64,000 nucleotides of DNA from NCBI GenBank assembly GCA_022766605.1, contig JALEOH010000008.1, forward strand, positions 62,001-126,000, in the 5' to 3' direction. The notes under the pieces are model-generated. The model saw only the letters and a program-made list of their open reading frames with translations. It was not told where the DNA came from and searched no databases. The position numbers and the translations under genes are program-made. The DNA comes from Ezakiella sp. Lineage in GTDB: Bacteria > Bacillota > Clostridia > Tissierellales > Peptoniphilaceae. This document shows, one piece after another, positions 1-64,000 of the stretch; position 1 is the first letter of the stretch, and every line of letters begins with the position of its first letter.

Positions 1-556
1 TCTCGCGGGCTATGGATATATTTCTATTGCCAAATACATCTAGCATATCCTTAAGAGTCTCATTTATATGATGAGGTGACTCATAAAAAATAATGGTGGA
101 TTTAACTTCCTTTAGATCTTCCAAAGTCCTTAATCTCTCTCCCTTTTTTTGTGATAAAAAGCCTACAAATAAAAATCTGCTGGTATCAAGTCCCGATGAT
201 ACAAGAGCTGGGACAAATGCCGTAGCACCTGGAAGAGTTATTATCTTTTTATTCAAAGACCTTGCCTCTTCTACAAGTAAAGAGCAAGGATCGCTAATTC
301 CCGGCGTGCCAGCATCGCTAATTATTGCAATATCCTTTTTATCTAGCAATGCTATTATTTCATCGATGCGAGAGCGTTCGTTGAATTTGTGAAAGCTCTT
401 TAGACTTGCTCTAATATCATATTCATTCATAAGTATTTTAGAATGCCTTGTATCTTCGCAATAGATTGTATCCACGCTCTTTAAGACTTCAAGTGATCTA
501 ATTGTAATATCTTTTAAATTGCCAATTGGCGTTGGCACTATATATAAAATCCCCAT
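1..556 (-). CDS. rsmI: 16S rRNA (cytidine-1402-2'-O)-methyltransferase, 3' end outside window
   Basis: SAM-dependent tetrapyrrole-methylase-fold enzyme that 2'-O-methylates C1402 in the decoding centre of 16S rRNA. The start ATG is at 556 with AGGTG just upstream; about 185 codons are present and the C-terminus runs off the window. The family hallmarks are visible: an N-terminal MGILYIVPTPIGNLKDIT, then EDTRHS, then SDAGTPGISDP and LPGATAFVPALVSSG, followed by FYESPHHI. It is transcribed divergently from the oligopeptidase gene. Identification is firm from the motifs; only the missing C-terminus is unseen. Confidence 0.95.
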   Translation of the reverse strand, partial: MGILYIVPTPIGNLKDITIRSLEVLKSVDTIYCEDTRHSKILMNEYDIRASLKSFHKFNERSRIDEIIALLDKKDIAIISDAGTPGISDPCSLLVEEARSLNKKIITLPGATAFVPALVSSGLDTSRFLFVGFLSQKKGERLRTLEDLKEVKSTIIFYESPHHINETLKDMLDVFGNRNISIARE

Positions 557-571
557 AATTCACCTAAAATT

Positions 572-600
572 ATTATACCCGATTTAAGTATATGATTCAA
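572..600 (-). promoter_or_regulatory. sigma-A-like promoter of rsmI
   Basis: On the minus strand a TTGAAT -35 (595-600) and a TATAAT -10 (572-577) are separated by exactly 17 nt, immediately upstream of the rsmI ribosome binding site. It sits back to back with the promoter of the divergent peptidase gene. Confidence 0.7.
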
Positions 601-609
601 GCAACGAAC

Positions 610-638
610 TTGTTTAATTTACTCTTTTCGGGTATAAT
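610..638 (+). promoter_or_regulatory. sigma-A-like promoter of the M3 peptidase gene
   Basis: TTGTTT (610-615) and TATAAT (633-638) with 17 nt spacing lie 20 nt before the ATG at 658, which has a GGAGG ribosome binding site. Confidence 0.7.
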
Positions 639-657
639 TTAATTGTTAGGAGGAATT

Positions 658-2385
658 ATGGATAATAACAATTTACAAGACAATGTAGTATTTAAGTTTA
701 AAGACTTCGAATACAAAAGACCTGATATCGGTGAGATTAAGAAGGTCATATTAGAGCAAAGAGAAGCTCTTATTAATGCAAGCTCAACCGATGAAGCTTA
801 CGATACTTACGCTCGTATTAGCTCTTCGTTTGATGAATTCGACTCTATGGCAACTATTTGTTCAATTAGAAATTCGATCAACACCAAAGATGAGTTCTAC
901 GAAAAGGAAATTGAGTTTTTACAAGAAAATTCTCCCGTACTTGAGGAAGCACTTGTAGAATATAAAAAGGCTTTTGTTGAAAGCAAATTCAGAAGTGAAT
1001 TAGAGGATAGACTTGGCAAATATCTTTTCCAAAAATATGAAAACGATCTCTTGACCTTTAAGAGTGAAATAATGGAGGACTTAATCGAAGAATCAAAACT
1101 CTCAACCGAGTATCAAAAGCTAAGCGCCTCTTGTGAAATAGACTGGGATGGTGAAAAGCTAAATCTAACTCAAATAGGAAAATATACTCAAGATGCAGAT
1201 AGAGCCGTTCGTGAAAGAGCAACTAAAGAGGTTGCCAATTTCTTTAACACCAACTGCGACAAATACGATGAAATATATGACAAGCTCGTCCATGTAAGGG
1301 ATAAAATGGCCAAAAAACTTGGATATAAAAACTATGTAGAGCTTGGCTACAAGAGAATGGGACGTGTAGACTACGATGCTAATGATGTTAAAAGCTATCG
1401 CGATCAAATAGTCGAAGTCGTCGTGCCAATTGCAACTGAATTGAGAAAAAGGCAAGCAAAGCGCATCGGAATTGAGGATATGAAATTCTACGATGAGTCA
1501 CTCCAATTTAAGAGTGGCAATGCCAAGCCACATGGCGGACTTGAATTTTGCTTAAATAACGCCAAGAAGATGTATAGTGAATTATCGCCCGAGACCGATA
1601 ATTTCTTCAACTTTATGATAGAAAGAGATCTCTTCGACCTTGAGAGCAAGCCTGGCAAAGCTGGAGGAGGATATTGCACTTATATTCCAAAATATCAATC
1701 TCCATTTATCTTTGCTAATTTCAATGGCACAACCCATGACGTTGAGGTTTTAACTCACGAAGCAGGACATGCTTTCCAAGTATTTAACTCACGAGATTAT
1801 ATTTCCGAATATATTTGGCCAGGCATGGAATCAGCTGAAATTCACTCTATGAGCATGGAATTTTTCACTTGGCCATGGATGAATTTATTCTTTGAAAATG
1901 ATGAAGAAAAATTCAAGTTCTCTCATCTTCAAGGAGCTCTGCTATTTCTTCCATATGGAGCACTTGTCGACGAGTTCCAACATTATGTATATGAAAATGT
2001 GGATGACACTCCAGAAATGAGACGCGCTAAATATAGAGAGCTTGAGAAAAAATATCTCCCTCACAGAGATTATGCGGATATAGACTTCTTAGATAAAGGT
2101 GGATTTTGGTTTAGACAAGGACATATCTTTGGCTCGCCATTTTACTATATCGACTATACTTTGGCTCAAGTCTGTGCATTCCAATTTTGGAAAAAAGACC
2201 GCGACGATCACAAGAGCGCATGGGAAAGTTATTTAAGATTATGTAAGGCAGGTGGCACTAAGCCTTTCTTACAACTAGTTGAACTTGCAGGACTTGAAAA
2301 TCCATTTATCGATGGTACGATTAAAAAGACCATGGAACCAATTGTCGAATATCTAAACAGTGTAGACGATTCTAAATTCCAATAA
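658..2385 (+). CDS. M3 family oligoendopeptidase (PepF-like)
   Basis: Zinc metallopeptidase of the thimet/oligoendopeptidase F clan, cytosolic, expected to trim oligopeptides of limited length. The 575-residue product has the M3 signature HEAGH at residues 367-371 (two zinc His plus catalytic Glu) and a downstream ESAEIHSMSMEF segment that supplies the third zinc ligand (Glu). Length is typical for the family. I chose the ATG at 658 because GGAGG lies 6 nt upstream; an in-frame TTG at 643 would put the ribosome binding site inside the gene. It is monocistronic, with its own promoter and a strong terminator. Confidence 0.92.
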   Translation: MDNNNLQDNVVFKFKDFEYKRPDIGEIKKVILEQREALINASSTDEAYDTYARISSSFDEFDSMATICSIRNSINTKDEFYEKEIEFLQENSPVLEEALVEYKKAFVESKFRSELEDRLGKYLFQKYENDLLTFKSEIMEDLIEESKLSTEYQKLSASCEIDWDGEKLNLTQIGKYTQDADRAVRERATKEVANFFNTNCDKYDEIYDKLVHVRDKMAKKLGYKNYVELGYKRMGRVDYDANDVKSYRDQIVEVVVPIATELRKRQAKRIGIEDMKFYDESLQFKSGNAKPHGGLEFCLNNAKKMYSELSPETDNFFNFMIERDLFDLESKPGKAGGGYCTYIPKYQSPFIFANFNGTTHDVEVLTHEAGHAFQVFNSRDYISEYIWPGMESAEIHSMSMEFFTWPWMNLFFENDEEKFKFSHLQGALLFLPYGALVDEFQHYVYENVDDTPEMRRAKYRELEKKYLPHRDYADIDFLDKGGFWFRQGHIFGSPFYYIDYTLAQVCAFQFWKKDRDDHKSAWESYLRLCKAGGTKPFLQLVELAGLENPFIDGTIKKTMEPIVEYLNSVDDSKFQ

Positions 2386-2388
2386 AAA

Positions 2389-2423
2389 TAAGCCTCAAGG
2401 ATATCAACCCTTGAGGCTTTTAC
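2389..2423 (+). terminator. Rho-independent terminator of the M3 peptidase gene
   Basis: A perfect inverted repeat AAGCCTCAAG / CTTGAGGCTT with a 10-nt loop followed by T-rich sequence, starting four bases after the stop codon. Confidence 0.85.
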
Positions 2424-2471
2424 ATATATGTATTTATCTAAAAAATCATCTATATTTGACATGTGTATTTT

Positions 2472-2511
2472 ACTAAAATAATAGCCCCAACATAAGATCG
2501 TCAGGGCTATT
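2472..2511 (-). terminator. terminator downstream of ppk
   Basis: Inverted repeat AATAGCCC / GGGCTATT (2480-2487 and 2504-2511) followed on the minus strand by ATTTTAG, directly after the ppk stop codon. The loop is long (16 nt), so confidence is moderate. Confidence 0.6.
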
Positions 2512-2513
2512 AA

Positions 2514-4688
2514 CTATTTGAAAGTATTTTTGAACCAATTTGTTATTTTATTTATAAAACTTTTATCTTCCTTTACTTCTTGCCTTTTATTTGCATTTTC
2601 TATTGCACGAAGCATCTCGGCATCTTGTGCGCAAAAGGGCTCTTCGGTATTGTCGAAGTGAATAAAGCCATAATTGCCATCGATTTGAAGGCGTCTTGCC
2701 TTTAGATTATCTTTCCAAATATAATCGAGATAGCTATTGATCTTTTCTTTTAGATATGGTGCTTCTATTGGACAAGCTACCTCAACTCTTCTCATAGTAT
2801 TTCTAGTCATCAAGTCTGCCGAACCAATATATATTATAGAGTCTTCGCCTTCTCCAAATTTATATACTCTTGTATGTTCGAGATATCTTCCTACTATGCT
2901 TCTTACTTCAATATTTTCAGTCAGTCCTTTAATTCCTGGAATAAGACAACATATGCCTCTGATATTTAGCCTTATCTTTACTCCAGCTTGACTTGCCTCA
3001 GCAAGCTTTAATATAAAGTCCTTATCTGTGAAGGAGTTGAATTTAAAAAATATTCTTCCCTCATTTCCTTTTTTTATTTCCTCGTCGATCAAGTTCATAA
3101 GAGAGCTCTTAAAAGTAGATGGAGCTTGGATTAATTTATTATATTCTCCATCGAGTTCCCCTAAGGTCATCTTTTGGAAGAATTTTGCAGCATCTTCTCC
3201 AATAACTTGGTCGGATGTTATAAATGAGGCATCAGTATATTGTTTGGAGGTGGACTCATTGTAATTTCCGGTGCCAATTTGAGTAATATAGCTAAGTCCA
3301 CCTGATTTTTTATAAGTTATTAGAGTTACTTTGGAGTGGACTTTATACTCTTCTATTCCATAAATTATCTTGCAGCCTGCATTATATAGTTCATCAGTAT
3401 AGTCGATATTGTTTTGCTCATCGAATCTCGCTCTTAATTCCATTAAAGCAAGTACTTCCTTGCCATTTTCTGCCGCTTTCATAAGGGCTTGAACGACTTT
3501 TGAGTTTTTTGCAAGTCGATATATCGTGATCTTAATTGAGACTACATCGGGATCGTTGGCCGCCTCCTCAAGTAACTCTATATAATGGCCCATGTCTTCA
3601 AATGGATAAATTAACAGAAAATCCCTTTCTTCCACTTGCCTCATAAGTGGCATATCCTTTTTAAAGTCAGGATTTCTCTGTGGTTTAAATGGCTCATATG
3701 AGATTTGCTTTAATATTTTTTCCGGTATGTCGCCTTCTAGCTTAAAGACATATTTCATATTAAGAGGTGTGGTCGTTACAAAAATCTGCTCATCGAGTAT
3801 ATTTAAATGCTTCATTAAGAATTTTTTGATTTTACTTGGAAGCTCTAGTGAAGTTGTCAAACGTACGCATTGCAAGCGTTGGCGTTTTTTAAGAGCCTTT
3901 CTCATAAGATTTCTATAATCGTCTTCATCATCTTCAAGCATTTCAGACTCGATGGATATATCTGCATTTCTAGTAGCCGATATCACGCATCTAAAGTTGA
4001 TTTTATATTGCTTATATATCTCTGGTAAAAAATATTCTATTATTTTTTCAGTTAATATATATCTTAGATTTTCTCCCGGCAATTTAAAATAAGGCGGTAG
4101 CATCTTTGGCACTTGAACTATGCCTGTCATATCTTTATCATCTAATTTTAATTCGGCACATAAATATAATTCAGTATTTTCAAGAAATGGAAATGGATGA
4201 TATTTATCAATTACCATTGGACTAAGGATTGGTTCTATTTGGTGGCGAAATATGGTCTCCAATATTCTCTTGTCGGCATCTACAAGCTCATCGATATCTA
4301 CACAAAATATGCCCTCTTCACGAAAGCCGTGCTCGACACTTAAATATATGGAATCTTTTTCCTTATATAATGATCTTGTCTCCTTGAATATAGCCATCAA
4401 TTGTTCATTGACGCTCATGCCGGTTTTATTGTCAATCGCAGGCTCGTTTACAAGTAATAAATCTTCAAGGCTTCCCACGCGCACCATAAAAAACTCCTTC
4501 ATATTGGAGACAAAAATAGAGATGAATTTTAGCTTTTCATATAAAGGCACTGATTTATCCACTGCCTCATGAAGTACTCTTTGATTAAATTTTAGCCATG
4601 ACAACTCGCGATTTTGAGCTATATTATATATTTCTTCCTTTTCCGATTGCAGCTTGTTATCAACCACATCTTGACCAATCTCCTCCAT
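2514..4688 (-). CDS. ppk: polyphosphate kinase 1
   Basis: PPK1 makes and reverses polyphosphate chains using ATP. The 724-residue protein begins its N domain with NRELSWLKFNQRVLHEA, the classical PPK1 N-terminal block. The C-terminal phospholipase-D-like halves contain YKVHSKVTLI (phosphorylated His region), TGTGNYNE-type sequence (GTGNYNESTSKQYTD) and YLEHTRVYKFG. Length fits the family. It is the third gene of a minus-strand cluster (AMP phosphotransferase, ppx, ppk), 8 nt after ppx, so synthesis, hydrolysis and use of polyphosphate are probably expressed together. Confidence 0.96.
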   Translation of the reverse strand: MEEIGQDVVDNKLQSEKEEIYNIAQNRELSWLKFNQRVLHEAVDKSVPLYEKLKFISIFVSNMKEFFMVRVGSLEDLLLVNEPAIDNKTGMSVNEQLMAIFKETRSLYKEKDSIYLSVEHGFREEGIFCVDIDELVDADKRILETIFRHQIEPILSPMVIDKYHPFPFLENTELYLCAELKLDDKDMTGIVQVPKMLPPYFKLPGENLRYILTEKIIEYFLPEIYKQYKINFRCVISATRNADISIESEMLEDDEDDYRNLMRKALKKRQRLQCVRLTTSLELPSKIKKFLMKHLNILDEQIFVTTTPLNMKYVFKLEGDIPEKILKQISYEPFKPQRNPDFKKDMPLMRQVEERDFLLIYPFEDMGHYIELLEEAANDPDVVSIKITIYRLAKNSKVVQALMKAAENGKEVLALMELRARFDEQNNIDYTDELYNAGCKIIYGIEEYKVHSKVTLITYKKSGGLSYITQIGTGNYNESTSKQYTDASFITSDQVIGEDAAKFFQKMTLGELDGEYNKLIQAPSTFKSSLMNLIDEEIKKGNEGRIFFKFNSFTDKDFILKLAEASQAGVKIRLNIRGICCLIPGIKGLTENIEVRSIVGRYLEHTRVYKFGEGEDSIIYIGSADLMTRNTMRRVEVACPIEAPYLKEKINSYLDYIWKDNLKARRLQIDGNYGFIHFDNTEEPFCAQDAEMLRAIENANKRQEVKEDKSFINKITNWFKNTFK

Positions 4689-4696
4689 AAGTCCTC

Positions 4697-5587
4697 CTAT
4701 TCTTTTAAATAACTTATTAAATATCCCTCTCTTATTCCATTTTTAGAGATCAAAAGCTTTTCTGCTCCCGTCTTTCTTAAGATCTCTACTAATATTACTA
4801 GCCCCGGAATTATAGTGTGAATTCTATCGGGGGCGACTTTTAATACTTGGGAGATTACTTCCTTATCTTTCGATATCAATTTATCAAACATCTTATATAT
4901 AAATTCAGCTGGAATATCTCTATTGGATGGCAATTGATTTAATTCCATGGCAATATTACCAGCGGCTCTTGCCGTTCCTCCTGCACTATATAGCACATTT
5001 ACATTCTTCATCTTCAATTTAAAAGGCTTTAAGAGCTGTCTAATTTGATTTTTCATATCTTTTATTTCGGATTTTTTTGGAAAAAGATTTGAGGAATATT
5101 TGGTGAAAAGCGATAGCGAACCTTCAGGTAGGGATACCTCCTTCGCAATTGCGCCATCTTTTATAATGGTGATCTCGGTTGAACCACCTCCAATATCTAT
5201 CATAGTGCCACAAACTACATCATACTCTTCTGACAAGCCGACATAGCCATATAGCGCTTCTCTTTCTCCATCGATTAAATCTATCTTATGTCCTACTTCT
5301 CTTTCTACTGTTGATAAGACCTCGTCTTTATTTTCAATATTTCTAAGAGAGGCGGTTGCAAACATCAATATCTTCTCAAAATCAAATTCATATGCAATCC
5401 TTAGGAAATTATTCAGTATACGAATGAGTTTATCTATACCCTTTTGAGTCATGTAGCCACTTTTTACATAGCTAGCGAGTCCTGCTGTCGATTTTTTATT
5501 TAAAAGTTCTTTAATAGAGCCAGCTTCTTCGTTAAAAAGGCTCATCCTTATAGTATTGGAACCAATATCTATTACTGCGTATTTCAT
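4697..5587 (-). CDS. ppx: exopolyphosphatase (Ppx/GppA family)
   Basis: ASKHA-fold phosphatase that removes terminal phosphate from polyphosphate or hydrolyses pppGpp. The start MKYAVIDIGSNTIRMSL is the phosphate-1 loop; the second loop is visible as MIDIGGGSTEITI around residue 130, and YSAGGTARAAG matches the adenosine-type motif. At 296 residues it is the short two-domain form without the C-terminal HD-like domain of E. coli Ppx. It lies between the polyphosphate:AMP phosphotransferase gene and ppk. Ppx rather than GppA is inferred from this context. Confidence 0.92.
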   Translation of the reverse strand: MKYAVIDIGSNTIRMSLFNEEAGSIKELLNKKSTAGLASYVKSGYMTQKGIDKLIRILNNFLRIAYEFDFEKILMFATASLRNIENKDEVLSTVEREVGHKIDLIDGEREALYGYVGLSEEYDVVCGTMIDIGGGSTEITIIKDGAIAKEVSLPEGSLSLFTKYSSNLFPKKSEIKDMKNQIRQLLKPFKLKMKNVNVLYSAGGTARAAGNIAMELNQLPSNRDIPAEFIYKMFDKLISKDKEVISQVLKVAPDRIHTIIPGLVILVEILRKTGAEKLLISKNGIREGYLISYLKE

Positions 5588-5645
5588 TATTCCCCCATAA
5601 AATTAGTATAACATCTATTTGTAAAAAACATGTTAAAAATATCTA

Positions 5646-7109
5646 TTATTTTAGATTTTCCTCAATCCATGCAATAAATTTTTCTAGTATTTGAATTCTT
5701 GCATATCTCTTATCATCACTACTTATAATATACCATGGTGCATTTTTCGAATTGGTAAGAGCAAGCATCTCGTTAAATGCTCTATAATAATCAGGAAATT
5801 TTTCCCTATTGCGCCAATCATCATCGGTGATCTTATAATTTTTATCTGGATCTTCCTCTCGTTCTTTAAATCGTTTCATCTGCTCATCAAGTGAGATATT
5901 CAAAAAGAATTTCATCACGATTATTCCACTATCGGTCAGCTCTTTTTCCATATTATTTATTTCATTATAAGCTCTTTGCCACTCACTTCTTGTTGCAAAG
6001 CCTTCAACTCGTTCAACTAGCACTCTTCCATACCACGATCTATCAAATATCGCAATCTCTCTATCGCGTGGAAAATCCCTATAAAATCTCCACAAATAGT
6101 TAAAACTATTCTCATGCTCGGTCGGGCTCGCCACGGTATGCACATGCGCATTCCTCGGATCCATATATTTTAATAGTCTTTTTATTCCGCCGCCTTTTCC
6201 TGCTGCATCCATTCCTTCGAATGCAACTACGACATTTTTCCCACGTTCAATCAATTCAAGTTGAAGCTCATAGGCTCTTTTTTGAAGTGGCTTCAATCTC
6301 TTTTTATACTCTTCTTTGCTCAATTTATTATTCTCAGGTGGATATTTTTTTAATATATCTTCCACTTCTTTTTCACTAAATTTATTAGATTTTCTTCTAT
6401 TATATAATATCCTTTCCCTCTCACTTTGTAGACGCATAATTATATCATTTATTACATATAAACTCGCATCTTTTATATTATTTGATGGAATTATGCTCCA
6501 AGGCGAAAATTCAAAATCACTTAGATTTATTATATTTTCATAATGTGTCTTGTATTCCTCATAATGTTTATTTTCTTCAACATCTTTTTTATCGATATAG
6601 ATGTCTAGATATTTATCTTCCTTCATTTTCTTTATTCTATCCTTTTGCTCTTCTTTGGAAATATTTAAAAAATATTTTATTACAATAACATCGTCGTCAT
6701 AGAGCAATTTTTCCATATTTTTAATCGCGTCCAATCTATTTTTTAAATGAATATCATGATCATCGCGCTTAGGCATGCGAAGAAGACCGCGATATAGTGA
6801 GCGGTCAAACAATTTAAAATGGCCACGCTTAGGCATATTCCACCAAAAGATCTGACTATAGAGCTTGTGTTTTTTATATTCTACTCTCTCAAATGTAGCC
6901 ACATCTGCATAGCGCTTATCTAAGTATCTCATTATATATTTCATCATGTCTCCTCGACCCGCCGACTCAAAGCCTTCTATCATTACAATAGTTGTAATAT
7001 CCTCTTTCCTTAGAACTCTAAGCAGCTTATCTAAATTATCTCCCAAATCCTTTACTTTGGCATCTATAATATCCTTCTTGTCCAATTCATATTCATCAAA
7101 ATTATACAT
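5646..7109 (-). CDS. pap: polyphosphate:AMP phosphotransferase (two-domain PPK2)
   Basis: Class II PPK2-type enzyme, expected to transfer phosphate from polyphosphate to AMP, giving ADP. Two tandem PPK2 domains are visible in 487 residues. The first has GFESAGRG at 46-53 and FDRSLYRG near 101. The second has GMDAAGKG at 299-306 followed by [17 protein letters not shown], which is the better conserved (catalytic) half. The first domain has Arg where the second has the P-loop Lys. The tandem arrangement is characteristic of PAP. It heads the polyphosphate cluster, divergent from rpsD. Confidence 0.9.
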
Positions 7110-7153
7110 TTATAGTTCTCCTTAATTTGTTACTTATTTTTACCCAATTATGC

Positions 7154-7182
7154 TTGACAAATCGATTTATTTCGTCTATAAT
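7154..7182 (+). promoter_or_regulatory. consensus sigma-A promoter of rpsD
   Basis: A perfect TTGACA (7154-7159), 17-nt spacer and perfect TATAAT (7177-7182), as expected for a highly expressed ribosomal protein gene. The transcript leader to the ATG is only about 40 nt, and I see no clear autoregulatory structure in it. Confidence 0.85.
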
Positions 7183-7228
7183 TAATAACGAATACCGCGG
7201 CAAATCCAAAATAGGAAAGGTGATTCAC

Positions 7229-7816
7229 ATGAGTAGTTTATACGGCCCAAGAGTGAAGATTGTTAGACGTCTAGGTCTTAATGTTTTCAATCTTCCAAAG
7301 GCAAACAAAGGAATGAAGAAGGGAGCAGCCCGCTCAGACAAAAAGTTAAGTAACTATGGCGGACAACTCCTAGAAAAGCAAAGATTAAGAGCATATTATC
7401 AAGTACCAGAAAATCAAATTGCTCGTTATTTCGAAAAGGCAAGAAAATCTAAAGATCAAACAGGCCACGCACTAATAAAATTATTAGAAACAAGACTAGA
7501 CAATCTAGTCTATCGTGCTGGTTTTGCATCGTCTATTCGTCAAGCAAGACAAATGGTAGTTCATGGACATATTTTAGTAAATGGCAAAAAAGTCGACCGT
7601 CCAAGCTATCAGGTTCTTGTCGGAGATGAAATCTCGCTAAGAGAAAAGAGTCGTTCAAACGATATGTTCAAGGATAATTTTGCAGGCGCAAGCGCTTATC
7701 CATATATCGTTAAAGACGAAAATAAATTCTCAGCAAAGCTCGTTAAGATGCCAGAAAGAGAAGAAATTCCAATTGAAATCGAAGACGTTCTCGTAGTTGA
7801 GTATTATTCGCACTAA
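7229..7816 (+). CDS. rpsD: 30S ribosomal protein S4
   Basis: Primary 16S rRNA-binding protein that nucleates small-subunit assembly. The 195-residue product starts [16 protein letters not shown] and carries the S4 RNA-binding domain ([21 protein letters not shown], then [12 protein letters not shown]). The N-terminal zinc Cys cluster of some S4 proteins is absent, so this is the zinc-free type, of interest beside a zinc-uptake operon elsewhere in the window. The ATG at 7229 has an AGGAAAGG ribosome binding site; an upstream in-frame start would place the promoter inside the gene. It is a stand-alone gene, as in many Firmicutes. Confidence 0.97.
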
Positions 7817-7845
7817 AAAATTCCCACAATTTGTGGGAATTTTTA
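7817..7845 (+). terminator. terminator of rpsD, probably bidirectional
   Basis: Inverted repeat ATTCCCACAA / TTGTGGGAAT flanked by A-rich and T-rich runs, between the convergent rpsD and ABC exporter genes. Confidence 0.85.
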
Positions 7846-7851
7846 TTTGCT

Positions 7852-9588
7852 CTAATTATAAAATTTTGCTTGCTTATTATAGAGTTCATAGTAATCACCT
7901 TTTAAATTAATTAGTTCATCATGACTACCCGATTCTATAATTCTACCGTCTTTTAGCAATACAACTTTGTCAACACTTCTACATATGCCCAATCTATGGG
8001 TTACTATTATCGAAGTTTTGCCCTTTGACATATTTAAAATCTTTTTTAATAAATTGCTCTCTTCGATTGGATCGATTGCAGCGGTCGGCTCATCTAGCAC
8101 ATATAAAGAGCTGTCTTTAAATATTGCCCTTGCAATAGCAAGCCTTTCCATCTCTCCTCCACTTAGCTCAATTCCACCAAATTCTTGACCAACCCTTGAG
8201 TTAAGCTCATACTTATCTAGTAGATAAGTTAGCCCTGCACTATCTAATGCAGATATGATTGCAGCATCATCGTCTATTTTATCTAGGTTTGAGAGAGCGA
8301 CCATCTCGCGAATGCTCAATTTATAATTATAGATATTTTGGCTTACTATTGATATATCGTCTCGATTTAGCTTATTGGTCCTATCTACTGCTTTTTTATT
8401 AAAAGTAATCTCTCCCGAATCATTCTCATAAATGCCCATGACTAACTTAGTTAGAGTTGTCTTGCCGGCACCATTTAACCCTACAATGGCAACGGTTTCT
8501 CCCTCTTTTATATCAAGGTTTAGTCCGTCTATTATAGGCTCTGAGTTAGGATATGAAAAACCGATCTCATTTAATTTTATATCTCCAAAGTCTACTGAGT
8601 GTTCGATATATTCTTCGTCCATATCGATATATTTAAAATAATCATTTGCATATGATAACTCGCCTGGCAATTCTCCAATTCTATTTAAGAAAAATGTACA
8701 TGCCTCTTGCATGCTTGTAAAGGCATATATTGCTCCCCCAAATCCACCAACACTTAATTCTCCCTTTAAGATAAGATGAATTGTAAAGCCCATTGCAATG
8801 GCATAGCCCAATATTCTAATTATATCGCATAGCATCATGCTTGCGGCATCTTTAAATCTTTCTCGATAGAATTTTTTATTGAGCTCCTGTCTTTCAGTCT
8901 TATATCTATTCCTAAAAAAATCGTGTGATGCAGTGGATTTGATTTCACGATTGGTCTTGATATTTGTAAATAGCGAAAATATATATTCTAGCTTTCTTTC
9001 ATTACGTGCTTCGATATTTTTTAATTGATAGAAGCTCTTGCCTCTAATCAAGCTGATTATAAAAAATGGAATTATGGATATAAGTCCAATTATTACAAAT
9101 CTATAATCAAATTTAATAAGCGCAAGCATCACCAAAATAACAGTTAATATTTCGCTAAATATCTTAAATAGCCTAAGCACTATTAACGGAACTATCTCAT
9201 CGTCTATTGCAAGCTCGGCTCTTTTTTTCATATCGAGTATGCTTGCATCTTCAAAGTCTATCGCACGCATGTTTGCATTTTTATGATTGAGTTTTTCTCT
9301 AAAATAAAAATTGCTCTTTTCAAATAAATATCCATTCATGGCAATGGAATAATAATAACTAAATCCTTGATATATGAGGTATAGCACGAGATATATAAGG
9401 GTATTTTTAATTAGATCCTCCGGTGAGGAGCCATTTATCACCTCTAGTCCACAGTCCAATATATTTGCTATTAAAACCACATTTATCGCTTTAATAATAG
9501 AGCTATAAATTAGATAGCAAAGCGTGGTTAGAGATCCAATCGGACTAACTTTAAAGCCCTCTTTAATCGACCTAAATAATTTATTCAC
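7852..9588 (-). CDS. ABC exporter half-transporter, second subunit
   Basis: Fused permease-ATPase of the type IV (MsbA/LmrA-like) exporter family. About five to six hydrophobic segments occupy the first 320 residues. The ATPase domain then shows GLNGAGKTT (Walker A), LSGGEMERLAIARAI (signature), LYVLDEPTAAID (Walker B) and a THRLG His switch. I place the start at the GTG at 9588, which overlaps the end of the upstream exporter gene by 8 nt and has AGGTGA 5 nt before it; an ATG 24 nt upstream lacks a better site. With its neighbour it probably forms a heterodimer. Substrate unknown. Confidence 0.87.
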   Translation of the reverse strand: MNKLFRSIKEGFKVSPIGSLTTLCYLIYSSIIKAINVVLIANILDCGLEVINGSSPEDLIKNTLIYLVLYLIYQGFSYYYSIAMNGYLFEKSNFYFREKLNHKNANMRAIDFEDASILDMKKRAELAIDDEIVPLIVLRLFKIFSEILTVILVMLALIKFDYRFVIIGLISIIPFFIISLIRGKSFYQLKNIEARNERKLEYIFSLFTNIKTNREIKSTASHDFFRNRYKTERQELNKKFYRERFKDAASMMLCDIIRILGYAIAMGFTIHLILKGELSVGGFGGAIYAFTSMQEACTFFLNRIGELPGELSYANDYFKYIDMDEEYIEHSVDFGDIKLNEIGFSYPNSEPIIDGLNLDIKEGETVAIVGLNGAGKTTLTKLVMGIYENDSGEITFNKKAVDRTNKLNRDDISIVSQNIYNYKLSIREMVALSNLDKIDDDAAIISALDSAGLTYLLDKYELNSRVGQEFGGIELSGGEMERLAIARAIFKDSSLYVLDEPTAAIDPIEESNLLKKILNMSKGKTSIIVTHRLGICRSVDKVVLLKDGRIIESGSHDELINLKGDYYELYNKQAKFYN

Positions 9589-11341
9589 GATGCTCACCTG
9601 CCTTTTGATCATCGGTATACCAACTGGATTGCTCGTTATACATTTTTTGATAAAGCCCGCATGCTTGCATTAATTCATCATGGCTGCCCCTTTCTCTTAT
9701 AGCGCCATCTTCCAATACTATTATCTCATCTACCAACTTTGTTAAGACAAGCCTATGCGATATTATAAGAGCTCCACGACTTTTTAATATCTCCGCAATA
9801 TTTTCATACATATTTTCCTCATAGTCGGGATCCATGCTAGCAGTTGGCTCATCGAATATCAAGTATTTAGATGGAGAATTGATTGCCCTTGCAATTGCAA
9901 GTCTTTGGGCTTCGCCACCTGAAATTTCAATTCCATCATCATAAAGTTTGCCGATATTTGGATTATAATCATATTTTTCCAATCCAGATAGTTTTAGCAT
10001 CTCTTTATTGACCTCGATGCCGTGACCCATAGTGATGTTGTCAAATAAATTCATCTCATAATTCATAAAATCCTGATATACTATGCTAAGTCTTTTATAT
10101 AAGTCGATATTGTCTGCATAATATGGATCAATCCCAGAGACTACTACCTTGCCCGAGCTAGGCTTATATAGTCCTGCAATTAACTTTACTATTGTGGACT
10201 TTCCTGCACCGTTAGCTCCGACAATTGCCGTAGTCTTATTGGTATCGATAACAAGATCAAGTCCGCTAAATATCTCATTAGTAGAATTTGGATAGTTAAA
10301 ATACACATCTTTAAATATTATTCTATCATCCTCTACTGTATTATCGGTATTATCGAGATTGGTTTCACAATCTATCTCAAGTATTTTTTTAACAGCAAGC
10401 ACTGTCTTTGTAATATCGGTAAAATTCCAAGAAATAAATGCTATAGTTTCACCAAAGTCGATGCTCTGAGATCTAAGTGTAATTAGTGCGGAAAATATAC
10501 CATAGCTGATATTCCCGTGAACAAGCTCCCATACTGAAAATCCAAGCAAGAATATCACCCACAATACACTTGCAACAGATCCAAGCAAATTTGTTCGTTG
10601 TGCCTTAATCGTGGTTCCAAGTCTTTCATCAAATTGTTTTTTATTATATTTTTTATACTTGTCTTCGATATAATCGCTTGCACCAAAGATCTTTAGTTCA
10701 ACTAGTGAACTCTTGTTGCCAAGTATATTGTAGAGATTTTCCGCCTCTCTTTCAGTCGCACTTATATTGTTAAACATCTCATTCATGATTTTATTAGTAT
10801 AAAAAGATATAAATGAATCCAGTGCAATCAATATAAAATGAACCACTCCAAGTAACCAATATATACTAAATAAAACTATAGTAAGCCCTAGCATCTTTAT
10901 TATCACTTCTATAAATTCAAAACTAGAAGTAAAGCCCCTTACAATATCGCTCCAAGGCTTACTTCCCATCAGTTTAATATCATCTTGCATAGTTGGATCT
11001 GCAAGTTTATCCCATTTTGTGGTTCCGAGTTTGTCTATTAATTTAATCGATAATTTATTGGATATATTTTTTTCAAGGCTAATGCTCAAAAAATTATTGA
11101 TAAATGACTTCACTCCATCAAATGCAATTAATGACAATAATATAATTATATTTTTAATTGCAATCTCAAAACTAGCCACCCCACTTAAATATCCTGTTAT
11201 TGCCTCGATTGATTTTGCCGTCCATACAACTGTAAGTGGTGCAATTAAGCCCGATACTATCGAGCAAATAATATATAAAATAGCATTTAAAGCATCTAAA
11301 GAGAAGACTGTTTTAATGCTATAATAAATTGATTTTATCAT
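9581..11341 (-). CDS. ABC exporter half-transporter, first subunit
   Basis: 586-residue permease-ATPase fusion. The membrane part covers roughly residues 1-320. The nucleotide-binding domain has GANGAGKST, ISGGEAQRLAIARAI, YLIFDEPTASMD and ISHRLVLTKLVDEIIVL. Both partners appear to keep a canonical Walker B Glu, so neither site is obviously degenerate. The ATG at 11341 has AGGAG 6 nt upstream. The gene follows a 200-nt leader with a tiny open frame and hairpins, recalling drug-inducible ABC exporters controlled by ribosome-mediated attenuation (family precedent: B. subtilis bmrCD). The substrate is unknown; a peptide or drug role is inference. Confidence 0.87.
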   Translation of the reverse strand: MIKSIYYSIKTVFSLDALNAILYIICSIVSGLIAPLTVVWTAKSIEAITGYLSGVASFEIAIKNIIILLSLIAFDGVKSFINNFLSISLEKNISNKLSIKLIDKLGTTKWDKLADPTMQDDIKLMGSKPWSDIVRGFTSSFEFIEVIIKMLGLTIVLFSIYWLLGVVHFILIALDSFISFYTNKIMNEMFNNISATEREAENLYNILGNKSSLVELKIFGASDYIEDKYKKYNKKQFDERLGTTIKAQRTNLLGSVASVLWVIFLLGFSVWELVHGNISYGIFSALITLRSQSIDFGETIAFISWNFTDITKTVLAVKKILEIDCETNLDNTDNTVEDDRIIFKDVYFNYPNSTNEIFSGLDLVIDTNKTTAIVGANGAGKSTIVKLIAGLYKPSSGKVVVSGIDPYYADNIDLYKRLSIVYQDFMNYEMNLFDNITMGHGIEVNKEMLKLSGLEKYDYNPNIGKLYDDGIEISGGEAQRLAIARAINSPSKYLIFDEPTASMDPDYEENMYENIAEILKSRGALIISHRLVLTKLVDEIIVLEDGAIRERGSHDELMQACGLYQKMYNEQSSWYTDDQKAGEHRE

Positions 11342-11384
11342 CTCATTCTCCTATTCACATGTCAAATAAGCGGATAAATCCGCC

Positions 11385-11471
11385 CAAATTTTTTTAGTTG
11401 TCCAGATGATTTTGCTCAAGAGCCCATTTATACTCATTCACATGAGCTAAACTAGATTAGAGCCCTTGAGC
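11385..11471 (-). promoter_or_regulatory. structured 5' leader of the ABC exporter operon (candidate attenuator)
   Basis: On the minus-strand RNA, GCTCAAG (11465-11471) pairs with CTTGAGC (11414-11420). These enclose an inner hairpin CTCAT-GTGA-ATGAG with a GNRA-type loop. A further hairpin GCGGA/TCCGC lies closer to the exporter start. The 5' arm of the outer stem is made by the last codons of the leader ORF, so translation would compete with folding. This is inferred from sequence only. Confidence 0.45.
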
Positions 11472-11507
11472 TAGATTTCTATTTCTATTATTCTTATGTA
11501 ATATCAT
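11457..11507 (-). CDS. putative 16-residue leader peptide
   Basis: An ATG at 11507 with AGAGGTG four nt upstream opens a 16-codon frame, MILHKNNRNRNLAQGL, ending in TAA. It is rich in Asn, Arg and Lys. Its terminal codons (Leu-Ala-Gln-Gly-Leu) encode the 5' arm of a long hairpin in the leader of the ABC exporter operon. The promoter about 40 nt upstream would make this the first translated element of the transcript. No homologue is recognised. It may be a regulatory leader peptide rather than a functional product, or a chance frame. Confidence 0.4.
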   Translation of the reverse strand: MILHKNNRNRNLAQGL

Positions 11508-11543
11508 CTCGCACCTCTCTTCTTTTATTTTTCCAACACTTAT

Positions 11544-11572
11544 ATATTACAATAAAATTAAGACTTTGTCAA
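11544..11572 (-). promoter_or_regulatory. promoter of the ABC exporter operon
   Basis: TTGACA (11567-11572), 17-nt spacer and TAATAT (11544-11549) on the minus strand. The -35 hexamer is part of the 3' arm of the cobS terminator hairpin, so terminator and promoter overlap. Confidence 0.7.
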
Positions 11573-11590
11573 TCATATTTGACAAAGTCT
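11561..11590 (-). terminator. terminator of the cobalamin operon overlapping the cobS stop
   Basis: Perfect 12-bp inverted repeat AGACTTTGTCAA / TTGACAAAGTCT with a 6-nt loop, followed by TAATTTT on the minus strand. The cobS stop codon lies in the loop region, and the 3' arm supplies the next promoter's -35 box. Confidence 0.75.
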
Positions 11591-12340
11591 TAAGATAAAT
11601 AATATTGATAAATACACGCTTTCCCCGATTTCGACGCTCGCCCCATAAACATCTCCCGTAAGTCCACCTAATTTTTTATCAATCGAATGATAAAACAATA
11701 ATAAAAAAATTATTGTAATAAGACTTGCCGCTAAGTTTATGACCATATTCTTTGTTATAATTAATGCAATTATAAATGAAAAAACGCCAACAATAGCGGT
11801 ATAGATATTATGAACTCTTGAAACAGACGATTTAAAAAAAGCTGCAAACCCATTTTTTTTTGCTGTGTCATAATTGATTATAGCATATGATGCCATTAGC
11901 CTTGGAATAATTAGCGACATTAAAAAATTGCAATTATAATTTATGAGTCCAAGTAACAATATATATTTTGAAAGCAATTGCATTACAATTGAAATTACCC
12001 CAAAAGCCCCTATATGAGAATCGCTCATTATTTCGAGAGTCCGATTGCGATCACTATTAGATGAAAGTGCATCTACTAAATCACTTAGTCCATCCATATG
12101 AAGTCCACCAGTTAAAATTAGCCAAGTAAATAATATTATAAGCGCATTTAACTCACCAATTAACGGAGTTTTTTTTAGCAATAAAATAATTATATATAAA
12201 AGCGTCCCCATCACTAAGCCGACTACTGGAAAAAGCGGGATTGCTATTGAAATATTTTCTTTGTTCCAATTGACTTTTTTTGCAATGGGAAGTCTTGTTA
12301 AAAATCCAAATGCGATAATCAGCCCATATATCAATTTCAT
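11573..12340 (-). CDS. cobS: adenosylcobinamide-GDP ribazoletransferase (cobalamin synthase)
   Basis: Integral membrane enzyme that joins adenosylcobinamide-GDP to alpha-ribazole(-phosphate), the last assembly step of the nucleotide loop. The product has several hydrophobic segments, the N-terminal block FGFLTRLPI and the family signature GGLHMDGLSDLVDALSS (acidic metal-binding residues) near residues 80-95, plus GGLTGDVYGAS near the C-terminus. I use the ATG at 12340, preceded by GAGG and overlapping the cobU stop as ATGA, instead of a start 18 nt upstream. It is the last gene of the cobalamin locus. Confidence 0.93.
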   Translation of the reverse strand: MKLIYGLIIAFGFLTRLPIAKKVNWNKENISIAIPLFPVVGLVMGTLLYIIILLLKKTPLIGELNALIILFTWLILTGGLHMDGLSDLVDALSSNSDRNRTLEIMSDSHIGAFGVISIVMQLLSKYILLLGLINYNCNFLMSLIIPRLMASYAIINYDTAKKNGFAAFFKSSVSRVHNIYTAIVGVFSFIIALIITKNMVINLAASLITIIFLLLFYHSIDKKLGGLTGDVYGASVEIGESVYLSILFILRLCQI

Positions 12341-12870
12341 TTTAAAACTACCTCGCAACCCATCACTATTAAGACCGCCTTATCAGCAAGTTCAGTAATC
12401 TTTCTATTGACTCTGCCTGCTATGTCTCGATAATATCTCGAGATTTTATTTTCAGGTACTATGCCACTTCCTAGCTCGTTAGTTACTATTACTAGATTCT
12501 TATCCTCTTTTTTAATGGCATAGATGAGCGATGTCAATTCATTCATCGCCCTTTTTTCTGTCATCTTAGCTAGCTCATCATTGATTTCAGTATTGCCGCA
12601 TATTTCAAACATTATATTGCTTATTAAGAGAGTTACACAATCGAGCAAATAATTCTTCTCATCTCCCACTGCATTTATAATATTTTTATAGCCTTCATAC
12701 GTTCTCCAAGAAGGATTACGCCTCTCTCTATGCAGGCGAACCCTCTCTTTCATTTCATCATCAGTTATAATAGAGGTCGCAATATAACATACGTCGCTAG
12801 TGTCTTTATAGATTGCCTCAGCATAGTCGCTCTTGCCGCATCTAGCACCACCTGTTACAACTGTTATCAT
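12337..12870 (-). CDS. cobU: adenosylcobinamide kinase / adenosylcobinamide-phosphate guanylyltransferase
   Basis: Bifunctional enzyme that phosphorylates adenosylcobinamide and then transfers GMP, activating it for CobS. The 177-residue protein starts MITVVTGGARCGKSDYAE (P-loop at 7-14) and contains RLHRERRNPSWRTYEG, whose His is the guanylylated residue of the family. LVTNELGSGIVPEN is also typical. It overlaps cobS by 4 nt and follows cobT by 2 nt, a tight translational arrangement. Confidence 0.95.
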   Translation of the reverse strand: MITVVTGGARCGKSDYAEAIYKDTSDVCYIATSIITDDEMKERVRLHRERRNPSWRTYEGYKNIINAVGDEKNYLLDCVTLLISNIMFEICGNTEINDELAKMTEKRAMNELTSLIYAIKKEDKNLVIVTNELGSGIVPENKISRYYRDIAGRVNRKITELADKAVLIVMGCEVVLK

Positions 12871-12872
12871 AT

Positions 12873-13931
12873 TTAGTCATCCTCTCTGATATTAAATAAT
12901 TCATCTCTAATATTTATCTCATTCCATCGACCCATATGCTTTAACAAAAATATTGCAGTATCTAGCATATCTACCATCAATAGAGCCCCTGTTCCTTCGC
13001 CAAGCCTCATGTCCATATTAAGATGTGCCTTTAATCCAAGATAGTCTAGTAGCTTTTTCATTTGTCTTTCTCCACTTAGATGAGATGCTATTAAATAGTC
13101 CTTGACATTTTCATTTAAATGAGCAGCGAGAACTGCTGCAACTGCGGCGATGAAGCCGTCAATTATAACTGGGCGAGATTTATAAGCAGCCCCTAAAAAT
13201 ACTCCAACCATGCCAGCTATTTCATATCCGCCAATAATTGCGAGTATTTCAAGAGGCGTTTTATTATATAAATCATATTTTTTTATCGCATCGTCGATGA
13301 CTCTGGTCTTTTTAATCATTCCCTCATCATCAAGCCCTGCACCTCGTCCTACTACATCTTTTCCATCTTCATGAAATAGTGCTGCCATTATTGCGCTTGA
13401 GGTAGTTGTATTTGCAATTCCAAGCTCGCCAACTATATATAGATCATAATCACTCTCCAGCACCAAGTCCACTCCAACCATGACCGCATCTATGCAAGTA
13501 TCGTAATCCATCGCAGGCTCTTTTGCAAAATTCTTAGTTTCGCTTCCGAAGCGATGCTTGATAACCCTTGCGTCATTTATCTCATGCCTCGTGCCCATGT
13601 CGACCAATTTCACATCCACATCGCTTTTTAAGCACATTGATGCAGATGCCGTCTTGGTTCTTACCATGGAATTTATTAAAGAGCTCGTTAGTTCACTATA
13701 GCCCGAGCTTACCCCTTCTTCAAATATGCCATTGTCGCCTGCCATGACAATAAGTACGCGGTTGTCGATAGTTGGAATGTCCCTGTCTTCGATATTGCCG
13801 ATTTTTATAGTCAAGTTCTCAAGATCTCCAAGGCTTCCTATTGGATGAGCGATATCATCCCATACTGCACGAGTTTTGTTTGATTTTACAACTGGCTTAA
13901 TACCTGAGATTATTTCATCAAGTCTATTCAT
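12873..13931 (-). CDS. cobT: nicotinate-nucleotide:benzimidazole phosphoribosyltransferase
   Basis: Makes the alpha-ribazole phosphate lower ligand from a benzimidazole-type base and nicotinate mononucleotide. Length (352) and sequence match CobT. Visible blocks are VMAGDNGIFEEGVSSGYSEL, GELGIANTTTSSA, VGRGAGLDDEG, IIGGYEIAGMVG and the C-terminal RLGEGTGALLM, which contains the catalytic Glu. No benzimidazole synthesis genes (bza/bluB) lie in the window, so the lower base may be made elsewhere or scavenged. ATG at 13931 with AGGAG upstream. Confidence 0.95.
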   Translation of the reverse strand: MNRLDEIISGIKPVVKSNKTRAVWDDIAHPIGSLGDLENLTIKIGNIEDRDIPTIDNRVLIVMAGDNGIFEEGVSSGYSELTSSLINSMVRTKTASASMCLKSDVDVKLVDMGTRHEINDARVIKHRFGSETKNFAKEPAMDYDTCIDAVMVGVDLVLESDYDLYIVGELGIANTTTSSAIMAALFHEDGKDVVGRGAGLDDEGMIKKTRVIDDAIKKYDLYNKTPLEILAIIGGYEIAGMVGVFLGAAYKSRPVIIDGFIAAVAAVLAAHLNENVKDYLIASHLSGERQMKKLLDYLGLKAHLNMDMRLGEGTGALLMVDMLDTAIFLLKHMGRWNEINIRDELFNIREDD

Positions 13932-13932
13932 T

Positions 13933-14676
13933 TTACATCTCCTTATTTAATATTATATTTGTTATCTCATATAGGCTCTTAGTGCCTATTTCATTATCCC
14001 TCATTATCACTATTGGTCTTACATTAGCGTCAAGTGCCGACTTTATCTTTTCTTCAAATCCACTGCCCTCTCCACTATCTTTAGTTATCATATAGTCTAT
14101 ATTATAATCTTCATATATCGCCTTGTTAAAATCATAACTAAATGGCCCCATGACTGCAATTATATCTTTCATCTCCACGCCATTGTCGCTTAGCTCTCCA
14201 ATTGACTTAGATGATGGAAGCACGCGAAATATAAATCGATTGCTTCCACGAACTTTTAAAAAATCTGTCGCATTTTTGGAGCCGGTAGTAAAAAGAAAGT
14301 TTCCCTTTAGCTTTGCAATTAAATTAATCGCCTCCTCGATATTGGCAACATTTAATATACTTGGATCGGTTATATTATGCCCAGGCCTAACATATCTAAT
14401 AAGTCTTGTATTGGTTCTATCTGCCATTATTCTCAAGCTCTCTGATATTCTAGTTGCGAATGGATGAGTTAAGTCTATTATAAGTTCGATATCATGCTCT
14501 TTTATAAACCGCGGAATATCTTCTCTTAAAACTGGACCAACCAAAACATTGGCGTCCTTTGGAAGAAGCTCCTTTGCTTCAGGAGTGGTGACCGTTATTA
14601 GTATATTCTCATATAAATTATTTAAACTCTCTAATAGCTCGCGCACCTCATGTGTGCCGCCTGCAATCCATATCAT
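13933..14676 (-). CDS. cbiJ: cobalt-precorrin-6A reductase
   Basis: NAD(P)H-dependent reductase (CobK/CbiJ family) of the corrin ring pathway. The 247-residue protein starts MIWIAGGTHEVRELLESL (the family usually has GGT.E) and contains DLTHPFATRISESL, the characteristic THP block, followed by RYVRPG. Near the C-terminus ITKDSGEGSGFEEKI matches the family TK.SG..G...K pattern. Its ATG overlaps the cbiH stop (ATGA). Confidence 0.92.
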   Translation of the reverse strand: MIWIAGGTHEVRELLESLNNLYENILITVTTPEAKELLPKDANVLVGPVLREDIPRFIKEHDIELIIDLTHPFATRISESLRIMADRTNTRLIRYVRPGHNITDPSILNVANIEEAINLIAKLKGNFLFTTGSKNATDFLKVRGSNRFIFRVLPSSKSIGELSDNGVEMKDIIAVMGPFSYDFNKAIYEDYNIDYMITKDSGEGSGFEEKIKSALDANVRPIVIMRDNEIGTKSLYEITNIILNKEM

Positions 14677-15392
14677 TTATTTTCATATCCTCTTGGAGTG
14701 ATCATGATATCATTTTTAATATAGCTCTTACTGTTGCCAACTATAACAATAGTCATCATATCTATCTTTTCATAATCGATTGAGTCTATAGTCGTAAGAG
14801 TGATTTTTGTATCATCCCTGCCAGAATTTTTCACTATGCCAACAGGAGTATTGTCATCTCTATATTTTCTTATAATAGAAATCGCCTCTTCAAGATGATG
14901 GACTCTACTTTTGGAGCGAGGATTATATAGCGATATTACAAAATCCCCTTCCGAAGCTAGGCGAACTCTATTCATTATTAAATCATATGGAGTTAGTAGA
15001 TCTGAGAGCGATATAGTTGCAACGTCGTGCATTATAGGCGCACCAAGTTCACTTGCCGCACTATATTGTGCGCTTACTCCAGGAATTACTTTATATTCTG
15101 TGCCTTCATCCATCAGCTCTAATATGGGCCCTGCCATACCATATTGACCAGCATCGCCAGTTGAAATGACCGAGACTATATTTCCAGCTTTTTCTAATTC
15201 GAGAGCCTTTTTGCATCTTTCAATCTCTCCTGTCATTCCCGTTGAAAAAGTCTCCTTATCTTTTATATATTCACTTACATAGCTAAGATATGGCTTATAT
15301 CCCACTATGATATCCGATGCTCTAAGTGCTTCAATCGCCTCAAGAGTCATCCTCTTCGTGCCACCTGGGCCTATTCCAATTATATATATCAT
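14673..15392 (-). CDS. cbiH: cobalt-precorrin-3B C17-methyltransferase
   Basis: SAM-dependent tetrapyrrole methylase that methylates C17 and drives ring contraction. The start segment IYIIGIGPGGTKRMTLEA, then GYKPYLSYV, VISTGDAGQYGMAGPILEL and IPGVSAQYSAASELGAPIMHD are classical CobJ/CbiH blocks. I prefer the ATG at 15392 (GAGG five nt upstream); a GTG two codons earlier overlaps that ribosome binding site. It lies between cbiG and cbiJ. Confidence 0.94.
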   Translation of the reverse strand: MIYIIGIGPGGTKRMTLEAIEALRASDIIVGYKPYLSYVSEYIKDKETFSTGMTGEIERCKKALELEKAGNIVSVISTGDAGQYGMAGPILELMDEGTEYKVIPGVSAQYSAASELGAPIMHDVATISLSDLLTPYDLIMNRVRLASEGDFVISLYNPRSKSRVHHLEEAISIIRKYRDDNTPVGIVKNSGRDDTKITLTTIDSIDYEKIDMMTIVIVGNSKSYIKNDIMITPRGYENK

Positions 15393-15405
15393 TTTCACCT
15401 CATAT

Positions 15406-16365
15406 TTATTTTATCTTTGAAATCGATATTGTAATTCCATCTTTGATATATTTATCGACCAATAATTCATCTGCAAAGATTAGTGCTGCTCTTGAGCTAA
15501 CAGCATCAACCCCAACCGTCTCGCATACAAAATCCGATTTTTTAAAATCGCCCTCGACTTTTAACAGCTCCTCTTTGCTATAAGTTTTAAACTCTCGATT
15601 AAAAAAATTTGCAAGCTCAATTAAGCCAAGCTCGTCTTTTTTTATATCGATTGAATTAAATGATCTAATCGACTTTAAAGATAAATTATTTAATTCAAAA
15701 ACCTCTTTAAGTGCAATATATAGCTCCTCAAAGCTCTTGCCGCGCTTACAACCAATTCCTACGATTAGATTAATCGGCCTTAAATAAACGGTAGGAATAT
15801 CTAGGTCAAAACTTTTACTGCTAATTATAAGTGCAGCCTCAGCATCTTTATAGTCTTCGACCTTGTTATAATATTCATATTCGCAATTTAGCTCCGAATA
15901 AAAATATAATTTCCTACCCTCTACTATGCGTGCCATTACAGCTGCAACCTGCTTTAGGTCGTCTATTATTAAATTATTTTCCATAGCAAATAAATCAATC
16001 GCCTTTAGCTCAAGAACATCGCTTGCCGTTGTAATTACAGCTGTCGATTTTAATTTTTTTGCAATTGCCCTAGCTAGCTCGTTGGCTCCTCCAATATGCC
16101 CCGACAATAGACTTATTGTAAACTTGCCCGCTTCATCGATTACAATAACAGCTGGATCAGTATCTTTCGATTTTATATATTTTGCAATATATCTTACTGC
16201 AATTCCAGTTGCGCTTATAAATACAAGTGCATCATAATCTCTAAATAGCATTGGCATAATTGGCAATATCTTTTTATCTTTATTAAAAAAAAGCTCAGCC
16301 TTTAATCCAATTTTCTTAGCAAGCTTATATCCACCATCGGTAAAGGCAAGCATTGCTATTTTCAT
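15406..16365 (-). CDS. cbiG: cobalt-precorrin-5A hydrolase
   Basis: CbiG opens the delta-lactone of cobalt-precorrin-5A and releases acetaldehyde in the anaerobic pathway. The 319-residue protein shows the N-terminal domain with FISATGIAVRYIAKYIKSKDTDPAV followed in order by SLLSGHIGGANELA, an ITTASD block and a C-terminal LIVGIGCKRGKSFEELYIAL domain ending in the usual VSSRAALIFADE-type segment. Its ATG overlaps the cbiF stop (ATGA). Presence of CbiG and CbiK and absence of CobG/CobN in the locus mark the anaerobic route. Confidence 0.93.
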   Translation of the reverse strand: MKIAMLAFTDGGYKLAKKIGLKAELFFNKDKKILPIMPMLFRDYDALVFISATGIAVRYIAKYIKSKDTDPAVIVIDEAGKFTISLLSGHIGGANELARAIAKKLKSTAVITTASDVLELKAIDLFAMENNLIIDDLKQVAAVMARIVEGRKLYFYSELNCEYEYYNKVEDYKDAEAALIISSKSFDLDIPTVYLRPINLIVGIGCKRGKSFEELYIALKEVFELNNLSLKSIRSFNSIDIKKDELGLIELANFFNREFKTYSKEELLKVEGDFKKSDFVCETVGVDAVSSRAALIFADELLVDKYIKDGITISISKIK

Positions 16366-17132
16366 CTATCTTCCTCAACGCTCTTTCTATACATGGTTGT
16401 AAAATTCTTATCATAAAGCTTTGAGAGCGAAAAATTACTTCCATGTAGATCTAAAAAATCTCCCACCAATATTTGCGCTTGTCGTCCAATATTATTCTCT
16501 TTAGCAAGACTTGCAATATTTTTAAGCGTGCCCCTTATTATCTTTTCATCCTCCCAACTTGCTCGATATACAATCACAGCTGGAGTATCGATGCTATATC
16601 CTTCTAAAAGCTCCTCTACTACTTCATCAATTTTTTGAACGGATAAAAATATCGCCATGCTCGCCCTATGTTTTGCAAGGCTTGCCAAATTTTCTTTTTC
16701 TGGAACATCCGTCCTTCCTTTAATTCTAGTTAATATAATGGTCTGGCTGATATCGGGCAAAGTCATCTCGGCTTTTACTGCTGCATTAGCTGCCACAAAC
16801 GAACTCACTCCCGGCACCACCTCATAGTAAATATCATTTCTATCGAGCTCTCTCATCTGCTCTCCAATTGCACCATATATACTCGGGTCGCCAGTATGAA
16901 GACGGACTATCAACTTATCTTTTTTTTCATTTTCAATCATAATATCCAAGACTTCATCTAAATTCATCTTAGCAGAATTATATATCTCGACTCCTTCCTT
17001 ACAATATTCTAATTGTAAAGGATCCACAAGACTTCCTGCATAAATTACTATATCTGCTTTTTCTAAAAGCTCACGTCCTCTTACAGTTATTAGATCAGCA
17101 GCCCCTGGGCCTGCTCCAATAAAATAAATCAT
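16362..17132 (-). CDS. cbiF: cobalt-precorrin-4 C11-methyltransferase
   Basis: SAM-dependent methylase acting at C11 of cobalt-precorrin-4. The 256-residue product has MIYFIGAGPGAADLITVRG, then YAGSLVDPLQLEYC, LHTGDPSIYGAIGEQ and VPGVSSFVAANAAVKAE, all typical of CobM/CbiF. It overlaps cbiG and cbiT by ATGA junctions, implying translational coupling. Confidence 0.94.
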   Translation of the reverse strand: MIYFIGAGPGAADLITVRGRELLEKADIVIYAGSLVDPLQLEYCKEGVEIYNSAKMNLDEVLDIMIENEKKDKLIVRLHTGDPSIYGAIGEQMRELDRNDIYYEVVPGVSSFVAANAAVKAEMTLPDISQTIILTRIKGRTDVPEKENLASLAKHRASMAIFLSVQKIDEVVEELLEGYSIDTPAVIVYRASWEDEKIIRGTLKNIASLAKENNIGRQAQILVGDFLDLHGSNFSLSKLYDKNFTTMYRKSVEEDR

Positions 17133-17674
17133 TTCACACCTCTTATTATAAATATCGGATTATTGCCAATAAGCATGCCAAGCTTTTCTCCAGCATTAGA
17201 TGTTTGAACCATTGTTATCTCTACATCTTTAAAATATTTTTTTGTAAGCCTCTCTGCAATGCCAAGATTTTTTATCAATATAAAACTCATTACAACTACC
17301 CCGCCATCACAAAGCATATCGTGGCTTTTAATTATAATCTCCTCGAGTTTCCCCTTCGAGCCTCCAATAAATATGCGATCATATTCTTTATCTGGTAGAT
17401 CCTCGGGCGCCCTTCCATGAATTATATCTATCTCTACATCATGCCTATTGGCATTTTCTCTTATTAGCTTAACTCCATCGATATTGGTCTCAATTGCAGT
17501 TACATTTGCTCCGCGCCTTGCCATCTCGACACTAACGGCACCAGTCCCTGCACCTATATCAAGAGCTCGTACCCCCTCAACTATGTCAAGAGCATCCATC
17601 AAATAGATTCTAACATCCCTCTTGGTCATGGGGACATCTCCCCTTATAAATTGATCGTCTTTTAATACTCGCAT
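17129..17674 (-). CDS. cbiT: cobalt-precorrin-6B C15-methyltransferase (decarboxylating)
   Basis: Class I Rossmann methyltransferase that methylates C15 and decarboxylates the C12 acetate; equivalent to the C-terminal half of CobL. The 181-residue product starts with DDQFIRGDVPMTKRDVR, the conserved CbiT opening, followed by LDIGAGTGAVSVEMAR (motif I) and RIFIGGSKGKLEEI. It overlaps the separate cbiE gene by 13 nt, so the CobL functions are split here. Confidence 0.94.
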   Translation of the reverse strand: MRVLKDDQFIRGDVPMTKRDVRIYLMDALDIVEGVRALDIGAGTGAVSVEMARRGANVTAIETNIDGVKLIRENANRHDVEIDIIHGRAPEDLPDKEYDRIFIGGSKGKLEEIIIKSHDMLCDGGVVVMSFILIKNLGIAERLTKKYFKDVEITMVQTSNAGEKLGMLIGNNPIFIIRGVK

Positions 17675-18240
17675 CTTATATAAACCACCGCAAGTGGGCT
17701 CCTTTCTTCGATATTGTCGCCTATTTTATAATATTTAATGCACTCATCTTTATAGCTAAGACTAAATCCAACTATGATATCTCCTCTCATGCCATTTTCG
17801 TAAAGTCTCTTTGAAATCATAGCAGGAGAATTTAGACTATCTGTTAGTATATATGAATTGGATTTGATTTTAGAATAATCGAGTTCTCTACCATGAGCGC
17901 TTAGAAGATTGGCATTTGATAAAGGCTCTTTAATAATACTTGCTAATAATTGAACTGAAGAAATTCCAGTATATACTCTTCCTAGTGCCCCTTCTCTTTT
18001 TAGATAATCGCTTATTCCAAAAAACATCGGGTCGCCACTTGCAAGAAGTAATATATCATCCTTGTTAAAATAATCTTTGAGCTCTCCATAGCTCACCTCA
18101 ACAATATCATCTCTTAAGCTTGCTAGACTCTCCTTAACTCTTCTAAATGCAAGCACAGTCTTATATTCTTTAATTGCATTATAGACCTCAAGCGTCAAAT
18201 ATTTAATATCGCCCGGCCCAACTCCAGCTACATCAATCAT
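17662..18240 (-). CDS. cbiE: cobalt-precorrin-7 C5-methyltransferase
   Basis: Tetrapyrrole methylase acting at C5; equivalent to the N-terminal half of CobL. Features are IDVAGVGPGDIKYLTLEV, LASGDPMFFGISDYL and a C-terminal ERSPLAVVYIR segment. At 192 residues it is typical for CbiE. AAAGGAG lies 5 nt before the ATG. This is the first cob gene after the restriction-modification cassette; only 33 nt separate it from the cassette and I see no terminator or clear promoter there, so it probably depends on readthrough. Confidence 0.92.
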   Translation of the reverse strand: MIDVAGVGPGDIKYLTLEVYNAIKEYKTVLAFRRVKESLASLRDDIVEVSYGELKDYFNKDDILLLASGDPMFFGISDYLKREGALGRVYTGISSVQLLASIIKEPLSNANLLSAHGRELDYSKIKSNSYILTDSLNSPAMISKRLYENGMRGDIIVGFSLSYKDECIKYYKIGDNIEERSPLAVVYIRCEY

Positions 18241-18273
18241 GATAACTCCTTTATTAATCCATATGATAGAATA

Positions 18274-19020
18274 TTATTTCCTAAAAACAAACAGATACTC
18301 ATGGGCAATCAACAAAAAATTATATTTTATGCTATTGGTTTTCCAGTATCCGGTTGCTTTGCAGTTATGTTGTTCTTTAATAATCGTTTCTTTTAATGTA
18401 AATCCCTCATCGATAAATTTTTGCATAACATTAAAAGCAAGTGGGATCATACACCCATGCTTCCGAGTGTCTCCCATCAAAACTGCACAATATTTCCCAG
18501 TTTTTAAAACACGGTATGATTCTGAAGCAACTTTTCGCATCTCTTCTAAAAAATCTTCAATTTTAAGTCTTGATATATCTTCTTTTATATCTTCACTGTA
18601 CTTTATAATATTAGCATATGGTGGATGAGTGCATATTAAATCAATACTTTCATTATCAATAAAAGAAAGGGATCTTGCATCCCCTTTTTTTATATATACT
18701 TGTCCTTTTGCCCCTTCATGCACAAAAGATGTTTTATTAATACATCTTTCTATAGCTATATCATTAATATCAACACCAATAATATTTCTATTTAGTAGCT
18801 TTGCCTCAACAAGTGTAGTACCACCACCAGCAAATTGATCTAATACCAAATCCCCTTCCTTAGAGTATCTTAAAATTATATTTCTAGGAATATAAGGAGA
18901 CCAATTGCCTCTCCACTTTGCATCATGTGTTGCCCAACTACCTCTTTTAGGAAATGACCAATGAGTAGTCATCTCTAATTCAAAATTATCTGGTTCCCAA
19001 TGTTTTATTTGCTTATCCAT
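18274..19020 (-). CDS. second DNA methyltransferase of a DpnII-type system (DpnA-like)
   Basis: Beta-class amino DNA methyltransferase of 248 residues. The SAM-binding motif DQFAGGGTTLVEAKLL is near residue 60 and follows the target-region segment RGSWATHDAKWRGNWSP, the permuted order of beta-class enzymes. The catalytic tetrapeptide appears as HPPY (in CTHPPYANI), where DPPY or SPPY is usual. DpnII-family systems often carry a second methyltransferase that protects single-stranded or unusual substrates. Its start overlaps the endonuclease stop. Assignment as DpnA-like is by context. Confidence 0.8.
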   Translation of the reverse strand: MDKQIKHWEPDNFELEMTTHWSFPKRGSWATHDAKWRGNWSPYIPRNIILRYSKEGDLVLDQFAGGGTTLVEAKLLNRNIIGVDINDIAIERCINKTSFVHEGAKGQVYIKKGDARSLSFIDNESIDLICTHPPYANIIKYSEDIKEDISRLKIEDFLEEMRKVASESYRVLKTGKYCAVLMGDTRKHGCMIPLAFNVMQKFIDEGFTLKETIIKEQHNCKATGYWKTNSIKYNFLLIAHEYLFVFRK

Positions 19021-19880
19021 TACAATATAATCCTTTTAATTATTCCAGATTCTAAATCACTTATATTATATAAATGCTCCATTGCGTCAAATGTTTCTTC
19101 TAAATTATGTCGCGCACTTTTCCAACCTGCTCCATCTGTAATCCAAACGAACTGTAACTCAGTCATTTTTTTTACATCAGTAGCAATTTGTTTATAACTT
19201 CTGGCAGTTTCATTTAGTTTCGAACCTCCAGATTCATAATAGTTGGTCTCAATTAAATAAATTTTATTATCTGTCTTTATAACAAAATCAAATCTCTTCT
19301 CAGTCTTTCCATTATTAGAGATGCAAGAAAGATCAATATTGAACAAACTTGTAAGCCTACTAATTTTAATTTCCTTATAGTAGCTGACATTACGCACAAA
19401 CCCAGCATCTTGAATATATCTCTCAACTAAATCTTCCATGAGGTGTCCTCTTCGATTTTTACGTCCATTAGAATCCAAACCAGTTTCAACACCAGTAACA
19501 TAATCAATAATATTGCTAATAAGATGATTTTTTAGAAGGTCAAAAAGTCCAGTTTCTCTCATAAATAACTTATACTCGCATAACTGATTTTTTGATTCCA
19601 TAAAATTAAAAGAATACAATCTATTCTCATATGCAATATTTAATTCCGTTGCTCTGACCGCCAACAATATGGGAATGCATTTTAAAACCTCAGGATAATT
19701 TCTTATAAGGTTGTCAAAATCATCCTCAATATTACTCGCTCCGATTAATGAATTCAATAGACTCAATTCTAATCTAATATTATCAACATTATGATATATT
19801 TTATCAAAATTAGTATAAAAATTAAATGTAGTTAAATCCTTCTTGAATGTTGAAAACCACTTATTAAAATCTCTTTGCAT
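19020..19880 (-). CDS. DpnII/MboI-type restriction endonuclease (GATC)
   Basis: 286-residue protein resembling the DpnII endonuclease family. It begins FNKWFSTFKKDLTTFNFYTNFDKIY and has a conserved GRKNRRGHLMEDLVERYIQ block. A nuclease core follows with KRFDFVIKTDNKIYLIETNYY, consistent with a PD-(D/E)xK-like D...ExN site, then GSKLNETARSY. It is flanked by an alpha-class Dam-type methylase and a beta-class methylase, the arrangement of DpnII-like systems, so the predicted target is unmethylated GATC. The specificity is inference. Confidence 0.88.
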   Translation of the reverse strand: MQRDFNKWFSTFKKDLTTFNFYTNFDKIYHNVDNIRLELSLLNSLIGASNIEDDFDNLIRNYPEVLKCIPILLAVRATELNIAYENRLYSFNFMESKNQLCEYKLFMRETGLFDLLKNHLISNIIDYVTGVETGLDSNGRKNRRGHLMEDLVERYIQDAGFVRNVSYYKEIKISRLTSLFNIDLSCISNNGKTEKRFDFVIKTDNKIYLIETNYYESGGSKLNETARSYKQIATDVKKMTELQFVWITDGAGWKSARHNLEETFDAMEHLYNISDLESGIIKRIIL

Positions 19881-19891
19881 AAAAATCCTCC

Positions 19892-20920
19892 TTAAAAATT
19901 AGATATCAATAACTCTGAAATTCTACCCCTATTATCTGCTTTTGAATTAATCATTCTATTAGCGTCAATTCGTAAAATTTTTCTTGAAGAATACAGCTCA
20001 TCAAAAAAATTATCATCTTTATCCGTATTTTTAGGGTCTGAATTACTTATTAAAATTTTTGCACCTTTAAGATCTATGTCATTGACAAAATTAGCCAATT
20101 CAATTTGTTCTTTATCATCAAAATTTGTACTCGTGTATGAAGTGAAATTTGCAGTTTTTGTTAGTGGACGATATGGCGGATCAATATATACAAAAGTTTT
20201 ATCATCAATAAAATTAGATGACTCTCTATAATCTGCACAATTTATCTCCACATTTTTTAATTTATCTGATACTGCCAATAAATTATCTATATCACATATT
20301 AACGGGCTTTTATATGCCCCCATAGGAACATTAAATTCTCCTTTTTTATTCACACGATAGAGTCCATTAAAACAGGTTTTATTTAAAAATATCATTAAAG
20401 CTGCTCTTTCTACCATTAAGATTTTTTCTTTTGAATTAATAATCTTATTAAATTCTTTTCTTTTCGACAGATAATAATCTTTTCTATTCGCTGTATTTAA
20501 CGGAATAAATTCATCTTGAAGTTTATTCAATTGTACTATTAGCGAAAAAACATCGTCCCTTATAACGGTATATGTGTCGATTAGTATCTGATTGATGTCA
20601 CTTATATATACTTTTTCTAACTTATACATATTTAAAATATCAAATAATACAGCTCCTCCACCTACAAATGGCTCAGCATATTTATTGACAGGGCAGTTGT
20701 CAAAAGGATAATGCTTTCTAATTTCCTTCAATAATTGACCTTTACCCCCAGCCCATTTTAAGAATGGTTTTGAATAACTAATAAGACTGCGTTCTTTACT
20801 ATTTTCGATTACAGAATATCTTAACACATCCACATTACCCGCATTATTTAATATATCTGAACTATTCATTATATTATTTACAGTTTGTTGTTCATTAATA
20901 TAATTCAATTTACACCTCAC
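19892..20920 (-). CDS. Dam-type adenine-specific DNA methyltransferase
   Basis: D12-class N6-adenine methyltransferase. FLKWAGGKGQLL is the SAM-binding motif and VYIDPPYRPL the catalytic DPPY; AEPFVGGGAVLFDI and NKTCFNGLYRVNKKGEFNVP are typical Dam/DpnM blocks. It is expected to methylate GATC and protect the host from the adjacent DpnII-like nuclease. The open frame can start at GTG 20920, but the predicted promoter puts the transcript start almost on that codon. TTG at 20908 has GAGGTG 6 nt upstream and is a plausible true start. Its own promoter allows the methylase to be made first in the cassette. Confidence 0.9.
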   Translation of the reverse strand: MRCKLNYINEQQTVNNIMNSSDILNNAGNVDVLRYSVIENSKERSLISYSKPFLKWAGGKGQLLKEIRKHYPFDNCPVNKYAEPFVGGGAVLFDILNMYKLEKVYISDINQILIDTYTVIRDDVFSLIVQLNKLQDEFIPLNTANRKDYYLSKRKEFNKIINSKEKILMVERAALMIFLNKTCFNGLYRVNKKGEFNVPMGAYKSPLICDIDNLLAVSDKLKNVEINCADYRESSNFIDDKTFVYIDPPYRPLTKTANFTSYTSTNFDDKEQIELANFVNDIDLKGAKILISNSDPKNTDKDDNFFDELYSSRKILRIDANRMINSKADNRGRISELLISNF

Positions 20921-20926
20921 ATGTCT

Positions 20927-20955
20927 ATTATATATTATATACTAGTCATAATCAA
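20927..20955 (-). promoter_or_regulatory. promoter of the restriction-modification cassette
   Basis: TTGATT (20950-20955), 17-nt spacer and TATAAT (20927-20932) on the minus strand, in the 122-nt gap between cbiD and the Dam-type methylase gene. No GC-rich terminator was found in this gap for the upstream cob genes. Confidence 0.7.
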
Positions 20956-21042
20956 TAAAGAATCTTTGCTTATTATCTAATTAATACATTTTTAAATTTA
21001 AAAATAGTATATATAATTTACCAAATGTCAAACGACAAAAAC

Positions 21043-22101
21043 TTAATTATCCTTTAATAATCCTTTTTCCATACTATAGATCATGACCTTGACCTCAATA
21101 TCCTCATCCTTTAGATATTTTTTTATTCTATCACTAGCACCCGATTCCATTAATTTTATCGCTTTCTCATATCCAGCATCGATACAAATATTCATCGCCT
21201 CTTCTGCAGTATTTAGATTGGATATCTTTAATATAAACTCACGCGGAGCATCTATCATAAATAGATAATATACAAATGCTTCCATTCGAGTGTCGCTATT
21301 TTTACTATGAGTATTGAATATGCCAAGTGAGAGTTTTGAAAATTTCCCAATATGGCCCAATAGATATATCTTTTTATATCCCGCCTTATATGCATATTTA
21401 AGAGCTTCTCCTATAAAATTACTCATCTGCGCATGGGGCATATCTATATTGTATTTCGATTTCATCTTCTCTCCATAGTTGCCTGGCACTAGTAATATGC
21501 CCTTATCAAGTCCATATTCCGCTTTATTGACATTTATATCAAGCTCAATTGTCTTTAAGAGAGCGTCTTCGCTCATTGGATAGACTATGCCACTACTTCC
21601 AATAATCGATATTCCACCTACTATACCCATATTTTCATTATAAGTCCTTTTTGCAATCTCATTGCCATTTGGTACATATATCACCACCTCATATGAATCG
21701 TCACTTACTAAATTAAGTGCATCTAATATCATCTTCCGCGGAGTTGGATTAATTGCCTTCTCTCCGATTTTTCCAAATAGTCCTTTTTTGGTAATAATGC
21801 CTATGCCTTCACCGCCGTCTATCGTAGTTGGCCCCTTCTTTTTTCTAAGCTTGGAATAAATAAGAGCTCCATCAGTCGCATCTTCATCGTCTCCTGCATC
21901 TTTTTTTATTGCTGCAACTGCCCACTCCCCTTCCTTATGAAGATCATATACTTTAAGATCTAATTCAATGCCAGCAGGCGTCATAAGTTTAATATTATCC
22001 CTTAAATCATCTTCCAATAATAGTGCAGCGGCAAGACTTGCACCAGCTGCACAAGAGCCTGTGGTATATCCAAGTCTTAATCCATTTTGATATAAATCCA
22101 T
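21043..22101 (-). CDS. cbiD: cobalt-precorrin-5B C1-methyltransferase
   Basis: CbiD methylates C1 in the anaerobic corrin pathway. The 352-residue protein starts with LRLGYTTGSCAAGASLAA, the family hallmark, and contains GGEGIGIITKKGL, INPTPRKMI and GHIGKFSKLSLGIFNTHSKNSD. It lies 1 nt after cbiC and is the last cob gene before the restriction-modification cassette. In many Firmicutes cbiD and cbiE/cbiT are neighbours, so the cassette probably split an ancestral order. Confidence 0.95.
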   Translation of the reverse strand: MDLYQNGLRLGYTTGSCAAGASLAAALLLEDDLRDNIKLMTPAGIELDLKVYDLHKEGEWAVAAIKKDAGDDEDATDGALIYSKLRKKKGPTTIDGGEGIGIITKKGLFGKIGEKAINPTPRKMILDALNLVSDDSYEVVIYVPNGNEIAKRTYNENMGIVGGISIIGSSGIVYPMSEDALLKTIELDINVNKAEYGLDKGILLVPGNYGEKMKSKYNIDMPHAQMSNFIGEALKYAYKAGYKKIYLLGHIGKFSKLSLGIFNTHSKNSDTRMEAFVYYLFMIDAPREFILKISNLNTAEEAMNICIDAGYEKAIKLMESGASDRIKKYLKDEDIEVKVMIYSMEKGLLKDN

Positions 22102-22102
22102 C

Positions 22103-22750
22103 TCAAATGCTTACTCGCAAATCACATTCATATAAAAGCGCATTTACTATACTTGCTGCAACATTGCTTCCACCCTTGGTGCCTATGGTAGTAATCTGCG
22201 GAATATCGGTCTTTCTTAGCTCTTCCTTCGATTCGGCTGCACCAACAAATCCAACTGGCACTCCGATGACAAATAGCGGGTCGCACTTAGCCTCATTTTT
22301 AAGTTCAATCAATCTAAATAATGCCGTTGGTGCATTTCCTATTACAAATATCCTCGCTCCTCTTCTTACCGCTTCCTCTATTGCAACTATTGAGCGTGTT
22401 GTCTCTCTTTTTTTAGCAAGCCCTCTTATATCCTCATCGGATACAAGTGTCATAAGCTCCATATTGGCCTTTAGAAGTGCAAGCTTATTTATTCCCGATG
22501 CAATCATATTGGTATCGGTGTATATATAAGTTTTTTCCTTATTTTTAATGCTTGATTTTATTGCATGCTTTGCTCTTTCTATGAAATCATTTCTAAAATC
22601 TATTATATGACGATATTCCACGTCCCCTGTGGTGTGGATCATCCTCTTTACTATTGCAATTTCGTCTTCATTAAAAAAGACATCTTTTAAACTCTCATCA
22701 ATTATATCCATCGACTTATTTTCTATTTTTTCTGGCTCTTTTATATACAT
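22103..22750 (-). CDS. cbiC: cobalt-precorrin-8 methylmutase
   Basis: Catalyses the 1,5-sigmatropic methyl shift from C11 to C12, giving cobyrinate. The 215-residue protein has MIHTTGDVEYRHII near residue 40, where the conserved His is the proton donor of the family, and further typical blocks YTDTNMIASGINK, IFVIGNAPTALFRL and VGVPVGFVGAAESKEEL. It overlaps the cbiA stop by one base. Confidence 0.94.
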   Translation of the reverse strand: MYIKEPEKIENKSMDIIDESLKDVFFNEDEIAIVKRMIHTTGDVEYRHIIDFRNDFIERAKHAIKSSIKNKEKTYIYTDTNMIASGINKLALLKANMELMTLVSDEDIRGLAKKRETTRSIVAIEEAVRRGARIFVIGNAPTALFRLIELKNEAKCDPLFVIGVPVGFVGAAESKEELRKTDIPQITTIGTKGGSNVAASIVNALLYECDLRVSI

Positions 22751-24021
22751 TATCTCTCTCCAATCAAATTAATTAAAATATCTCTCCAAGCTGCTGGATG
22801 AAAATGAGCAAAAAATCCGTAGGCATTTTTATATCTATATCCATCATACCATCTATCATCTGTGCCCGGCTTATTTATTTCAAAAATCGGCTCATCATCT
22901 ATCTCTACAACGCTTCTATGATATTCACGTGCATTAAATTCATCTCCAATGCTTCCAAGGCCATTATCTTCGAGCAATTTTAAATTGCAATAACCAAAGT
23001 GTTGAAGCTTTTTGGTCATATATGCTCTTCCGTTAAATACTCCTGCCATATCTATATCGTCTAGGCTATTATTTAAATATAAAAATCCACCGCCATAGGC
23101 TATTAACTTGCCGCCAGCTTCTACATATTCTCTTATTGCATTTATCATGGGCTTGTTTTTTGAAAGCTCTTCTTTATAATTTTCAGGATAGCCTCCACCA
23201 ATGACAATTAAATCAGCCTCAGGAAGCCTATCATCATTAAGTGGCGAGAAATATTTTATATTTGCTCTATAGTCTTTGTAGTGGAAGGAAAATGCCTCGT
23301 CATATGCAATAGCATAGCTTAGAATTTTATCGTTATTTATTATTATATTCTCAGCTTGGGACTCGCTTAATTTAATAATTTCATCGACATTAACAAAAGT
23401 ATTTATTAAATCACTCATAAGCTCTATCTTCTCTTCAAATCCATTTATCATCTCTGGCATAAGTAATCCCAATCCTTCGGATTTAATCTCAAGTCTATCG
23501 TCCTTTGGTATATATCCAAGAGCCTTTATTCCCGTATATTCTTCGACTTTCGGGGCGAGCATATTATACAATTTATTACTGATCTTATTGAATATAATGC
23601 CAACTATTTGTCCATCAGAAAAATCTACCATTCCCTTTATCTTTGTAATAGCAGTAAAGGCCTCCCCCTTTGCTTCATATACTAAAATAGTTGGTATGCC
23701 CAGAGTCTTTGCCAAGTGGAAGCTAGAATATTTATAAGTATTTGATAGTCCATCGAAATAGCCCATTACACCTTCCACTAGTTTATAACCATCTTTGCGA
23801 TAAAAATATTCTTTTACTTCCCTTTCTCCCATTAAAAATAAATCCAAATTATTGGCCTCGCTCTTACTTGCAAATTCTAGATATTTGCAATCGATATAAT
23901 CGGGCCCTGTTTTAAAAGCATCTACATCTATATTTCTATTTTTTAAAGCACGGGCAAGCCCTAAAGTCAGCATGGTCTTTCCAGTATTGGAAGATGGGGC
24001 AGCTATCATTAATTTATTCAT
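22750..24021 (-). CDS. cbiA: cobyrinate a,c-diamide synthase with Gly replacing the glutaminase Cys
   Basis: ATP-dependent amidase that converts the a- and c-carboxylates of cobyrinate to amides. The N-terminal ATPase domain has APSSNTGKTMLTLGL (residues 8-22) and FKTGPDYID. The C-terminal class I glutamine amidotransferase domain has VIGGGYPE near 274. The catalytic nucleophile motif, normally AECGG, reads A308-Y-G310-G-G: the Cys is Gly, codon GGC at 23092-23094. The His region (FFAHFHPAAW) remains near the C-terminus. The enzyme should still use free ammonia but not glutamine. At 423 residues it is slightly short. Confidence 0.92.
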   Translation of the reverse strand: MNKLMIAAPSSNTGKTMLTLGLARALKNRNIDVDAFKTGPDYIDCKYLEFASKSEANNLDLFLMGEREVKEYFYRKDGYKLVEGVMGYFDGLSNTYKYSSFHLAKTLGIPTILVYEAKGEAFTAITKIKGMVDFSDGQIVGIIFNKISNKLYNMLAPKVEEYTGIKALGYIPKDDRLEIKSEGLGLLMPEMINGFEEKIELMSDLINTFVNVDEIIKLSESQAENIIINNDKILSYAIAYDEAFSFHYKDYRANIKYFSPLNDDRLPEADLIVIGGGYPENYKEELSKNKPMINAIREYVEAGGKLIAYGGGFLYLNNSLDDIDMAGVFNGRAYMTKKLQHFGYCNLKLLEDNGLGSIGDEFNAREYHRSVVEIDDEPIFEINKPGTDDRWYDGYRYKNAYGFFAHFHPAAWRDILINLIGER

Positions 24022-25063
24022 AAGACTCCTTTCTTAAATTGTTCATTATATCCTTTAATGAATCGATCAAATGGTCATTATTGCTCGCGGACTTTATAGC
24101 AACTCTTATATAATTTCCATTCATATTGCTATAACTAGAGCAAGTTCTTACTAATATATTCCTTTTTAATAATTCGCGAAATATTTCATCTTCGCTAATT
24201 TCATTTAATTTAATAAGAAAAAAATCTGCATCGCTTTTAACAGTCTCTAATCCATCAATATCATCTACAAGCTGCATCATTCTAATTCTCTCAGCTTTTA
24301 TAAATTCACGAGTCCTAGTCTTATATACTTCATCGAATAAAATTTCGCCTGCCTCTTCTAGTAGACTTGATATAGTCCATGGAGCTAAATTATCTTCTAA
24401 TTTTTTTATATCATCAGCTGTTGAAATGGCATATCCAAGCCTAAGGCCTGGCATAGCATAGAACTTGGTCATAGCTCTAATAATATATATTCCATCTAGC
24501 TCACCATAGCTATAAAGCTTATCGGTAAATTCTATAAATGCCTCATCAAGCATTATAGTAAAATCCAGTTTTTCCCTAAGCCTTAATATATAATCTAGTT
24601 CACGATCGATGAGCAGCCTCCCATTTGGATTATTGGGATTGGTAATTATCAATAAACTATATTTATCTAATTCGATTTTATCAAGTGCATCTAGGTCGAT
24701 AGAAAAATCGTCTTTTAAATCAATTTCAAAAAAACTCTTGCCGTGGACCTTTGCCCTAATTTTATATTCACTAAAGGAAGGAGCAAAACTATAAATCTTT
24801 TTAAAACGAGACTCTGCAATGATATTATCTATTAATTCAAGAGCCCCGCTTCCAACTGCGATATTACTACTATCAAGCTTATGAAATCGTGCAATATCCG
24901 ACTTTAATTTACGATAAGAAACGTCGGGATAGCGCTCTATATTTTTTATATTCTCATCTATCATATCATAAAGAGCTTTTGGAGCACCTAGAGGATTGAT
25001 ATTGCTCGAAAAATCAATTATATCTCCATTGCTATATTTAAATATATCCGCTCCATGAATCAT
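24014..25063 (-). CDS. cobD: threonine-phosphate decarboxylase
   Basis: PLP enzyme of the fold-type I aminotransferase family that makes (R)-1-aminopropan-2-ol phosphate, the corrinoid linker. The 349-residue protein opens with DIFKYSNGDIIDFSSNINPLG, the CobD signature that distinguishes it from HisC. It contains ITNPNNPNGRLL, LDEAFIEF, and RAMTKFYAMPGLRLGYA with the Schiff-base Lys (in TKFYAMPG). It overlaps the cbiA start by 8 nt. Confidence 0.92.
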   Translation of the reverse strand: MIHGADIFKYSNGDIIDFSSNINPLGAPKALYDMIDENIKNIERYPDVSYRKLKSDIARFHKLDSSNIAVGSGALELIDNIIAESRFKKIYSFAPSFSEYKIRAKVHGKSFFEIDLKDDFSIDLDALDKIELDKYSLLIITNPNNPNGRLLIDRELDYILRLREKLDFTIMLDEAFIEFTDKLYSYGELDGIYIIRAMTKFYAMPGLRLGYAISTADDIKKLEDNLAPWTISSLLEEAGEILFDEVYKTRTREFIKAERIRMMQLVDDIDGLETVKSDADFFLIKLNEISEDEIFRELLKRNILVRTCSSYSNMNGNYIRVAIKSASNNDHLIDSLKDIMNNLRKESYE

Positions 25064-25066
25064 CGT

Positions 25067-25714
25067 CTACACTCCCTTTCGTCTGGCTATGATCAAGCTC
25101 ATATAATTTTCTTCTTCTAATATTTCATCCACATCAGTTAATATCTTTTGATTATCACTACTTATATTGGATAGATAATATATGTCAAAATCCTTTAGCT
25201 TATCTATTATATCTTTTTTATTTTTATAAGTCTTTAATATAGCAATGCTATCGTATTTCAAATCATCTTCACTTAAATCATCAGTTAAGACGAAGCTCTC
25301 CGATTTTTTTACAAGAGGCAATTTTAGCTCATTTGCCCCTGCAAGAAAGCTCGGGATACCTGGAATAAATTCAATTTCAATATTGCTTGATTTAAATTCA
25401 AAAGTTCTAAATGAAGTCGAATAGATAGTATTGTCTCCTATATTTACAAATGCTCCGCTGCCACCTTCTGGAATATTTTCTTCGATTATATTCATATTTA
25501 ATTTATATATATCATCGTCAACTGCTCCCATAGGATAGTCGAGCATTATAATCTTTGCATCTTTAATATAAGCTCTTGCCGAGTCAAGTGCCATATTCTT
25601 TCCACGATTATTTGGGGCAAAAACCACGTCAACACTTGATAATATTCGTGCCGCCTTTACAGTTAATAGCTCTGGGTCGCCGGGGCCAGTTGAAATTGCA
25701 TAAATCTTTTTCAT
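25067..25714 (-). CDS. cbiL: cobalt-precorrin-2 C20-methyltransferase
   Basis: SAM-dependent methylase, first methylation after cobalt insertion. The 215-residue product begins MKKIYAISTGPGDPELLTVKAARIL, the typical CobI/CbiL N-terminus, followed by VNIGDNTIYSTSFR and FIPGIPSFLAGANELKLPLV. The family usually has GDP.iYST at the second block. It sits between cbiK and cobD. Confidence 0.93.
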   Translation of the reverse strand: MKKIYAISTGPGDPELLTVKAARILSSVDVVFAPNNRGKNMALDSARAYIKDAKIIMLDYPMGAVDDDIYKLNMNIIEENIPEGGSGAFVNIGDNTIYSTSFRTFEFKSSNIEIEFIPGIPSFLAGANELKLPLVKKSESFVLTDDLSEDDLKYDSIAILKTYKNKKDIIDKLKDFDIYYLSNISSDNQKILTDVDEILEEENYMSLIIARRKGV

Positions 25715-25718
25715 ATCA

Positions 25719-26456
25719 TCACCTCTTATCCAATAGAAGATGAAGCTTATTTAGATATAATTCTCTTACATCTTCTAATTCTCCAAGTCCAATTAGCCTT
25801 GCATCAACTTCAATTTCTCTCGCTTCGAGTTGTGATTTCCAACTATCATCATCTCCTGCCATATCGTTTTTGGCATGATCGCCAGCAACCAACATAAAGG
25901 GCTCCAATATGACTTTTTTTATTCCCCTTTTAATTAAATCGGGCAATATATGATCGAGTGATCTTTCTCCTTCGACTGTACCTACATATATATCATATCC
26001 ACGAGCTCTATACTCTTCTTCAATTGCCTCATAGACCCAATCTGCCATATGCGTCGTGCCGTGGCCCATCAAAATCACCGTTTCATTTTTATCAGCAAAC
26101 TCAATCTTGTCTACAAAATTAACAATATCCTCACTAGTTTCAAGAAGTGGCTCGCCCAGTTTTAAATTCTCTTCCTTTGCAAGAACTTCTAGTTTTTCAT
26201 ATTCATATCCGCGAATTATATGAAGTGGAAATATCCTTATATCCTCTACTCCACTATCTTTCAATTCAGAAACCGCCTCCATCTCATTAAAATAATTTAC
26301 TCCTCTTTTTGCCCATATGGATTTAATTATTCTACTTGTAAAGGCAAGCTTCACATTCTCTTCTTCTTTTTTAGCCATATCTACAAATGGCACAATGCAC
26401 TTTTCTAATGTATCCTCATAGCTAGTGCCAAAAGCCGCAACAACAATTCCTCTCAT
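25719..26456 (-). CDS. cbiK: sirohydrochlorin cobaltochelatase
   Basis: Class II chelatase that inserts cobalt into sirohydrochlorin without ATP, the entry step of the anaerobic route. The 245-residue protein has VVAAFGTSYEDT at the N-terminus, FPLHIIRGYEYEKL, LMGHGTTHMADW (first metal-binding His) and EPFMLVAGDHAKNDMAGDD (second metal-binding His). No signal peptide is seen, so it is the cytosolic type. No sirohydrochlorin-forming genes are in the window. Confidence 0.94.
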   Translation of the reverse strand: MRGIVVAAFGTSYEDTLEKCIVPFVDMAKKEEENVKLAFTSRIIKSIWAKRGVNYFNEMEAVSELKDSGVEDIRIFPLHIIRGYEYEKLEVLAKEENLKLGEPLLETSEDIVNFVDKIEFADKNETVILMGHGTTHMADWVYEAIEEEYRARGYDIYVGTVEGERSLDHILPDLIKRGIKKVILEPFMLVAGDHAKNDMAGDDDSWKSQLEAREIEVDARLIGLGELEDVRELYLNKLHLLLDKR

Positions 26457-26464
26457 AAGTCCTC

Positions 26465-27421
26465 CTAATCTAATATATATCCAAATAGCAATATGATTAA
26501 TACCATTATAAGCTCTGAAACTATGACAATTCTATTTGCTAATAATATATCTATGGGTTCAATTTCTTTTAAATCATCTCCAAGATATGCCTTGTCCTCA
26601 ACTACTCCACCATAACTCGCTGGCCCTCCCAATCTTATTCCTAAAAGTCCTGCCATAATCGACTCCGGTATGCCAGCATTGGGCGAGTCGTGCTTCTTTG
26701 CGTCTCGCTTGCCAATTTCATATGCATATCCCACATTGCGATTAAATAATAAGCCAGAACACATGAATAAAAATCCAGTGATTCTCGCTGGAATATAGTT
26801 AGCTATATCATCTAATTTTGCTGCGACTTTCCCAAAATATTCATATCTTTCATTTCGATATCCATAAGTCGAGTCCATGGTGTTAATCATCTTATACAAT
26901 AATCCGCCAGTTGACCCCATAATAGCAATATAAAAAAGTGGTGCAATTATTCCATCGCTTGCATTTTCAGCAACAGTTTCAACAGTCGCCATTATAATCT
27001 CACACCTATCTAAATTGCTTGTGTCCCTTCCAACTATCATCGAAAGAGACTCCCTTGCATCTTGGATTGAAGAGAATAATGCATCATAAACTAATTTCGC
27101 CGACTTTATCAAATCCCTTGCGGCAATAGAAGAATAGATTATATATATCGAGATTATATCAAATAATATAGATATAGAAAAAAAGTCTTTAAATAAAAAT
27201 TCTATAATCTCCATTATAATTATGATCGACAATATATTAAATAATACTACTATGCCTCCGTATTTTAACAGCTCCTCCTCGTCATTTGTCCTTGACCTTA
27301 CCCAGTCTTCTTCATGTTTTAATAGTCTGCCCATAAGCCTTACGGGATGGTAGGGATAGACGGGGTCGCCTATTAAAAAATCTAGCAGCACTGCTATTAA
27401 AATTTGCCATTTTATATCCAT
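26465..27421 (-). CDS. cbiB: adenosylcobinamide-phosphate synthase, membrane protein
   Basis: Integral membrane enzyme that attaches aminopropanol (phosphate) to adenosylcobyric acid. The 318-residue protein starts with ILIAVLLDFLIGDPVYPYHPVRLMGRLL, the family signature, and has several hydrophobic helices, with ETVAENASDGIIAPLFY, DSTYGYRNERYEYFG and KRDAKKHDSPNAGIPES all conserved CbiB blocks. It directly abuts cbiP. Confidence 0.95.
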   Translation of the reverse strand: MDIKWQILIAVLLDFLIGDPVYPYHPVRLMGRLLKHEEDWVRSRTNDEEELLKYGGIVVLFNILSIIIIMEIIEFLFKDFFSISILFDIISIYIIYSSIAARDLIKSAKLVYDALFSSIQDARESLSMIVGRDTSNLDRCEIIMATVETVAENASDGIIAPLFYIAIMGSTGGLLYKMINTMDSTYGYRNERYEYFGKVAAKLDDIANYIPARITGFLFMCSGLLFNRNVGYAYEIGKRDAKKHDSPNAGIPESIMAGLLGIRLGGPASYGGVVEDKAYLGDDLKEIEPIDILLANRIVIVSELIMVLIILLFGYILD

Positions 27422-28261
27422 TTATACTCCTGCGATTTCTCTAACTCTATCCATGTCCATATTATTTTTTAAAATTTCCTCTAACTTATCCAGCTCTTTT
27501 TCAAGTTCCTCTTTGGTCTGTTCCCTATGATTGGCCTCTTTATCATAATCAATTAAGCTATCCTCATCGACCAGCTCAAACTTCTCATATGGTATTAAGC
27601 CGATTACAGGAATGCCCGTAAGACTTTCGATCTCTTTTATGCCCGAATGAAGTAAGCTGCTATCCCCTCTAAATTTATTAATAACAAGTCCTTTAATCCT
27701 TGCTCGCTCTTCATCTTTTAGTAACATCACCGTGCCATAAAGCGAGGCAAAGACCCCGCCGCGGTCGATATCTGCAACAAGTATTACTGGAGCATCCACC
27801 ATCTCGGCAAGTCCCATATTTACTATATCATTTTCACGCAGATTGATCTCGGCAGGACTTCCTGCACCTTCGATAATGACAATATCGTTATCGCTCTCGA
27901 TTTTAGAAAAAACCTCCTTTATATGTGGCGCTAGCTCTTTTTTAAATTCAAAATACTCCCGCGCCATCATATGTTTATATTCTTTTCCATCGATTACAAC
28001 CATGCTTCCTACATTGCTTTTTGGAATTAAAAGAACTGGATTCATTTTAACATCTGGCTCAAGTCCTCCTGCAATTGCTTGTAATGCTTGCGCTGTCGAG
28101 ATAAATCTTCCGTCTTTAAGCATATATTTTTTTGAGCTCATATTTTGCGATTTGAATGGATAGGCTCTTAAACCTTCCTTTGTAAAATATCTCATAAGCC
28201 CTGTAACGATTAAACTTTTTCCAGCAGATGAGGTCGTCCCCATCACCATTAACTTCGCCAT
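27422..28261 (-). CDS. cbiP: cobyric acid synthase lacking the glutamine amidotransferase domain
   Basis: CbiP/CobQ amidates carboxylates b, d, e and g of adenosylcobyrinate diamide. Only 279 residues are present, against about 490-500 usually. The ATP-dependent domain is intact: MVMGTTSSAGKSLIVTGL, then FKSQNMSSKKY, EGAGSPAEINLRE, DIDRGGVFASLYG and EDSL at 233-236. The sequence then passes directly into residues 257-279, LDKLEEILKNNMDMDRVREI, which resemble the extreme C-terminal tail of full-length CbiP. The roughly 200-residue amidotransferase domain between them is missing in frame. The protein probably uses ammonia. No frameshift is visible. Confidence 0.9.
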   Translation of the reverse strand: MAKLMVMGTTSSAGKSLIVTGLMRYFTKEGLRAYPFKSQNMSSKKYMLKDGRFISTAQALQAIAGGLEPDVKMNPVLLIPKSNVGSMVVIDGKEYKHMMAREYFEFKKELAPHIKEVFSKIESDNDIVIIEGAGSPAEINLRENDIVNMGLAEMVDAPVILVADIDRGGVFASLYGTVMLLKDEERARIKGLVINKFRGDSSLLHSGIKEIESLTGIPVIGLIPYEKFELVDEDSLIDYDKEANHREQTKEELEKELDKLEEILKNNMDMDRVREIAGV

Positions 28262-28264
28262 TAA

Positions 28265-29473
28265 TTATTTGCCGCCATATAAATAGTCATATATCATCTG
28301 ATAAGCTACTTTATATTTGCTATTGGGGCGATTGTGAAACAATCCTTTTGGTAGATAATAGACCCTACCTTCTTTAACTGCGCGAAGTTCATGCCATACG
28401 GGACTTGATTCGCAATGCTTAGCAACAGCCTCCCTCGCGTAGTCCTCACTTGACATGCATTGAATGAAAATATAATCTGGATCCGCTTTATAAATATCCT
28501 CTACATTGATATCGATTCTTGGACTTGCGCCTTTTTTGACTTCGCCTTTAATACCATTTTTTGCTCCAAGATCGACAAGTATGGTTCCAAGGTCACTCAT
28601 ATCTAAATTTGCCTTTAAACTCTTTGCATTGGGCATAAGGCTAACAACCTTTGGACTAATAGACTCATCTACTTTATCTATTATATCCAAGACATCGCCA
28701 AATGTCTTTAGTGCAACATCTTCAAAAGCCTTTTGATTATCTGTTAACTCTGTAAAAATAAATGCCCATTTCATATATTCGCTAATACCGCTATAATTGA
28801 TTGCAATAACTTCAATCCCCGCCGTTTCACAAGCATCTTTTATGGTAATATATCCCTCAGATGTAGGAGCGCATATTATAAGCTCAGGCTTTTCTGCAAT
28901 TATATTCTCAACCGACCATTTTTTCCCAGCATTGGTATCGACTATTATCTTCTTTCCTTCTGTGATATCCTTTCCTTGTTGAAATTTATATAACTCAATA
29001 GCATTTTTGCCTCCAATAATCAAATCGATCCTTCCACCAAGTTCTTCATACATCGAGGCAAGACTTGCATATAAAATCGCAGTTCTATCTGGATTCTTAG
29101 TAATAGTTACGCTCTCTCTACCAGAATCGTCTTTAAATGTCAGACTAGTTTCATCCACCACTATATCCTTTACTTGTGCAATAGTGGCATCGATTATACC
29201 GCTGCTTTTTGCATGTTTCTCTTTCAAAGACTCTAGCTTTGCAATTAAATTATCAACATTATTCGCAGCTTTCTTCTCTTCGTCCTTGACCTCTTCCTTT
29301 ACTTCTTGTACTTCTGACTTTTCTTCCTTAACGTCAGCTTTTTGCTCTTCCTTTTTGGCACCCTTTACTTGAATAGAATTTTTAGCAGCTTCTTTTGTGT
29401 CGTCCTTGTTACCACAAGCTACAAAGCTCAAGCTCATCAAAATAGATAGTAAAATTAAAATCGTTCTTTTCAT
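28265..29473 (-). CDS. btuF: corrinoid-type ABC transporter substrate-binding lipoprotein
   Basis: 402-residue lipoprotein with signal peptide and lipobox FVACG near residues 16-20. A long Lys/Glu-rich linker (about 25-70) precedes a periplasmic-binding-protein type III fold. Visible blocks are RTAILYASLASMYEELGG, IVDTNAGKKWSVENIIAEKPELIICAP, INVEDIYKADPDYIFIQC and VKEGRVYYLP. It anchors outside the membrane and delivers substrate to BtuCD. Corrinoid specificity is inferred from the position between btuD and the cbi genes; heme or siderophore transport cannot be excluded from sequence alone. Confidence 0.8.
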   Translation of the reverse strand: MKRTILILLSILMSLSFVACGNKDDTKEAAKNSIQVKGAKKEEQKADVKEEKSEVQEVKEEVKDEEKKAANNVDNLIAKLESLKEKHAKSSGIIDATIAQVKDIVVDETSLTFKDDSGRESVTITKNPDRTAILYASLASMYEELGGRIDLIIGGKNAIELYKFQQGKDITEGKKIIVDTNAGKKWSVENIIAEKPELIICAPTSEGYITIKDACETAGIEVIAINYSGISEYMKWAFIFTELTDNQKAFEDVALKTFGDVLDIIDKVDESISPKVVSLMPNAKSLKANLDMSDLGTILVDLGAKNGIKGEVKKGASPRIDINVEDIYKADPDYIFIQCMSSEDYAREAVAKHCESSPVWHELRAVKEGRVYYLPKGLFHNRPNSKYKVAYQMIYDYLYGGK

Positions 29474-29484
29474 ATTAGTACCTC

Positions 29485-30246
29485 CTAAAATAACAAATAT
29501 GGTCTATTATCATATGCACATAATTTTGCATCGACCCCGAATACATCTTTTATCATTTCCTCATTAATCACTTCCTCTACCCTTCCATTCTGATAGATCT
29601 TCCTGTCTTTAATAGCAACTATATAATCCGAATACTTTGCTGCCAAATTTATATCATGAAGTACCAGCAATATAGTCATGCCCCTTTCATCTTGCATCTT
29701 CTTTATCAAATCCATGACCTCCAGCTGATAACATATATCAAGATAAGTCGTTGGCTCATCAAGTACCATAATATCAGGCTCGGTTGCCATAGTTAGGGCA
29801 AGCCACGCTCGCTGTCTCTCGCCACCCGAGAGCGATTTTATACTCCTCTCTTCAATTTCTTTTAATCCAGTAAATCTAAGCACCTCCTCTATAACTTCAA
29901 TATCCCTAGCACCCAGTCCACCGAAAAACTTTTTGTATGGATAGCGACCATTTGCGACCAAGCTTCTTACGGTGGCATCGGTTGGCGACTTATGAATTTG
30001 CGGAAGATAAGCTATCTTCTTTGCAAGAAAATTTGAATCATATTCCTTAAAAGACCTATCGTCATAAATCAACATTCCATTTTTGGGAACTTTATTTCTC
30101 GCAACATATTTTAATAGCGAACTCTTCCCACAACCATTTGGACCTATTATAGTAGTTATATTGTTTTTCGGTACATCAATTGTAATATCATCTAAAACCA
30201 AATTATCTCCATATCTTATTGTTATATTTTTAAATCCAAAATACAT
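29485..30246 (-). CDS. btuD: corrinoid-type ABC transporter ATP-binding protein
   Basis: ATPase of a FecCD/BtuCD-type importer. IIGPNGCGKSSLL is the Walker A, SLSGGERQRAWLALTMA the signature, IMVLDEPTTYLDICYQ the Walker B and LLVLHDINLA the His switch; TTYLDI and HDINLA are characteristic of the iron-chelate/B12 subfamily. I use the ATG at 30246, just after the btuC stop (TGATATG), rather than an upstream start inside btuC. It lies 11 nt before btuF. Confidence 0.88.
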   Translation of the reverse strand: MYFGFKNITIRYGDNLVLDDITIDVPKNNITTIIGPNGCGKSSLLKYVARNKVPKNGMLIYDDRSFKEYDSNFLAKKIAYLPQIHKSPTDATVRSLVANGRYPYKKFFGGLGARDIEVIEEVLRFTGLKEIEERSIKSLSGGERQRAWLALTMATEPDIMVLDEPTTYLDICYQLEVMDLIKKMQDERGMTILLVLHDINLAAKYSDYIVAIKDRKIYQNGRVEEVINEEMIKDVFGVDAKLCAYDNRPYLLF

Positions 30247-30247
30247 A

Positions 30248-31222
30248 TCAACTCCTATAACTCTTTCTAAGTAAAAATAAAAAAAAGGGCGCACCAAAAA
30301 TTGCAATTACAATTGAGACCGAGAGCTCCCCAATGGGTAGTACCACTCTTCCAATTGTATCTGCAAGCATAACAAAACTCGCCCCCATTAAAGCTGATGT
30401 AATTGTAAGATAGCGATAATCACTCCCTACAATCAGCCTTGCAATATGAGGCACGATTAATCCAACAAATGAAATAAGTCCTGCTGCTGAAATCGCGGCG
30501 CCAGAAAGTAAGCTAGAAACTACTATCATTAAAAAACGAAAGTTTTCTACCCTAAGTCCAAGCGAACTTGAAACATCATCTCCAAGAAGCAATATATTCA
30601 TCTTGTAACTCATAAGTAAAGCAAGAAAAAGACCAACTAAAATATATGGTGCAATTAATTTAACCGTCGCCCATGAAGTACCATTAAGACTACCAACTAA
30701 AAATCCCACTATATTGACTATCCTATCCGAATAGACGCTCTTAATCAAATTATTAAATGCAGTAAATACCGCAGATATTGCAACGCCCGAGAGTATCATT
30801 TGATTGGGATTGACCCCATCTTGATAAGCAACGACATAAATAAAAAGAGTCGTCGCAAGAGCACCAAAAATACTACCTATGGGCAATAAATATGCAAGTG
30901 TTGGAAATGCAATTAAAACCAAATGTCCAACAAAACTCGCACCATTGGTAACGCCTATTACAGATGGACTTGCCAAATGATTTCTCATTATGCCCTGTAA
31001 TAATGCCCCCGACACCGCAAGAGCCATGCCAACAAGTGCCCCAGTAATTGCTCGAGGCAATCTTAATCCAACGACTATTAATCTCTCATCAGTAGCCTCA
31101 CTTGAAAAAAGCGAACTAAAAACTGCCTTAAATGAAAAATTAATCGCACCAAGAGCAATAGACATCACAAAGGCAACTATCATCAGAACAAACAAAAATA
31201 AGATTATTTTCTTCTTATCCAT
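30248..31222 (-). CDS. btuC: corrinoid-type ABC transporter permease
   Basis: 324-residue FecCD-family permease with about nine to ten membrane helices. Family blocks LRLPRAITGALVGMALAVSGALLQGIMRNHLASPSVIGVTNGA (shown as LRLPRAITGALVG, then GALLQGIMRN) and GLISFVGLIVPHIARLIVG are clear; the latter holds the coupling helix region for the ATPase. GGAGG lies 4 nt before the ATG. It is the first gene of the long cobalamin locus and is preceded by a good promoter, so transport and synthesis are probably one transcription unit up to the restriction cassette. Confidence 0.88.
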   Translation of the reverse strand: MDKKKIILFLFVLMIVAFVMSIALGAINFSFKAVFSSLFSSEATDERLIVVGLRLPRAITGALVGMALAVSGALLQGIMRNHLASPSVIGVTNGASFVGHLVLIAFPTLAYLLPIGSIFGALATTLFIYVVAYQDGVNPNQMILSGVAISAVFTAFNNLIKSVYSDRIVNIVGFLVGSLNGTSWATVKLIAPYILVGLFLALLMSYKMNILLLGDDVSSSLGLRVENFRFLMIVVSSLLSGAAISAAGLISFVGLIVPHIARLIVGSDYRYLTITSALMGASFVMLADTIGRVVLPIGELSVSIVIAIFGAPFFLFLLRKSYRS

Positions 31223-31237
31223 CTTTCCTCCAATAAC

Positions 31238-31266
31238 ATTCTAGCACTAAATGCAATAATAATCAA
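31238..31266 (-). promoter_or_regulatory. promoter of the btuC-led cobalamin operon
   Basis: TTGATT (31261-31266), 17-nt spacer and TAGAAT (31238-31243) on the minus strand. Only about 60 nt lie between btuC and cls, too little for a cobalamin riboswitch, and none was recognised. Confidence 0.7.
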
Positions 31267-31270
31267 GATG

Positions 31271-31296
31271 TAAAAAGTCCACTATAAAAGTGGACT
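31271..31296 (-). terminator. terminator of cls
   Basis: Inverted repeat AGTCCAC / GTGGACT (31276-31282 and 31290-31296) with a 7-nt loop and a T run on the minus strand. The cls stop codon lies inside the hairpin. Confidence 0.8.
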
Positions 31297-32721
31297 AAAT
31301 AATCTCGATACATTCTCTTTTATTTTAACCCAAATGTTTCTTTTGGCATAGAGTTCGGGGGTTAGTTCGCTTGAATGATCTAGTATATCCTTTTTAAATT
31401 TATCTACAAATAACTTGGCTGTCTTTTCATCATATATAAAGGCATTGGCTTCAAAATTTAAAATAAAACTTCTCTCATCCATGTTAGCAGTGCCTACTGT
31501 AAGCATATCTTCATCAATTATCATTACTTTTGCATGGTTGAATCCTGCATTATAATAGTAGAATTTTGCTCCCGCCTTTAGCAACTCACCTGCAAATGCA
31601 AGATTTGCCCAAAATACAAATATATGATCGCCCTTATATGGCAACATGACTTTTATATCGACTCCTGATAGGGCTGCAACGCGAAGGCTCTCAAGAACTG
31701 AATCGTCTGGAATAAAATATGGCGTCTCAATATAGATGGATTTTTTTGCAGAATTGATCATCTTTAAAATTCCATCTTTGACGCTTGGCCACTGACCATC
31801 TGGTCCACTTGTAACTATTTGGACTAGAATATCTCCATAAATTTTGTTGCTCTTATCACTTGGTTCATGGAACTCTACATTTCTTGAGCCAGCTGCAAAT
31901 CTAAAATCCATTTCAAATCGAAGTTGAAGTTTATTGACAGATGCGCCCCTTATTCTAACTGCAGCATCTCTCCAATAGTCGAATTCCTTTCCACCATCGA
32001 TATATTCATCACCTACATTAAATCCTCCAACATAGCCAATCTCTCCATCGATGACAAATATCTTTCTGTGATTTCTAAAATTGATTCTAGGTGATATAAA
32101 TGAAAGGAAGAATGGAAAAAATATTTCAACATCAACTCCATTTTCCCTTAGGCGCTTGATATCTTTCTTTTTAAATAGTCTTGCTCCCATGCCATCTGAC
32201 AATAGCTTTACATCAAGTCCCTCTTTTGCTTTTTTTATTAGAGCATCCATAAGTCGCCCACTTATATTATCGGATTTCATGATATAAGTTTGAATATAGA
32301 CGTATTTTTTTGCATCTAAAATATCAGCTATCAATCTATCAAAGAATTCTCCTCCATCTAAGATGGGTTCGACAGTGTTGTTGCAATCAATACCAGACTT
32401 AGAATTTTTAAGTAGCATATCCATTATGCTTTGATATTTATGTGGAATTTGACTATTTTTTTTATGATTTAAAATCTCATTTTGTATAAAATTTTTATGT
32501 CTTGCATCGAGCTCTCCCTTAGCCCTAAACATCTTGCGCTTGTTGAAGTCACGACCCAACCAGAGATAAAATAGGAATCCAACACCTGGCATTAGGACCA
32601 GTATCATGATCCACAGCCAGGTATTTCTAGGATTTCTTCTCTCCATAATAATAACAAAAATCGCAAGAATTGTATTAATAATAAGCAAATTCGATAATAT
32701 TTCACTAACTACTGTGCTCAT
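31282..32721 (-). CDS. cls: cardiolipin synthase
   Basis: Phospholipase-D superfamily membrane enzyme that condenses two phosphatidylglycerols to cardiolipin. Two hydrophobic helices occupy about residues 8-55 (the second followed by FYLWLGRDFNKR, typical of bacterial Cls). The two HKD motifs are HRKIFVIDG from H218 and HAKVMIIDE from H396, each followed by a GG/GT-N block. Length (479) is standard. It is a single gene between typA and the cobalamin operon with its own terminator. Confidence 0.95.
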   Translation of the reverse strand: MSTVVSEILSNLLIINTILAIFVIIMERRNPRNTWLWIMILVLMPGVGFLFYLWLGRDFNKRKMFRAKGELDARHKNFIQNEILNHKKNSQIPHKYQSIMDMLLKNSKSGIDCNNTVEPILDGGEFFDRLIADILDAKKYVYIQTYIMKSDNISGRLMDALIKKAKEGLDVKLLSDGMGARLFKKKDIKRLRENGVDVEIFFPFFLSFISPRINFRNHRKIFVIDGEIGYVGGFNVGDEYIDGGKEFDYWRDAAVRIRGASVNKLQLRFEMDFRFAAGSRNVEFHEPSDKSNKIYGDILVQIVTSGPDGQWPSVKDGILKMINSAKKSIYIETPYFIPDDSVLESLRVAALSGVDIKVMLPYKGDHIFVFWANLAFAGELLKAGAKFYYYNAGFNHAKVMIIDEDMLTVGTANMDERSFILNFEANAFIYDEKTAKLFVDKFKKDILDHSSELTPELYAKRNIWVKIKENVSRLFSPLL

Positions 32722-32762
32722 ATTTTTTTATACTCCTTTTGCTATAAATTTACCCCTTGTTA

Positions 32763-34571
32763 TTATTTTTTACTCTTATATCTTGCTTGATTGGATAATA
32801 TCTTCTTTCTTATTCTAATCGACTCCGGAGTAACTTCTATTAGCTCGTCCTCTTCAATAAATTCCAGTGCTTCTTCAAGGCTCATATCTATCGGCGGAAC
32901 TAATCTAAGTGCTTCGTCAGTTCCAGCTGCACGCATATTTGTAACTTGCTTTTTCTTACCGACATTCACCTCGATATCTAGGCCTTTTGGATTTTCTCCA
33001 ACTATCATTCCCTCATATACTTCAACTCCTGGGCCAATGAATAAATTTCCACGGTCTTGCGCTTGAAACAATCCATATGCACTTGAGACTGTAGTTTCAT
33101 ATGCTATGAGACTACCCATTTGTCTTTTGGGAATATCACCGCGATATGGCTCATAAGATTTAAACTCTGAATTCATTATTCCCTCGCCCCTAGTGTCTGT
33201 TAAGAACTCTTGTCTATATCCAATTAACCCTCTTGCAGGAATTTCAAAGACAAGCCTTGAATAACCTCCGCGACTTTCCGTCATGCTCTTTAGCTCGCCC
33301 TTGCGTCTTCCAAGCTTATCCATAATAGCACCGATATATAGAGGATCTACATCTATGGTTACCTCTTCAATGGGTTCGAGTTTTTTACCATCTTCTCCTC
33401 TTTTGTAAAGTACTTGTGGTTTTGAAACTTGAAATTCATATCCTTCGCGCCTCATAGTTTCTATTAAGACAGATATATGAAGCTCGCCTCTTCCTTTAAC
33501 GATAAAGGCATCAGTTGAATCAGTCTCCTCTATTCTCATGCTGACATTGGTCTCAATCTCTTTATAAAGACGACTTCTTAGTTGCCTAGATGTGACATAC
33601 TTGCCTTCGCGTCCAGCAAATGGCGAATTATTTACACTAAAGGTCATCGATATAGTTGGCTCTGATATCTTTACAAACTGAACCGGCTCTCCACCTTCCA
33701 CAGTTATGGTGTCTCCAATTTCTAAATCATCAATACCAGAAATGGCGACAATGCTCCCTGCTTTAGAGCTTGCAACCTCGGTGCGGCTTAGCCCTTCAAA
33801 CTCATAAAGCCCTGCTACTTTTGCTCGCAATTTCTTATCGGGGTTCGCTGCATTTAGAACAATATATTCGCGTTTAGCTTCTATTGACCCATTTTCTATT
33901 CTCCCAATGCCAATTCGTCCAAGATATTCACTATAGTCAATTGTTGAGATGAGTAGCTCAAGTGTACCATTCTCATCTCCCGATGGAGCTGGAATATATT
34001 TTATAATTGCATCAAATAAATCAGTCATGTCCTTTGCTGGTTCAAGTGCGGAATAGCCACAATAGCCATCTCTTGCACTTGCAAATAAAAATGGTGCCTC
34101 CAATTGTTCATCTCCTGCTCCTAGCTCGATAAATAGATCCAATACCTCATCTATTACCTCATCTACTCTAGCATCTTTTCTATCTATTTTATTAATTATA
34201 ACTATTACAGCTAGATTTAGCTCAAATGCCTTCTTTAGTACAAATTTGGTCTGTGGCATCGGCCCCTCATAGGCATCGACTAAGAGTAGCACTCCACTTG
34301 CCATCTTAAGCACACGTTCAACTTCACCACCGAAATCAGCATGCCCTGGTGTATCTATAATATTAATTTTAGTATCATTATAATAAATAGCAGTATTTTT
34401 ACTGGTAATGGTGATGCCACGCTCGCGTTCGAGATCGCCCGAGTCCATTACTCTATCTGCTACAACTTGATTTTGTCTAAATGTGCCCGACTGCTTTAGC
34501 ATTGAGTCGACCAAAGTTGTCTTACCATGATCGACGTGGGCAATAATAGCAATATTTCTTATATTTTTCAA
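32763..34571 (-). CDS. typA: ribosome-associated GTPase TypA/BipA
   Basis: Translational GTPase involved in ribosome assembly and stress growth. NIAIIAHVDHGKTTLVDSML is the G1 region, ERGITITSKNTA the switch I, DTPGHADFGGEVERV the G3, and IINKIDR the G4; elongation-factor domains follow and the C-terminus carries the BipA-specific region. The reading frame opens at a GTG at 34586, but GGTGGGAG is best spaced for the TTG at 34571, which gives an N-terminus matching known TypA (M-KNIRNIAIIAHVDHGK). The start choice is uncertain by a few codons. Confidence 0.95.
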   Translation of the reverse strand: MKNIRNIAIIAHVDHGKTTLVDSMLKQSGTFRQNQVVADRVMDSGDLERERGITITSKNTAIYYNDTKINIIDTPGHADFGGEVERVLKMASGVLLLVDAYEGPMPQTKFVLKKAFELNLAVIVIINKIDRKDARVDEVIDEVLDLFIELGAGDEQLEAPFLFASARDGYCGYSALEPAKDMTDLFDAIIKYIPAPSGDENGTLELLISTIDYSEYLGRIGIGRIENGSIEAKREYIVLNAANPDKKLRAKVAGLYEFEGLSRTEVASSKAGSIVAISGIDDLEIGDTITVEGGEPVQFVKISEPTISMTFSVNNSPFAGREGKYVTSRQLRSRLYKEIETNVSMRIEETDSTDAFIVKGRGELHISVLIETMRREGYEFQVSKPQVLYKRGEDGKKLEPIEEVTIDVDPLYIGAIMDKLGRRKGELKSMTESRGGYSRLVFEIPARGLIGYRQEFLTDTRGEGIMNSEFKSYEPYRGDIPKRQMGSLIAYETTVSSAYGLFQAQDRGNLFIGPGVEVYEGMIVGENPKGLDIEVNVGKKKQVTNMRAAGTDEALRLVPPIDMSLEEALEFIEEDELIEVTPESIRIRKKILSNQARYKSKK

Positions 34572-34589
34572 ATTAATCACTCCCACCTA

Positions 34590-34618
34590 ATTATATAAAA
34601 AAAAGACGTCAATTTCAA
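34590..34618 (-). promoter_or_regulatory. promoter of typA
   Basis: TTGAAA (34613-34618), 17-nt spacer and TATAAT (34590-34595) on the minus strand. The -35 box lies in the loop of the upstream gene's terminator hairpin. Confidence 0.6.
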
Positions 34619-34630
34619 TACTTTGACGCC
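34597..34630 (-). terminator. terminator of the anti-sigma-like gene
   Basis: Inverted repeat GGCGTCAA / TTGACGTC (one G-U pair) followed by eight T on the minus strand, 11 nt after the stop codon at 34642. Confidence 0.75.
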
Positions 34631-34641
34631 TTCGATCAGAT

Positions 34642-35031
34642 TTATCTAAAATATTTTACACAAGCTACTCTATTGTAGCAAGTCTCTAGTTCATCTACAA
34701 GAGCACCAACTATGCCTAGCCCGCGGCCTCCCATCAAGCTCTGATCGGAACAAGTGCATTTAACAGGGACTTTTATTCCAGTGCCCTCGTCCTTAACTAT
34801 AATCGATATTCCAAGGTCGGCTATGTGGACCGACACTTCAATCGACTTCGACTCGTCCATCATATTTCCATGAAGAGCAGAATTAATCACAAGCTCATTT
34901 AAAATCAGCTTTATATCAAATATAAGCTCATCATCATCTATGTAATTTGAGATCAGCTCAACTAATTTATCATTAAACTTTTTAATATCGTTGATATTCG
35001 TGTCAACTGATGCATAAAAATCAAAGCTCAT
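34642..35031 (-). CDS. RsbW/SpoIIAB-like ATP-binding protein (anti-sigma factor type)
   Basis: Small GHKL ATPase domain protein (129 residues). LILNELVINSALHG is the N box and IIVKDEGTGIKVP the G1 box, with SLMGGRGLGIVGALVDELE the G2 region. Such proteins bind sigma factors or anti-sigma antagonists and phosphorylate the antagonist. No sigma factor or STAS-domain partner lies nearby, so its target is unknown. The ATG at 35031 is preceded by GGAGGAAGG; an upstream start in the same frame lacks a site. Confidence in the fold is good, in the role low. Confidence 0.75.
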   Translation of the reverse strand: MSFDFYASVDTNINDIKKFNDKLVELISNYIDDDELIFDIKLILNELVINSALHGNMMDESKSIEVSVHIADLGISIIVKDEGTGIKVPVKCTCSDQSLMGGRGLGIVGALVDELETCYNRVACVKYFR

Positions 35032-35184
35032 AGCCCTTCCTCCTTTCTCTAGCTCAATTATACCCTCACGGGTCATAAATTAAACAAAAAGCTATTATTA
35101 ATTCATAAATTAATTTATCTAAAATTTAACCCGAGATTATACTATGTTTAATAAATATTTTCTAAAATACTAATGGAGGTAATT

Positions 35185-35967
35185 ATGAAATTTTTTGATT
35201 ATTTTTTTCGCATGAAGCCCGATAATTTTAGATTTAAAAGCTACGGCGATGTCCATGTCAGCATGATGGCAATATGGCTTTTTATATGTCTTGCTATATA
35301 TCTTTTTAGAGAAGATATCAAAAAGAGCAAAATACTAAGTAGGGGTATAAGAGCATCCTTATCACTTCTAATTGTAGTCCAACAAATTGGTTTTTATTAT
35401 TTCTACTCACAAGCAGCATCTGGATTTGATCTAGTAAATGGACTTCCATTGCATAATTGCAGATTGGCACTCATAACTGCACTTATTGCACTTGTATTTG
35501 ATCTTAAATTCTTCAAGGCAATTACATTATATACAGGAATAATTGGTGGAATACTTCCAATGCTCATCCCCGATTTAGAGCCATATGCTTTTCCGCACAT
35601 GATGTATATTAGCTTTTTTATAACCCATTTTGCTATATTTTGGTCTTCGGCATTCTTTCTTTTTGTCGATGAATATAAATTCAATCTCATCGAATATAAA
35701 AAAATTGCATTGGTATTAAATGTATATCTATTGCTAAGTCTACTGGTAAATCTAAATGTTTCTGGCGCAAACTATGGCTATTTAATCGATCCACCCATAT
35801 TAAAAGCGGTAAAAGATCTTATCCCTCAGTTCATCTATACCAGCCTTGCGTTTATAACTCATAATATACTAATATATCTCGTATATAGAATTGGATATTC
35901 ATTGCAAAATAAAAAGAGCCCAGTAAAAACAAGACTCTTAAATAAAATTCCACTTACTCAAAAATAA
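35185..35967 (+). CDS. YwaF-type integral membrane protein (TIGR02206-like)
   Basis: Polytopic membrane protein of about 260 residues with seven or so hydrophobic helices. It has the NGLPLHNCRLA motif after the second to third helix and FFITHFAIFWS and LIPQFIYTSLAF blocks that I associate with the YwaF/TIGR02206 family, whose function is unknown. The ATG at 35185 has TGGAGG 5 nt upstream. It is convergent with the Crp/Fnr gene, whose stop is 1 nt away. Confidence 0.7.
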   Translation: MKFFDYFFRMKPDNFRFKSYGDVHVSMMAIWLFICLAIYLFREDIKKSKILSRGIRASLSLLIVVQQIGFYYFYSQAASGFDLVNGLPLHNCRLALITALIALVFDLKFFKAITLYTGIIGGILPMLIPDLEPYAFPHMMYISFFITHFAIFWSSAFFLFVDEYKFNLIEYKKIALVLNVYLLLSLLVNLNVSGANYGYLIDPPILKAVKDLIPQFIYTSLAFITHNILIYLVYRIGYSLQNKKSPVKTRLLNKIPLTQK

Positions 35968-35968
35968 A

Positions 35969-36661
35969 TCAAACTGTTAGATCATTTAGTGAATCGAGAT
36001 CTATTATCTCTATTGCTCCCTTTGGCAATAGACGTACATAGCCCATCTCTTGAAAATATGCAAGCTTTCTCGTAAGAGTCTCACGAGTGAGTCCTGTAAA
36101 ACTACCAAACTCCGTCCTATTAAGATGCGGAGTAATGACCCAATTGCCCTTTTCGTTTTTTGCTCCATGAGTATCGATTAAATTTATTATCCCCTTTGCG
36201 ACTTTCATATCTCCATTTATAACGCATAGTCGATCTATCAGTTGCTCACTCTTTCTAATCCTCTCATAACTCTCTACTAAAAGCCCCCTTAAAAAACTCT
36301 TATTATCAAGCAAAGTATTGTAGAAAGCCGACTTAGATATAATAAGCACTTCAGTATCAGTAAGTGCAATGCCATTATATACATATTCGTCATTTGTAAT
36401 AAGATTAAGTCCTCCAACAAAATCCTCTTCCTTATATATATAGAGTATTTGCTCGCGACCATCGGATAAATCCATAGAAATCTTCATCGCGCCAGATTTA
36501 ATTATATACATAAGCTCAGCCGCATCGCCGCTTCTAAAAATATACTCCCCTCTTTCAAAAGTCTTAAGCCTGAGTTCACTTTTTATTTTATCAATGTCCT
36601 CTTCACGTAGATCGCTAAGTAAAGTCGTATTTTTAATAATATCATTATTTAATTTCGCCAC
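35969..36661 (-). CDS. Crp/Fnr family transcriptional regulator
   Basis: 230-residue regulator with an N-terminal cyclic-nucleotide-binding-type beta barrel (FERGEYIFRSGDAAELMYIIKSG) and a C-terminal winged helix. The recognition helix reads T-R193-E194-T-L-T-R198-K, keeping the Arg, Glu and Arg that in E. coli CRP read GTGA half-sites. The N-terminal Cys cluster of oxygen-sensing FNR is absent, so it is not an iron-sulfur FNR; the signal is unknown. Start is a GTG at 36661 with AGGAGG 9 nt upstream. It is divergent from the CMD gene and may repress itself through a GTGA-N6-TCAC dyad. Confidence 0.88.
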   Translation of the reverse strand: MAKLNNDIIKNTTLLSDLREEDIDKIKSELRLKTFERGEYIFRSGDAAELMYIIKSGAMKISMDLSDGREQILYIYKEEDFVGGLNLITNDEYVYNGIALTDTEVLIISKSAFYNTLLDNKSFLRGLLVESYERIRKSEQLIDRLCVINGDMKVAKGIINLIDTHGAKNEKGNWVITPHLNRTEFGSFTGLTRETLTRKLAYFQEMGYVRLLPKGAIEIIDLDSLNDLTV

Positions 36662-36683
36662 TTGATAAATCCTCCTTTTAAAA

Positions 36684-36711
36684 ATTATACCCCAAAGTGA
36701 GCCAGATCACT
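36684..36711 (-). promoter_or_regulatory. promoter of the Crp/Fnr gene with CRP-like operator
   Basis: A TATAAT -10 (36684-36689 on the minus strand) has no good -35. In that place lies AGTGA-GCCAGA-TCACT (36696-36711), a dyad of the CRP-type GTGA-N6-TCAC form. The position is consistent with autorepression, and the half-site fits the regulator's recognition helix. Confidence 0.6.
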
Positions 36712-36732
36712 CATAAATCATCCATAAACTTT

Positions 36733-36760
36733 ATCTATAGCATTTTAATTTGCTATAGAT
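36733..36760. promoter_or_regulatory. perfect dyad upstream of the cytosolic CMD gene
   Basis: ATCTATAGCA (36733-36742) and TGCTATAGAT (36751-36760) form a perfect 10-bp inverted repeat with an 8-nt spacer, about 75 nt before the CMD gene start. Nearly the same core recurs at 37515-37542 before the second CMD gene. It is an operator candidate or an RNA element. Confidence 0.5.
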
Positions 36761-36835
36761 TATTTTTATAACCATAGTTTATAAGTATATTGTTGGGTAG
36801 GAACTATATATAAGTAATTTATAAAGGAGGAATTT

Positions 36836-37483
36836 ATGATTTATCAAGAATTAAATCCAAATGTAGCTAATGCCTTTGGTGAAGCATGTGCAATTGCAAT
36901 ATCCGAAGGAAAGCTTACACTCAAGCAAAAGGAACTAATTGCACTTGCAATTGGCGTTGCAGTTAGATGCGAACCATGCATCAATCACCATGCACCAGCA
37001 GCTGTTAAAGCTGGATGCAATCTCGACGAACTATCTGAAATGGTTGGCATAAATATCATGATGGGTGGTGGCCCCGGCTCTGCCTATGGTGAAAAGGCCC
37101 TTATGGTAGCCAAGGAAGCTGGAGCTAAAGAAGCTGAAAACAAAAAGACAATCGAAAGAATTACAGAGACTCCTTCAATCGAAGGCAATACTCCTCTTGA
37201 AAGATTAAATCCTGACTATGCAAAAAAATTCTATCTAATTGGAAAAAATGCAACACAAGATGGATATCTAACTTATAAAGAAAAAGAGTTGATTGCTCTT
37301 GCTATTGCCATTGCTGTTAGATGCGAAGGATGCATCAAGCATCATACTCCACTTGCAATTAAAGCTGGAGCAAGCTTAGAAGAACTTGGCGAAATGGCAG
37401 CAGTTTGCATTGCAATGGGCGGTGGCCCAAGCAGTCAATATGCAAATATTGCATTAGAACTAGCCGAAAAACTTACAAAGTAA
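36836..37483 (+). CDS. double-domain carboxymuconolactone decarboxylase-like (AhpD fold) protein, cytosolic
   Basis: 215-residue protein with two tandem CMD/AhpD-like domains. Each has the alkylhydroperoxidase motif: C45-EP-C48-INHHAPAAVKAG and C163-EG-C166-IKHHTPLAIKAG, followed by the helix ELSEMVGINIMMGGGP. CxxC plus His is the peroxidatic or thiol-disulfide centre of AhpD relatives. No signal peptide, so it is probably cytosolic. The ATG has AAAGGAGG upstream. A paralogue with a signal peptide follows 150 nt downstream. Peroxide or disulfide chemistry is inferred from the motif; the substrate is unknown. Confidence 0.85.
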   Translation: MIYQELNPNVANAFGEACAIAISEGKLTLKQKELIALAIGVAVRCEPCINHHAPAAVKAGCNLDELSEMVGINIMMGGGPGSAYGEKALMVAKEAGAKEAENKKTIERITETPSIEGNTPLERLNPDYAKKFYLIGKNATQDGYLTYKEKELIALAIAIAVRCEGCIKHHTPLAIKAGASLEELGEMAAVCIAMGGGPSSQYANIALELAEKLTK

Positions 37484-37501
37484 TCAAAATTATAGAGTAT
37501 T

Positions 37502-37556
37502 ATGATATAAAATAAATCTATAGCATTTCATCTGTTATAGATTTATTTTATATCAT
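37502..37556 (+). terminator. long imperfect-free hairpin between the two CMD genes
   Basis: Two 24-nt arms (37502-37525 and 37533-37556) are complementary with one G-U pair and a 7-nt loop. This could terminate the first CMD gene, although the T tract after it is weak (ATTTTATATT). Its inner part repeats the ATCTATAGCA dyad found upstream of the first gene, so it may also be a regulatory site. Confidence 0.5.
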
Positions 37557-37567
37557 ACCATTTTATA

Positions 37568-37619
37568 TTGAATAATAAAATTCTCAGTGTTATAATAAGT
37601 TTGACACAAAAGTGTCAAA
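37568..37619 (+). promoter_or_regulatory. promoter and palindrome before the exported CMD gene
   Basis: TTGAAT (37568-37573), 17-nt spacer and TATAAT (37591-37596). Immediately downstream, TTTGACAC-AAAA-GTGTCAAA (37600-37619) is a perfect 8-bp dyad lying at the predicted transcription start and before the AAGGAGG ribosome binding site. It is a good place for a repressor operator or a 5' mRNA hairpin. Confidence 0.6.
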
Positions 37620-37633
37620 GTAAGGAGGATTTT

Positions 37634-38476
37634 ATGAAATCATTATTATCATTAATTTTAGCAGTTATGCTTGCATTAACAACAATTGTTGCTCCAATCC
37701 AAGCAGCAGATGCTAATGAAGTAAAGAATCACGACCACAAAGAAGCCGAGGCAAAGCCTGAAGCTAAGACCGAAGAAAAGAAAGATGACAAAAAAGTCGG
37801 ACTATTCGAACAATATAATCCAGATGTCAAAGCTGCAACAAGCGCTGCAAGTGCAGAAGTCTTTAAAGACCGCGTCTTAACTCTCAAGCAAAAGGAAATG
37901 ATCGCCCTTGCAATTGCCGTTGCAGTAAAATGTGACGGTTGCATAAGCTTTCATGCAAAACAAGCTGTAAAGGCTGGTTGCAATATGGAAGAACTTTCTG
38001 AAATGGTTGGCGTAAATATAATGATGGGCGGTGGCCCTGCAAGTTCTTTTGGTTCAAAAGCACTCACTATCGCCAAAGAAGCTGGTGCTAGAGAAGCTGA
38101 AGCTAAAAAGGAATTAAAGCCAGTAACACCAGTAAAGGCAATTGACAAGAAAGACGAAGACAAGAGCCTACTTGAAAAATATTTCCCTGAATATGCTGCA
38201 AAACAACCAAAAATAAGCGAAGCTGTTATGAGAGAAGGCTATCTTACAGTTAAGGAAAAGGAATTAATCTCTCTAGCAATTGCAATAGCTGTTAGATGTG
38301 ACGCATGTATTAAATATCACTCAGGAGCAGCTGTTAAAGCTGGTTGCACCATGGAAGAATTAGCTGAAATGGCAGCAGTATGTATTGTAATGGGTGGAGG
38401 CCCAAGCAGCGCTTCATCAAGAACAGCTCTTGAACTATGCCAAAAGGCAATAGACGAATCAAAGCCAGCTAAATAA
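37634..38476 (+). CDS. exported double-domain CMD (AhpD-like) protein
   Basis: 280-residue paralogue of the preceding protein with an N-terminal signal peptide (MKSLLSLILAVMLALTTIVA, cleavage probably after PIQAA) and a His/Glu/Lys-rich linker at about 30-55. The two CMD domains have C100-DG-C103-ISFHAKQ and C222-DA-C225-IKYHSG, each followed by AVKAGC and the MMGGGP / VMGGGP block. It should act outside the cytoplasmic membrane, where AhpD-fold proteins are not usual. The ATG at 37634 has AAGGAGG upstream; an upstream in-frame TTG is actually the -35 box. Function unknown; thiol-dependent redox role inferred. Confidence 0.85.
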   Translation: MKSLLSLILAVMLALTTIVAPIQAADANEVKNHDHKEAEAKPEAKTEEKKDDKKVGLFEQYNPDVKAATSAASAEVFKDRVLTLKQKEMIALAIAVAVKCDGCISFHAKQAVKAGCNMEELSEMVGVNIMMGGGPASSFGSKALTIAKEAGAREAEAKKELKPVTPVKAIDKKDEDKSLLEKYFPEYAAKQPKISEAVMREGYLTVKEKELISLAIAIAVRCDACIKYHSGAAVKAGCTMEELAEMAAVCIVMGGGPSSASSRTALELCQKAIDESKPAK

Positions 38477-38495
38477 TATCAAAATCAATTATTTC

Positions 38496-38551
38496 AATCT
38501 CTCGTGGTAATGGACGCGAAGAGATTTAAATAATAAATGGGCAAATGCCCA
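38496..38551 (+). other. 3' untranslated hairpins after the exported CMD gene
   Basis: Two inverted repeats lie between the stop codon and the terminator: AATCTCT / AGAGATT (38496-38502, 38520-38526) and TGGGCAAATGCCCA (38538-38551). They may protect the mRNA end. There is no evidence for a separate small RNA promoter. Confidence 0.35.
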
Positions 38552-38569
38552 AATAATTGCATCTTTGCC

Positions 38570-38599
38570 AAAAGATCCCCGTCATTGGGGATCTTTTTA
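38570..38599 (+). terminator. terminator of the exported CMD gene
   Basis: AAAAGATCCCC / GGGGATCTTTT with a 6-nt loop and a T tail, a strong Rho-independent terminator. The following 230 nt up to znuB are AT-rich and hold no gene I can support; a GGCACGA / TCGTGCC hairpin at about 38813-38830 marks the end of the convergent zinc operon. Confidence 0.85.
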
Positions 38600-38827
38600 G
38601 TTGTATAAATATACTAATTATATAGTCTAAGAAAATGAATAAAATCTATTTCAATTGATCTAAATCAATTATATAATCAAATTTAGATACTATATCATCA
38701 TATAGCACATGCTCAATAACTATTAATATACCCTAGTGATTTCGATGGATAAAATTTTTGGCATTTTTAAAATTGTGCATATTTCACCAAATGCATATAA
38801 ATAACTATGTAAGGCACGATTTCGTGC

Positions 38828-39625
38828 CTATCTTTTTTTAATTTTGCCATATATAAAGAAAATTAGCATGCCAAGTACGGCTGCGATAATTATTGCACCA
38901 CCCGGCTTTATATCATAATAATATGATGCACTTATTCCCGACATCATATATATTATGCCAAGAATTATAGTGGTTAATAGAGTTTCTTTATAACTTTTTG
39001 CGACTATTAGCGTGGTTGCAACTGGCAAAACTATTAATGAGGTTACCATTAATGCTCCAACTAGCTTTACTGCCATCGCTATTGTAATTGCACTTAATAG
39101 CGTAAATATGGCATTTATCAATTTTACATTTACTCCAGAGAGCCTCGCTGTATTATGGTCGATTGCAATGGCGAGTAGCCCTGCATATTCTTTTATGCTT
39201 GCAAAAACTACCAATACGAATACTATCGCTACATTTATTACATCTTTTGTAGTCACCGAGGCTATGCTTCCGAATAAATATGATTCAAATGAAGTTCCTC
39301 CTGGTGCAAAGTCCGATAATATCGATGCAACTCCAAGTCCAATACTCATTATAATTGCAGTTGCCATATCTCCATATTGTGGAAAGCGATGCCTTATAAA
39401 TTCAATCAAAAATGCGGCAAGTATGCATATTATTACCATGCCAATTAATGGATCAAATCCAAGTATTAGCCCCATGCCTACTCCTGCAAGTGCGCTATGA
39501 GAAAGTGCGTCGCCAATCATCGAGGTCTTTCTATTTACCATTACAACTCCAATGGCGGGCACCATTATCGATAAGAAGAAGCCTACTAGTAGTGCTTTTC
39601 TCATAAATGCATATTCTAACATCAA
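38828..39625 (-). CDS. znuB: zinc ABC transporter permease
   Basis: 265-residue ABC-3 family permease with seven to eight hydrophobic helices. Family blocks are ALLVGFFLSIMVPAIGVVMVNRKTSMIGDALSHSALAGVG (VNRKTSMIGDALSHSALAG is diagnostic), SGVNVKLINAIFTLLSA and VGALMVTSLIVLPVATTLI. It is the last gene of zinT-znuA-znuC-znuB and overlaps znuC by 4 nt. Zinc rather than manganese is inferred from the ZinT-like protein in the operon. Confidence 0.9.
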   Translation of the reverse strand: MMLEYAFMRKALLVGFFLSIMVPAIGVVMVNRKTSMIGDALSHSALAGVGMGLILGFDPLIGMVIICILAAFLIEFIRHRFPQYGDMATAIIMSIGLGVASILSDFAPGGTSFESYLFGSIASVTTKDVINVAIVFVLVVFASIKEYAGLLAIAIDHNTARLSGVNVKLINAIFTLLSAITIAMAVKLVGALMVTSLIVLPVATTLIVAKSYKETLLTTIILGIIYMMSGISASYYYDIKPGGAIIIAAVLGMLIFFIYGKIKKR

Positions 39626-40311
39626 TTTCCCCTTTCTACTTCTTTTTTTATTAGCTTGCCATCATTTATCTCATAAGTGGCATCAATTTTAGTAAAAATC
39701 ATTACTTCATCTAATTCATGGGTGACCAATATTATGGTTATATTCATATCGTCATTTAGTTTTTGAATGGATTTCAAAAACTCTTGCCGACTTTTTTCAT
39801 CAACTCCCGCAGTTGGCTCATCTAATATTAAGAGTTTAGGATTATTTATCATTGCTCTTGCTATCATGGTTCTTTGAGCGAGGCCGCCCGATAGTTCATT
39901 TACTGGTCGATTTTTATATTCCAATAGTCCCAAGTATTCCAATACTTGATCTACTTTATCATAATGCCTTTTCTTTGCAAACTTCAAAAATCCAAAATCC
40001 TCATATAGATTAAGAGAGACCATTTCACGGACGGTAATTGGAAAAGCGATTTTGCTTACCACGCTCATTTGCGGCACATAGCCTATATTTTTATAGCTTT
40101 TATAATCTTCAATAGGCTTGCCTTCAATTACCACACTGCCCTTGCTCGGCTTTAGTTCACCAAGCAGGTTTTTTATCAAGGTGGATTTACCGCTCCCATT
40201 GCTTCCAATAATAGCCACAAACTCGCCTTGCTTGATTTCAAGATTTATATCCTTCAAAATCGGTTCTTGTACATAACTAAAATTTAAATTCTTTACCTCT
40301 ACGCTATTCAT
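39622..40311 (-). CDS. znuC: zinc ABC transporter ATP-binding protein
   Basis: ATPase of the zinc importer. IIGSNGSGKSTLIKNLLG is the Walker A, LSGGLAQRTMIARAM the signature, LLILDEPTAGVDEKS the Walker B and LVTHELDE the His switch. I take the ATG at 40311 (GAGGAG 7 nt upstream), which overlaps the znuA stop by 8 nt; an upstream start in the same frame lies deeper in znuA. Product about 229 residues, typical for ZnuC. Confidence 0.9.
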   Translation of the reverse strand: MNSVEVKNLNFSYVQEPILKDINLEIKQGEFVAIIGSNGSGKSTLIKNLLGELKPSKGSVVIEGKPIEDYKSYKNIGYVPQMSVVSKIAFPITVREMVSLNLYEDFGFLKFAKKRHYDKVDQVLEYLGLLEYKNRPVNELSGGLAQRTMIARAMINNPKLLILDEPTAGVDEKSRQEFLKSIQKLNDDMNITIILVTHELDEVMIFTKIDATYEINDGKLIKKEVERGN

Positions 40312-41611
40312 CTTTAAGCTCCTCATATAAATTTTCAAGATTCATTCTCATAAGGTCGATATAGCTCATTGAATCGATCGATACTCCAGGAAGTGCGTAT
40401 TCCATGCTGGCAAGTGAGCTTATTTTTCCATCGTCAATCTCTTCTGATATGACTTTTGCAACCGATTTGGGTGCACCATATTCAGTGAATATGGTTTTTA
40501 TATTTGCTCCCTTAGCATAGTCTATCGCCCTAATCATCGACCTTATACTTGGGTCGTCCATGCTAGTTAAGCCTTGTAAAGGATATTGAATAAGATTAAA
40601 ATCCTTTGCAAGATAGGCAAAAGCATAGTGTATTACTATAAATTCCCTTTTATTCAACTCTTTAAATTTATCTCTAAATTCATGTTGCATAAGATTTAGC
40701 GTGTCAACTGCATTAAATCGACGCATATCTATGATCATTTTCTTTTTGGGAACTAGCTTTATTATCTCACGGGCGATTGAGTTTAGATAAGTCTTAGCAT
40801 TGTTAATCGAAAGCCACGAATGTGGATCATATGTGATCTTATCAACGCCTTGAGAACTTCCTCTTAAAAGCTCCTCACCAATTATTTTATTGTCTTCCCT
40901 ATCGACAAATTCATACGACAATATTTCTTCTGGAAGTCTATCGGCATAAACTATCCACTTGCCAGACTCGGGCAGCTCATAATTAAGCTCCCCCGATTCG
41001 TGACGCATTTTTATGCGATAGACCTTACTATCTTCTACAATTAAATTGGTCTCTTGATGCACTTCCTCTCCAACATCTTCCATCAGCTTGCGGCCGAGCT
41101 TTACATAGTCATCATGGCTTAAATTTTCATCATATTTTTTAAAGACAAGACGCAAATACTCCTCATGAGTATGTCCAAATAAAATATTATTTTTCTTATC
41201 CTTAAAATCATATCTAGTCATGATTTGAAAATCGCCAATAGCAGCTGCTCCAGTATAACTAATTAAATCCACATTATCCGATAGCCTTAATATATTTAGA
41301 TCGGGCAAGTTTTCAGATACTTTGTCGACCCATCTTTCCGCATTGGCACCATTGACTATCAATAAATCGGCCTCTGATAGCCTCTTAATATCGCGTGGGC
41401 TCGGTTCCCAATCGTGTACAGTTGCACTAGTTGGCATAAAACTCCTAAGCTCTACATCGTCCTTAGCAACTAATTTCGTTAAATCATAGATTGGAAAAAA
41501 AGAAGCATAGACCAGAGGCTTTTTGCTGGTCTTTGCTTCTTCTACATTCTTACATGAAATTAATGTTAAAAGTACAAGGAAAAAACCAATTATTAATTTT
41601 CCCCTCTTCAT
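40304..41611 (-). CDS. znuA: zinc-binding lipoprotein of the ABC transporter with an inserted segment
   Basis: Cluster A-I (ZnuA/AdcA) solute-binding lipoprotein; lipobox LISC at residues 17-20. Metal ligands are visible as H66 (TVHDWEPSP), H264 (DPHSWLS), H328 (IVIHYAFAYLAKDF) and an acidic residue in the C-terminal FTEYGAPK region. At 435 residues it is about 130 longer than usual: residues 125-258, between the first two ligands, hold an extra region with GHTHEEYL and a beta-rich part (SKVYRIKMRHESGEL), possibly a metal-sensing or metal-relay insert. The gene lies 10 nt after the ZinT-like gene. Confidence 0.88.
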   Translation of the reverse strand: MKRGKLIIGFFLVLLTLISCKNVEEAKTSKKPLVYASFFPIYDLTKLVAKDDVELRSFMPTSATVHDWEPSPRDIKRLSEADLLIVNGANAERWVDKVSENLPDLNILRLSDNVDLISYTGAAAIGDFQIMTRYDFKDKKNNILFGHTHEEYLRLVFKKYDENLSHDDYVKLGRKLMEDVGEEVHQETNLIVEDSKVYRIKMRHESGELNYELPESGKWIVYADRLPEEILSYEFVDREDNKIIGEELLRGSSQGVDKITYDPHSWLSINNAKTYLNSIAREIIKLVPKKKMIIDMRRFNAVDTLNLMQHEFRDKFKELNKREFIVIHYAFAYLAKDFNLIQYPLQGLTSMDDPSIRSMIRAIDYAKGANIKTIFTEYGAPKSVAKVISEEIDDGKISSLASMEYALPGVSIDSMSYIDLMRMNLENLYEELKDE

Positions 41612-41621
41612 TTTCTACCTA

Positions 41622-42359
41622 TTATTCAGTCAACTCTTCTGCAACATCTTCACTTGATGTAGATGTGCGAATAAATGTTGGATACCATTTGCTTTCGGGA
41701 TCTTTAATTTCATCTATTGAATCAGCATATCTTGCATGATAGTGAGCCATATGCTCTTCGCCATGGATTTGCATAAGAGCTAAAAGTGGCTTAACATCCT
41801 TTGAATCCGTTTCAAAGACAAACCAGTTTAAAGTCTTGCTACCATGTTCAACCTCAAGAATTTCCTTAAGCTTGTATTTTGCTGTTGCAATTTCCTTGCC
41901 TTCACCAACTTTGCCATCATAGAAAGTAACTCCTTCTTCATCGATATGAAGTCCCTTATAATCTGAATGTCTACGCACATCGACATTTTTAATAAATTCT
42001 TCTGCAGTAATATTTTCTTCCTTTGCAGCCTTCTCTACAGCTTCTTTAACTACAGGGTCATCATAATATGCGTCGAGCGAATTCCAATCTCCCTTCCATA
42101 GAGCAAGACTTACATCCTCGGGTGATAATTCCTCGTGATCGTGGTCATGATCGTGGTCGTGATCATCATGATCATGGTCGTCGTGATCGTGATCATCTTT
42201 TTTCTCTTCAGGCATAGCCTCTTTTTTTTCTTCAGCTTTTGTTTCAGCTTTGGTTTCCTCTTTAACCTCTGCCTTTTTGTCAGCTTGCTTATTGCAAGCT
42301 ACCAGTAGCATCATCGCAAATGCAATAGCTACTACCAATAATTTTTTTAAATTATTCAT
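41622..42359 (-). CDS. zinT: ZinT-domain metal-binding lipoprotein with His-rich linker
   Basis: 245-residue lipoprotein (lipobox LLVAC) with a Glu/Lys-rich spacer and a His/Asp stretch of alternating DHDHD residues around 55-80, followed by a ZinT (YodA) domain. LSPEDVSLALWKGDWNSL, GLHIDEEGVTFYDG and ALMQIHGEEHMAHYHARYA carry the zinc ligands. It probably captures zinc at the cell surface and passes it to ZnuA. The ATG at 42359 has AAGGAGG upstream; the frame extends 13 codons further without a site. First gene of the zinc operon. Confidence 0.92.
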   Translation of the reverse strand: MNNLKKLLVVAIAFAMMLLVACNKQADKKAEVKEETKAETKAEEKKEAMPEEKKDDHDHDDHDHDDHDHDHDHDHEELSPEDVSLALWKGDWNSLDAYYDDPVVKEAVEKAAKEENITAEEFIKNVDVRRHSDYKGLHIDEEGVTFYDGKVGEGKEIATAKYKLKEILEVEHGSKTLNWFVFETDSKDVKPLLALMQIHGEEHMAHYHARYADSIDEIKDPESKWYPTFIRTSTSSEDVAEELTE

Positions 42360-42381
42360 AAATACCTCCTTGCGATCAAAT

Positions 42382-42441
42382 TTGATATCAATTATCAATA
42401 TCGCTATGAGCTATTATAAACCATCGATTTTAAAAAGTCAA
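42382..42441 (-). promoter_or_regulatory. promoter and candidate operator of the zinc operon
   Basis: TTGACT (42436-42441), 17-nt spacer and TATAAT (42413-42418) on the minus strand. A palindrome TTGATATCAA (42382-42391) within AATTGATATCAAATT lies just downstream of the predicted start, a plausible site for a Zur/Fur-type repressor. The regulator itself is not in the window. Confidence 0.55.
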
Positions 42442-42623
42442 TAGCTGCTAACTAAATATTTTTATTTTTTCATTAAAAAGCGTATTTACAATGATAAATG
42501 TTCATTTGAAATTAAATACATTTAATCTGATATATGTATTCTTGAAATATATTTTTTTATTATAGTTAGCTGGTATTAACTCTATCTGTATAATAGCAAA
42601 AAAATAACAGCCTTGCGCTGCTA

Positions 42624-43145
42624 TTATCTGTCTCCTATCTCATAGCCTATTGAATAGAGTGCAGTTAATAATGCCGCACTTATCACAGGGCTTAATGACA
42701 GCCATGTATTGGTATTTGCTGAATTAAATGCAATTGCCAAAAATGCAAGTGCAGGATAGCTTAAGCCACTTACAACTAGTGTATAGGCATTAGCAAGTGC
42801 CGATAATTGATTTATTATTACTGGCGCATTTGGATACCAAACCGCAGCTATTATAGATATAATAGCGCATATATACATGAATCCATGCATGAACAATAGT
42901 CCTTTATTAAAGGCTATCTCATTTTTCGCAATATATCTCGCATAATATATCCATAAAGCGCAAAATGCAATGGATAATATCGTTAGTATAAATCCCGGCA
43001 CATGAAAGTAATTTTCCAGCGCATAGTAGATGATAGAGCCAATTATTGGAAGAGCAAATCCGATAAATAGTCTCATATAATTATTTTTTATCTTTAATTT
43101 TTCATCGATTAATTTCATTGATTTTTTATTTTCTTTATTTGCCAT
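42624..43145 (-). CDS. hypothetical membrane protein following apbE
   Basis: 173-residue protein with about five hydrophobic helices (around 24-45, 50-70, 83-103, 113-130, 140-165) after a basic N-terminus. No family recognised. Its ATG overlaps the apbE stop (TAATG), so the two are translationally coupled; a link to the flavinylating lipoprotein, for example as a membrane electron carrier partner, is speculation. It ends the ychF-led operon. The 180 nt beyond, up to the zinc promoter, show no gene. Confidence 0.6.
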   Translation of the reverse strand: MANKENKKSMKLIDEKLKIKNNYMRLFIGFALPIIGSIIYYALENYFHVPGFILTILSIAFCALWIYYARYIAKNEIAFNKGLLFMHGFMYICAIISIIAAVWYPNAPVIINQLSALANAYTLVVSGLSYPALAFLAIAFNSANTNTWLSLSPVISAALLTALYSIGYEIGDR

Positions 43146-44158
43146 TATTTATTCTCCTGACTTGTTAATTTATCCATTATTTCAGGCGAGGCATAAAAGG
43201 TCTCGTCGTCAAAATAGATTATCGTATAATAGCCTGGATAGGACTTTAATATCTCCTCGATTTCCTCTGCCGACTTTAAAAATAAAGTGGTGCTTAAAAA
43301 ATCGCAAGTATATGATTTAGGTCCAATCACAGTTAAGCTTCTCTTGCCATTTTTAGCAGGATAGCCTGTTTGGTTGTCAATTATATGATGAAATCTTATT
43401 CCATCAATCATAGTATATCTTTGATAATCCCCAGAGGTTACTATTGAAGTATTGGTTACTTTAAGCGAATCGACCGCTCCTTCTCCATTGGTATATGGAT
43501 TGCTAATGCCGATATTAAAGCTATCTCTATCTTTGCCCGGGCTTCCCTTTACACTTACATTGCCGCCGCTATTTAATATATAATTTTCAATGCCAAGCTC
43601 AGCTATTGTTTTTTCAAGCTCATCATTTAAGAAGCCCTTGCTTACAGAGCCAAAATCAAGCTTTGCTCCATCGCTTAAAATTATTCTATCTCCATCGACC
43701 TTTACAGAGCCTTTGCCTCCTTTTTGCATCGCCTGTTTTATTTCATTTTCCTCTGGCAATATTCCTGTTTCGATAGTTTTTTTCCACAAGCGATATAGCT
43801 CTCCTTTTGATAAATCAAGAGTATAATCGGTCTTTTTCTCATCTTCTAAAACCAGCTTGGTCAAGCTTGCAAGTTCAGCACTTACTCCCTCGCCATCCCT
43901 ATTTATCTTAGCAACTATTCCATTTTCATCAAAATCGGTCAAAAGATTATGATAATACTTGATCTTTTCCTCTAATTTTTTTTCGACCTCTTCCTTCATA
44001 GATGCTTTGCCATAATAGCTAAACTCTATTACAGTGTCAAAATAATCATAATATACTATATCCACTCTTTCATCCTTTTCTAATGATTTAGTTATATTTT
44101 TAACTCCATTGCAAGCAACTAAGAAAAAACATATTGCAACTAATATTATCCTCTTCAC
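43145..44158 (-). CDS. apbE: FAD:protein FMN transferase lipoprotein
   Basis: Extracytoplasmic flavin transferase that attaches FMN covalently to threonine residues of partner proteins such as Rnf or Nqr subunits. The 337-residue product has a lipobox FLVAC, YYDYFDTVIEFSYYG, LDFGSVSKGFLNDELE, ILNSGGNVSVKGSP and VTSGDYQRYTMIDGIRFHHIIDNQTGYP, all standard ApbE blocks. I choose the GTG at 44158, with GGAGG 5 nt upstream, over an ATG eight codons earlier. Target protein is not in the window. Confidence 0.92.
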   Translation of the reverse strand: MKRIILVAICFFLVACNGVKNITKSLEKDERVDIVYYDYFDTVIEFSYYGKASMKEEVEKKLEEKIKYYHNLLTDFDENGIVAKINRDGEGVSAELASLTKLVLEDEKKTDYTLDLSKGELYRLWKKTIETGILPEENEIKQAMQKGGKGSVKVDGDRIILSDGAKLDFGSVSKGFLNDELEKTIAELGIENYILNSGGNVSVKGSPGKDRDSFNIGISNPYTNGEGAVDSLKVTNTSIVTSGDYQRYTMIDGIRFHHIIDNQTGYPAKNGKRSLTVIGPKSYTCDFLSTTLFLKSAEEIEEILKSYPGYYTIIYFDDETFYASPEIMDKLTSQENK

Positions 44159-44159
44159 T

Positions 44160-44768
44160 TTAACCTCCAATAACATCTCCAAGCACTGTTAACGCATCTA
44201 CTCTCCAATGCTCCCTTGCAAGTCTTATGGTCTTTGCCGCCTCTTCGAGCGTGCGACCCGTTGTCAATATATCATCGACCAATAAAATTCTTTTTTCATC
44301 ATCCTCATACTCTTCTGCCACAAATTTGAAATTATGTTTTTTTCTAGCCCTTAAAACCGAACTAGAAAGATGACTTGGCTTTGATATGCTCTTTCTTTTA
44401 ATAGATCTTATTAATTTAATACCCCAAGCATCTGCAATTTTTTCAGCGATTAATTTACTTTGATTAAAGCCCCTCTTTGCAAATCTAAGCGCATCCGATG
44501 GAATATAGCTTATATAGTCGTAAGATTTGTGTTCTTTGATCTCCTTGAATAATATATTAGAAAAAAAGTCGGCATATGAGATCTTACGCTCGAATTTAAA
44601 CTCATGCATCATCTCTTTTAATATGCCCTGATAGCTAAATCCAACTATGATCTCATCTATATAATTAAGCTCGTGTACATAGCCCTTTTTTATCCTCTTT
44701 AACTCTCGAAAACACTCCTCGCAGCATATTTCGCCTGGTCTATCGCATATTAGACAATTCCTTAGCAA
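44160..44768 (-). CDS. comFC: ComFC-type phosphoribosyltransferase-domain protein
   Basis: Late competence-type protein of 202 residues. An N-terminal zinc-ribbon-like set CLICDRPGEICCEEC is followed by a phosphoribosyltransferase fold with the PRPP motif ILLVDDILTTGRTLEEA near residue 170; YIPSDALRFAKRGFNQSKLIAEKIA is typical of ComF. The family takes part in DNA uptake or replication-fork repair. The gene starts inside the end of recD2 (29-nt overlap). Confidence 0.9.
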   Translation of the reverse strand: MLRNCLICDRPGEICCEECFRELKRIKKGYVHELNYIDEIIVGFSYQGILKEMMHEFKFERKISYADFFSNILFKEIKEHKSYDYISYIPSDALRFAKRGFNQSKLIAEKIADAWGIKLIRSIKRKSISKPSHLSSSVLRARKKHNFKFVAEEYEDDEKRILLVDDILTTGRTLEEAAKTIRLAREHWRVDALTVLGDVIGG

Positions 44769-46962
44769 TTACCAGCACCTCCGTTATACTGCTTTTTAAT
44801 CCCGAGTTTCGCCTTTCTATTCTAGTGTTTTTAAGCATGGTATTAAAAGTTTCGGGTCTACCCATTACAACCAATAATTCCTTTGCACGCGTAACTCCAG
44901 TATATAATAGATTTCTATTATTTAAAAGATAGTTCGCCCTCCAAGCGATGAATATTACGCAAGGAAATTCAGAGCCTTGCGATTTGTGAACAGTAATTGC
45001 ATAGGCGAGCTTTAGCTCTGATAAATCCTTTTCTTCATATATAGCATAATAATCATCTGAGAAGAGTACAACTAGTTTTCCTTCAAATGGATCTATTTCA
45101 GTTATAATGCCAATGTCTCCATTAAACACTCCTGTTTCATCGTCTTTGCGATGATTTTTATAGCTTATTTTTCTTTCATAATTATTTGTGATTTGCATAA
45201 CCTTATCGCCGAGTTTAAATTTTTGATTTCTAAAACTTATATATCTTTCTTCACTATTGAGCCTCTCTTGCAACAGGCGATTTAAATTTTCCGTTCCGAG
45301 ATTTCCTTTTTTAGTCGGAATTAAAATCTGTATATCATTAATAGAGTTAAATCCATAATAATTGGGCAATCTCTTTTCAACAAGTTCGAGTATCTCATCT
45401 ACAAACTCATCTTCATTTGTTTCATTCATAAAAAATACATCGCCATTAGCTTGATTGAATTTTGGCACATTGCCTTCTCTTATGTCTCGTGAGGCAATGG
45501 CGATCTCTGAAGTATCGAGAGTGCGATAAATTTTATTTAAGCGAATCTTTGGGATCTCCTCCACCTCTAAAAGATCCTTTAGCACATTACCCGCACCTAC
45601 ACTTGGAAGCTGGTCGCTATCTCCAACTAATATCAGGCTTGCCTCGCCTCCAAGGGCATCTAAAAGGGCTTTATATAGCTCAGTATCAACCATACTCATC
45701 TCATCTACCAAAACCATATCGCAATCTAATTCCTCAACCGGCTCCATATATTCATCGTCATATTTTGGACGAAGTTTAAGCAAGCGATGCAAAGTCATGG
45801 CAGTGCCTCCCGAGCTTTCCTCAAGTCTCTTTGCGGCGCGTCCCGTTGGAGCGGCTAGTCTAATATCCTTGCCTCGCATTCTTGCGATCTCTAAAATAGC
45901 ACGCACTATAGTTGTTTTACCAGTGCCTGGGCCTCCTGTAATAATAGAAATATTATTTTTTAGAGCCATAATTATCGCCTTTTTTTGCTCATCGTCATAT
46001 TTTACGCTCGATTCGCTAAAATGTCGATTGATATCTTGATCTAACTCCTCATCCATTTCAATTCTAGCATTTTTCTTTAAAATCAAATCAGCTGTTAGCC
46101 TTGCTGCCTCACTTTCAATCTCGTGCATGTAATTTGAATAGATCCTCGTGCCATCCTCTTTAATCATCCTTATAATATCGCCTGAGATAACCAAGTCTAC
46201 ATATATCTGATTCATGCCGTCCTTTTCAAAGTCACCTACAAGCTCCTTGAGGGATTTTTCAAGTTCCTCTTGATATAAAAACATATGTCCATCAAGCTCT
46301 GCCATATACAATAGATAAATGACGGCAGATCTTATTCTAATTGGATCTTTTTTTTCAAAGCCAAGTTTTAGTGCAATCTCATCAGCCTTTAAAAATCCAA
46401 ATCCGCGCACAAGTTTAATCAATCTATATGGATCCGCCTTTATAATATCTATAGAATTAGATCCAAGCGAACGATATATCTTCTCCGCCGCAGCCCCATA
46501 TATGCCATATTCTGCAAGCTCAATATAAACTCTTCTTGCATCTTTTTCGCTATCTAAAGCAGTGATTATCTTATCTAAACTTTTTCTTCCAATACCAGGC
46601 ACCTCGATTAATCGCTCTGGTTCCTCCTCTAATATACGAGCAGTATCCTCACCAAAAATATCGATGATTTTACTTGCCATCTTGGCCTTTATATATGGAA
46701 TATTGCCATTTTTTAAGTAATTAATAAGCCCTACTAACGAGGGCTCTTTTTTTCTATTAAAAGAGCTAAAGCTAAATTGCTCCCCAAATCTTTCATGAAA
46801 AACCATGTCTCCAATTAGCTCTAGCTCCTCTCCAACCATTAAATTAAAAATATTTCCCGTGCAAGTAATGATCTCATCATCGGCATCAAAAACAAAAACT
46901 GAATAGCCATTTTCGCTATTGGAAAATATTATTCTTTCAACTATTCCCGAGATATTGATCAT
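44740..46962 (-). CDS. recD2: RecD2-type 5'-3' DNA helicase
   Basis: SF1B helicase not associated with RecBC, involved in DNA repair and replication restart in Firmicutes. The 740-residue protein has the N-terminal OB/HhH region with LIEVPGIGRKSLDKI, the Walker A GGPGTGKTTIVRAIL near 340, VDEMSMVDTELYKALLDAL (motif II), LVGDSDQLPSVGAGNVLKD (motif III) and the SH3-like plus motif VI LKLAYAITVHKSQGSEFP, then YTGVTRAKELLVVMG. It lies in the ychF-led operon, 16 nt after the deacetylase gene. Confidence 0.95.
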   Translation of the reverse strand: MINISGIVERIIFSNSENGYSVFVFDADDEIITCTGNIFNLMVGEELELIGDMVFHERFGEQFSFSSFNRKKEPSLVGLINYLKNGNIPYIKAKMASKIIDIFGEDTARILEEEPERLIEVPGIGRKSLDKIITALDSEKDARRVYIELAEYGIYGAAAEKIYRSLGSNSIDIIKADPYRLIKLVRGFGFLKADEIALKLGFEKKDPIRIRSAVIYLLYMAELDGHMFLYQEELEKSLKELVGDFEKDGMNQIYVDLVISGDIIRMIKEDGTRIYSNYMHEIESEAARLTADLILKKNARIEMDEELDQDINRHFSESSVKYDDEQKKAIIMALKNNISIITGGPGTGKTTIVRAILEIARMRGKDIRLAAPTGRAAKRLEESSGGTAMTLHRLLKLRPKYDDEYMEPVEELDCDMVLVDEMSMVDTELYKALLDALGGEASLILVGDSDQLPSVGAGNVLKDLLEVEEIPKIRLNKIYRTLDTSEIAIASRDIREGNVPKFNQANGDVFFMNETNEDEFVDEILELVEKRLPNYYGFNSINDIQILIPTKKGNLGTENLNRLLQERLNSEERYISFRNQKFKLGDKVMQITNNYERKISYKNHRKDDETGVFNGDIGIITEIDPFEGKLVVLFSDDYYAIYEEKDLSELKLAYAITVHKSQGSEFPCVIFIAWRANYLLNNRNLLYTGVTRAKELLVVMGRPETFNTMLKNTRIERRNSGLKSSITEVLVIAKELSNMR

Positions 46963-46978
46963 CTTGCCTCCTTATAAA

Positions 46979-48226
46979 CTATCTCAACTCACCTAGACTA
47001 TGAAAACTATAGCCCTGCTCGAATGCTATATCTATTACTCTTCCCAATACTTTTACATTGGTGTCGCTTACTGCATGCAGTAGTATTATAGAACCGTCGT
47101 GGAAATTAGAAGTGATCTTTTCTATTGCAAAGTCTTCCGCAGGCTGACTGTCGGTCAACCAATCCTTATAAGCGAAAGACCAAAAGGTCGGAGTATATCC
47201 CATATCACTTATAAATTTTAAACTTGCCTCGCTATATCCACCCTCTGGTGGACGCAAAAACGGGCTCATGCTACCGCCGATTTTATCTTTATAAAGCTCC
47301 TCAAGCGATGTAATATCCGATTCTAAATTGCCACTTGCAAGTGCATCGGGTGGATTTAAATGATCCATTGTGTGATTGGCAACATCGTGTCCTTCATCTA
47401 TCATACGCTTTACAAGATCGCTCCTACTATTTAAAAAATGCCCAGTAATAAAAAAGCATGCTCGTACATTCTTCTCTTTTAAAACATCGAGTATCTTAGA
47501 TGTATTTTCATTGTATTCATAGCCCTCGTCAAATGTCAAATAAAGTCTTTTGGATCCACTTGGCACTTGCCATATGCCACCATATTTTTCCAATAAGCCA
47601 GCAATATCAAAATTAATAGAACTCTTACCTCCGTCTTTCCCAGGGCTATACCACCAGCTGAGCTTTTCATTTGAAAGTCCATCGTAACCAGTACTTTCCT
47701 TTCTTATTATAGGCTTTACAACTGGCTTTTTATTCCCCTCCGCCTCAGATGAAGATTTTTCAGTTACTTTTTCATTATCATTTATAATCTCGTTTTTTTC
47801 ATTTTTTTCTTCTTTTTCTTCTTGAGCTTTTTGATTTTCTTTAGCATTATCATCTTCATTCTCATCTTTATCATTAGAGCCTTCTTTGGATAAGTCAATA
47901 GTTACAACTTCTTTTTTTTCTTCTTGTTGCTGTTCATGTTGGCGATTGTCTTCCTGCTTTTCTTTTTCCGCTTCCTTTTTATTTTCCAATATATCATCTA
48001 CTGGCTCATCCAACTTGACTTCGGCATTATTATTTATTTCGACCTCATCATCTTCATTATTGTTATCATTAGAGTTTAACTCGCTTAAGTCGACTACTTG
48101 GACTGTCTTTTTATAATTATAACTATCTTCATATCGACCATATGCATAATCCTCAAGACTATTGCAGCCGGTCAATGACAATGAAATAACAACGATGAAT
48201 AAAATTATATTTTTCAATTTATACAT
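46979..48226 (-). CDS. PdaA-like polysaccharide deacetylase lipoprotein
   Basis: 415-residue surface protein. Signal with lipobox SLTGC, a very long acidic and Gln/Lys/Glu/Asn-rich low-complexity linker (about 45-180), then a NodB deacetylase domain: RLYLTFDEGYEYNENTSKIL (motif 1 with DE instead of DD, as in PdaA), FFITGHF, EGHDVANHTMDHLNPP (zinc His), FLRPPEGGYSEASLKF and ILLHAVSD. PdaA-type enzymes deacetylate muramic acid. The low-complexity part probably spans the wall. I use the ATG at 48226, overlapping the ychF end by 8 nt. Confidence 0.87.
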   Translation of the reverse strand: MYKLKNIILFIVVISLSLTGCNSLEDYAYGRYEDSYNYKKTVQVVDLSELNSNDNNNEDDEVEINNNAEVKLDEPVDDILENKKEAEKEKQEDNRQHEQQQEEKKEVVTIDLSKEGSNDKDENEDDNAKENQKAQEEKEEKNEKNEIINDNEKVTEKSSSEAEGNKKPVVKPIIRKESTGYDGLSNEKLSWWYSPGKDGGKSSINFDIAGLLEKYGGIWQVPSGSKRLYLTFDEGYEYNENTSKILDVLKEKNVRACFFITGHFLNSRSDLVKRMIDEGHDVANHTMDHLNPPDALASGNLESDITSLEELYKDKIGGSMSPFLRPPEGGYSEASLKFISDMGYTPTFWSFAYKDWLTDSQPAEDFAIEKITSNFHDGSIILLHAVSDTNVKVLGRVIDIAFEQGYSFHSLGELR

Positions 48227-49310
48227 TGAACCTAAATAGCACGACATCGCCTTCTTGCATGATATAATCCTTGCCCTCAAGCCTGATCTTGCCCTCTTCA
48301 CGAGCCTTTACCATATCTCCACCCAGCTCAACCAAAGTATCATAACTTATTACCTCGGCTTTTATAAAACCGCGTTCGATATCCGAATGGATTTTGCCAG
48401 CGGCATTTTGCGCACGAGTATTTTGTTTAATAGTCCAAGCACGCGTCTCCATCTCTCCTGTTGTCAAAAAGCTCATAAGCCCCAATGTCTTATATGAAGC
48501 ACGAACTAGCTTATCTAGACCTGACTCGCTTAAGCCCATTTCATTAAGAAATTCTTTCTTCTCATCGCCTTCAAGCTCCGCAATTTCCTCTTCTATCTTA
48601 ACAGAAACCGTTATAACCTCTTCGTTATGAGCATCTGCATATTCTCTTATTGCATCTACATAATGGTTGTCTTCAGAAAGTAAATCATCATAGCTAACAT
48701 TTGCAACATATATCAAAGGCTTTGCCGTCAAAAATTGATATCCATTGATTAAAGAAAGTTCTTCTTCCTTTAGCTCCAATTCACGAATTGCAAGCCCCTC
48801 ATCGAGCTGCGCTTTAATTTTATCGAGTAGCTCAAGCTCCTTTAACAAACTCTTATCCGCCTTTGCTTGCTTGCTTACACGATTATATATTCCCTCCATT
48901 TGAGCCATATCAGAGAAGACAAGCTCGGTATCGATGGTCTTGATATCTCTGATTGGATCTACACTTCCATCTACATGGACTATATTGGGATCGTCAAACG
49001 CACGCAAAACATGAACTATTGCATCTACCGCCCTTATATGACTTAAAAATTTATTGCCAAGGCCTTCGCCCTTGCTCGCTCCTCTAACCAAACCAGCAAT
49101 ATCATAAAACTCAATTGCAGCTGGCACTATTTTCTTCGATTTATTAAGACGAGCTAGCACCTCAAGTCTCTCATCAGGCACAGTAACAAGACCCACATTG
49201 GGGTCTATCGTGCAAAATGGATAATTGGCAGCCTCCGCCTTAGCATTTGTAATTGCATTAAATAATGTCGACTTGCCAACATTGGGCAGGCCTACTATTC
49301 CTAATTTCAT
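48219..49310 (-). CDS. ychF: redox-regulated ATPase/GTPase YchF
   Basis: Obg-family P-loop NTPase that binds the ribosome and hydrolyses ATP. The start MKLGIVGLPNVGKSTLFNAITNAKAEAANYPFCTIDPNVG is diagnostic (P-loop GLPNVGKST), followed by YDIAGLVRGASKGEGLGNKFL, a coiled coil and a C-terminal TGS-like domain ending in GDVVLFRFNV. The ATG at 49310 has AAGGAGAG upstream; 35 further in-frame codons upstream would include the promoter. Heads a six-gene minus-strand operon. Confidence 0.96.
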   Translation of the reverse strand: MKLGIVGLPNVGKSTLFNAITNAKAEAANYPFCTIDPNVGLVTVPDERLEVLARLNKSKKIVPAAIEFYDIAGLVRGASKGEGLGNKFLSHIRAVDAIVHVLRAFDDPNIVHVDGSVDPIRDIKTIDTELVFSDMAQMEGIYNRVSKQAKADKSLLKELELLDKIKAQLDEGLAIRELELKEEELSLINGYQFLTAKPLIYVANVSYDDLLSEDNHYVDAIREYADAHNEEVITVSVKIEEEIAELEGDEKKEFLNEMGLSESGLDKLVRASYKTLGLMSFLTTGEMETRAWTIKQNTRAQNAAGKIHSDIERGFIKAEVISYDTLVELGGDMVKAREEGKIRLEGKDYIMQEGDVVLFRFNV

Positions 49311-49353
49311 ATATCTCTCCTTAATTGATAAAAATATCCTAATATCCCTAGTT

Positions 49354-49382
49354 ATTATATAATACAAATGCCAATTTTGCAA
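49354..49382 (-). promoter_or_regulatory. promoter of the ychF-led operon
   Basis: TTGCAA (49377-49382), 17-nt spacer and TATAAT (49354-49359) on the minus strand. The rest of the gap up to the arsM terminator (49383-49615) is AT-rich and shows no gene. Confidence 0.65.
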
Positions 49383-49615
49383 GCAAATGGGGCATATTCT
49401 CAGAGCAAAACACATGCTTAAAGCACAAAAATCAATAGTAACTTAAAAAGCATCAAAAAAATATGTAAACTAAAAACTTACACCAATTTCCTTTCATCTT
49501 CCCATATTTAATTTAAAACAATTTTTCAAAACAGTGACCATTTTATGATATAAAATTTATGCGTAACAATGCTCGAAGAAGTCGCAATCACGAAATGTTT
49601 TTTATAATTTAATTC

Positions 49616-49651
49616 GGGGCTAAAAGACAAGTAGTTCGCGATTTTAGCCCC
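49616..49651 (-). terminator. terminator immediately after the full-length arsM frame
   Basis: Perfect 10-bp inverted repeat GGGGCTAAAA / TTTTAGCCCC with a 16-nt loop. It begins 3 nt after the TAA at 49655, that is at the end of the reading frame continued through the in-frame UGA, supporting the extended frame as the functional gene. Confidence 0.7.
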
Positions 49652-49654
49652 AAA

Positions 49655-50386
49655 TTATGGTTTGACGGCAAGTATTTTCCCCCTCTTAATATACCTCTCC
49701 ATCCCCTCATGTCCCCATTTGTTCAGGTATTCGGGGGTGAGATCTTCCCGAACGACGAGATAGGGATCAAAACCACATTCTTTTAAAATCTGTTCCAAGC
49801 TAACTGCTGTGATGCTGCCGCCTACTCAGGTAGCGATCATATGCGGATCTTCTTTTATTTCTTGTGGAAGTGGATTGATTTGAATTATGTCCGAAATTGA
49901 GAGTCTTCCACCGGGTTTTAGTATTCTAAAGATTTCACTATATACTTTCTTTTTATCCTCTAAAAGATTTATTACGCAGTTGGAAATGACGACGGTACAA
50001 GACTCGTCGGGAAGGTTGATATCGTCGATTTCCGATAATATAAATTCAGTGTTATTAAAACCCCTTTTTGTTGCAATCTCGCGTGCTTTTTCAACCATTT
50101 CAGGCAAATTATCTATTCCTATAGCCTTGCCATTTGTCAATATTTTTGCAGCCTTAAAGACGTCGATGCCTTTACCACTGCCGAGGTCAACTAATATATC
50201 ATCGGGCTTTAAATTGGCATTCTCGGTGGGATTACCACATCCTAGTCCTAAATTGCCATCCTCGATGTCCTCTAAGCTATATCCAAGCGACAATGCAACA
50301 GCGATCTCCTTTTCTCCATCTGTTGAAATGCCATCGTTTTTAGCTATATTTTTATAAAAATCTGCTACATTCTTTCTTCTATCCAT
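49655..50386 (-). CDS. arsM: arsenite methyltransferase, candidate selenoprotein (in-frame UGA)
   Basis: SAM-dependent ArsM-like enzyme. Motif I is LVDLGSGKGIDVFKAA (64-79) and ILKPGGRLSISDI follows near 155. ArsM uses three conserved arsenic-binding Cys. Here C50 (LGCGNP) and C137 (ISNCVINL) are present, and codon 187, expected to be the third Cys in ATC-VGG, is TGA (49826-49828). The frame stays open for 56 further codons with ArsM-like sequence (VGGSITAVSLEQILKECGF) to TAA. Read through as selenocysteine the product is 243 residues. Otherwise a single T/C-to-A change would make it a nonsense pseudogene. ATG at 50386 has TGGAGGAG upstream. Confidence 0.8.
49794..49812 (-). promoter_or_regulatory. 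candidate bacterial SECIS hairpin of arsM
   Basis: On the mRNA, 20 nt after the UGA, an AGC/GCU upper stem carries an AGUUA loop (49801-49805) with G in the second loop position; a lower UC/GA pair and a small internal loop extend it. The stem is weak on its own. The loop sequence and distance match the much stronger hairpin after the arsS UGA. Confidence 0.4.
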
Positions 50387-50498
50387 GTCTCCTCCAATTT
50401 TATAATGCTTAGATTTTAAATACCCAATCAAAGATTATTTTAAACAATATTTAAATATATATTATCTTGATTATTATTATGTGCTATAATATATTCAT

Positions 50499-50512
50499 AA
50501 GATATCTATCTT
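50499..50512. promoter_or_regulatory. palindrome upstream of the first small exported protein gene
   Basis: AAGATA-TC-TATCTT directly before the AGGAGGTG ribosome binding site at about 50515. A near-identical AAGATA-TATCTT palindrome precedes the paralogue, suggesting a shared regulator or mRNA element. A TTGATT-N17-TATATT promoter candidate lies just upstream. Confidence 0.45.
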
Positions 50513-50526
50513 TAGGAGGTGAAATT

Positions 50527-50883
50527 ATGAAAAGGTCTTTATCCATCTTGATTATTGCCTTGATGCTAATACTTACTGTATTACCACTAGAGGCAAAGGC
50601 AAGCAAAGAAGAGTCATTTAAACTCGAGCTTAAATTTGAGGCTGGAGAATTCATTCCAACAAAGCTTGACTATGTAGGCAAAGAAAAAGCTGGTAAACTC
50701 ACATTGATAAGTGCAACTAAAGAGGCGGAATACTTTATTGCAAGCTATGAAGGCTCTTTAGATGAAAAGGGTGAAAACTACAACAAAGTTGAAGTTAAAA
50801 CAGTAGGAGAAAATTCTCGCATCATAGTTAATGACGATGATTTAGCAATAAACGGCAATATCGTTATTGATAAGAGAAAGTAA
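50527..50883 (+). CDS. small exported protein, paralogue 1
   Basis: 118-residue protein with a signal peptide (MKRSLSILIIALMLILTVLP, cleavage likely near LEAKA). The mature part has EAGEFIPTKLDYV and GKLTLISATKEAEYFIASYEG, which align loosely with the next gene. The last 34 residues, YNKVEVKTVGENSRIIVNDD onward, are identical to it but for one residue. No known domain recognised. The ATG at 50527 has AGGAGGTG upstream; the frame extends 20 codons further without a site. Confidence 0.75.
   Translation: MKRSLSILIIALMLILTVLPLEAKASKEESFKLELKFEAGEFIPTKLDYVGKEKAGKLTLISATKEAEYFIASYEGSLDEKGENYNKVEVKTVGENSRIIVNDDDLAINGNIVIDKRK
50776..50883 (+). repeat. 108-bp 3' coding repeat, copy 1
   Basis: Matches 51262-51369 at 105 of 108 positions by eye, covering the C-terminal codons and stop of the small exported protein gene, while the upstream halves of the two genes are clearly diverged. 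Confidence 0.9.
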
Positions 50884-50940
50884 AAATTCCCATATTTATT
50901 TATTATGTTTATAATAAATATTTTGGGGTATATAATTAAC

Positions 50941-50956
50941 GTAAGATATATCTTAC
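50941..50956. promoter_or_regulatory. palindrome upstream of the second small exported protein gene
   Basis: GTAAGATATATCTTAC, a perfect 16-bp palindrome between a TATAAT-like -10 (around 50930) and the AAAGGAGA ribosome binding site. It shares AAGATA/TATCTT arms with the element before the first paralogue. Confidence 0.45.
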
Positions 50957-50979
50957 TCTTACAGAAAGGAGATGAAATT

Positions 50980-51369
50980 ATGAAGAAGAGCATTGCGATT
51001 TTATTGGCAGTCTTAATGCTAACATTAAGCACATTACCTATAATCGCTAAAGAAGGAGACAGACCCAATGGTCCGGGTCCAAGCAATGGCAGAAGGTGGG
51101 AAACTTTCAAGGTAATCTATGATATCGGTTCATATATACCAACTTACTATGAATATCTTAGCAAGGACTGGTATGGAACATTGAATCTTGTACGAACAAT
51201 TGAAGGTACCGATGTTATACAAGCTTTCTATGAAGGCTGGGTTTACCAAAGACAAGCTAATAACTACAACAAAGTTGAAGTTAAAACGGTAGGAGAAAAT
51301 TCTCGCATCATAGTTAATGACGATGATTTAGCAATAAACGGCAATATCGTTATTGATATGAGAAAATAA
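50980..51369 (+). CDS. small exported protein, paralogue 2
   Basis: 129-residue protein with a signal peptide (MKKSIAILLAVLMLTLSTLP, cleavage near IIAKE). The mature N-terminal part is Gly/Pro/Asn-rich (DRPNGPGPSNG), followed by IYDIGSYIPTYYEYL and GTLNLVRTIEGTDVIQAFYEG, similar in pattern to paralogue 1 but diverged. The C-terminal 34 residues are identical to that protein except one Lys/Met change. Function unknown. ATG at 50980 with AAAGGAGA upstream. Confidence 0.75.
   Translation: MKKSIAILLAVLMLTLSTLPIIAKEGDRPNGPGPSNGRRWETFKVIYDIGSYIPTYYEYLSKDWYGTLNLVRTIEGTDVIQAFYEGWVYQRQANNYNKVEVKTVGENSRIIVNDDDLAINGNIVIDMRK
51262..51369 (+). repeat. 108-bp 3' coding repeat, copy 2
   Basis: Second copy of the segment at 50776-50883, same reading frame, ending at the stop codon. 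Three single-base differences were counted. Confidence 0.9.
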
Positions 51370-51381
51370 CAAGGCAATTAT

Positions 51382-51413
51382 AAAAGTCGCGATCCCAATC
51401 GACCGCGACTTTT
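51382..51413 (+). terminator. bidirectional terminator between the exported protein gene and the HdeD-like gene
   Basis: AAAAGTCGCG / CGCGACTTTT with a 12-nt loop, directly between two convergent genes. Confidence 0.85.
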
Positions 51414-51943
51414 TATTTTCCCATAAATCCTCTTATTAGATATTTGATTCCCCAAATTATGAAATTAATTCCAATTAGATAAACTATAGTTACATATGCG
51501 CTAAGTGGATTAAATATCATAAGCACACCTAGTATGATATTTAAAATACTGGTAAATATATTCATACCATACAATCCATTGCCGAAACCCTTTAAATATT
51601 TACCATAGATAAGATCCTGCAAAGCATCTAGTATAAACCAAATCCCAAATAGATATGGCAGGCTCAAAAATGTAATTTTAAAATTAAACATGATGATCAA
51701 GCCAAGTATAATATCCAGTATACTAATTACAAGTAGTGGCGTGGTACTTATCGTGCTTAATTTCTTTATTTTAGAGACACTTAATAGCCCCATCACTCCC
51801 TTTACTATTGCAATTGCACCGAAGTAAATTACAAGGCTCGATAGCGTAGTAACTGGATTTTTAAAAGCAATAAATGCGACTATAAAAAACAAAACTCCAA
51901 GAATTACGCTTAGCCAATTAGTCGATCTTTTATTTTCTGTCAT
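51413..51943 (-). CDS. HdeD/DUF308-like membrane protein
   Basis: 176-residue protein with about six hydrophobic helices in the paired pattern of HdeD-family proteins; blocks LGVLFFIVAFIAFKNPVTTLSSLVIYFGAIAIVKG and IILGVLMIFNPLSAYVTIVYLIGINFIIWGI repeat the same plan (shown in part as FKNPVTTLSS and FNPLSAYVTI). HdeD relatives are associated with acid or envelope stress, but no function can be assigned here. Monocistronic with GGAGG upstream of the ATG. Confidence 0.75.
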   Translation of the reverse strand: MTENKRSTNWLSVILGVLFFIVAFIAFKNPVTTLSSLVIYFGAIAIVKGVMGLLSVSKIKKLSTISTTPLLVISILDIILGLIIMFNFKITFLSLPYLFGIWFILDALQDLIYGKYLKGFGNGLYGMNIFTSILNIILGVLMIFNPLSAYVTIVYLIGINFIIWGIKYLIRGFMGK

Positions 51944-52054
51944 ATTATCTCCTCCTGTATTTAATTAAATTCTTTTCTTAATAATATTACCCAAAAAAAC
52001 AATTGAAATAAAATAAATCACGCGATATTTGCTAAGGCACAAAAATTTTACAAA

Positions 52055-52267
52055 TTAATTCATAAAATATTTTGCCCAAGCATTGTATAGTTCTTTATAA
52101 AGTGGGCTAGCTTTAAACATTTCATCATGCGGAAGATAATTCAAAACTCTTCCCATATCAAGCAACAATATCTTATCAGATAAGGCACAAGTGCTCATCC
52201 TGTGAGATATAAAAATAACAGTCTTGCCCTTTGTAATTTTATTAAAATCCGTTATTATTTCACAATA
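52055..52267 (-). pseudogene. C-terminal remnant of an ABC exporter ATPase
   Basis: On the minus strand an open segment encodes EIITDFNKITKGKTVIFISHRMS and then DKILLLDMGRV, ending HDEMFKASPLYKELYNAW and a TAA at 52055-52057. This is the end of an ABC exporter nucleotide-binding domain: the HR of the His switch, D-loop distal strand and the C-terminal helix. Walker A, signature and Walker B are missing. It abuts the phoR terminator. Its orientation and missing part complement the remnant at 60549-60965. Confidence 0.75.
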
Positions 52268-52290
52268 AAAGAAATGGTCAATATGTTAAT

Positions 52291-52310
52291 AAGGGCGATT
52301 GCTCGCCCTT
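52291..52310 (-). terminator. hairpin at the end of phoR
   Basis: AAGGGCGA / TCGCCCTT (52291-52298, 52303-52310) with a 4-nt loop. The stop codon of phoR lies in the upstream arm. The T tract after it is weak, so termination efficiency is uncertain. Confidence 0.55.
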
Positions 52311-53973
52311 ACATTGGTATTTCTACTGTGAAGGTGGTGCCTCTTCCCTCTCTACTTTCGAGGTAGATTTTGCCACCTAATTTTTCTATTCCATGCTTTA
52401 CAATGGAGAGTCCAATTCCGCTTGAATCTCGTCTGTGACGGGAAACATCCACAGTATAGAAGCGCTGGAATATCTTGTCCTTGTCTTTTTCAGATATTCC
52501 TATGCCATCGTCCTCGACGCTAAATATAAAATATCCATCGCGAGGAACTAATCTCGTTTTGATATATCCACCCTCAATGCCATATTTATAAGCATTGTCG
52601 ATTAAATTATAGACTATCTCTTCTATTAATTCCTTGCTTCCAGTATATGGTATGCTAATTAGATCTTTTTCTAATCTCATACCTTTTTCTTCGGCCTTTA
52701 ATTGATATAGGTCAAGCGTCTTTTCGACTATGTCTTTGATATCAAAATCCTCTTCAGGAATTTCATCTTGCTCCTCTATTTTAGATAGATTTAGCATCGA
52801 CTCTATTAGTCTTAATATTCTCTTGCCTTCTTCAAATATCGTTGAGCCGATGTTTTTTACGTCCTTGCCCTCGACTTTTCCGATGGACAATAGCTCAGCA
52901 TATCCATTGATAGAAGTAAGTGGAGTTTTTAATTCATGAGCGACATTTGAAGTAAATTCGCGTCTTTCTTGCTCAAGAACTATTTCCTTAGTGACATCAC
53001 TTAATACTATTATCTTTCCGATAAATTCTCCCTTGCCACGAACAGGAGTAATATCCGCCCTTACTTTGGTATCGTTTATGTCAAGAATCACACGATCCCT
53101 TAAATATGTTCTATCTGTCGAAAGAGCTGCCATAAAGTTCTCATCACGAGTTAAATAAAGGACTGAACGATCGATATAATTTACACTTGTATCCTTATCG
53201 AGTAGTATTAATGCTCGCCTATTTACTAGAACTATTCGATTTACATCGTCGATAAAGAGCATTCCCTCACTCATATTGGATAATATAGCTTCGATTGTAT
53301 TTTGATAATCCTCAAGATTATCTATCTTGCTATTGATATCCTCTCTTTGATCTTCAATTAGTCGCCTTACAGGATATAGTTCACGATACATGGGGGTGTC
53401 GGTTGTCCCTCCTGCAATGCCTTCTACTTGTATTTTAAGATCGGATATTATTGAATTGGTCATTATATTGCCCAGTATAAATGTTAGGAAAAGTGCAACT
53501 AGAACTATTAGAGCAACTGGCCAAATTATCTTTTGAAAAGTCCTAAATATATTAGTCTGCATCTCGGAAATTCTAAGCACAGATCCATCATTCAAGGCTT
53601 GCGCATAATAATAATAATTTTCATGCATGGTCTCGCTGTATCTTACAGCGCTTCCAGTGCCTTTTGCTCTTGCCTCAATAACTTCCTCACGCTTGTCGTG
53701 ATCGCCCATATCCTCTGCCCACTTGTCAGAATCATATAAAACTGTTCCTTCTTTGTCTATTAAAGTAAGTCTCATTCCTGGGAAGCTTCTCTTAGCTTGG
53801 TCAAAGATTTCCTCTTCTTCAGGCAGTTTTGACAAAAAATCCAATATATTCTTAAGTCTAGTCTCATGAGTTGTCTTATGACTATTATAGAAGACAAATG
53901 AAATAGCTATAGCAGTTAATGCAATTGCAATTACTATCAATAAGGAGAAATTATTATAGATTTTCTTTTTCAT
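52309..53973 (-). CDS. phoR: phosphate regulon sensor histidine kinase
   Basis: Membrane histidine kinase of 554 residues: helix at about 9-28, extracytoplasmic domain 30-145, second helix at 150-170, PAS-like domain about 220-330 (IEAILSNMSEGMLFIDD), HisKA with the phospho-acceptor H346 in NVAHELKTPLTSINGYAELL, and HATPase with ELIEEIVYNLIDNAYKYG, VEDDGIGISEKDKDKIFQRFYT and GIGLSIVKHGIEKLGG. It overlaps phoB by 4 nt. The position at the end of the pst operon identifies it as PhoR. Confidence 0.93.
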   Translation of the reverse strand: MKKKIYNNFSLLIVIAIALTAIAISFVFYNSHKTTHETRLKNILDFLSKLPEEEEIFDQAKRSFPGMRLTLIDKEGTVLYDSDKWAEDMGDHDKREEVIEARAKGTGSAVRYSETMHENYYYYAQALNDGSVLRISEMQTNIFRTFQKIIWPVALIVLVALFLTFILGNIMTNSIISDLKIQVEGIAGGTTDTPMYRELYPVRRLIEDQREDINSKIDNLEDYQNTIEAILSNMSEGMLFIDDVNRIVLVNRRALILLDKDTSVNYIDRSVLYLTRDENFMAALSTDRTYLRDRVILDINDTKVRADITPVRGKGEFIGKIIVLSDVTKEIVLEQERREFTSNVAHELKTPLTSINGYAELLSIGKVEGKDVKNIGSTIFEEGKRILRLIESMLNLSKIEEQDEIPEEDFDIKDIVEKTLDLYQLKAEEKGMRLEKDLISIPYTGSKELIEEIVYNLIDNAYKYGIEGGYIKTRLVPRDGYFIFSVEDDGIGISEKDKDKIFQRFYTVDVSRHRRDSSGIGLSIVKHGIEKLGGKIYLESREGRGTTFTVEIPM

Positions 53974-54635
53974 TTGTCCTCCAATTTGTAGCCTATATTT
54001 CTTATTGTTTTAATTGAAGTTGCTCTATCCCCAAGTTTTTGGCGCAAAAAAGCTATATGCACATCTACTGTTCTACTTTCACCCTCAAAGTCAAATCCCC
54101 AAATGGAGCTCATCAATTGATCACGCGAAAGCACTATGCCTTTATTCTTTACAAGATAGCTCAATAACTCGAATTCCTTAAAACTAAGATCTATCTCATT
54201 TTCATCAACATATACTCTACGACTTATAAGATCCACTCTTATCCCACTTGCCTCGAGCATATTTTGATTATCTTTTTTAACTCTACGAAGTAAAGCCTTA
54301 ACTCTTGCACATAGCTCTAGCACCGAAAAAGGCTTTGTGATATAGTCATCTGCTCCAAGGTCAAGCCCCATTACTTTGTCTATCTCATGAGTCTTTGCAG
54401 TCAACATTATTACTGGAATATCGCTATATGAATTGCCTTTTAGCCACTTTAATATGCTAATCCCATCCTCTCCAGGTAGCATTATATCGAGTAGGATTAG
54501 TTTTGGAAGAGCCTCTTTTAGCCCTTCTTTTAATTCCTCAAAATCGCCAAATCCCTTAGCTTCGAAGCCCTCATTCGACAGTGCATAGATAATTAAATCC
54601 CTTATACTCTTGTCGTCTTCTACGCAGTAGATCAT
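53970..54635 (-). CDS. phoB: phosphate regulon response regulator (PhoB/PhoP)
   Basis: OmpR/PhoB-type regulator of 221 residues. The receiver has acidic D7-D8, the phospho-acceptor D50 in LILLDIMLPGEDGIS and the conserved Lys in DYITKPFSVLEL; the winged helix has LSFKEFELLSYLVKNKG, RDQLMSSIWGFDFEGESRTVDVHIAFLRQKLG. It presumably binds the TT(A/T)ACA repeats upstream of pstS. It lies 1 nt after phoU. Confidence 0.93.
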   Translation of the reverse strand: MIYCVEDDKSIRDLIIYALSNEGFEAKGFGDFEELKEGLKEALPKLILLDIMLPGEDGISILKWLKGNSYSDIPVIMLTAKTHEIDKVMGLDLGADDYITKPFSVLELCARVKALLRRVKKDNQNMLEASGIRVDLISRRVYVDENEIDLSFKEFELLSYLVKNKGIVLSRDQLMSSIWGFDFEGESRTVDVHIAFLRQKLGDRATSIKTIRNIGYKLEDK

Positions 54636-54636
54636 A

Positions 54637-55305
54637 TTATTTCTCCAGTTGATTGTTTAGAGATGGATGACTCCCAGTATGAGCGTAAATTACCCATTCT
54701 GAAATATTTTCAGCATGGTCTCCAATTCTTTCTACATATTTCGCTATTTGAAGTAGATCTAGAGCAACTCCGGGATCTTCCACACCTTCTCTTATTTTAT
54801 TGATTATATTTTCTCTTACTTGTAAAAAGCCCTTATCAACTTTATTGTCCATTTCGTCAATGCCATATGCAAGTGTTGGCTCTTCCGCAACAAAAGCATC
54901 CATACTAAGTCTTAGCATCTCTTGCACTGTCTTATACATATCGCTTAAAACTGGCAAATCGACCTGCGCATTAAATCTATCATTGATGAATTTTTGAATC
55001 TCCGATATATTTTGTGTCTGATCGCCTATTCTTTCAAGGTCGGTTATTATCTTTAATACTGCAGCAATAAATCTAAAATCACGAGCACGTGGACTAAGAG
55101 TGACTAGTAATCTCAAGCAACGCGATTCAATCTCTTTTTCCATGGCATCCGTCTTGGTGTCACGGCTGATAATCGAATCTAACAAGCTCTTGTCGTTATC
55201 ACGAAGTGCAATGAAGCTATCTTTTACACAATTTTCAACAAAAGCTCCCATTTCAATTAGATCGTTTTTTAGATCTGTGATTTCTCTTCCAATATTTGTT
55301 TGCAT
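54637..55305 (-). CDS. phoU: phosphate signalling/transport accessory protein PhoU
   Basis: Helical-bundle protein of 222 residues that couples Pst transporter status to PhoR. Two PhoU repeats are visible, with DSFIALRDNDKSLLDSIISRD..DAMEKEIESRCLRLL in the first and a related helix pair after KVDKGFLQVRENII; DLERIGDQTQNISEI and YVERIGDHAENISEW are the two metal-binding E-R-I-G-D signatures. I use the ATG at 55305, adjacent to the pstB stop. Confidence 0.95.
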   Translation of the reverse strand: MQTNIGREITDLKNDLIEMGAFVENCVKDSFIALRDNDKSLLDSIISRDTKTDAMEKEIESRCLRLLVTLSPRARDFRFIAAVLKIITDLERIGDQTQNISEIQKFINDRFNAQVDLPVLSDMYKTVQEMLRLSMDAFVAEEPTLAYGIDEMDNKVDKGFLQVRENIINKIREGVEDPGVALDLLQIAKYVERIGDHAENISEWVIYAHTGSHPSLNNQLEK

Positions 55306-55306
55306 T

Positions 55307-56083
55307 CTAACCAAACCTCCCCGTAATATAGTCCTCAGTTCTCTTATCCCTCGGATTTTCGAATATTTGTGTGGTATCTCCCACCTCTATTAGGTCGCCA
55401 ACTAAGAAGAAAGCTGTCCTATCTGTAATTCTACTTGCTTGAGCGATATTATGTGTGACTATAACTATAGTATACTTCTGTTTTAGTTCTAATGCAAGCT
55501 CTTCTATTTTACCAGTTGAGATTGGGTCAAGCGCCGAAGTTGGTTCGTCCATCAATATTACTTCTGGCTCTACGGCAAGTGCCCTTGCGATGCAAAGACG
55601 TTGTTGTTGTCCGCCAGATAATGATTGAGCATTTCTAAATAATATATCTTTAACCTCATCCCAAATAGCAGCCTTTTTAAGTGATGTCTCTACTATTTCT
55701 TGTAATTCCTGTTTATTTTTTATGCCATGGGTTCTTGGACCATATGCAATATTGTCAAATATGCTCATTGGAAATGGATTTGGTTGTTGGAATACCATGC
55801 CTACTCTTTTTCTAAGAGAGTTTACATTGTATTTAGGATCATATATATCCTCTCCTTCAAGGCAAATCTTTCCCTCAACTCTTGAGCCTATTACAAGGTC
55901 GTTCATCCTATTTAAGCACTTAAGAGTCGAGCTCTTACCACAACCCGATGGCCCAATAAATGCAAGTATCTCTCCCTCATAGACATCTAGTGAAAGATCG
56001 TGCACTGCATGAAAATCTCCATAATAGAGATCTAGATTGTCGATTGTCATCTTTTTATTTTTGCTTTCATTTAAAGTATTCAT
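55307..56083 (-). CDS. pstB: phosphate ABC transporter ATP-binding protein
   Basis: 258-residue ATPase of the high-affinity phosphate importer. [23 protein letters not shown] (P-loop at about 39-46), [24 protein letters not shown] (Q loop with the PstB-typical PNPFPMSI), [19 protein letters not shown] (signature), [14 protein letters not shown] (Walker B) and [11 protein letters not shown]. Standard PstB. Abuts pstA. Confidence 0.97.
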
Positions 56084-56956
56084 CTACTTCTTTTCTCCTC
56101 CTAATTTTCTTGCAATTAGCCCTGAAATAGCATTTAACAAGACTACGATTACTAGTAGAACAAGACCTGTTGCATAAGCCTCTCCTGTATATCTGCCCTC
56201 ACTAGATAATCTGTACATATGAAGTGCAAGCGTTATACCACTATCGGTTAATTTTCCTGGAATATTGGTGCTTGTGCCCAAAGTGTAGAGTAGGGCTGCA
56301 GTTTCACCAACAATACGTCCAATTGCTAGAATTATTCCCGAGAGTATTCCAGGCATTGCCGGTGGAAGCACTATTACAAATATCGTTCTTAAGTGTCCTG
56401 CTCCAAGAGCAAAGCTTCCTTCACGATATCCTTTACTTATTGCGATTAATGCCTCCTCTGTCGAACGAACAATTGGTGGCAATATCATTATAGAAATGGT
56501 AAGCACACCTGAGATGATACTATATCCAAGCCCAAGTGTAATTCCGAAGAATAAAAATCCAAACAGACCATATATAATTGATGGAATCCCCGATAGAGTT
56601 TCTGTAACCATTCTAATTGCAGTTACGAATTTGCTCCCGGGCTTCGCATATTCTACTAGATATATAGCTGTAAATATTCCAATTGGTGCAGCTATTAATA
56701 TAGATAATGCTACCATTATTATGGTAGATATGATCGCAGGCATCATTGAAACATTTTCTGAAGTATACTCAAGTGCAAACAGCGAAGGCTTTAGATAAGG
56801 AAGACCCTTAACTGTTACGAATAACAATATGAATAATAATATTGCAACCGAAAATACAATAGATACTGTTGTAAAAATCGTATAGGGTATTGATTTACGT
56901 CTTTTTGTAACTGGTTTCATTTGTGAAGTCACCGCCTTAGTAATTGATTTATCCAT
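56084..56956 (-). CDS. pstA: phosphate ABC transporter permease PstA
   Basis: 290-residue permease with about six membrane helices after a basic N-terminus. TETLSGIPSIIYGLFGFLFF is the PstA/PstC signature, and EEALIAISKGYREGSFALGAGHLRTIFVIVLP is the cytoplasmic EAA-type coupling loop (key part ALGAGHLRT). It overlaps the pstC stop by 8 nt and forms the channel with PstC. Confidence 0.95.
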   Translation of the reverse strand: MDKSITKAVTSQMKPVTKRRKSIPYTIFTTVSIVFSVAILLFILLFVTVKGLPYLKPSLFALEYTSENVSMMPAIISTIIMVALSILIAAPIGIFTAIYLVEYAKPGSKFVTAIRMVTETLSGIPSIIYGLFGFLFFGITLGLGYSIISGVLTISIMILPPIVRSTEEALIAISKGYREGSFALGAGHLRTIFVIVLPPAMPGILSGIILAIGRIVGETAALLYTLGTSTNIPGKLTDSGITLALHMYRLSSEGRYTGEAYATGLVLLVIVVLLNAISGLIARKLGGEKK

Positions 56957-57821
56957 TTTTAGTTCCTCTTGTCTTCACAAATTGGAACGCTCCGTTAATT
57001 ATTAGGATGAATACAAAAAGCACAGTTGCCGTTGCAATAAGCGCCAATCTATGATCTCCCGATGAATATCCCATTTCAAGGACGACATTCGTCGTAAGAG
57101 TTCTAATCCCTTTAGTGATATCGGTTGTAATTCGAGGCTGATTTCCAGCAACAAGTACTACTGCCATTGTCTCCCCGATTGCTCTACCAATGCCAAGTAT
57201 AACTGCTGCTAATACTCCGCTTCTTGCAGCAGGAAACATAACTTTGGTGACGGTTCTCGAGTGACTTGCTCCAAGAGCAACTGATGCCTCGTAGTATTTG
57301 TTGGGAACAGCTCTAAGCGCTGCCTCTGCAATAGAGATAATGGTTGGCAATATCATTATTGCAAGAAGAATTCCCGCTGCTAATATACTCGTTCCCTTAC
57401 TCGATGGAAAGATCTCTCTAATAATCGGCACTATCGTTTGTAGTGCAAAGAAACCATATACAATTGAGGGAATGCCAGCCATTAGATCTATCATTGGCTT
57501 TATAACTTTGTGAACCTTGGGACTAGCTTCCCAGGTGAGGTAAATGGACGAGAATAGGGCAATAGGAACGCCTATTAAGCATGCAAGCGCTGTGATGTAC
57601 ACAGAGCCAAATATCATCGGCAATATTCCATAGCTTGGTGGATTTACCGATGGGCTCCACTTTGTGCCGAAAAGGAAATTTCCAAAGCCTACTTTCGCCA
57701 TGAATGGTAATCCATTTTTGAAAATGAAGTAACATATGAAGAGAAAGGCAACAACCGAAAGTGCGGATGCTGCCATAAAAACTATCTTCATAAAGTCTTC
57801 TTTGAAATCTCTTCCCTTCAT
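56949..57821 (-). CDS. pstC: phosphate ABC transporter permease PstC
   Basis: 290-residue permease with about six helices. PMIDLMAGIPSIVYGFFAL is the conserved periplasmic-side segment and EAALRAVPNKYYEASVALGASHSRTVTKVMFP (key part ALGASHSRT) the coupling loop; GIGRAIGETMAVVLVAGN is also typical. It lies between pstS and pstA, 4 nt after pstS. Confidence 0.95.
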   Translation of the reverse strand: MKGRDFKEDFMKIVFMAASALSVVAFLFICYFIFKNGLPFMAKVGFGNFLFGTKWSPSVNPPSYGILPMIFGSVYITALACLIGVPIALFSSIYLTWEASPKVHKVIKPMIDLMAGIPSIVYGFFALQTIVPIIREIFPSSKGTSILAAGILLAIMILPTIISIAEAALRAVPNKYYEASVALGASHSRTVTKVMFPAARSGVLAAVILGIGRAIGETMAVVLVAGNQPRITTDITKGIRTLTTNVVLEMGYSSGDHRLALIATATVLFVFILIINGAFQFVKTRGTKNG

Positions 57822-57825
57822 AGCT

Positions 57826-58776
57826 TTATTTTACGTCTTTCCAGTCGGTAACTTCTCCTGTATAGATGGCCTTGATTTGATCAACTGTTAAATCTTCAGT
57901 TGGGTTGTCGTTATTAACGATAACTGCGATACCATCCATGCCTAGAGTTTCATATTGAAGATTAGCTTTTTCTTCATCTTTAAGAGCACGTGAGCTCATG
58001 CCGATTTGTGCAACGCCTTCAGTTACTGATTGAATTCCAGCGCCCGATCCTGTTGATTGAAGGTCAGCTTTGAATTCTGGATTTAATGCCTTATAAGCAT
58101 CGATCAATTGTTCCATTAGTGGAGTAACTGATGTTGAACCAGCAATAGTGATTTGTCCGCTTAGATTTGCAGGTTTATAACTTTCAGTATTTGTTGCAGG
58201 AATACATCCATCTTCTTCAACAATCTTTTGTCCTTCAGTTGACATGCAGAACTTCAAGAAATCCTTTGATAGTTCATCTAGATCAGCTTCTTTATAGCAA
58301 AGAACAAATGGACGAGCAATTGGATAATTGCCAGCTGTAATTTCAGCAGGAGTTGCTTCTGCTCCGTTGATCTTTAAAGCCTTAACATCGCTATTTAAAG
58401 ATGCAAGTGAGATATATCCGATAGCCGACTTGTCGCTACTTACTGTTGTTAAAACAGCATCTGTAGCATTTGCAATTGTAGCTTCAAGTGTTGTGTGGTC
58501 TACTTCTTCGCCAGCTTCGTTCTTAGAAACGATCTTTGTGATTTCTGTGAAAGCTCCTCTTGTACCTGAACCTTCTTCGCGGCTTACTACATTGATGCCA
58601 CCTTCAAAAGTTGCTGGAGCTGGAGTTTCTTCTTTCTTTTCTTCTTTAACTTCTGGCTTTGTTTCTGTCTTGGTCTCTGGTTTGGTTTCTGTAGTTGTAG
58701 TATCTTTTTTGCCACATCCAACTAAAACCATCATTGCTACTAATAGTGCAACTACCAATGTTTTAAATTTTCTCAT
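57826..58776 (-). CDS. pstS: phosphate-binding lipoprotein, circularly permuted PstS
   Basis: 316-residue lipoprotein (lipobox VLVGC) with a Thr/Lys/Glu/Pro linker to about residue 55. In canonical PstS the order is ITIAGSTSV...SGSGAGI...WKDV followed by SGTR...IGYVS...YPIARP. Here the second half comes first: REEGSGTRGAF near 66, AIGYISLASL near 125, NYPIARPF near 150. Then come GQITIAGSTSVTPLMEQL near 210, STGSGAGIQSVTEG, GMSSRALKDEE and finally AIYTGEVTDWKDVK at the C-terminus. The phosphate-binding loops are all present, so function is probably kept. First gene of pstSCAB-phoU-phoB-phoR. Confidence 0.93.
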   Translation of the reverse strand: MRKFKTLVVALLVAMMVLVGCGKKDTTTTETKPETKTETKPEVKEEKKEETPAPATFEGGINVVSREEGSGTRGAFTEITKIVSKNEAGEEVDHTTLEATIANATDAVLTTVSSDKSAIGYISLASLNSDVKALKINGAEATPAEITAGNYPIARPFVLCYKEADLDELSKDFLKFCMSTEGQKIVEEDGCIPATNTESYKPANLSGQITIAGSTSVTPLMEQLIDAYKALNPEFKADLQSTGSGAGIQSVTEGVAQIGMSSRALKDEEKANLQYETLGMDGIAVIVNNDNPTEDLTVDQIKAIYTGEVTDWKDVK

Positions 58777-58873
58777 TTAATCCTCCTTATGACTTGTTTT
58801 CTATTGAAAACTATTATCCCATAGTTAATGGGGTAGGGCTTTGCCCCTTACAATGCCAATAATACCAGTATAT

Positions 58874-58928
58874 TGTTAAGATGTTGTTTTATATATGTTA
58901 AATCTATGTAAAATTTGTAAAATGTAAA
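58874..58928 (-). promoter_or_regulatory. Pho box: tandem TT(T/A)ACA repeats upstream of pstS
   Basis: On the minus strand hexamers TTTACA (58907-58912), TTAACA (58896-58901), AAAACA (58885-58890, degenerate) and TTAACA (58874-58879) are spaced exactly 11 bp start to start. Two more TTTACA copies lie upstream (58916-58921 and 58923-58928). This is the direct-repeat pattern bound by PhoP-type regulators in Firmicutes. A TATTAT -10 candidate follows about 9 nt after the last repeat. Confidence 0.8.
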
Positions 58929-59035
58929 ATATCCTTGTTTTACAAACGAAAATTTCCTATCGCTTAAAGGATAATGAAAAAGGGTACGATTATATTATAG
59001 CATTCGCTTAAAAATTTTTAGTATAGGAGGCAAGA

Positions 59036-59272
59036 ATGAAACTAGAATTATATTATAAACCAGAATGTCCTTTTTGCAAAAAGGTCATTCAATTTATGGA
59101 AAGGCGTGATATTAAGCTCGAAATGAAAAATATCCACGAAAAGGAAAATCTCGACAAATTGATAGAAGTTGGTGGAATGAATCAAGTTCCATGCTTATTT
59201 ATCGACGGCAAGGCAATTTATGAATCAGACGATATCATACAATTTTTAAAGGATAATGCAGATGATAAATAA
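59036..59272 (+). CDS. glutaredoxin-like protein
   Basis: 78-residue thioredoxin-fold protein: MKLELYYKPECPFCKKVIQF holds the CPFC dithiol at residues 11-14, and NQVPCLFIDGKAIYESDDII the cis-Pro and glutathione-site-like region. It would reduce disulfides or deliver electrons to a partner; many anaerobes lack glutathione, so the donor is uncertain. AGGAGG lies 5 nt before the ATG. It overlaps the following aminopeptidase gene by 17 nt. Confidence 0.9.
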   Translation: MKLELYYKPECPFCKKVIQFMERRDIKLEMKNIHEKENLDKLIEVGGMNQVPCLFIDGKAIYESDDIIQFLKDNADDK

Positions 59273-60512
59273 TTTTAGAGAATTTATCGATAGCTCGCGT
59301 TTAAATTTCGAGGCAATAAACAATCTAAAGCAGATGTTAAGAGAAGCTGGCTTCATCGAACTAAGTGAAGCCGAAAAATGGAATCTAAAAAGTGGCGACG
59401 GCTATTATATTACCAAAAATGACAATTCAATACTCGCATTTAGATTATCGGAGGATATTAAAAAAGGCTTTAATATCACTGCAAGCCATTCGGATTCTCC
59501 GACTTTTAGAATTAAGCCCAATCCTGAAATAAAAAAAGAGAATGTGGTTGTATTAAATAACGAAGTATATGGAGGAGCACTTCTATATACTTGGTTTGAC
59601 CGTCCACTTGCAATTGGAGGAAAGCTTGCAATTAAATCAAATGATCCAATGAAGCCGAAAATCATCGAATATATTTCTAAAGATAATCTAGCTGTAATTC
59701 CGTCGGTTGCAATTCATATGAATCGCGATGCCAATAAGGGCTTTGAAATCAATCCACAAGAGCAGACTTTACCTGTAATTTCTTTAGATGAGAACTTTGA
59801 TCTGATCAAATATATAGAGGCTGAGATCGGAGAAGAAATAATTTCTCACGAACTCTATCTTATAAATTCTTCAAAAAGTGAAATCGCTGGGGCGAGCGAT
59901 GAATTTATAATGTCAGGAAGACTTGATAATCTCGAAAGTGCTTATCAAAATATCTACTCACTAATAAATGCAAAAAATATCAACAAGACGGCCGTCGCAT
60001 ATGTATCGGATAGCGAAGAAATTGGTTCAATGACCCAAGCAGGTGCATTTGCTCCATTTTTTAGTGAAAATTTAAAGAGAATAGTATTTAATCTAGGCGG
60101 AAATGAAGAGGACTATAGAATAGCACTTGCAAATTCATTTATGATATCATCCGACCTTGCTCATGCCGCCCATCCAAACTATGCTCAATATGCCGATCCA
60201 ACCAATCGTCCACGAATAAATGGGGGTCCCGTAATTAAAATTGCAGCAAATGGTGCCTACACCTCGGACGTTGCCTCAATCGCAGTCTTTAAGTCGCTTG
60301 CAGATAGTGTTGGAGTAAATACGCAGACTTTTGTAAATCGATCGGATAGACGCGGAGGCTCGACCATTGCATCAATTACAACCTCAAAGCTCGACATTCC
60401 AATAGTCGATGTGGGTTGCCCCGTTTGGGGAATGCACTCTGCGGTCGAAACAGGTGGCACAGAAGATATTGAAGATATGATAAAAATAATGATGGCTCTA
60501 TATGAGAGCTAA
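59256..60512 (+). CDS. M18 family aminopeptidase
   Basis: Dinuclear zinc aminopeptidase (aspartyl aminopeptidase family) of 418 residues. ITASHSDSPTFRIKPNP contains the first metal His/Asp, MSGRLDNLESAY the bridging Asp, VAYVSDSEEIGS the catalytic/metal Glu pair, AHAAHPNY a further conserved block and WGMHSAVETGGTED the C-terminal metal His. Start may be the ATG at 59256 or 59262. Coupled to the glutaredoxin gene by overlap. Confidence 0.93.
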   Translation: MQMINNFREFIDSSRLNFEAINNLKQMLREAGFIELSEAEKWNLKSGDGYYITKNDNSILAFRLSEDIKKGFNITASHSDSPTFRIKPNPEIKKENVVVLNNEVYGGALLYTWFDRPLAIGGKLAIKSNDPMKPKIIEYISKDNLAVIPSVAIHMNRDANKGFEINPQEQTLPVISLDENFDLIKYIEAEIGEEIISHELYLINSSKSEIAGASDEFIMSGRLDNLESAYQNIYSLINAKNINKTAVAYVSDSEEIGSMTQAGAFAPFFSENLKRIVFNLGGNEEDYRIALANSFMISSDLAHAAHPNYAQYADPTNRPRINGGPVIKIAANGAYTSDVASIAVFKSLADSVGVNTQTFVNRSDRRGGSTIASITTSKLDIPIVDVGCPVWGMHSAVETGGTEDIEDMIKIMMALYES

Positions 60513-60517
60513 AAAAG

Positions 60518-60546
60518 GCAGCTAGATTTTAATAGCTGCTTTTTTA
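60518..60546 (+). terminator. terminator of the aminopeptidase gene
   Basis: GCAGCTA / TAGCTGC with an 8-nt loop followed by TTTTTT. Confidence 0.85.
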
Positions 60547-60548
60547 TT

Positions 60549-60965
60549 CTTGAGCTTGATAGAGCCTAAGTATAAGCTTTAATAGAGTCGTCTTACCACT
60601 GCCATTTATTCAACGAGAGCAACTTTCATTGGGCTTTCTATTTTAAAATTTACATCATTTAATGCATAATTGTCTCGACCCGGATATTTAAAATAGACAT
60701 TTTTAAACTCAATACTTCTTACTACATCAATTTTATTATCCCAGCTCCCATTTTTACATCTGCATTCATAAATTCAAAATAATTATCCATAAATGATTCG
60801 GTTTCAATTAATAAAGCCCCTTCTTGAACTAGGGTTATAAAACTTCGACCAGCAAATATTAAATATCCAATAAATAGAGTCAGCTAACCAATGCTCAATC
60901 TTCCAATAATTACATCTCTTACAAAGGCCAGGACCATTATTCCAATTAAATTATATATTCTAAAT
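60549..60965 (-). pseudogene. degraded ABC exporter fragment (end of membrane domain to Walker A)
   Basis: Minus-strand translation gives VRDVIIGRLSIG, an in-frame TAG, then LTLFIGYLIFAGRSFITLVQ and MDNYFEFMNADVKMG. After a frameshift it continues IEFKNVYFKYPGRDNYALND, and after a second disruption NGSGKTTLLKLILRLYQ. This is the last membrane segment and the start of the ATPase domain of an exporter, with one nonsense and two frame changes. The rest of the ATPase is absent here. Confidence 0.8.
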
Positions 60966-61036
60966 TAGATTATGTTACTTTGAGCTCTTGCCACTATGCC
61001 TCTTACTATGTTATAATTAAAAAAAGGAGGTATTGT

Positions 61037-61696
61037 ATGAAGATTGCAGTATTTGCGGGAACGCCCGTTGATGTTAAGATGGGAGAGGATATTTTAATTG
61101 CCAGTGGCTATTCCACTCTTGGCTTTCCCATGAGTAAAAATCCTATGGAGCAAACTAAAATTCAATACTACGGAAAGGACAAGCTCGAAGAAATATTTAA
61201 ATCAAAGCTGCTTAAGGCAAAGTCCCAAGGAGCAAAACTCGTCTTTATCTATTGTAATTCACTCTCTGCTGCAATTGACTATAAAGAAATCTGCAAAGAT
61301 GAAAATATTCCAGTCATTACTCCATTTGAGATATATGAAAATTTGGATGAAAAGTATGTAAATATTGCAATTATCGCTGCAAATGCCATTAGTGCATATG
61401 TAATAGATAGGCTACTAAATGAAAAGAAATTTAGAAATACCATTTCATTTGGCAATTTAAACATAGTTAATGAGATAGAAAAGGCCTTGCCCCCAATGGA
61501 AATAATCGATAAACTAAATTTAAAATATTTTTTAAGATATCTAGAAGGAATCAACTCCCCATATAAAATAGATTGCATACTACTTGGTTGCACCCATTTT
61601 CCATATTTAAAGACCGAACTAAAAAAATTAACCTATCTAAATATTATCGATCCAGCAGATAAAATGGTCGAACTAGTAAAAGAAAGAACTAAATAA
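61037..61696 (+). CDS. Asp/Glu racemase family protein
   Basis: 219-residue member of the aspartate/glutamate racemase superfamily. The two catalytic Cys regions are visible as VFIYCNSLSAAID (near residue 78) and ILLGCTHFPYLKTEL (near 185). The N-terminus MKIAVFAGTPVDVKMGEDIL differs from MurI, which starts with an FDSGxGG block, so it is not clearly the peptidoglycan glutamate racemase. Substrate unknown. ATG at 61037 has AAGGAGG upstream; TTGCCA-N18-TATAAT precedes it. Confidence 0.8.
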   Translation: MKIAVFAGTPVDVKMGEDILIASGYSTLGFPMSKNPMEQTKIQYYGKDKLEEIFKSKLLKAKSQGAKLVFIYCNSLSAAIDYKEICKDENIPVITPFEIYENLDEKYVNIAIIAANAISAYVIDRLLNEKKFRNTISFGNLNIVNEIEKALPPMEIIDKLNLKYFLRYLEGINSPYKIDCILLGCTHFPYLKTELKKLTYLNIIDPADKMVELVKERTK

Positions 61697-61838
61697 CTGT
61701 CTTCATTCCTTAAAAGCTTTTCTAAAACATTTTTTAGTATAATCCTTAACTTTATTTCAAGAATGTGATATAATAATGACATTGATATAATACACTAACA
61801 GTTAATTAAATTTATTATAGAGAAGAAAGGATGGTAAT

Positions 61839-62420
61839 ATGAAGAAGATAGGTAGATATAACTATACCAATTTGAGAGGGAGAATAATTATTCTCTCAAT
61901 TTTTCTTGCACTGACAATAATGTTAATATTGATCAATGACAGTAAAATTTTAGGACGAGCGGACACATATTTTAGAAATGCGGAAATTGCCAGATTCATG
62001 GATGCAAGTAGTATATTTGTATTTATCTCCGGAATGCTAGCAACCCTCTTGGGTGGATTGGGCTTATATGATGCTTTTAAATTTATCACGTCGAATCATA
62101 GCTATAGCCATGCCATTTTTTCTGTACTCATGGTTATACTTGGAATTTTGATGGGCTTTTTAGGAATTATGACCAATTTTAAGCTGTTTCAATTAAACAA
62201 TATCGTAGTTTCAAGAACTGCAAGCGAACTAAATGGTCTTTATATATTTCGTGAAATGCTCATATCTATTGGAGTGGGAGCTATCATGAATATCATAAGA
62301 ATGCTTTCCGATAGATCAATAAAAAAGAGATATGATAAATCTATCGAAAATGATGAGGATAAAAGAAAAAGAAAAAAAGAGCTATTCAATGCTCTTAATT
62401 TTAAAGATATTGATGAATAG
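61839..62420 (+). CDS. hypothetical membrane protein
   Basis: 193-residue protein with four probable membrane helices (about 15-35, 52-75, 87-110, 137-160) and a highly charged cytoplasmic tail rich in Lys, Arg and Glu (ENDEDKRKRKKELF). No family recognised. The ATG has AAGGATGG upstream. It is monocistronic and ends at a strong terminator. Confidence 0.65.
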   Translation: MKKIGRYNYTNLRGRIIILSIFLALTIMLILINDSKILGRADTYFRNAEIARFMDASSIFVFISGMLATLLGGLGLYDAFKFITSNHSYSHAIFSVLMVILGILMGFLGIMTNFKLFQLNNIVVSRTASELNGLYIFREMLISIGVGAIMNIIRMLSDRSIKKRYDKSIENDEDKRKRKKELFNALNFKDIDE

Positions 62421-62452
62421 TTTTAAATTGATTAGTTATGCAAAGATTAAAA

Positions 62453-62502
62453 AAGAATTTCAGGAGCAGTGTGTCATATATCGCTCCTGAAATTCTTTTT
62501 TG
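62453..62502 (+). terminator. strong terminator between two convergent genes
   Basis: Perfect 15-bp arms AAGAATTTCAGGAGC / GCTCCTGAAATTCTT with a 15-nt loop followed by T residues; probably serves both directions. Confidence 0.9.
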
Positions 62503-62519
62503 CAAAAATCATAATTGAT

Positions 62520-63044
62520 CTATTTATAGTAAGAAAATACAAGCCTCTCTTTCTCATACTCTTCATTTATCTCTCTGGTTGCCGTTATCAAATATATATC
62601 AACAACTTCTCCACGATCACGAGCTTCTACATGCCCAAAATTGGGTCTGCTATTGATCGCATCTCTAGGGATATCATTACGAAAATAAGATCTATCTTCT
62701 TTCTTATTCTCAATACAAATAGTTCTAGTGAATATCGGTAAACCTTCCTTTTTATAGTATAAATATACCCACCTCAAGCCATTTACATTTTTATACAATT
62801 TTAAATAGTACTCTGGCATTTTTAATTTTCTTTCAATCGATAAACCATCCTCTTTGCTCAAAGGTCGAGTTATATCAATATAGTCACATTTTTTTAAATC
62901 AGAATCAGTTATAGTACTATCAAGATTTTTTATTTCACTCACAATTTCTTCTTCGCTTGGAATTTGTATTTTAAAATAGTAATAGACCAAGAATGCTACT
63001 ATTAATATGAATAAGAATATAATTACTTTAAAAATCTTTTTCAT
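62520..63044 (-). CDS. hypothetical membrane-anchored protein
   Basis: 174-residue protein with an N-terminal hydrophobic anchor (about residues 5-25) and an outside domain rich in charged and Tyr residues. ENKKEDRSYFRNDIPRDA and GEVVDIYLITATREINEE are visible but match no family I recognise. GGGAGG lies about 6 nt before the ATG. The 230 nt upstream (63045-63275) are AT-rich and without a supported gene. Confidence 0.6.
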   Translation of the reverse strand: MKKIFKVIIFLFILIVAFLVYYYFKIQIPSEEEIVSEIKNLDSTITDSDLKKCDYIDITRPLSKEDGLSIERKLKMPEYYLKLYKNVNGLRWVYLYYKKEGLPIFTRTICIENKKEDRSYFRNDIPRDAINSRPNFGHVEARDRGEVVDIYLITATREINEEYEKERLVFSYYK

Positions 63045-63275
63045 ATCTTGCCTCCCAATTTTTAATATCTCATTAAGTTGACTGATTTATAATTGCTTCA
63101 TATTTAGTAATAAAGTCTAAATCAGTGCCGCTTTAATGTATATCGATATCTCAATTTATTTATACCCACACAGTCTGCTGCCCAACATATTAATTCTATA
63201 TTCTATAAAATCAAATAATTGATAATTACATAAGACTATCTTCTAAATACAATAAAAATCCGTGAATTTCACAAA

Positions 63276-63791
63276 CTAAATGTAGAGTCTATCGTATTCC
63301 TCTTTGGTCAAACAAAAGTCATATATTTCATGCGATACTCCTACTTGATCGACCCATGTTTCATTTGACTTAGATTTTGTTGCACCGATTTTTACATAGA
63401 CATGTTGAGCGATCTCATTGGTGTCAAGAGTATTCCAACGAGCTTCTTTAAAGCCTTTCTTAAATAATATTCCAAGGCTTTTTATTATCGCTCTTGTGCC
63501 CAATCCCTTATTTCGATTGGATACCAATGCAATTTTCCAGTCAGGACTAACTATATCATCGTCGATATCATAATAGAATTCTCCGACCGCTTCGCCCTTA
63601 TATTCAATTATATATAATCGTTTGCTGTCAATGGTTGCCATGACTTTGTCGATATTGGAATTGACTCCATGTGGAAAGCCGACTGCCGACATTATCTCCC
63701 CGTCATTCCACCACGAGAGTACTGTGCTTGCGTCGGCATCCACGGCGAGTCTAATATTTATATTATCATATAGTTCATCAAATATATTCAT
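63276..63791 (-). CDS. GNAT family N-acetyltransferase (RimJ/RimL-like)
   Basis: 171-residue acetyltransferase. LRLAVDADASTVLSWWNDGEIM-type opening (here IRLAVDADASTVLSWWND), YIIEYKGEAVGEFYYDID, then SNRNKGLGTRAIIKSLGILF, which is the acetyl-CoA pyrophosphate loop (R/Q-x-x-G-x-G/A), followed by ARWNTLDTNEIAQHVYVKIGA. Substrate is unknown. It starts 29 nt after the arsS stop on the same strand and may be cotranscribed. Confidence 0.85.
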   Translation of the reverse strand: MNIFDELYDNINIRLAVDADASTVLSWWNDGEIMSAVGFPHGVNSNIDKVMATIDSKRLYIIEYKGEAVGEFYYDIDDDIVSPDWKIALVSNRNKGLGTRAIIKSLGILFKKGFKEARWNTLDTNEIAQHVYVKIGATKSKSNETWVDQVGVSHEIYDFCLTKEEYDRLYI

Positions 63792-63812
63792 TTCTAACCT
63801 CCATACAATAAG

Positions 63813-63830
63813 ATGGATAACTATCCATCA
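63813..63830 (-). promoter_or_regulatory. candidate bacterial SECIS hairpin of arsS
   Basis: The mRNA segment forms a perfect 7-bp stem GATGGAT / ATCCATC closed by the loop AGTT, with the loop starting 19 nt after the UGA and G in the second loop position. These are the known bacterial SECIS requirements. The TAG stop codon of arsS lies inside it. Confidence 0.7.
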
Positions 63831-64000
63831 AGACTGCCTCCTCAGGAACTACCAGCGCCTGCTGTGCAAGCATAACAATGATTGCCAAGCGCTATATTTC
63901 TCTTAGTTAGTCCTATTTTTAGAGCATCGTCTATATTCTTAGGTTCATCTTTTACTTTAAGTCCCATACTTAAATTAAAATCGCAATCATATAGTGAGCC
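63821..64000 (-). CDS. arsS: C-terminus of ArsS-type radical SAM protein, candidate selenoprotein
   Basis: Sixty codons of the 3' end are visible; the start is beyond the window. The sequence YDCDFNLSMGLKV, then GNHCYACTAGAGSS, then UGA (63842-63844), then GGSLDG and TAG matches the C-terminal Cys-rich domain of the arsenosugar-type radical SAM family, where the motif CTAGAGSS is followed by Cys or, in some members, selenocysteine, then GG. The UGA is therefore probably selenocysteine. The family acts on dimethylarsenate-type substrates made by ArsM; this gene's exact substrate is inferred. Confidence 0.85.

Follow-up and report, generated by a model that had tools for sequence, protein, structure and literature searches.

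A short ArsM-like methyltransferase gene of Ezakiella sp. with an in-frame UGA, very probably read as selenocysteine, at the third metalloid-binding cysteine position

Within the analysed 64,000-nt stretch of Ezakiella sp. DNA (the window), one gene on the minus strand very probably encodes a selenoprotein. It is best explained as a SAM-dependent methyltransferase of the ArsM family in which UGA codon 187 is read as selenocysteine (Sec) by the organism's own SelA, SelB, SelC and SelD, so that the third metalloid-binding cysteine is replaced. The gene and its three putative metalloid-binding codons are located as follows.

49655..50386, minus strand: putative selenoprotein gene for an ArsM-family methyltransferase, 243 codons and a TAA stop (translation, family and structure matches)
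50237..50239, minus strand: Cys50 codon in a GCGNP motif, equivalent to CmArsM Cys72, kept in 27/27 family homologues
49976..49978, minus strand: Cys137 codon in an ISNCVINL motif, equivalent to CmArsM Cys174, kept in 27/27 family homologues
49826..49828, minus strand: UGA codon 187, very probably read as Sec, equivalent to CmArsM Cys224 (homologue columns and 4kw7 alignment)

Translation of the minus strand gave a frame of 243 residues from the ATG at 50386, with a GGAGG upstream of it, to the TAA at 49657-49655. It is interrupted by a single TGA at codon 187 (49828-49826), which is followed by 56 sense codons; the coordinates and counts of the initial annotation, which had described this continuation, were correct. 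The mechanical ORF list stops the frame at the TGA. Homology was nevertheless full-length past this codon, as seen both in the translation and when it was aligned with proteins of solved structure. Between close relatives, differences were dominated by third codon positions equally before and after the UGA.

The best NCBIfam match of the product was the PRK11873 arsenite methyltransferase (NF008823) with an E-value of 3.8e-64 and 216.8 bits. Although this is still the best family match, it does not reach the curated cut-off of 263, so the product is called ArsM-like rather than a formal member of NF008823. The Pfam match was Methyltransf_31. The best matches among solved structures in the PDB were the arsenite/arsenic methyltransferases 5evj, 4kw7 and 4fr0. 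Counted along the alignment, C50, C137 and U187 correspond to chain residues 72, 174 and 224 of 4kw7. Cys72, Cys174 and Cys224 are the three arsenic-binding cysteines of CmArsM, and these positions appear in the product as Cys, Cys and Sec. This agrees with the earlier claim that two signature cysteines are intact and that the UGA falls at the position of the third. The product is most likely a short ArsM-type methyltransferase with a predicted Cys-Cys-Sec metalloid site.

The UGA is strongly conserved. Of 130 genomes from the family, 27 (counting the source genome) had a full-length close homologue; apart from the source copy, these were 39-78% identical to the query. A scan of genome contigs with this protein as the single query gave no relatives. 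All 27 contained exactly one internal stop, which was always TGA and always in the column of codon 187, with the context [AG][TS]-U-[VI][GA]G. Another 28 loci, some from the class at large and some longer ArsMs within the family, had TGA (9) or Cys (19) in this column and nothing else. The requested alignment with ArsM homologues therefore gave Cys at position 187 in those without Sec. In a maximum-likelihood tree, all Sec rows were found on one side of a branch with a support of 83/91, recovered in 78% of the bootstrap trees, so that one change between Cys and Sec is enough.

Among the other ArsM-like matches, one at G046:C1:990171-990668 lies on the minus strand, is 37% identical and has one internal TGA; it is a second copy, since its genome also has the orthologue. 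Another, at G020:C1:398000-398656 on the plus strand, contains one TAA and is possibly a decayed copy.

The source genome carries the complete set of selenocysteine genes. selD, selA and selB adjoin one another on contig C20, selA and selB scoring above their family cut-offs, while tRNA-Sec (selC) was found on contig C22 above the Rfam gathering score. The absence of selB or selC had been named as a finding that would speak against Sec; both are present, as are selA and selD. selD itself has an in-frame UGA (SG-U-AAK), and the 1.33-Mb genome contains two glycine reductase genes, each with an in-frame UGA:

G000 C20:81210-82247 and C18:4053-5093: grdB copies with the Sec motif ST-U-GTC

These UGAs, in selD and in the two grdB copies, show that the genome makes use of Sec decoding. 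Across the family, selB was present in 26/27 genomes with a TGA-ArsM compared to 22/103 of the others (Fisher p about 4e-13, with phylogeny ignored). The sole TGA-ArsM genome without selB, G063, is 76% complete.

Bacterial SECIS elements are loosely conserved.

49789..49825, minus strand: site directly 3' of the UGA where a bacterial SECIS is expected; signal weak in the source copy (fold z)

In the source copy, the 48 nt from the UGA folded no better than shuffled sequences (z 0.04). Over the 27 copies, the 45 nt after the UGA had a mean z of -1.13, while 306 windows elsewhere in these genes gave a mean of -0.14 (sd 1.09). This family-wide excess of folding is suggestive, given that the copies are not independent of one another and that the shuffles preserve only single-base composition. 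At both grdB sites of the source genome, a clear hairpin lies about 22 nt past the UGA and has GGU in its loop; a similar hairpin with GGA or GGC was observed in several ArsM relatives. A stem with a small loop that contains G occurs some 20-25 nt past the UGA in roughly half of the relatives. When a common hairpin register was sought over the 27 copies, the source copy did not fit this 20-25 nt register; by eye, no more than a 3-bp AGC/GCU stem enclosing AGUUA can be drawn for it at that place. The highest-scoring pairing of the family was not read as a SECIS because it lies further downstream in AT-rich codons. An Rfam search of the 64-kb window gave no match.

A truncating nonsense mutation, which would leave a pseudogene with an enzyme of 186 residues, would be in line with the end of the mechanical ORF at the TGA and with the lack of a strong SECIS in the source copy. 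It has practically no probability, since all 27 homologues, as little as 39% identical, share this TGA and contain no other stop, and it is ruled out by this conservation. The 3' part of the gene is under constraint, homologues have Cys in the column, and the Sec machinery is present. The initial annotation had already considered a random nonsense mutation unlikely, and the scattered stops and frameshifts that it expected in close relatives of a decaying gene were absent; a single shared TGA was found instead. Decoding of the UGA as Trp or another residue by a code change or suppression is just as improbable: beyond the open frame itself nothing was found in its favour, while the column is Cys in the homologues without Sec and selA, selB, selC and selD are all present. 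A code change was likewise rejected on the basis of conservation.

In the reading as a selenoprotein, UGA codon 187 would be translated as Sec by the SelA, SelB, SelC and SelD of the genome, and Sec would substitute for the last of the three conserved cysteines that bind the metalloid. If the enzyme works as CmArsM does, C50, C137 and U187 would bind trivalent arsenic, and SAM would supply the methyl group. The selenolate could then act as an arsenic ligand, enter a selenenylsulfide that has to be reduced before the next turnover, or both. As the initial annotation proposed, it may also alter arsenic binding and product release. Arsenic as the substrate is suggested by ligand conservation and family membership. 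The genomic context gives it no support, as the arsenite efflux gene acr3 was not found in the source genome, and a sample of ten proteins encoded next to the gene in nine related loci contained no recognised arsenic gene product. Both observations, together with a score below the cut-off of the ArsM model, would fit an ArsM-fold selenoprotein methyltransferase acting on a substrate other than arsenite, either another metalloid or a thiol or selenol compound. Such a substrate is rather unlikely, given that all three arsenic-ligand positions of CmArsM are kept as Cys, Cys and Sec and that the top PDB matches are arsenite/arsenic methyltransferases.

The Sec copies also differ at the N-terminus. 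Any Cys ahead of the C50 position is lacking in 22/27 of them, in contrast to the clusters of N-terminal Cys found in most Cys-type homologues; this association of Sec with N-terminal Cys loss is confounded with a single clade. It is a speculative proposal with a rather small chance of being right that, in a short Sec-ArsM lineage with Sec fixed and the N-terminal Cys (CmArsM Cys44 or the Cys clusters) mostly lost, Sec may take over a redox-relay role via a selenenylsulfide. If true, the Sec relay would mean a catalytic cycle unlike that of Cys-type ArsMs.

The 3' end of the gene was also inspected.

49610..49657, minus strand: inverted repeat that overlaps the TAA stop; may mark the transcript end but has no U-tract (repeat and terminator scans)

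The repeat has a perfect core of 10 bp (49616-49625 / 49642-49651) within 16-nt arms matching at 94%, and a loop of 16 nt. The minus strand continues past the stem-loop with an A-rich stretch and no T-run. The consensus terminator scan, which admits loops of 3-8 only, lists none there. The stem-loop is real, but its 16-nt loop and the A-rich stretch in place of a T-run set it apart from canonical intrinsic terminators. Of the "perfect terminator" described 3 nt from the end of the coding sequence, the distance and the perfect 10-bp core were confirmed; the U-tract is absent and "perfect" was overstated.

On the plus strand, two adjoining small secreted-looking proteins are encoded at 50528-50883 and 50980-51369. 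Their C-terminal ends (NYNKVEVKTVGENSRIIVNDDDLAINGNIVID.RK) are near-identical and the remainder differs, which by sequence points to a partial tandem duplication or conversion.

Ordinary gene callers end the enzyme at the UGA, and the third metal ligand is lost; Sec-ArsMs of small-genome bacteria of this kind are therefore likely to be missed or mis-annotated. The split between Sec and Cys inside one family makes the effect of selenium on arsenic methylation directly testable.

A family of Sec-containing arsenite methyltransferases is already known, of which this gene is a further short and somewhat divergent member. The literature thereby answers the question, raised in the initial annotation, of whether a selenocysteine ArsM has been characterised: such enzymes are a listed family. 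Arsenite S-adenosylmethyltransferase was listed as a selenoprotein in 2008 (PMC2398784), and is also listed in PMC5029168 (41 selenoproteins in 39 organisms) and PMC9312934. Table 1 of PMC13188914 (2026) groups arsenite methyltransferase (UxxG, NF008823) with the "experimentally verified" selenoproteins and refers to Fomenko et al. 2007. The NF008823 / PRK11873 selenoprotein shares with the gene product the ArsM fold, one Sec in a UxxG motif (U-V-G-G in this gene), two more conserved Cys and a short form that lacks a long C-terminal domain (the model is 272 long). The product differs in score, with 216.8 against the cut-off of 263, in a comparison with the model, whose representative is WP_011987699.1. 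The NCBIfam fusion selenoproteins ArsM_DUF2284_UU (NF041536) and ArsM_AhpD_UU (NF041537) likewise have an ArsM domain with UxxG, but they are longer and contain two or three Sec, and the gene product scored far below their cut-offs. With the Cys-type CmArsM (4kw7, 4fr0) it has the core in common, Cys72/174/224 corresponding to C50/C137/U187. It differs from CmArsM in the third ligand, predicted to be Sec, in its length of 243 aa compared to 377-383, and in having no equivalent of CmArsM Cys44.
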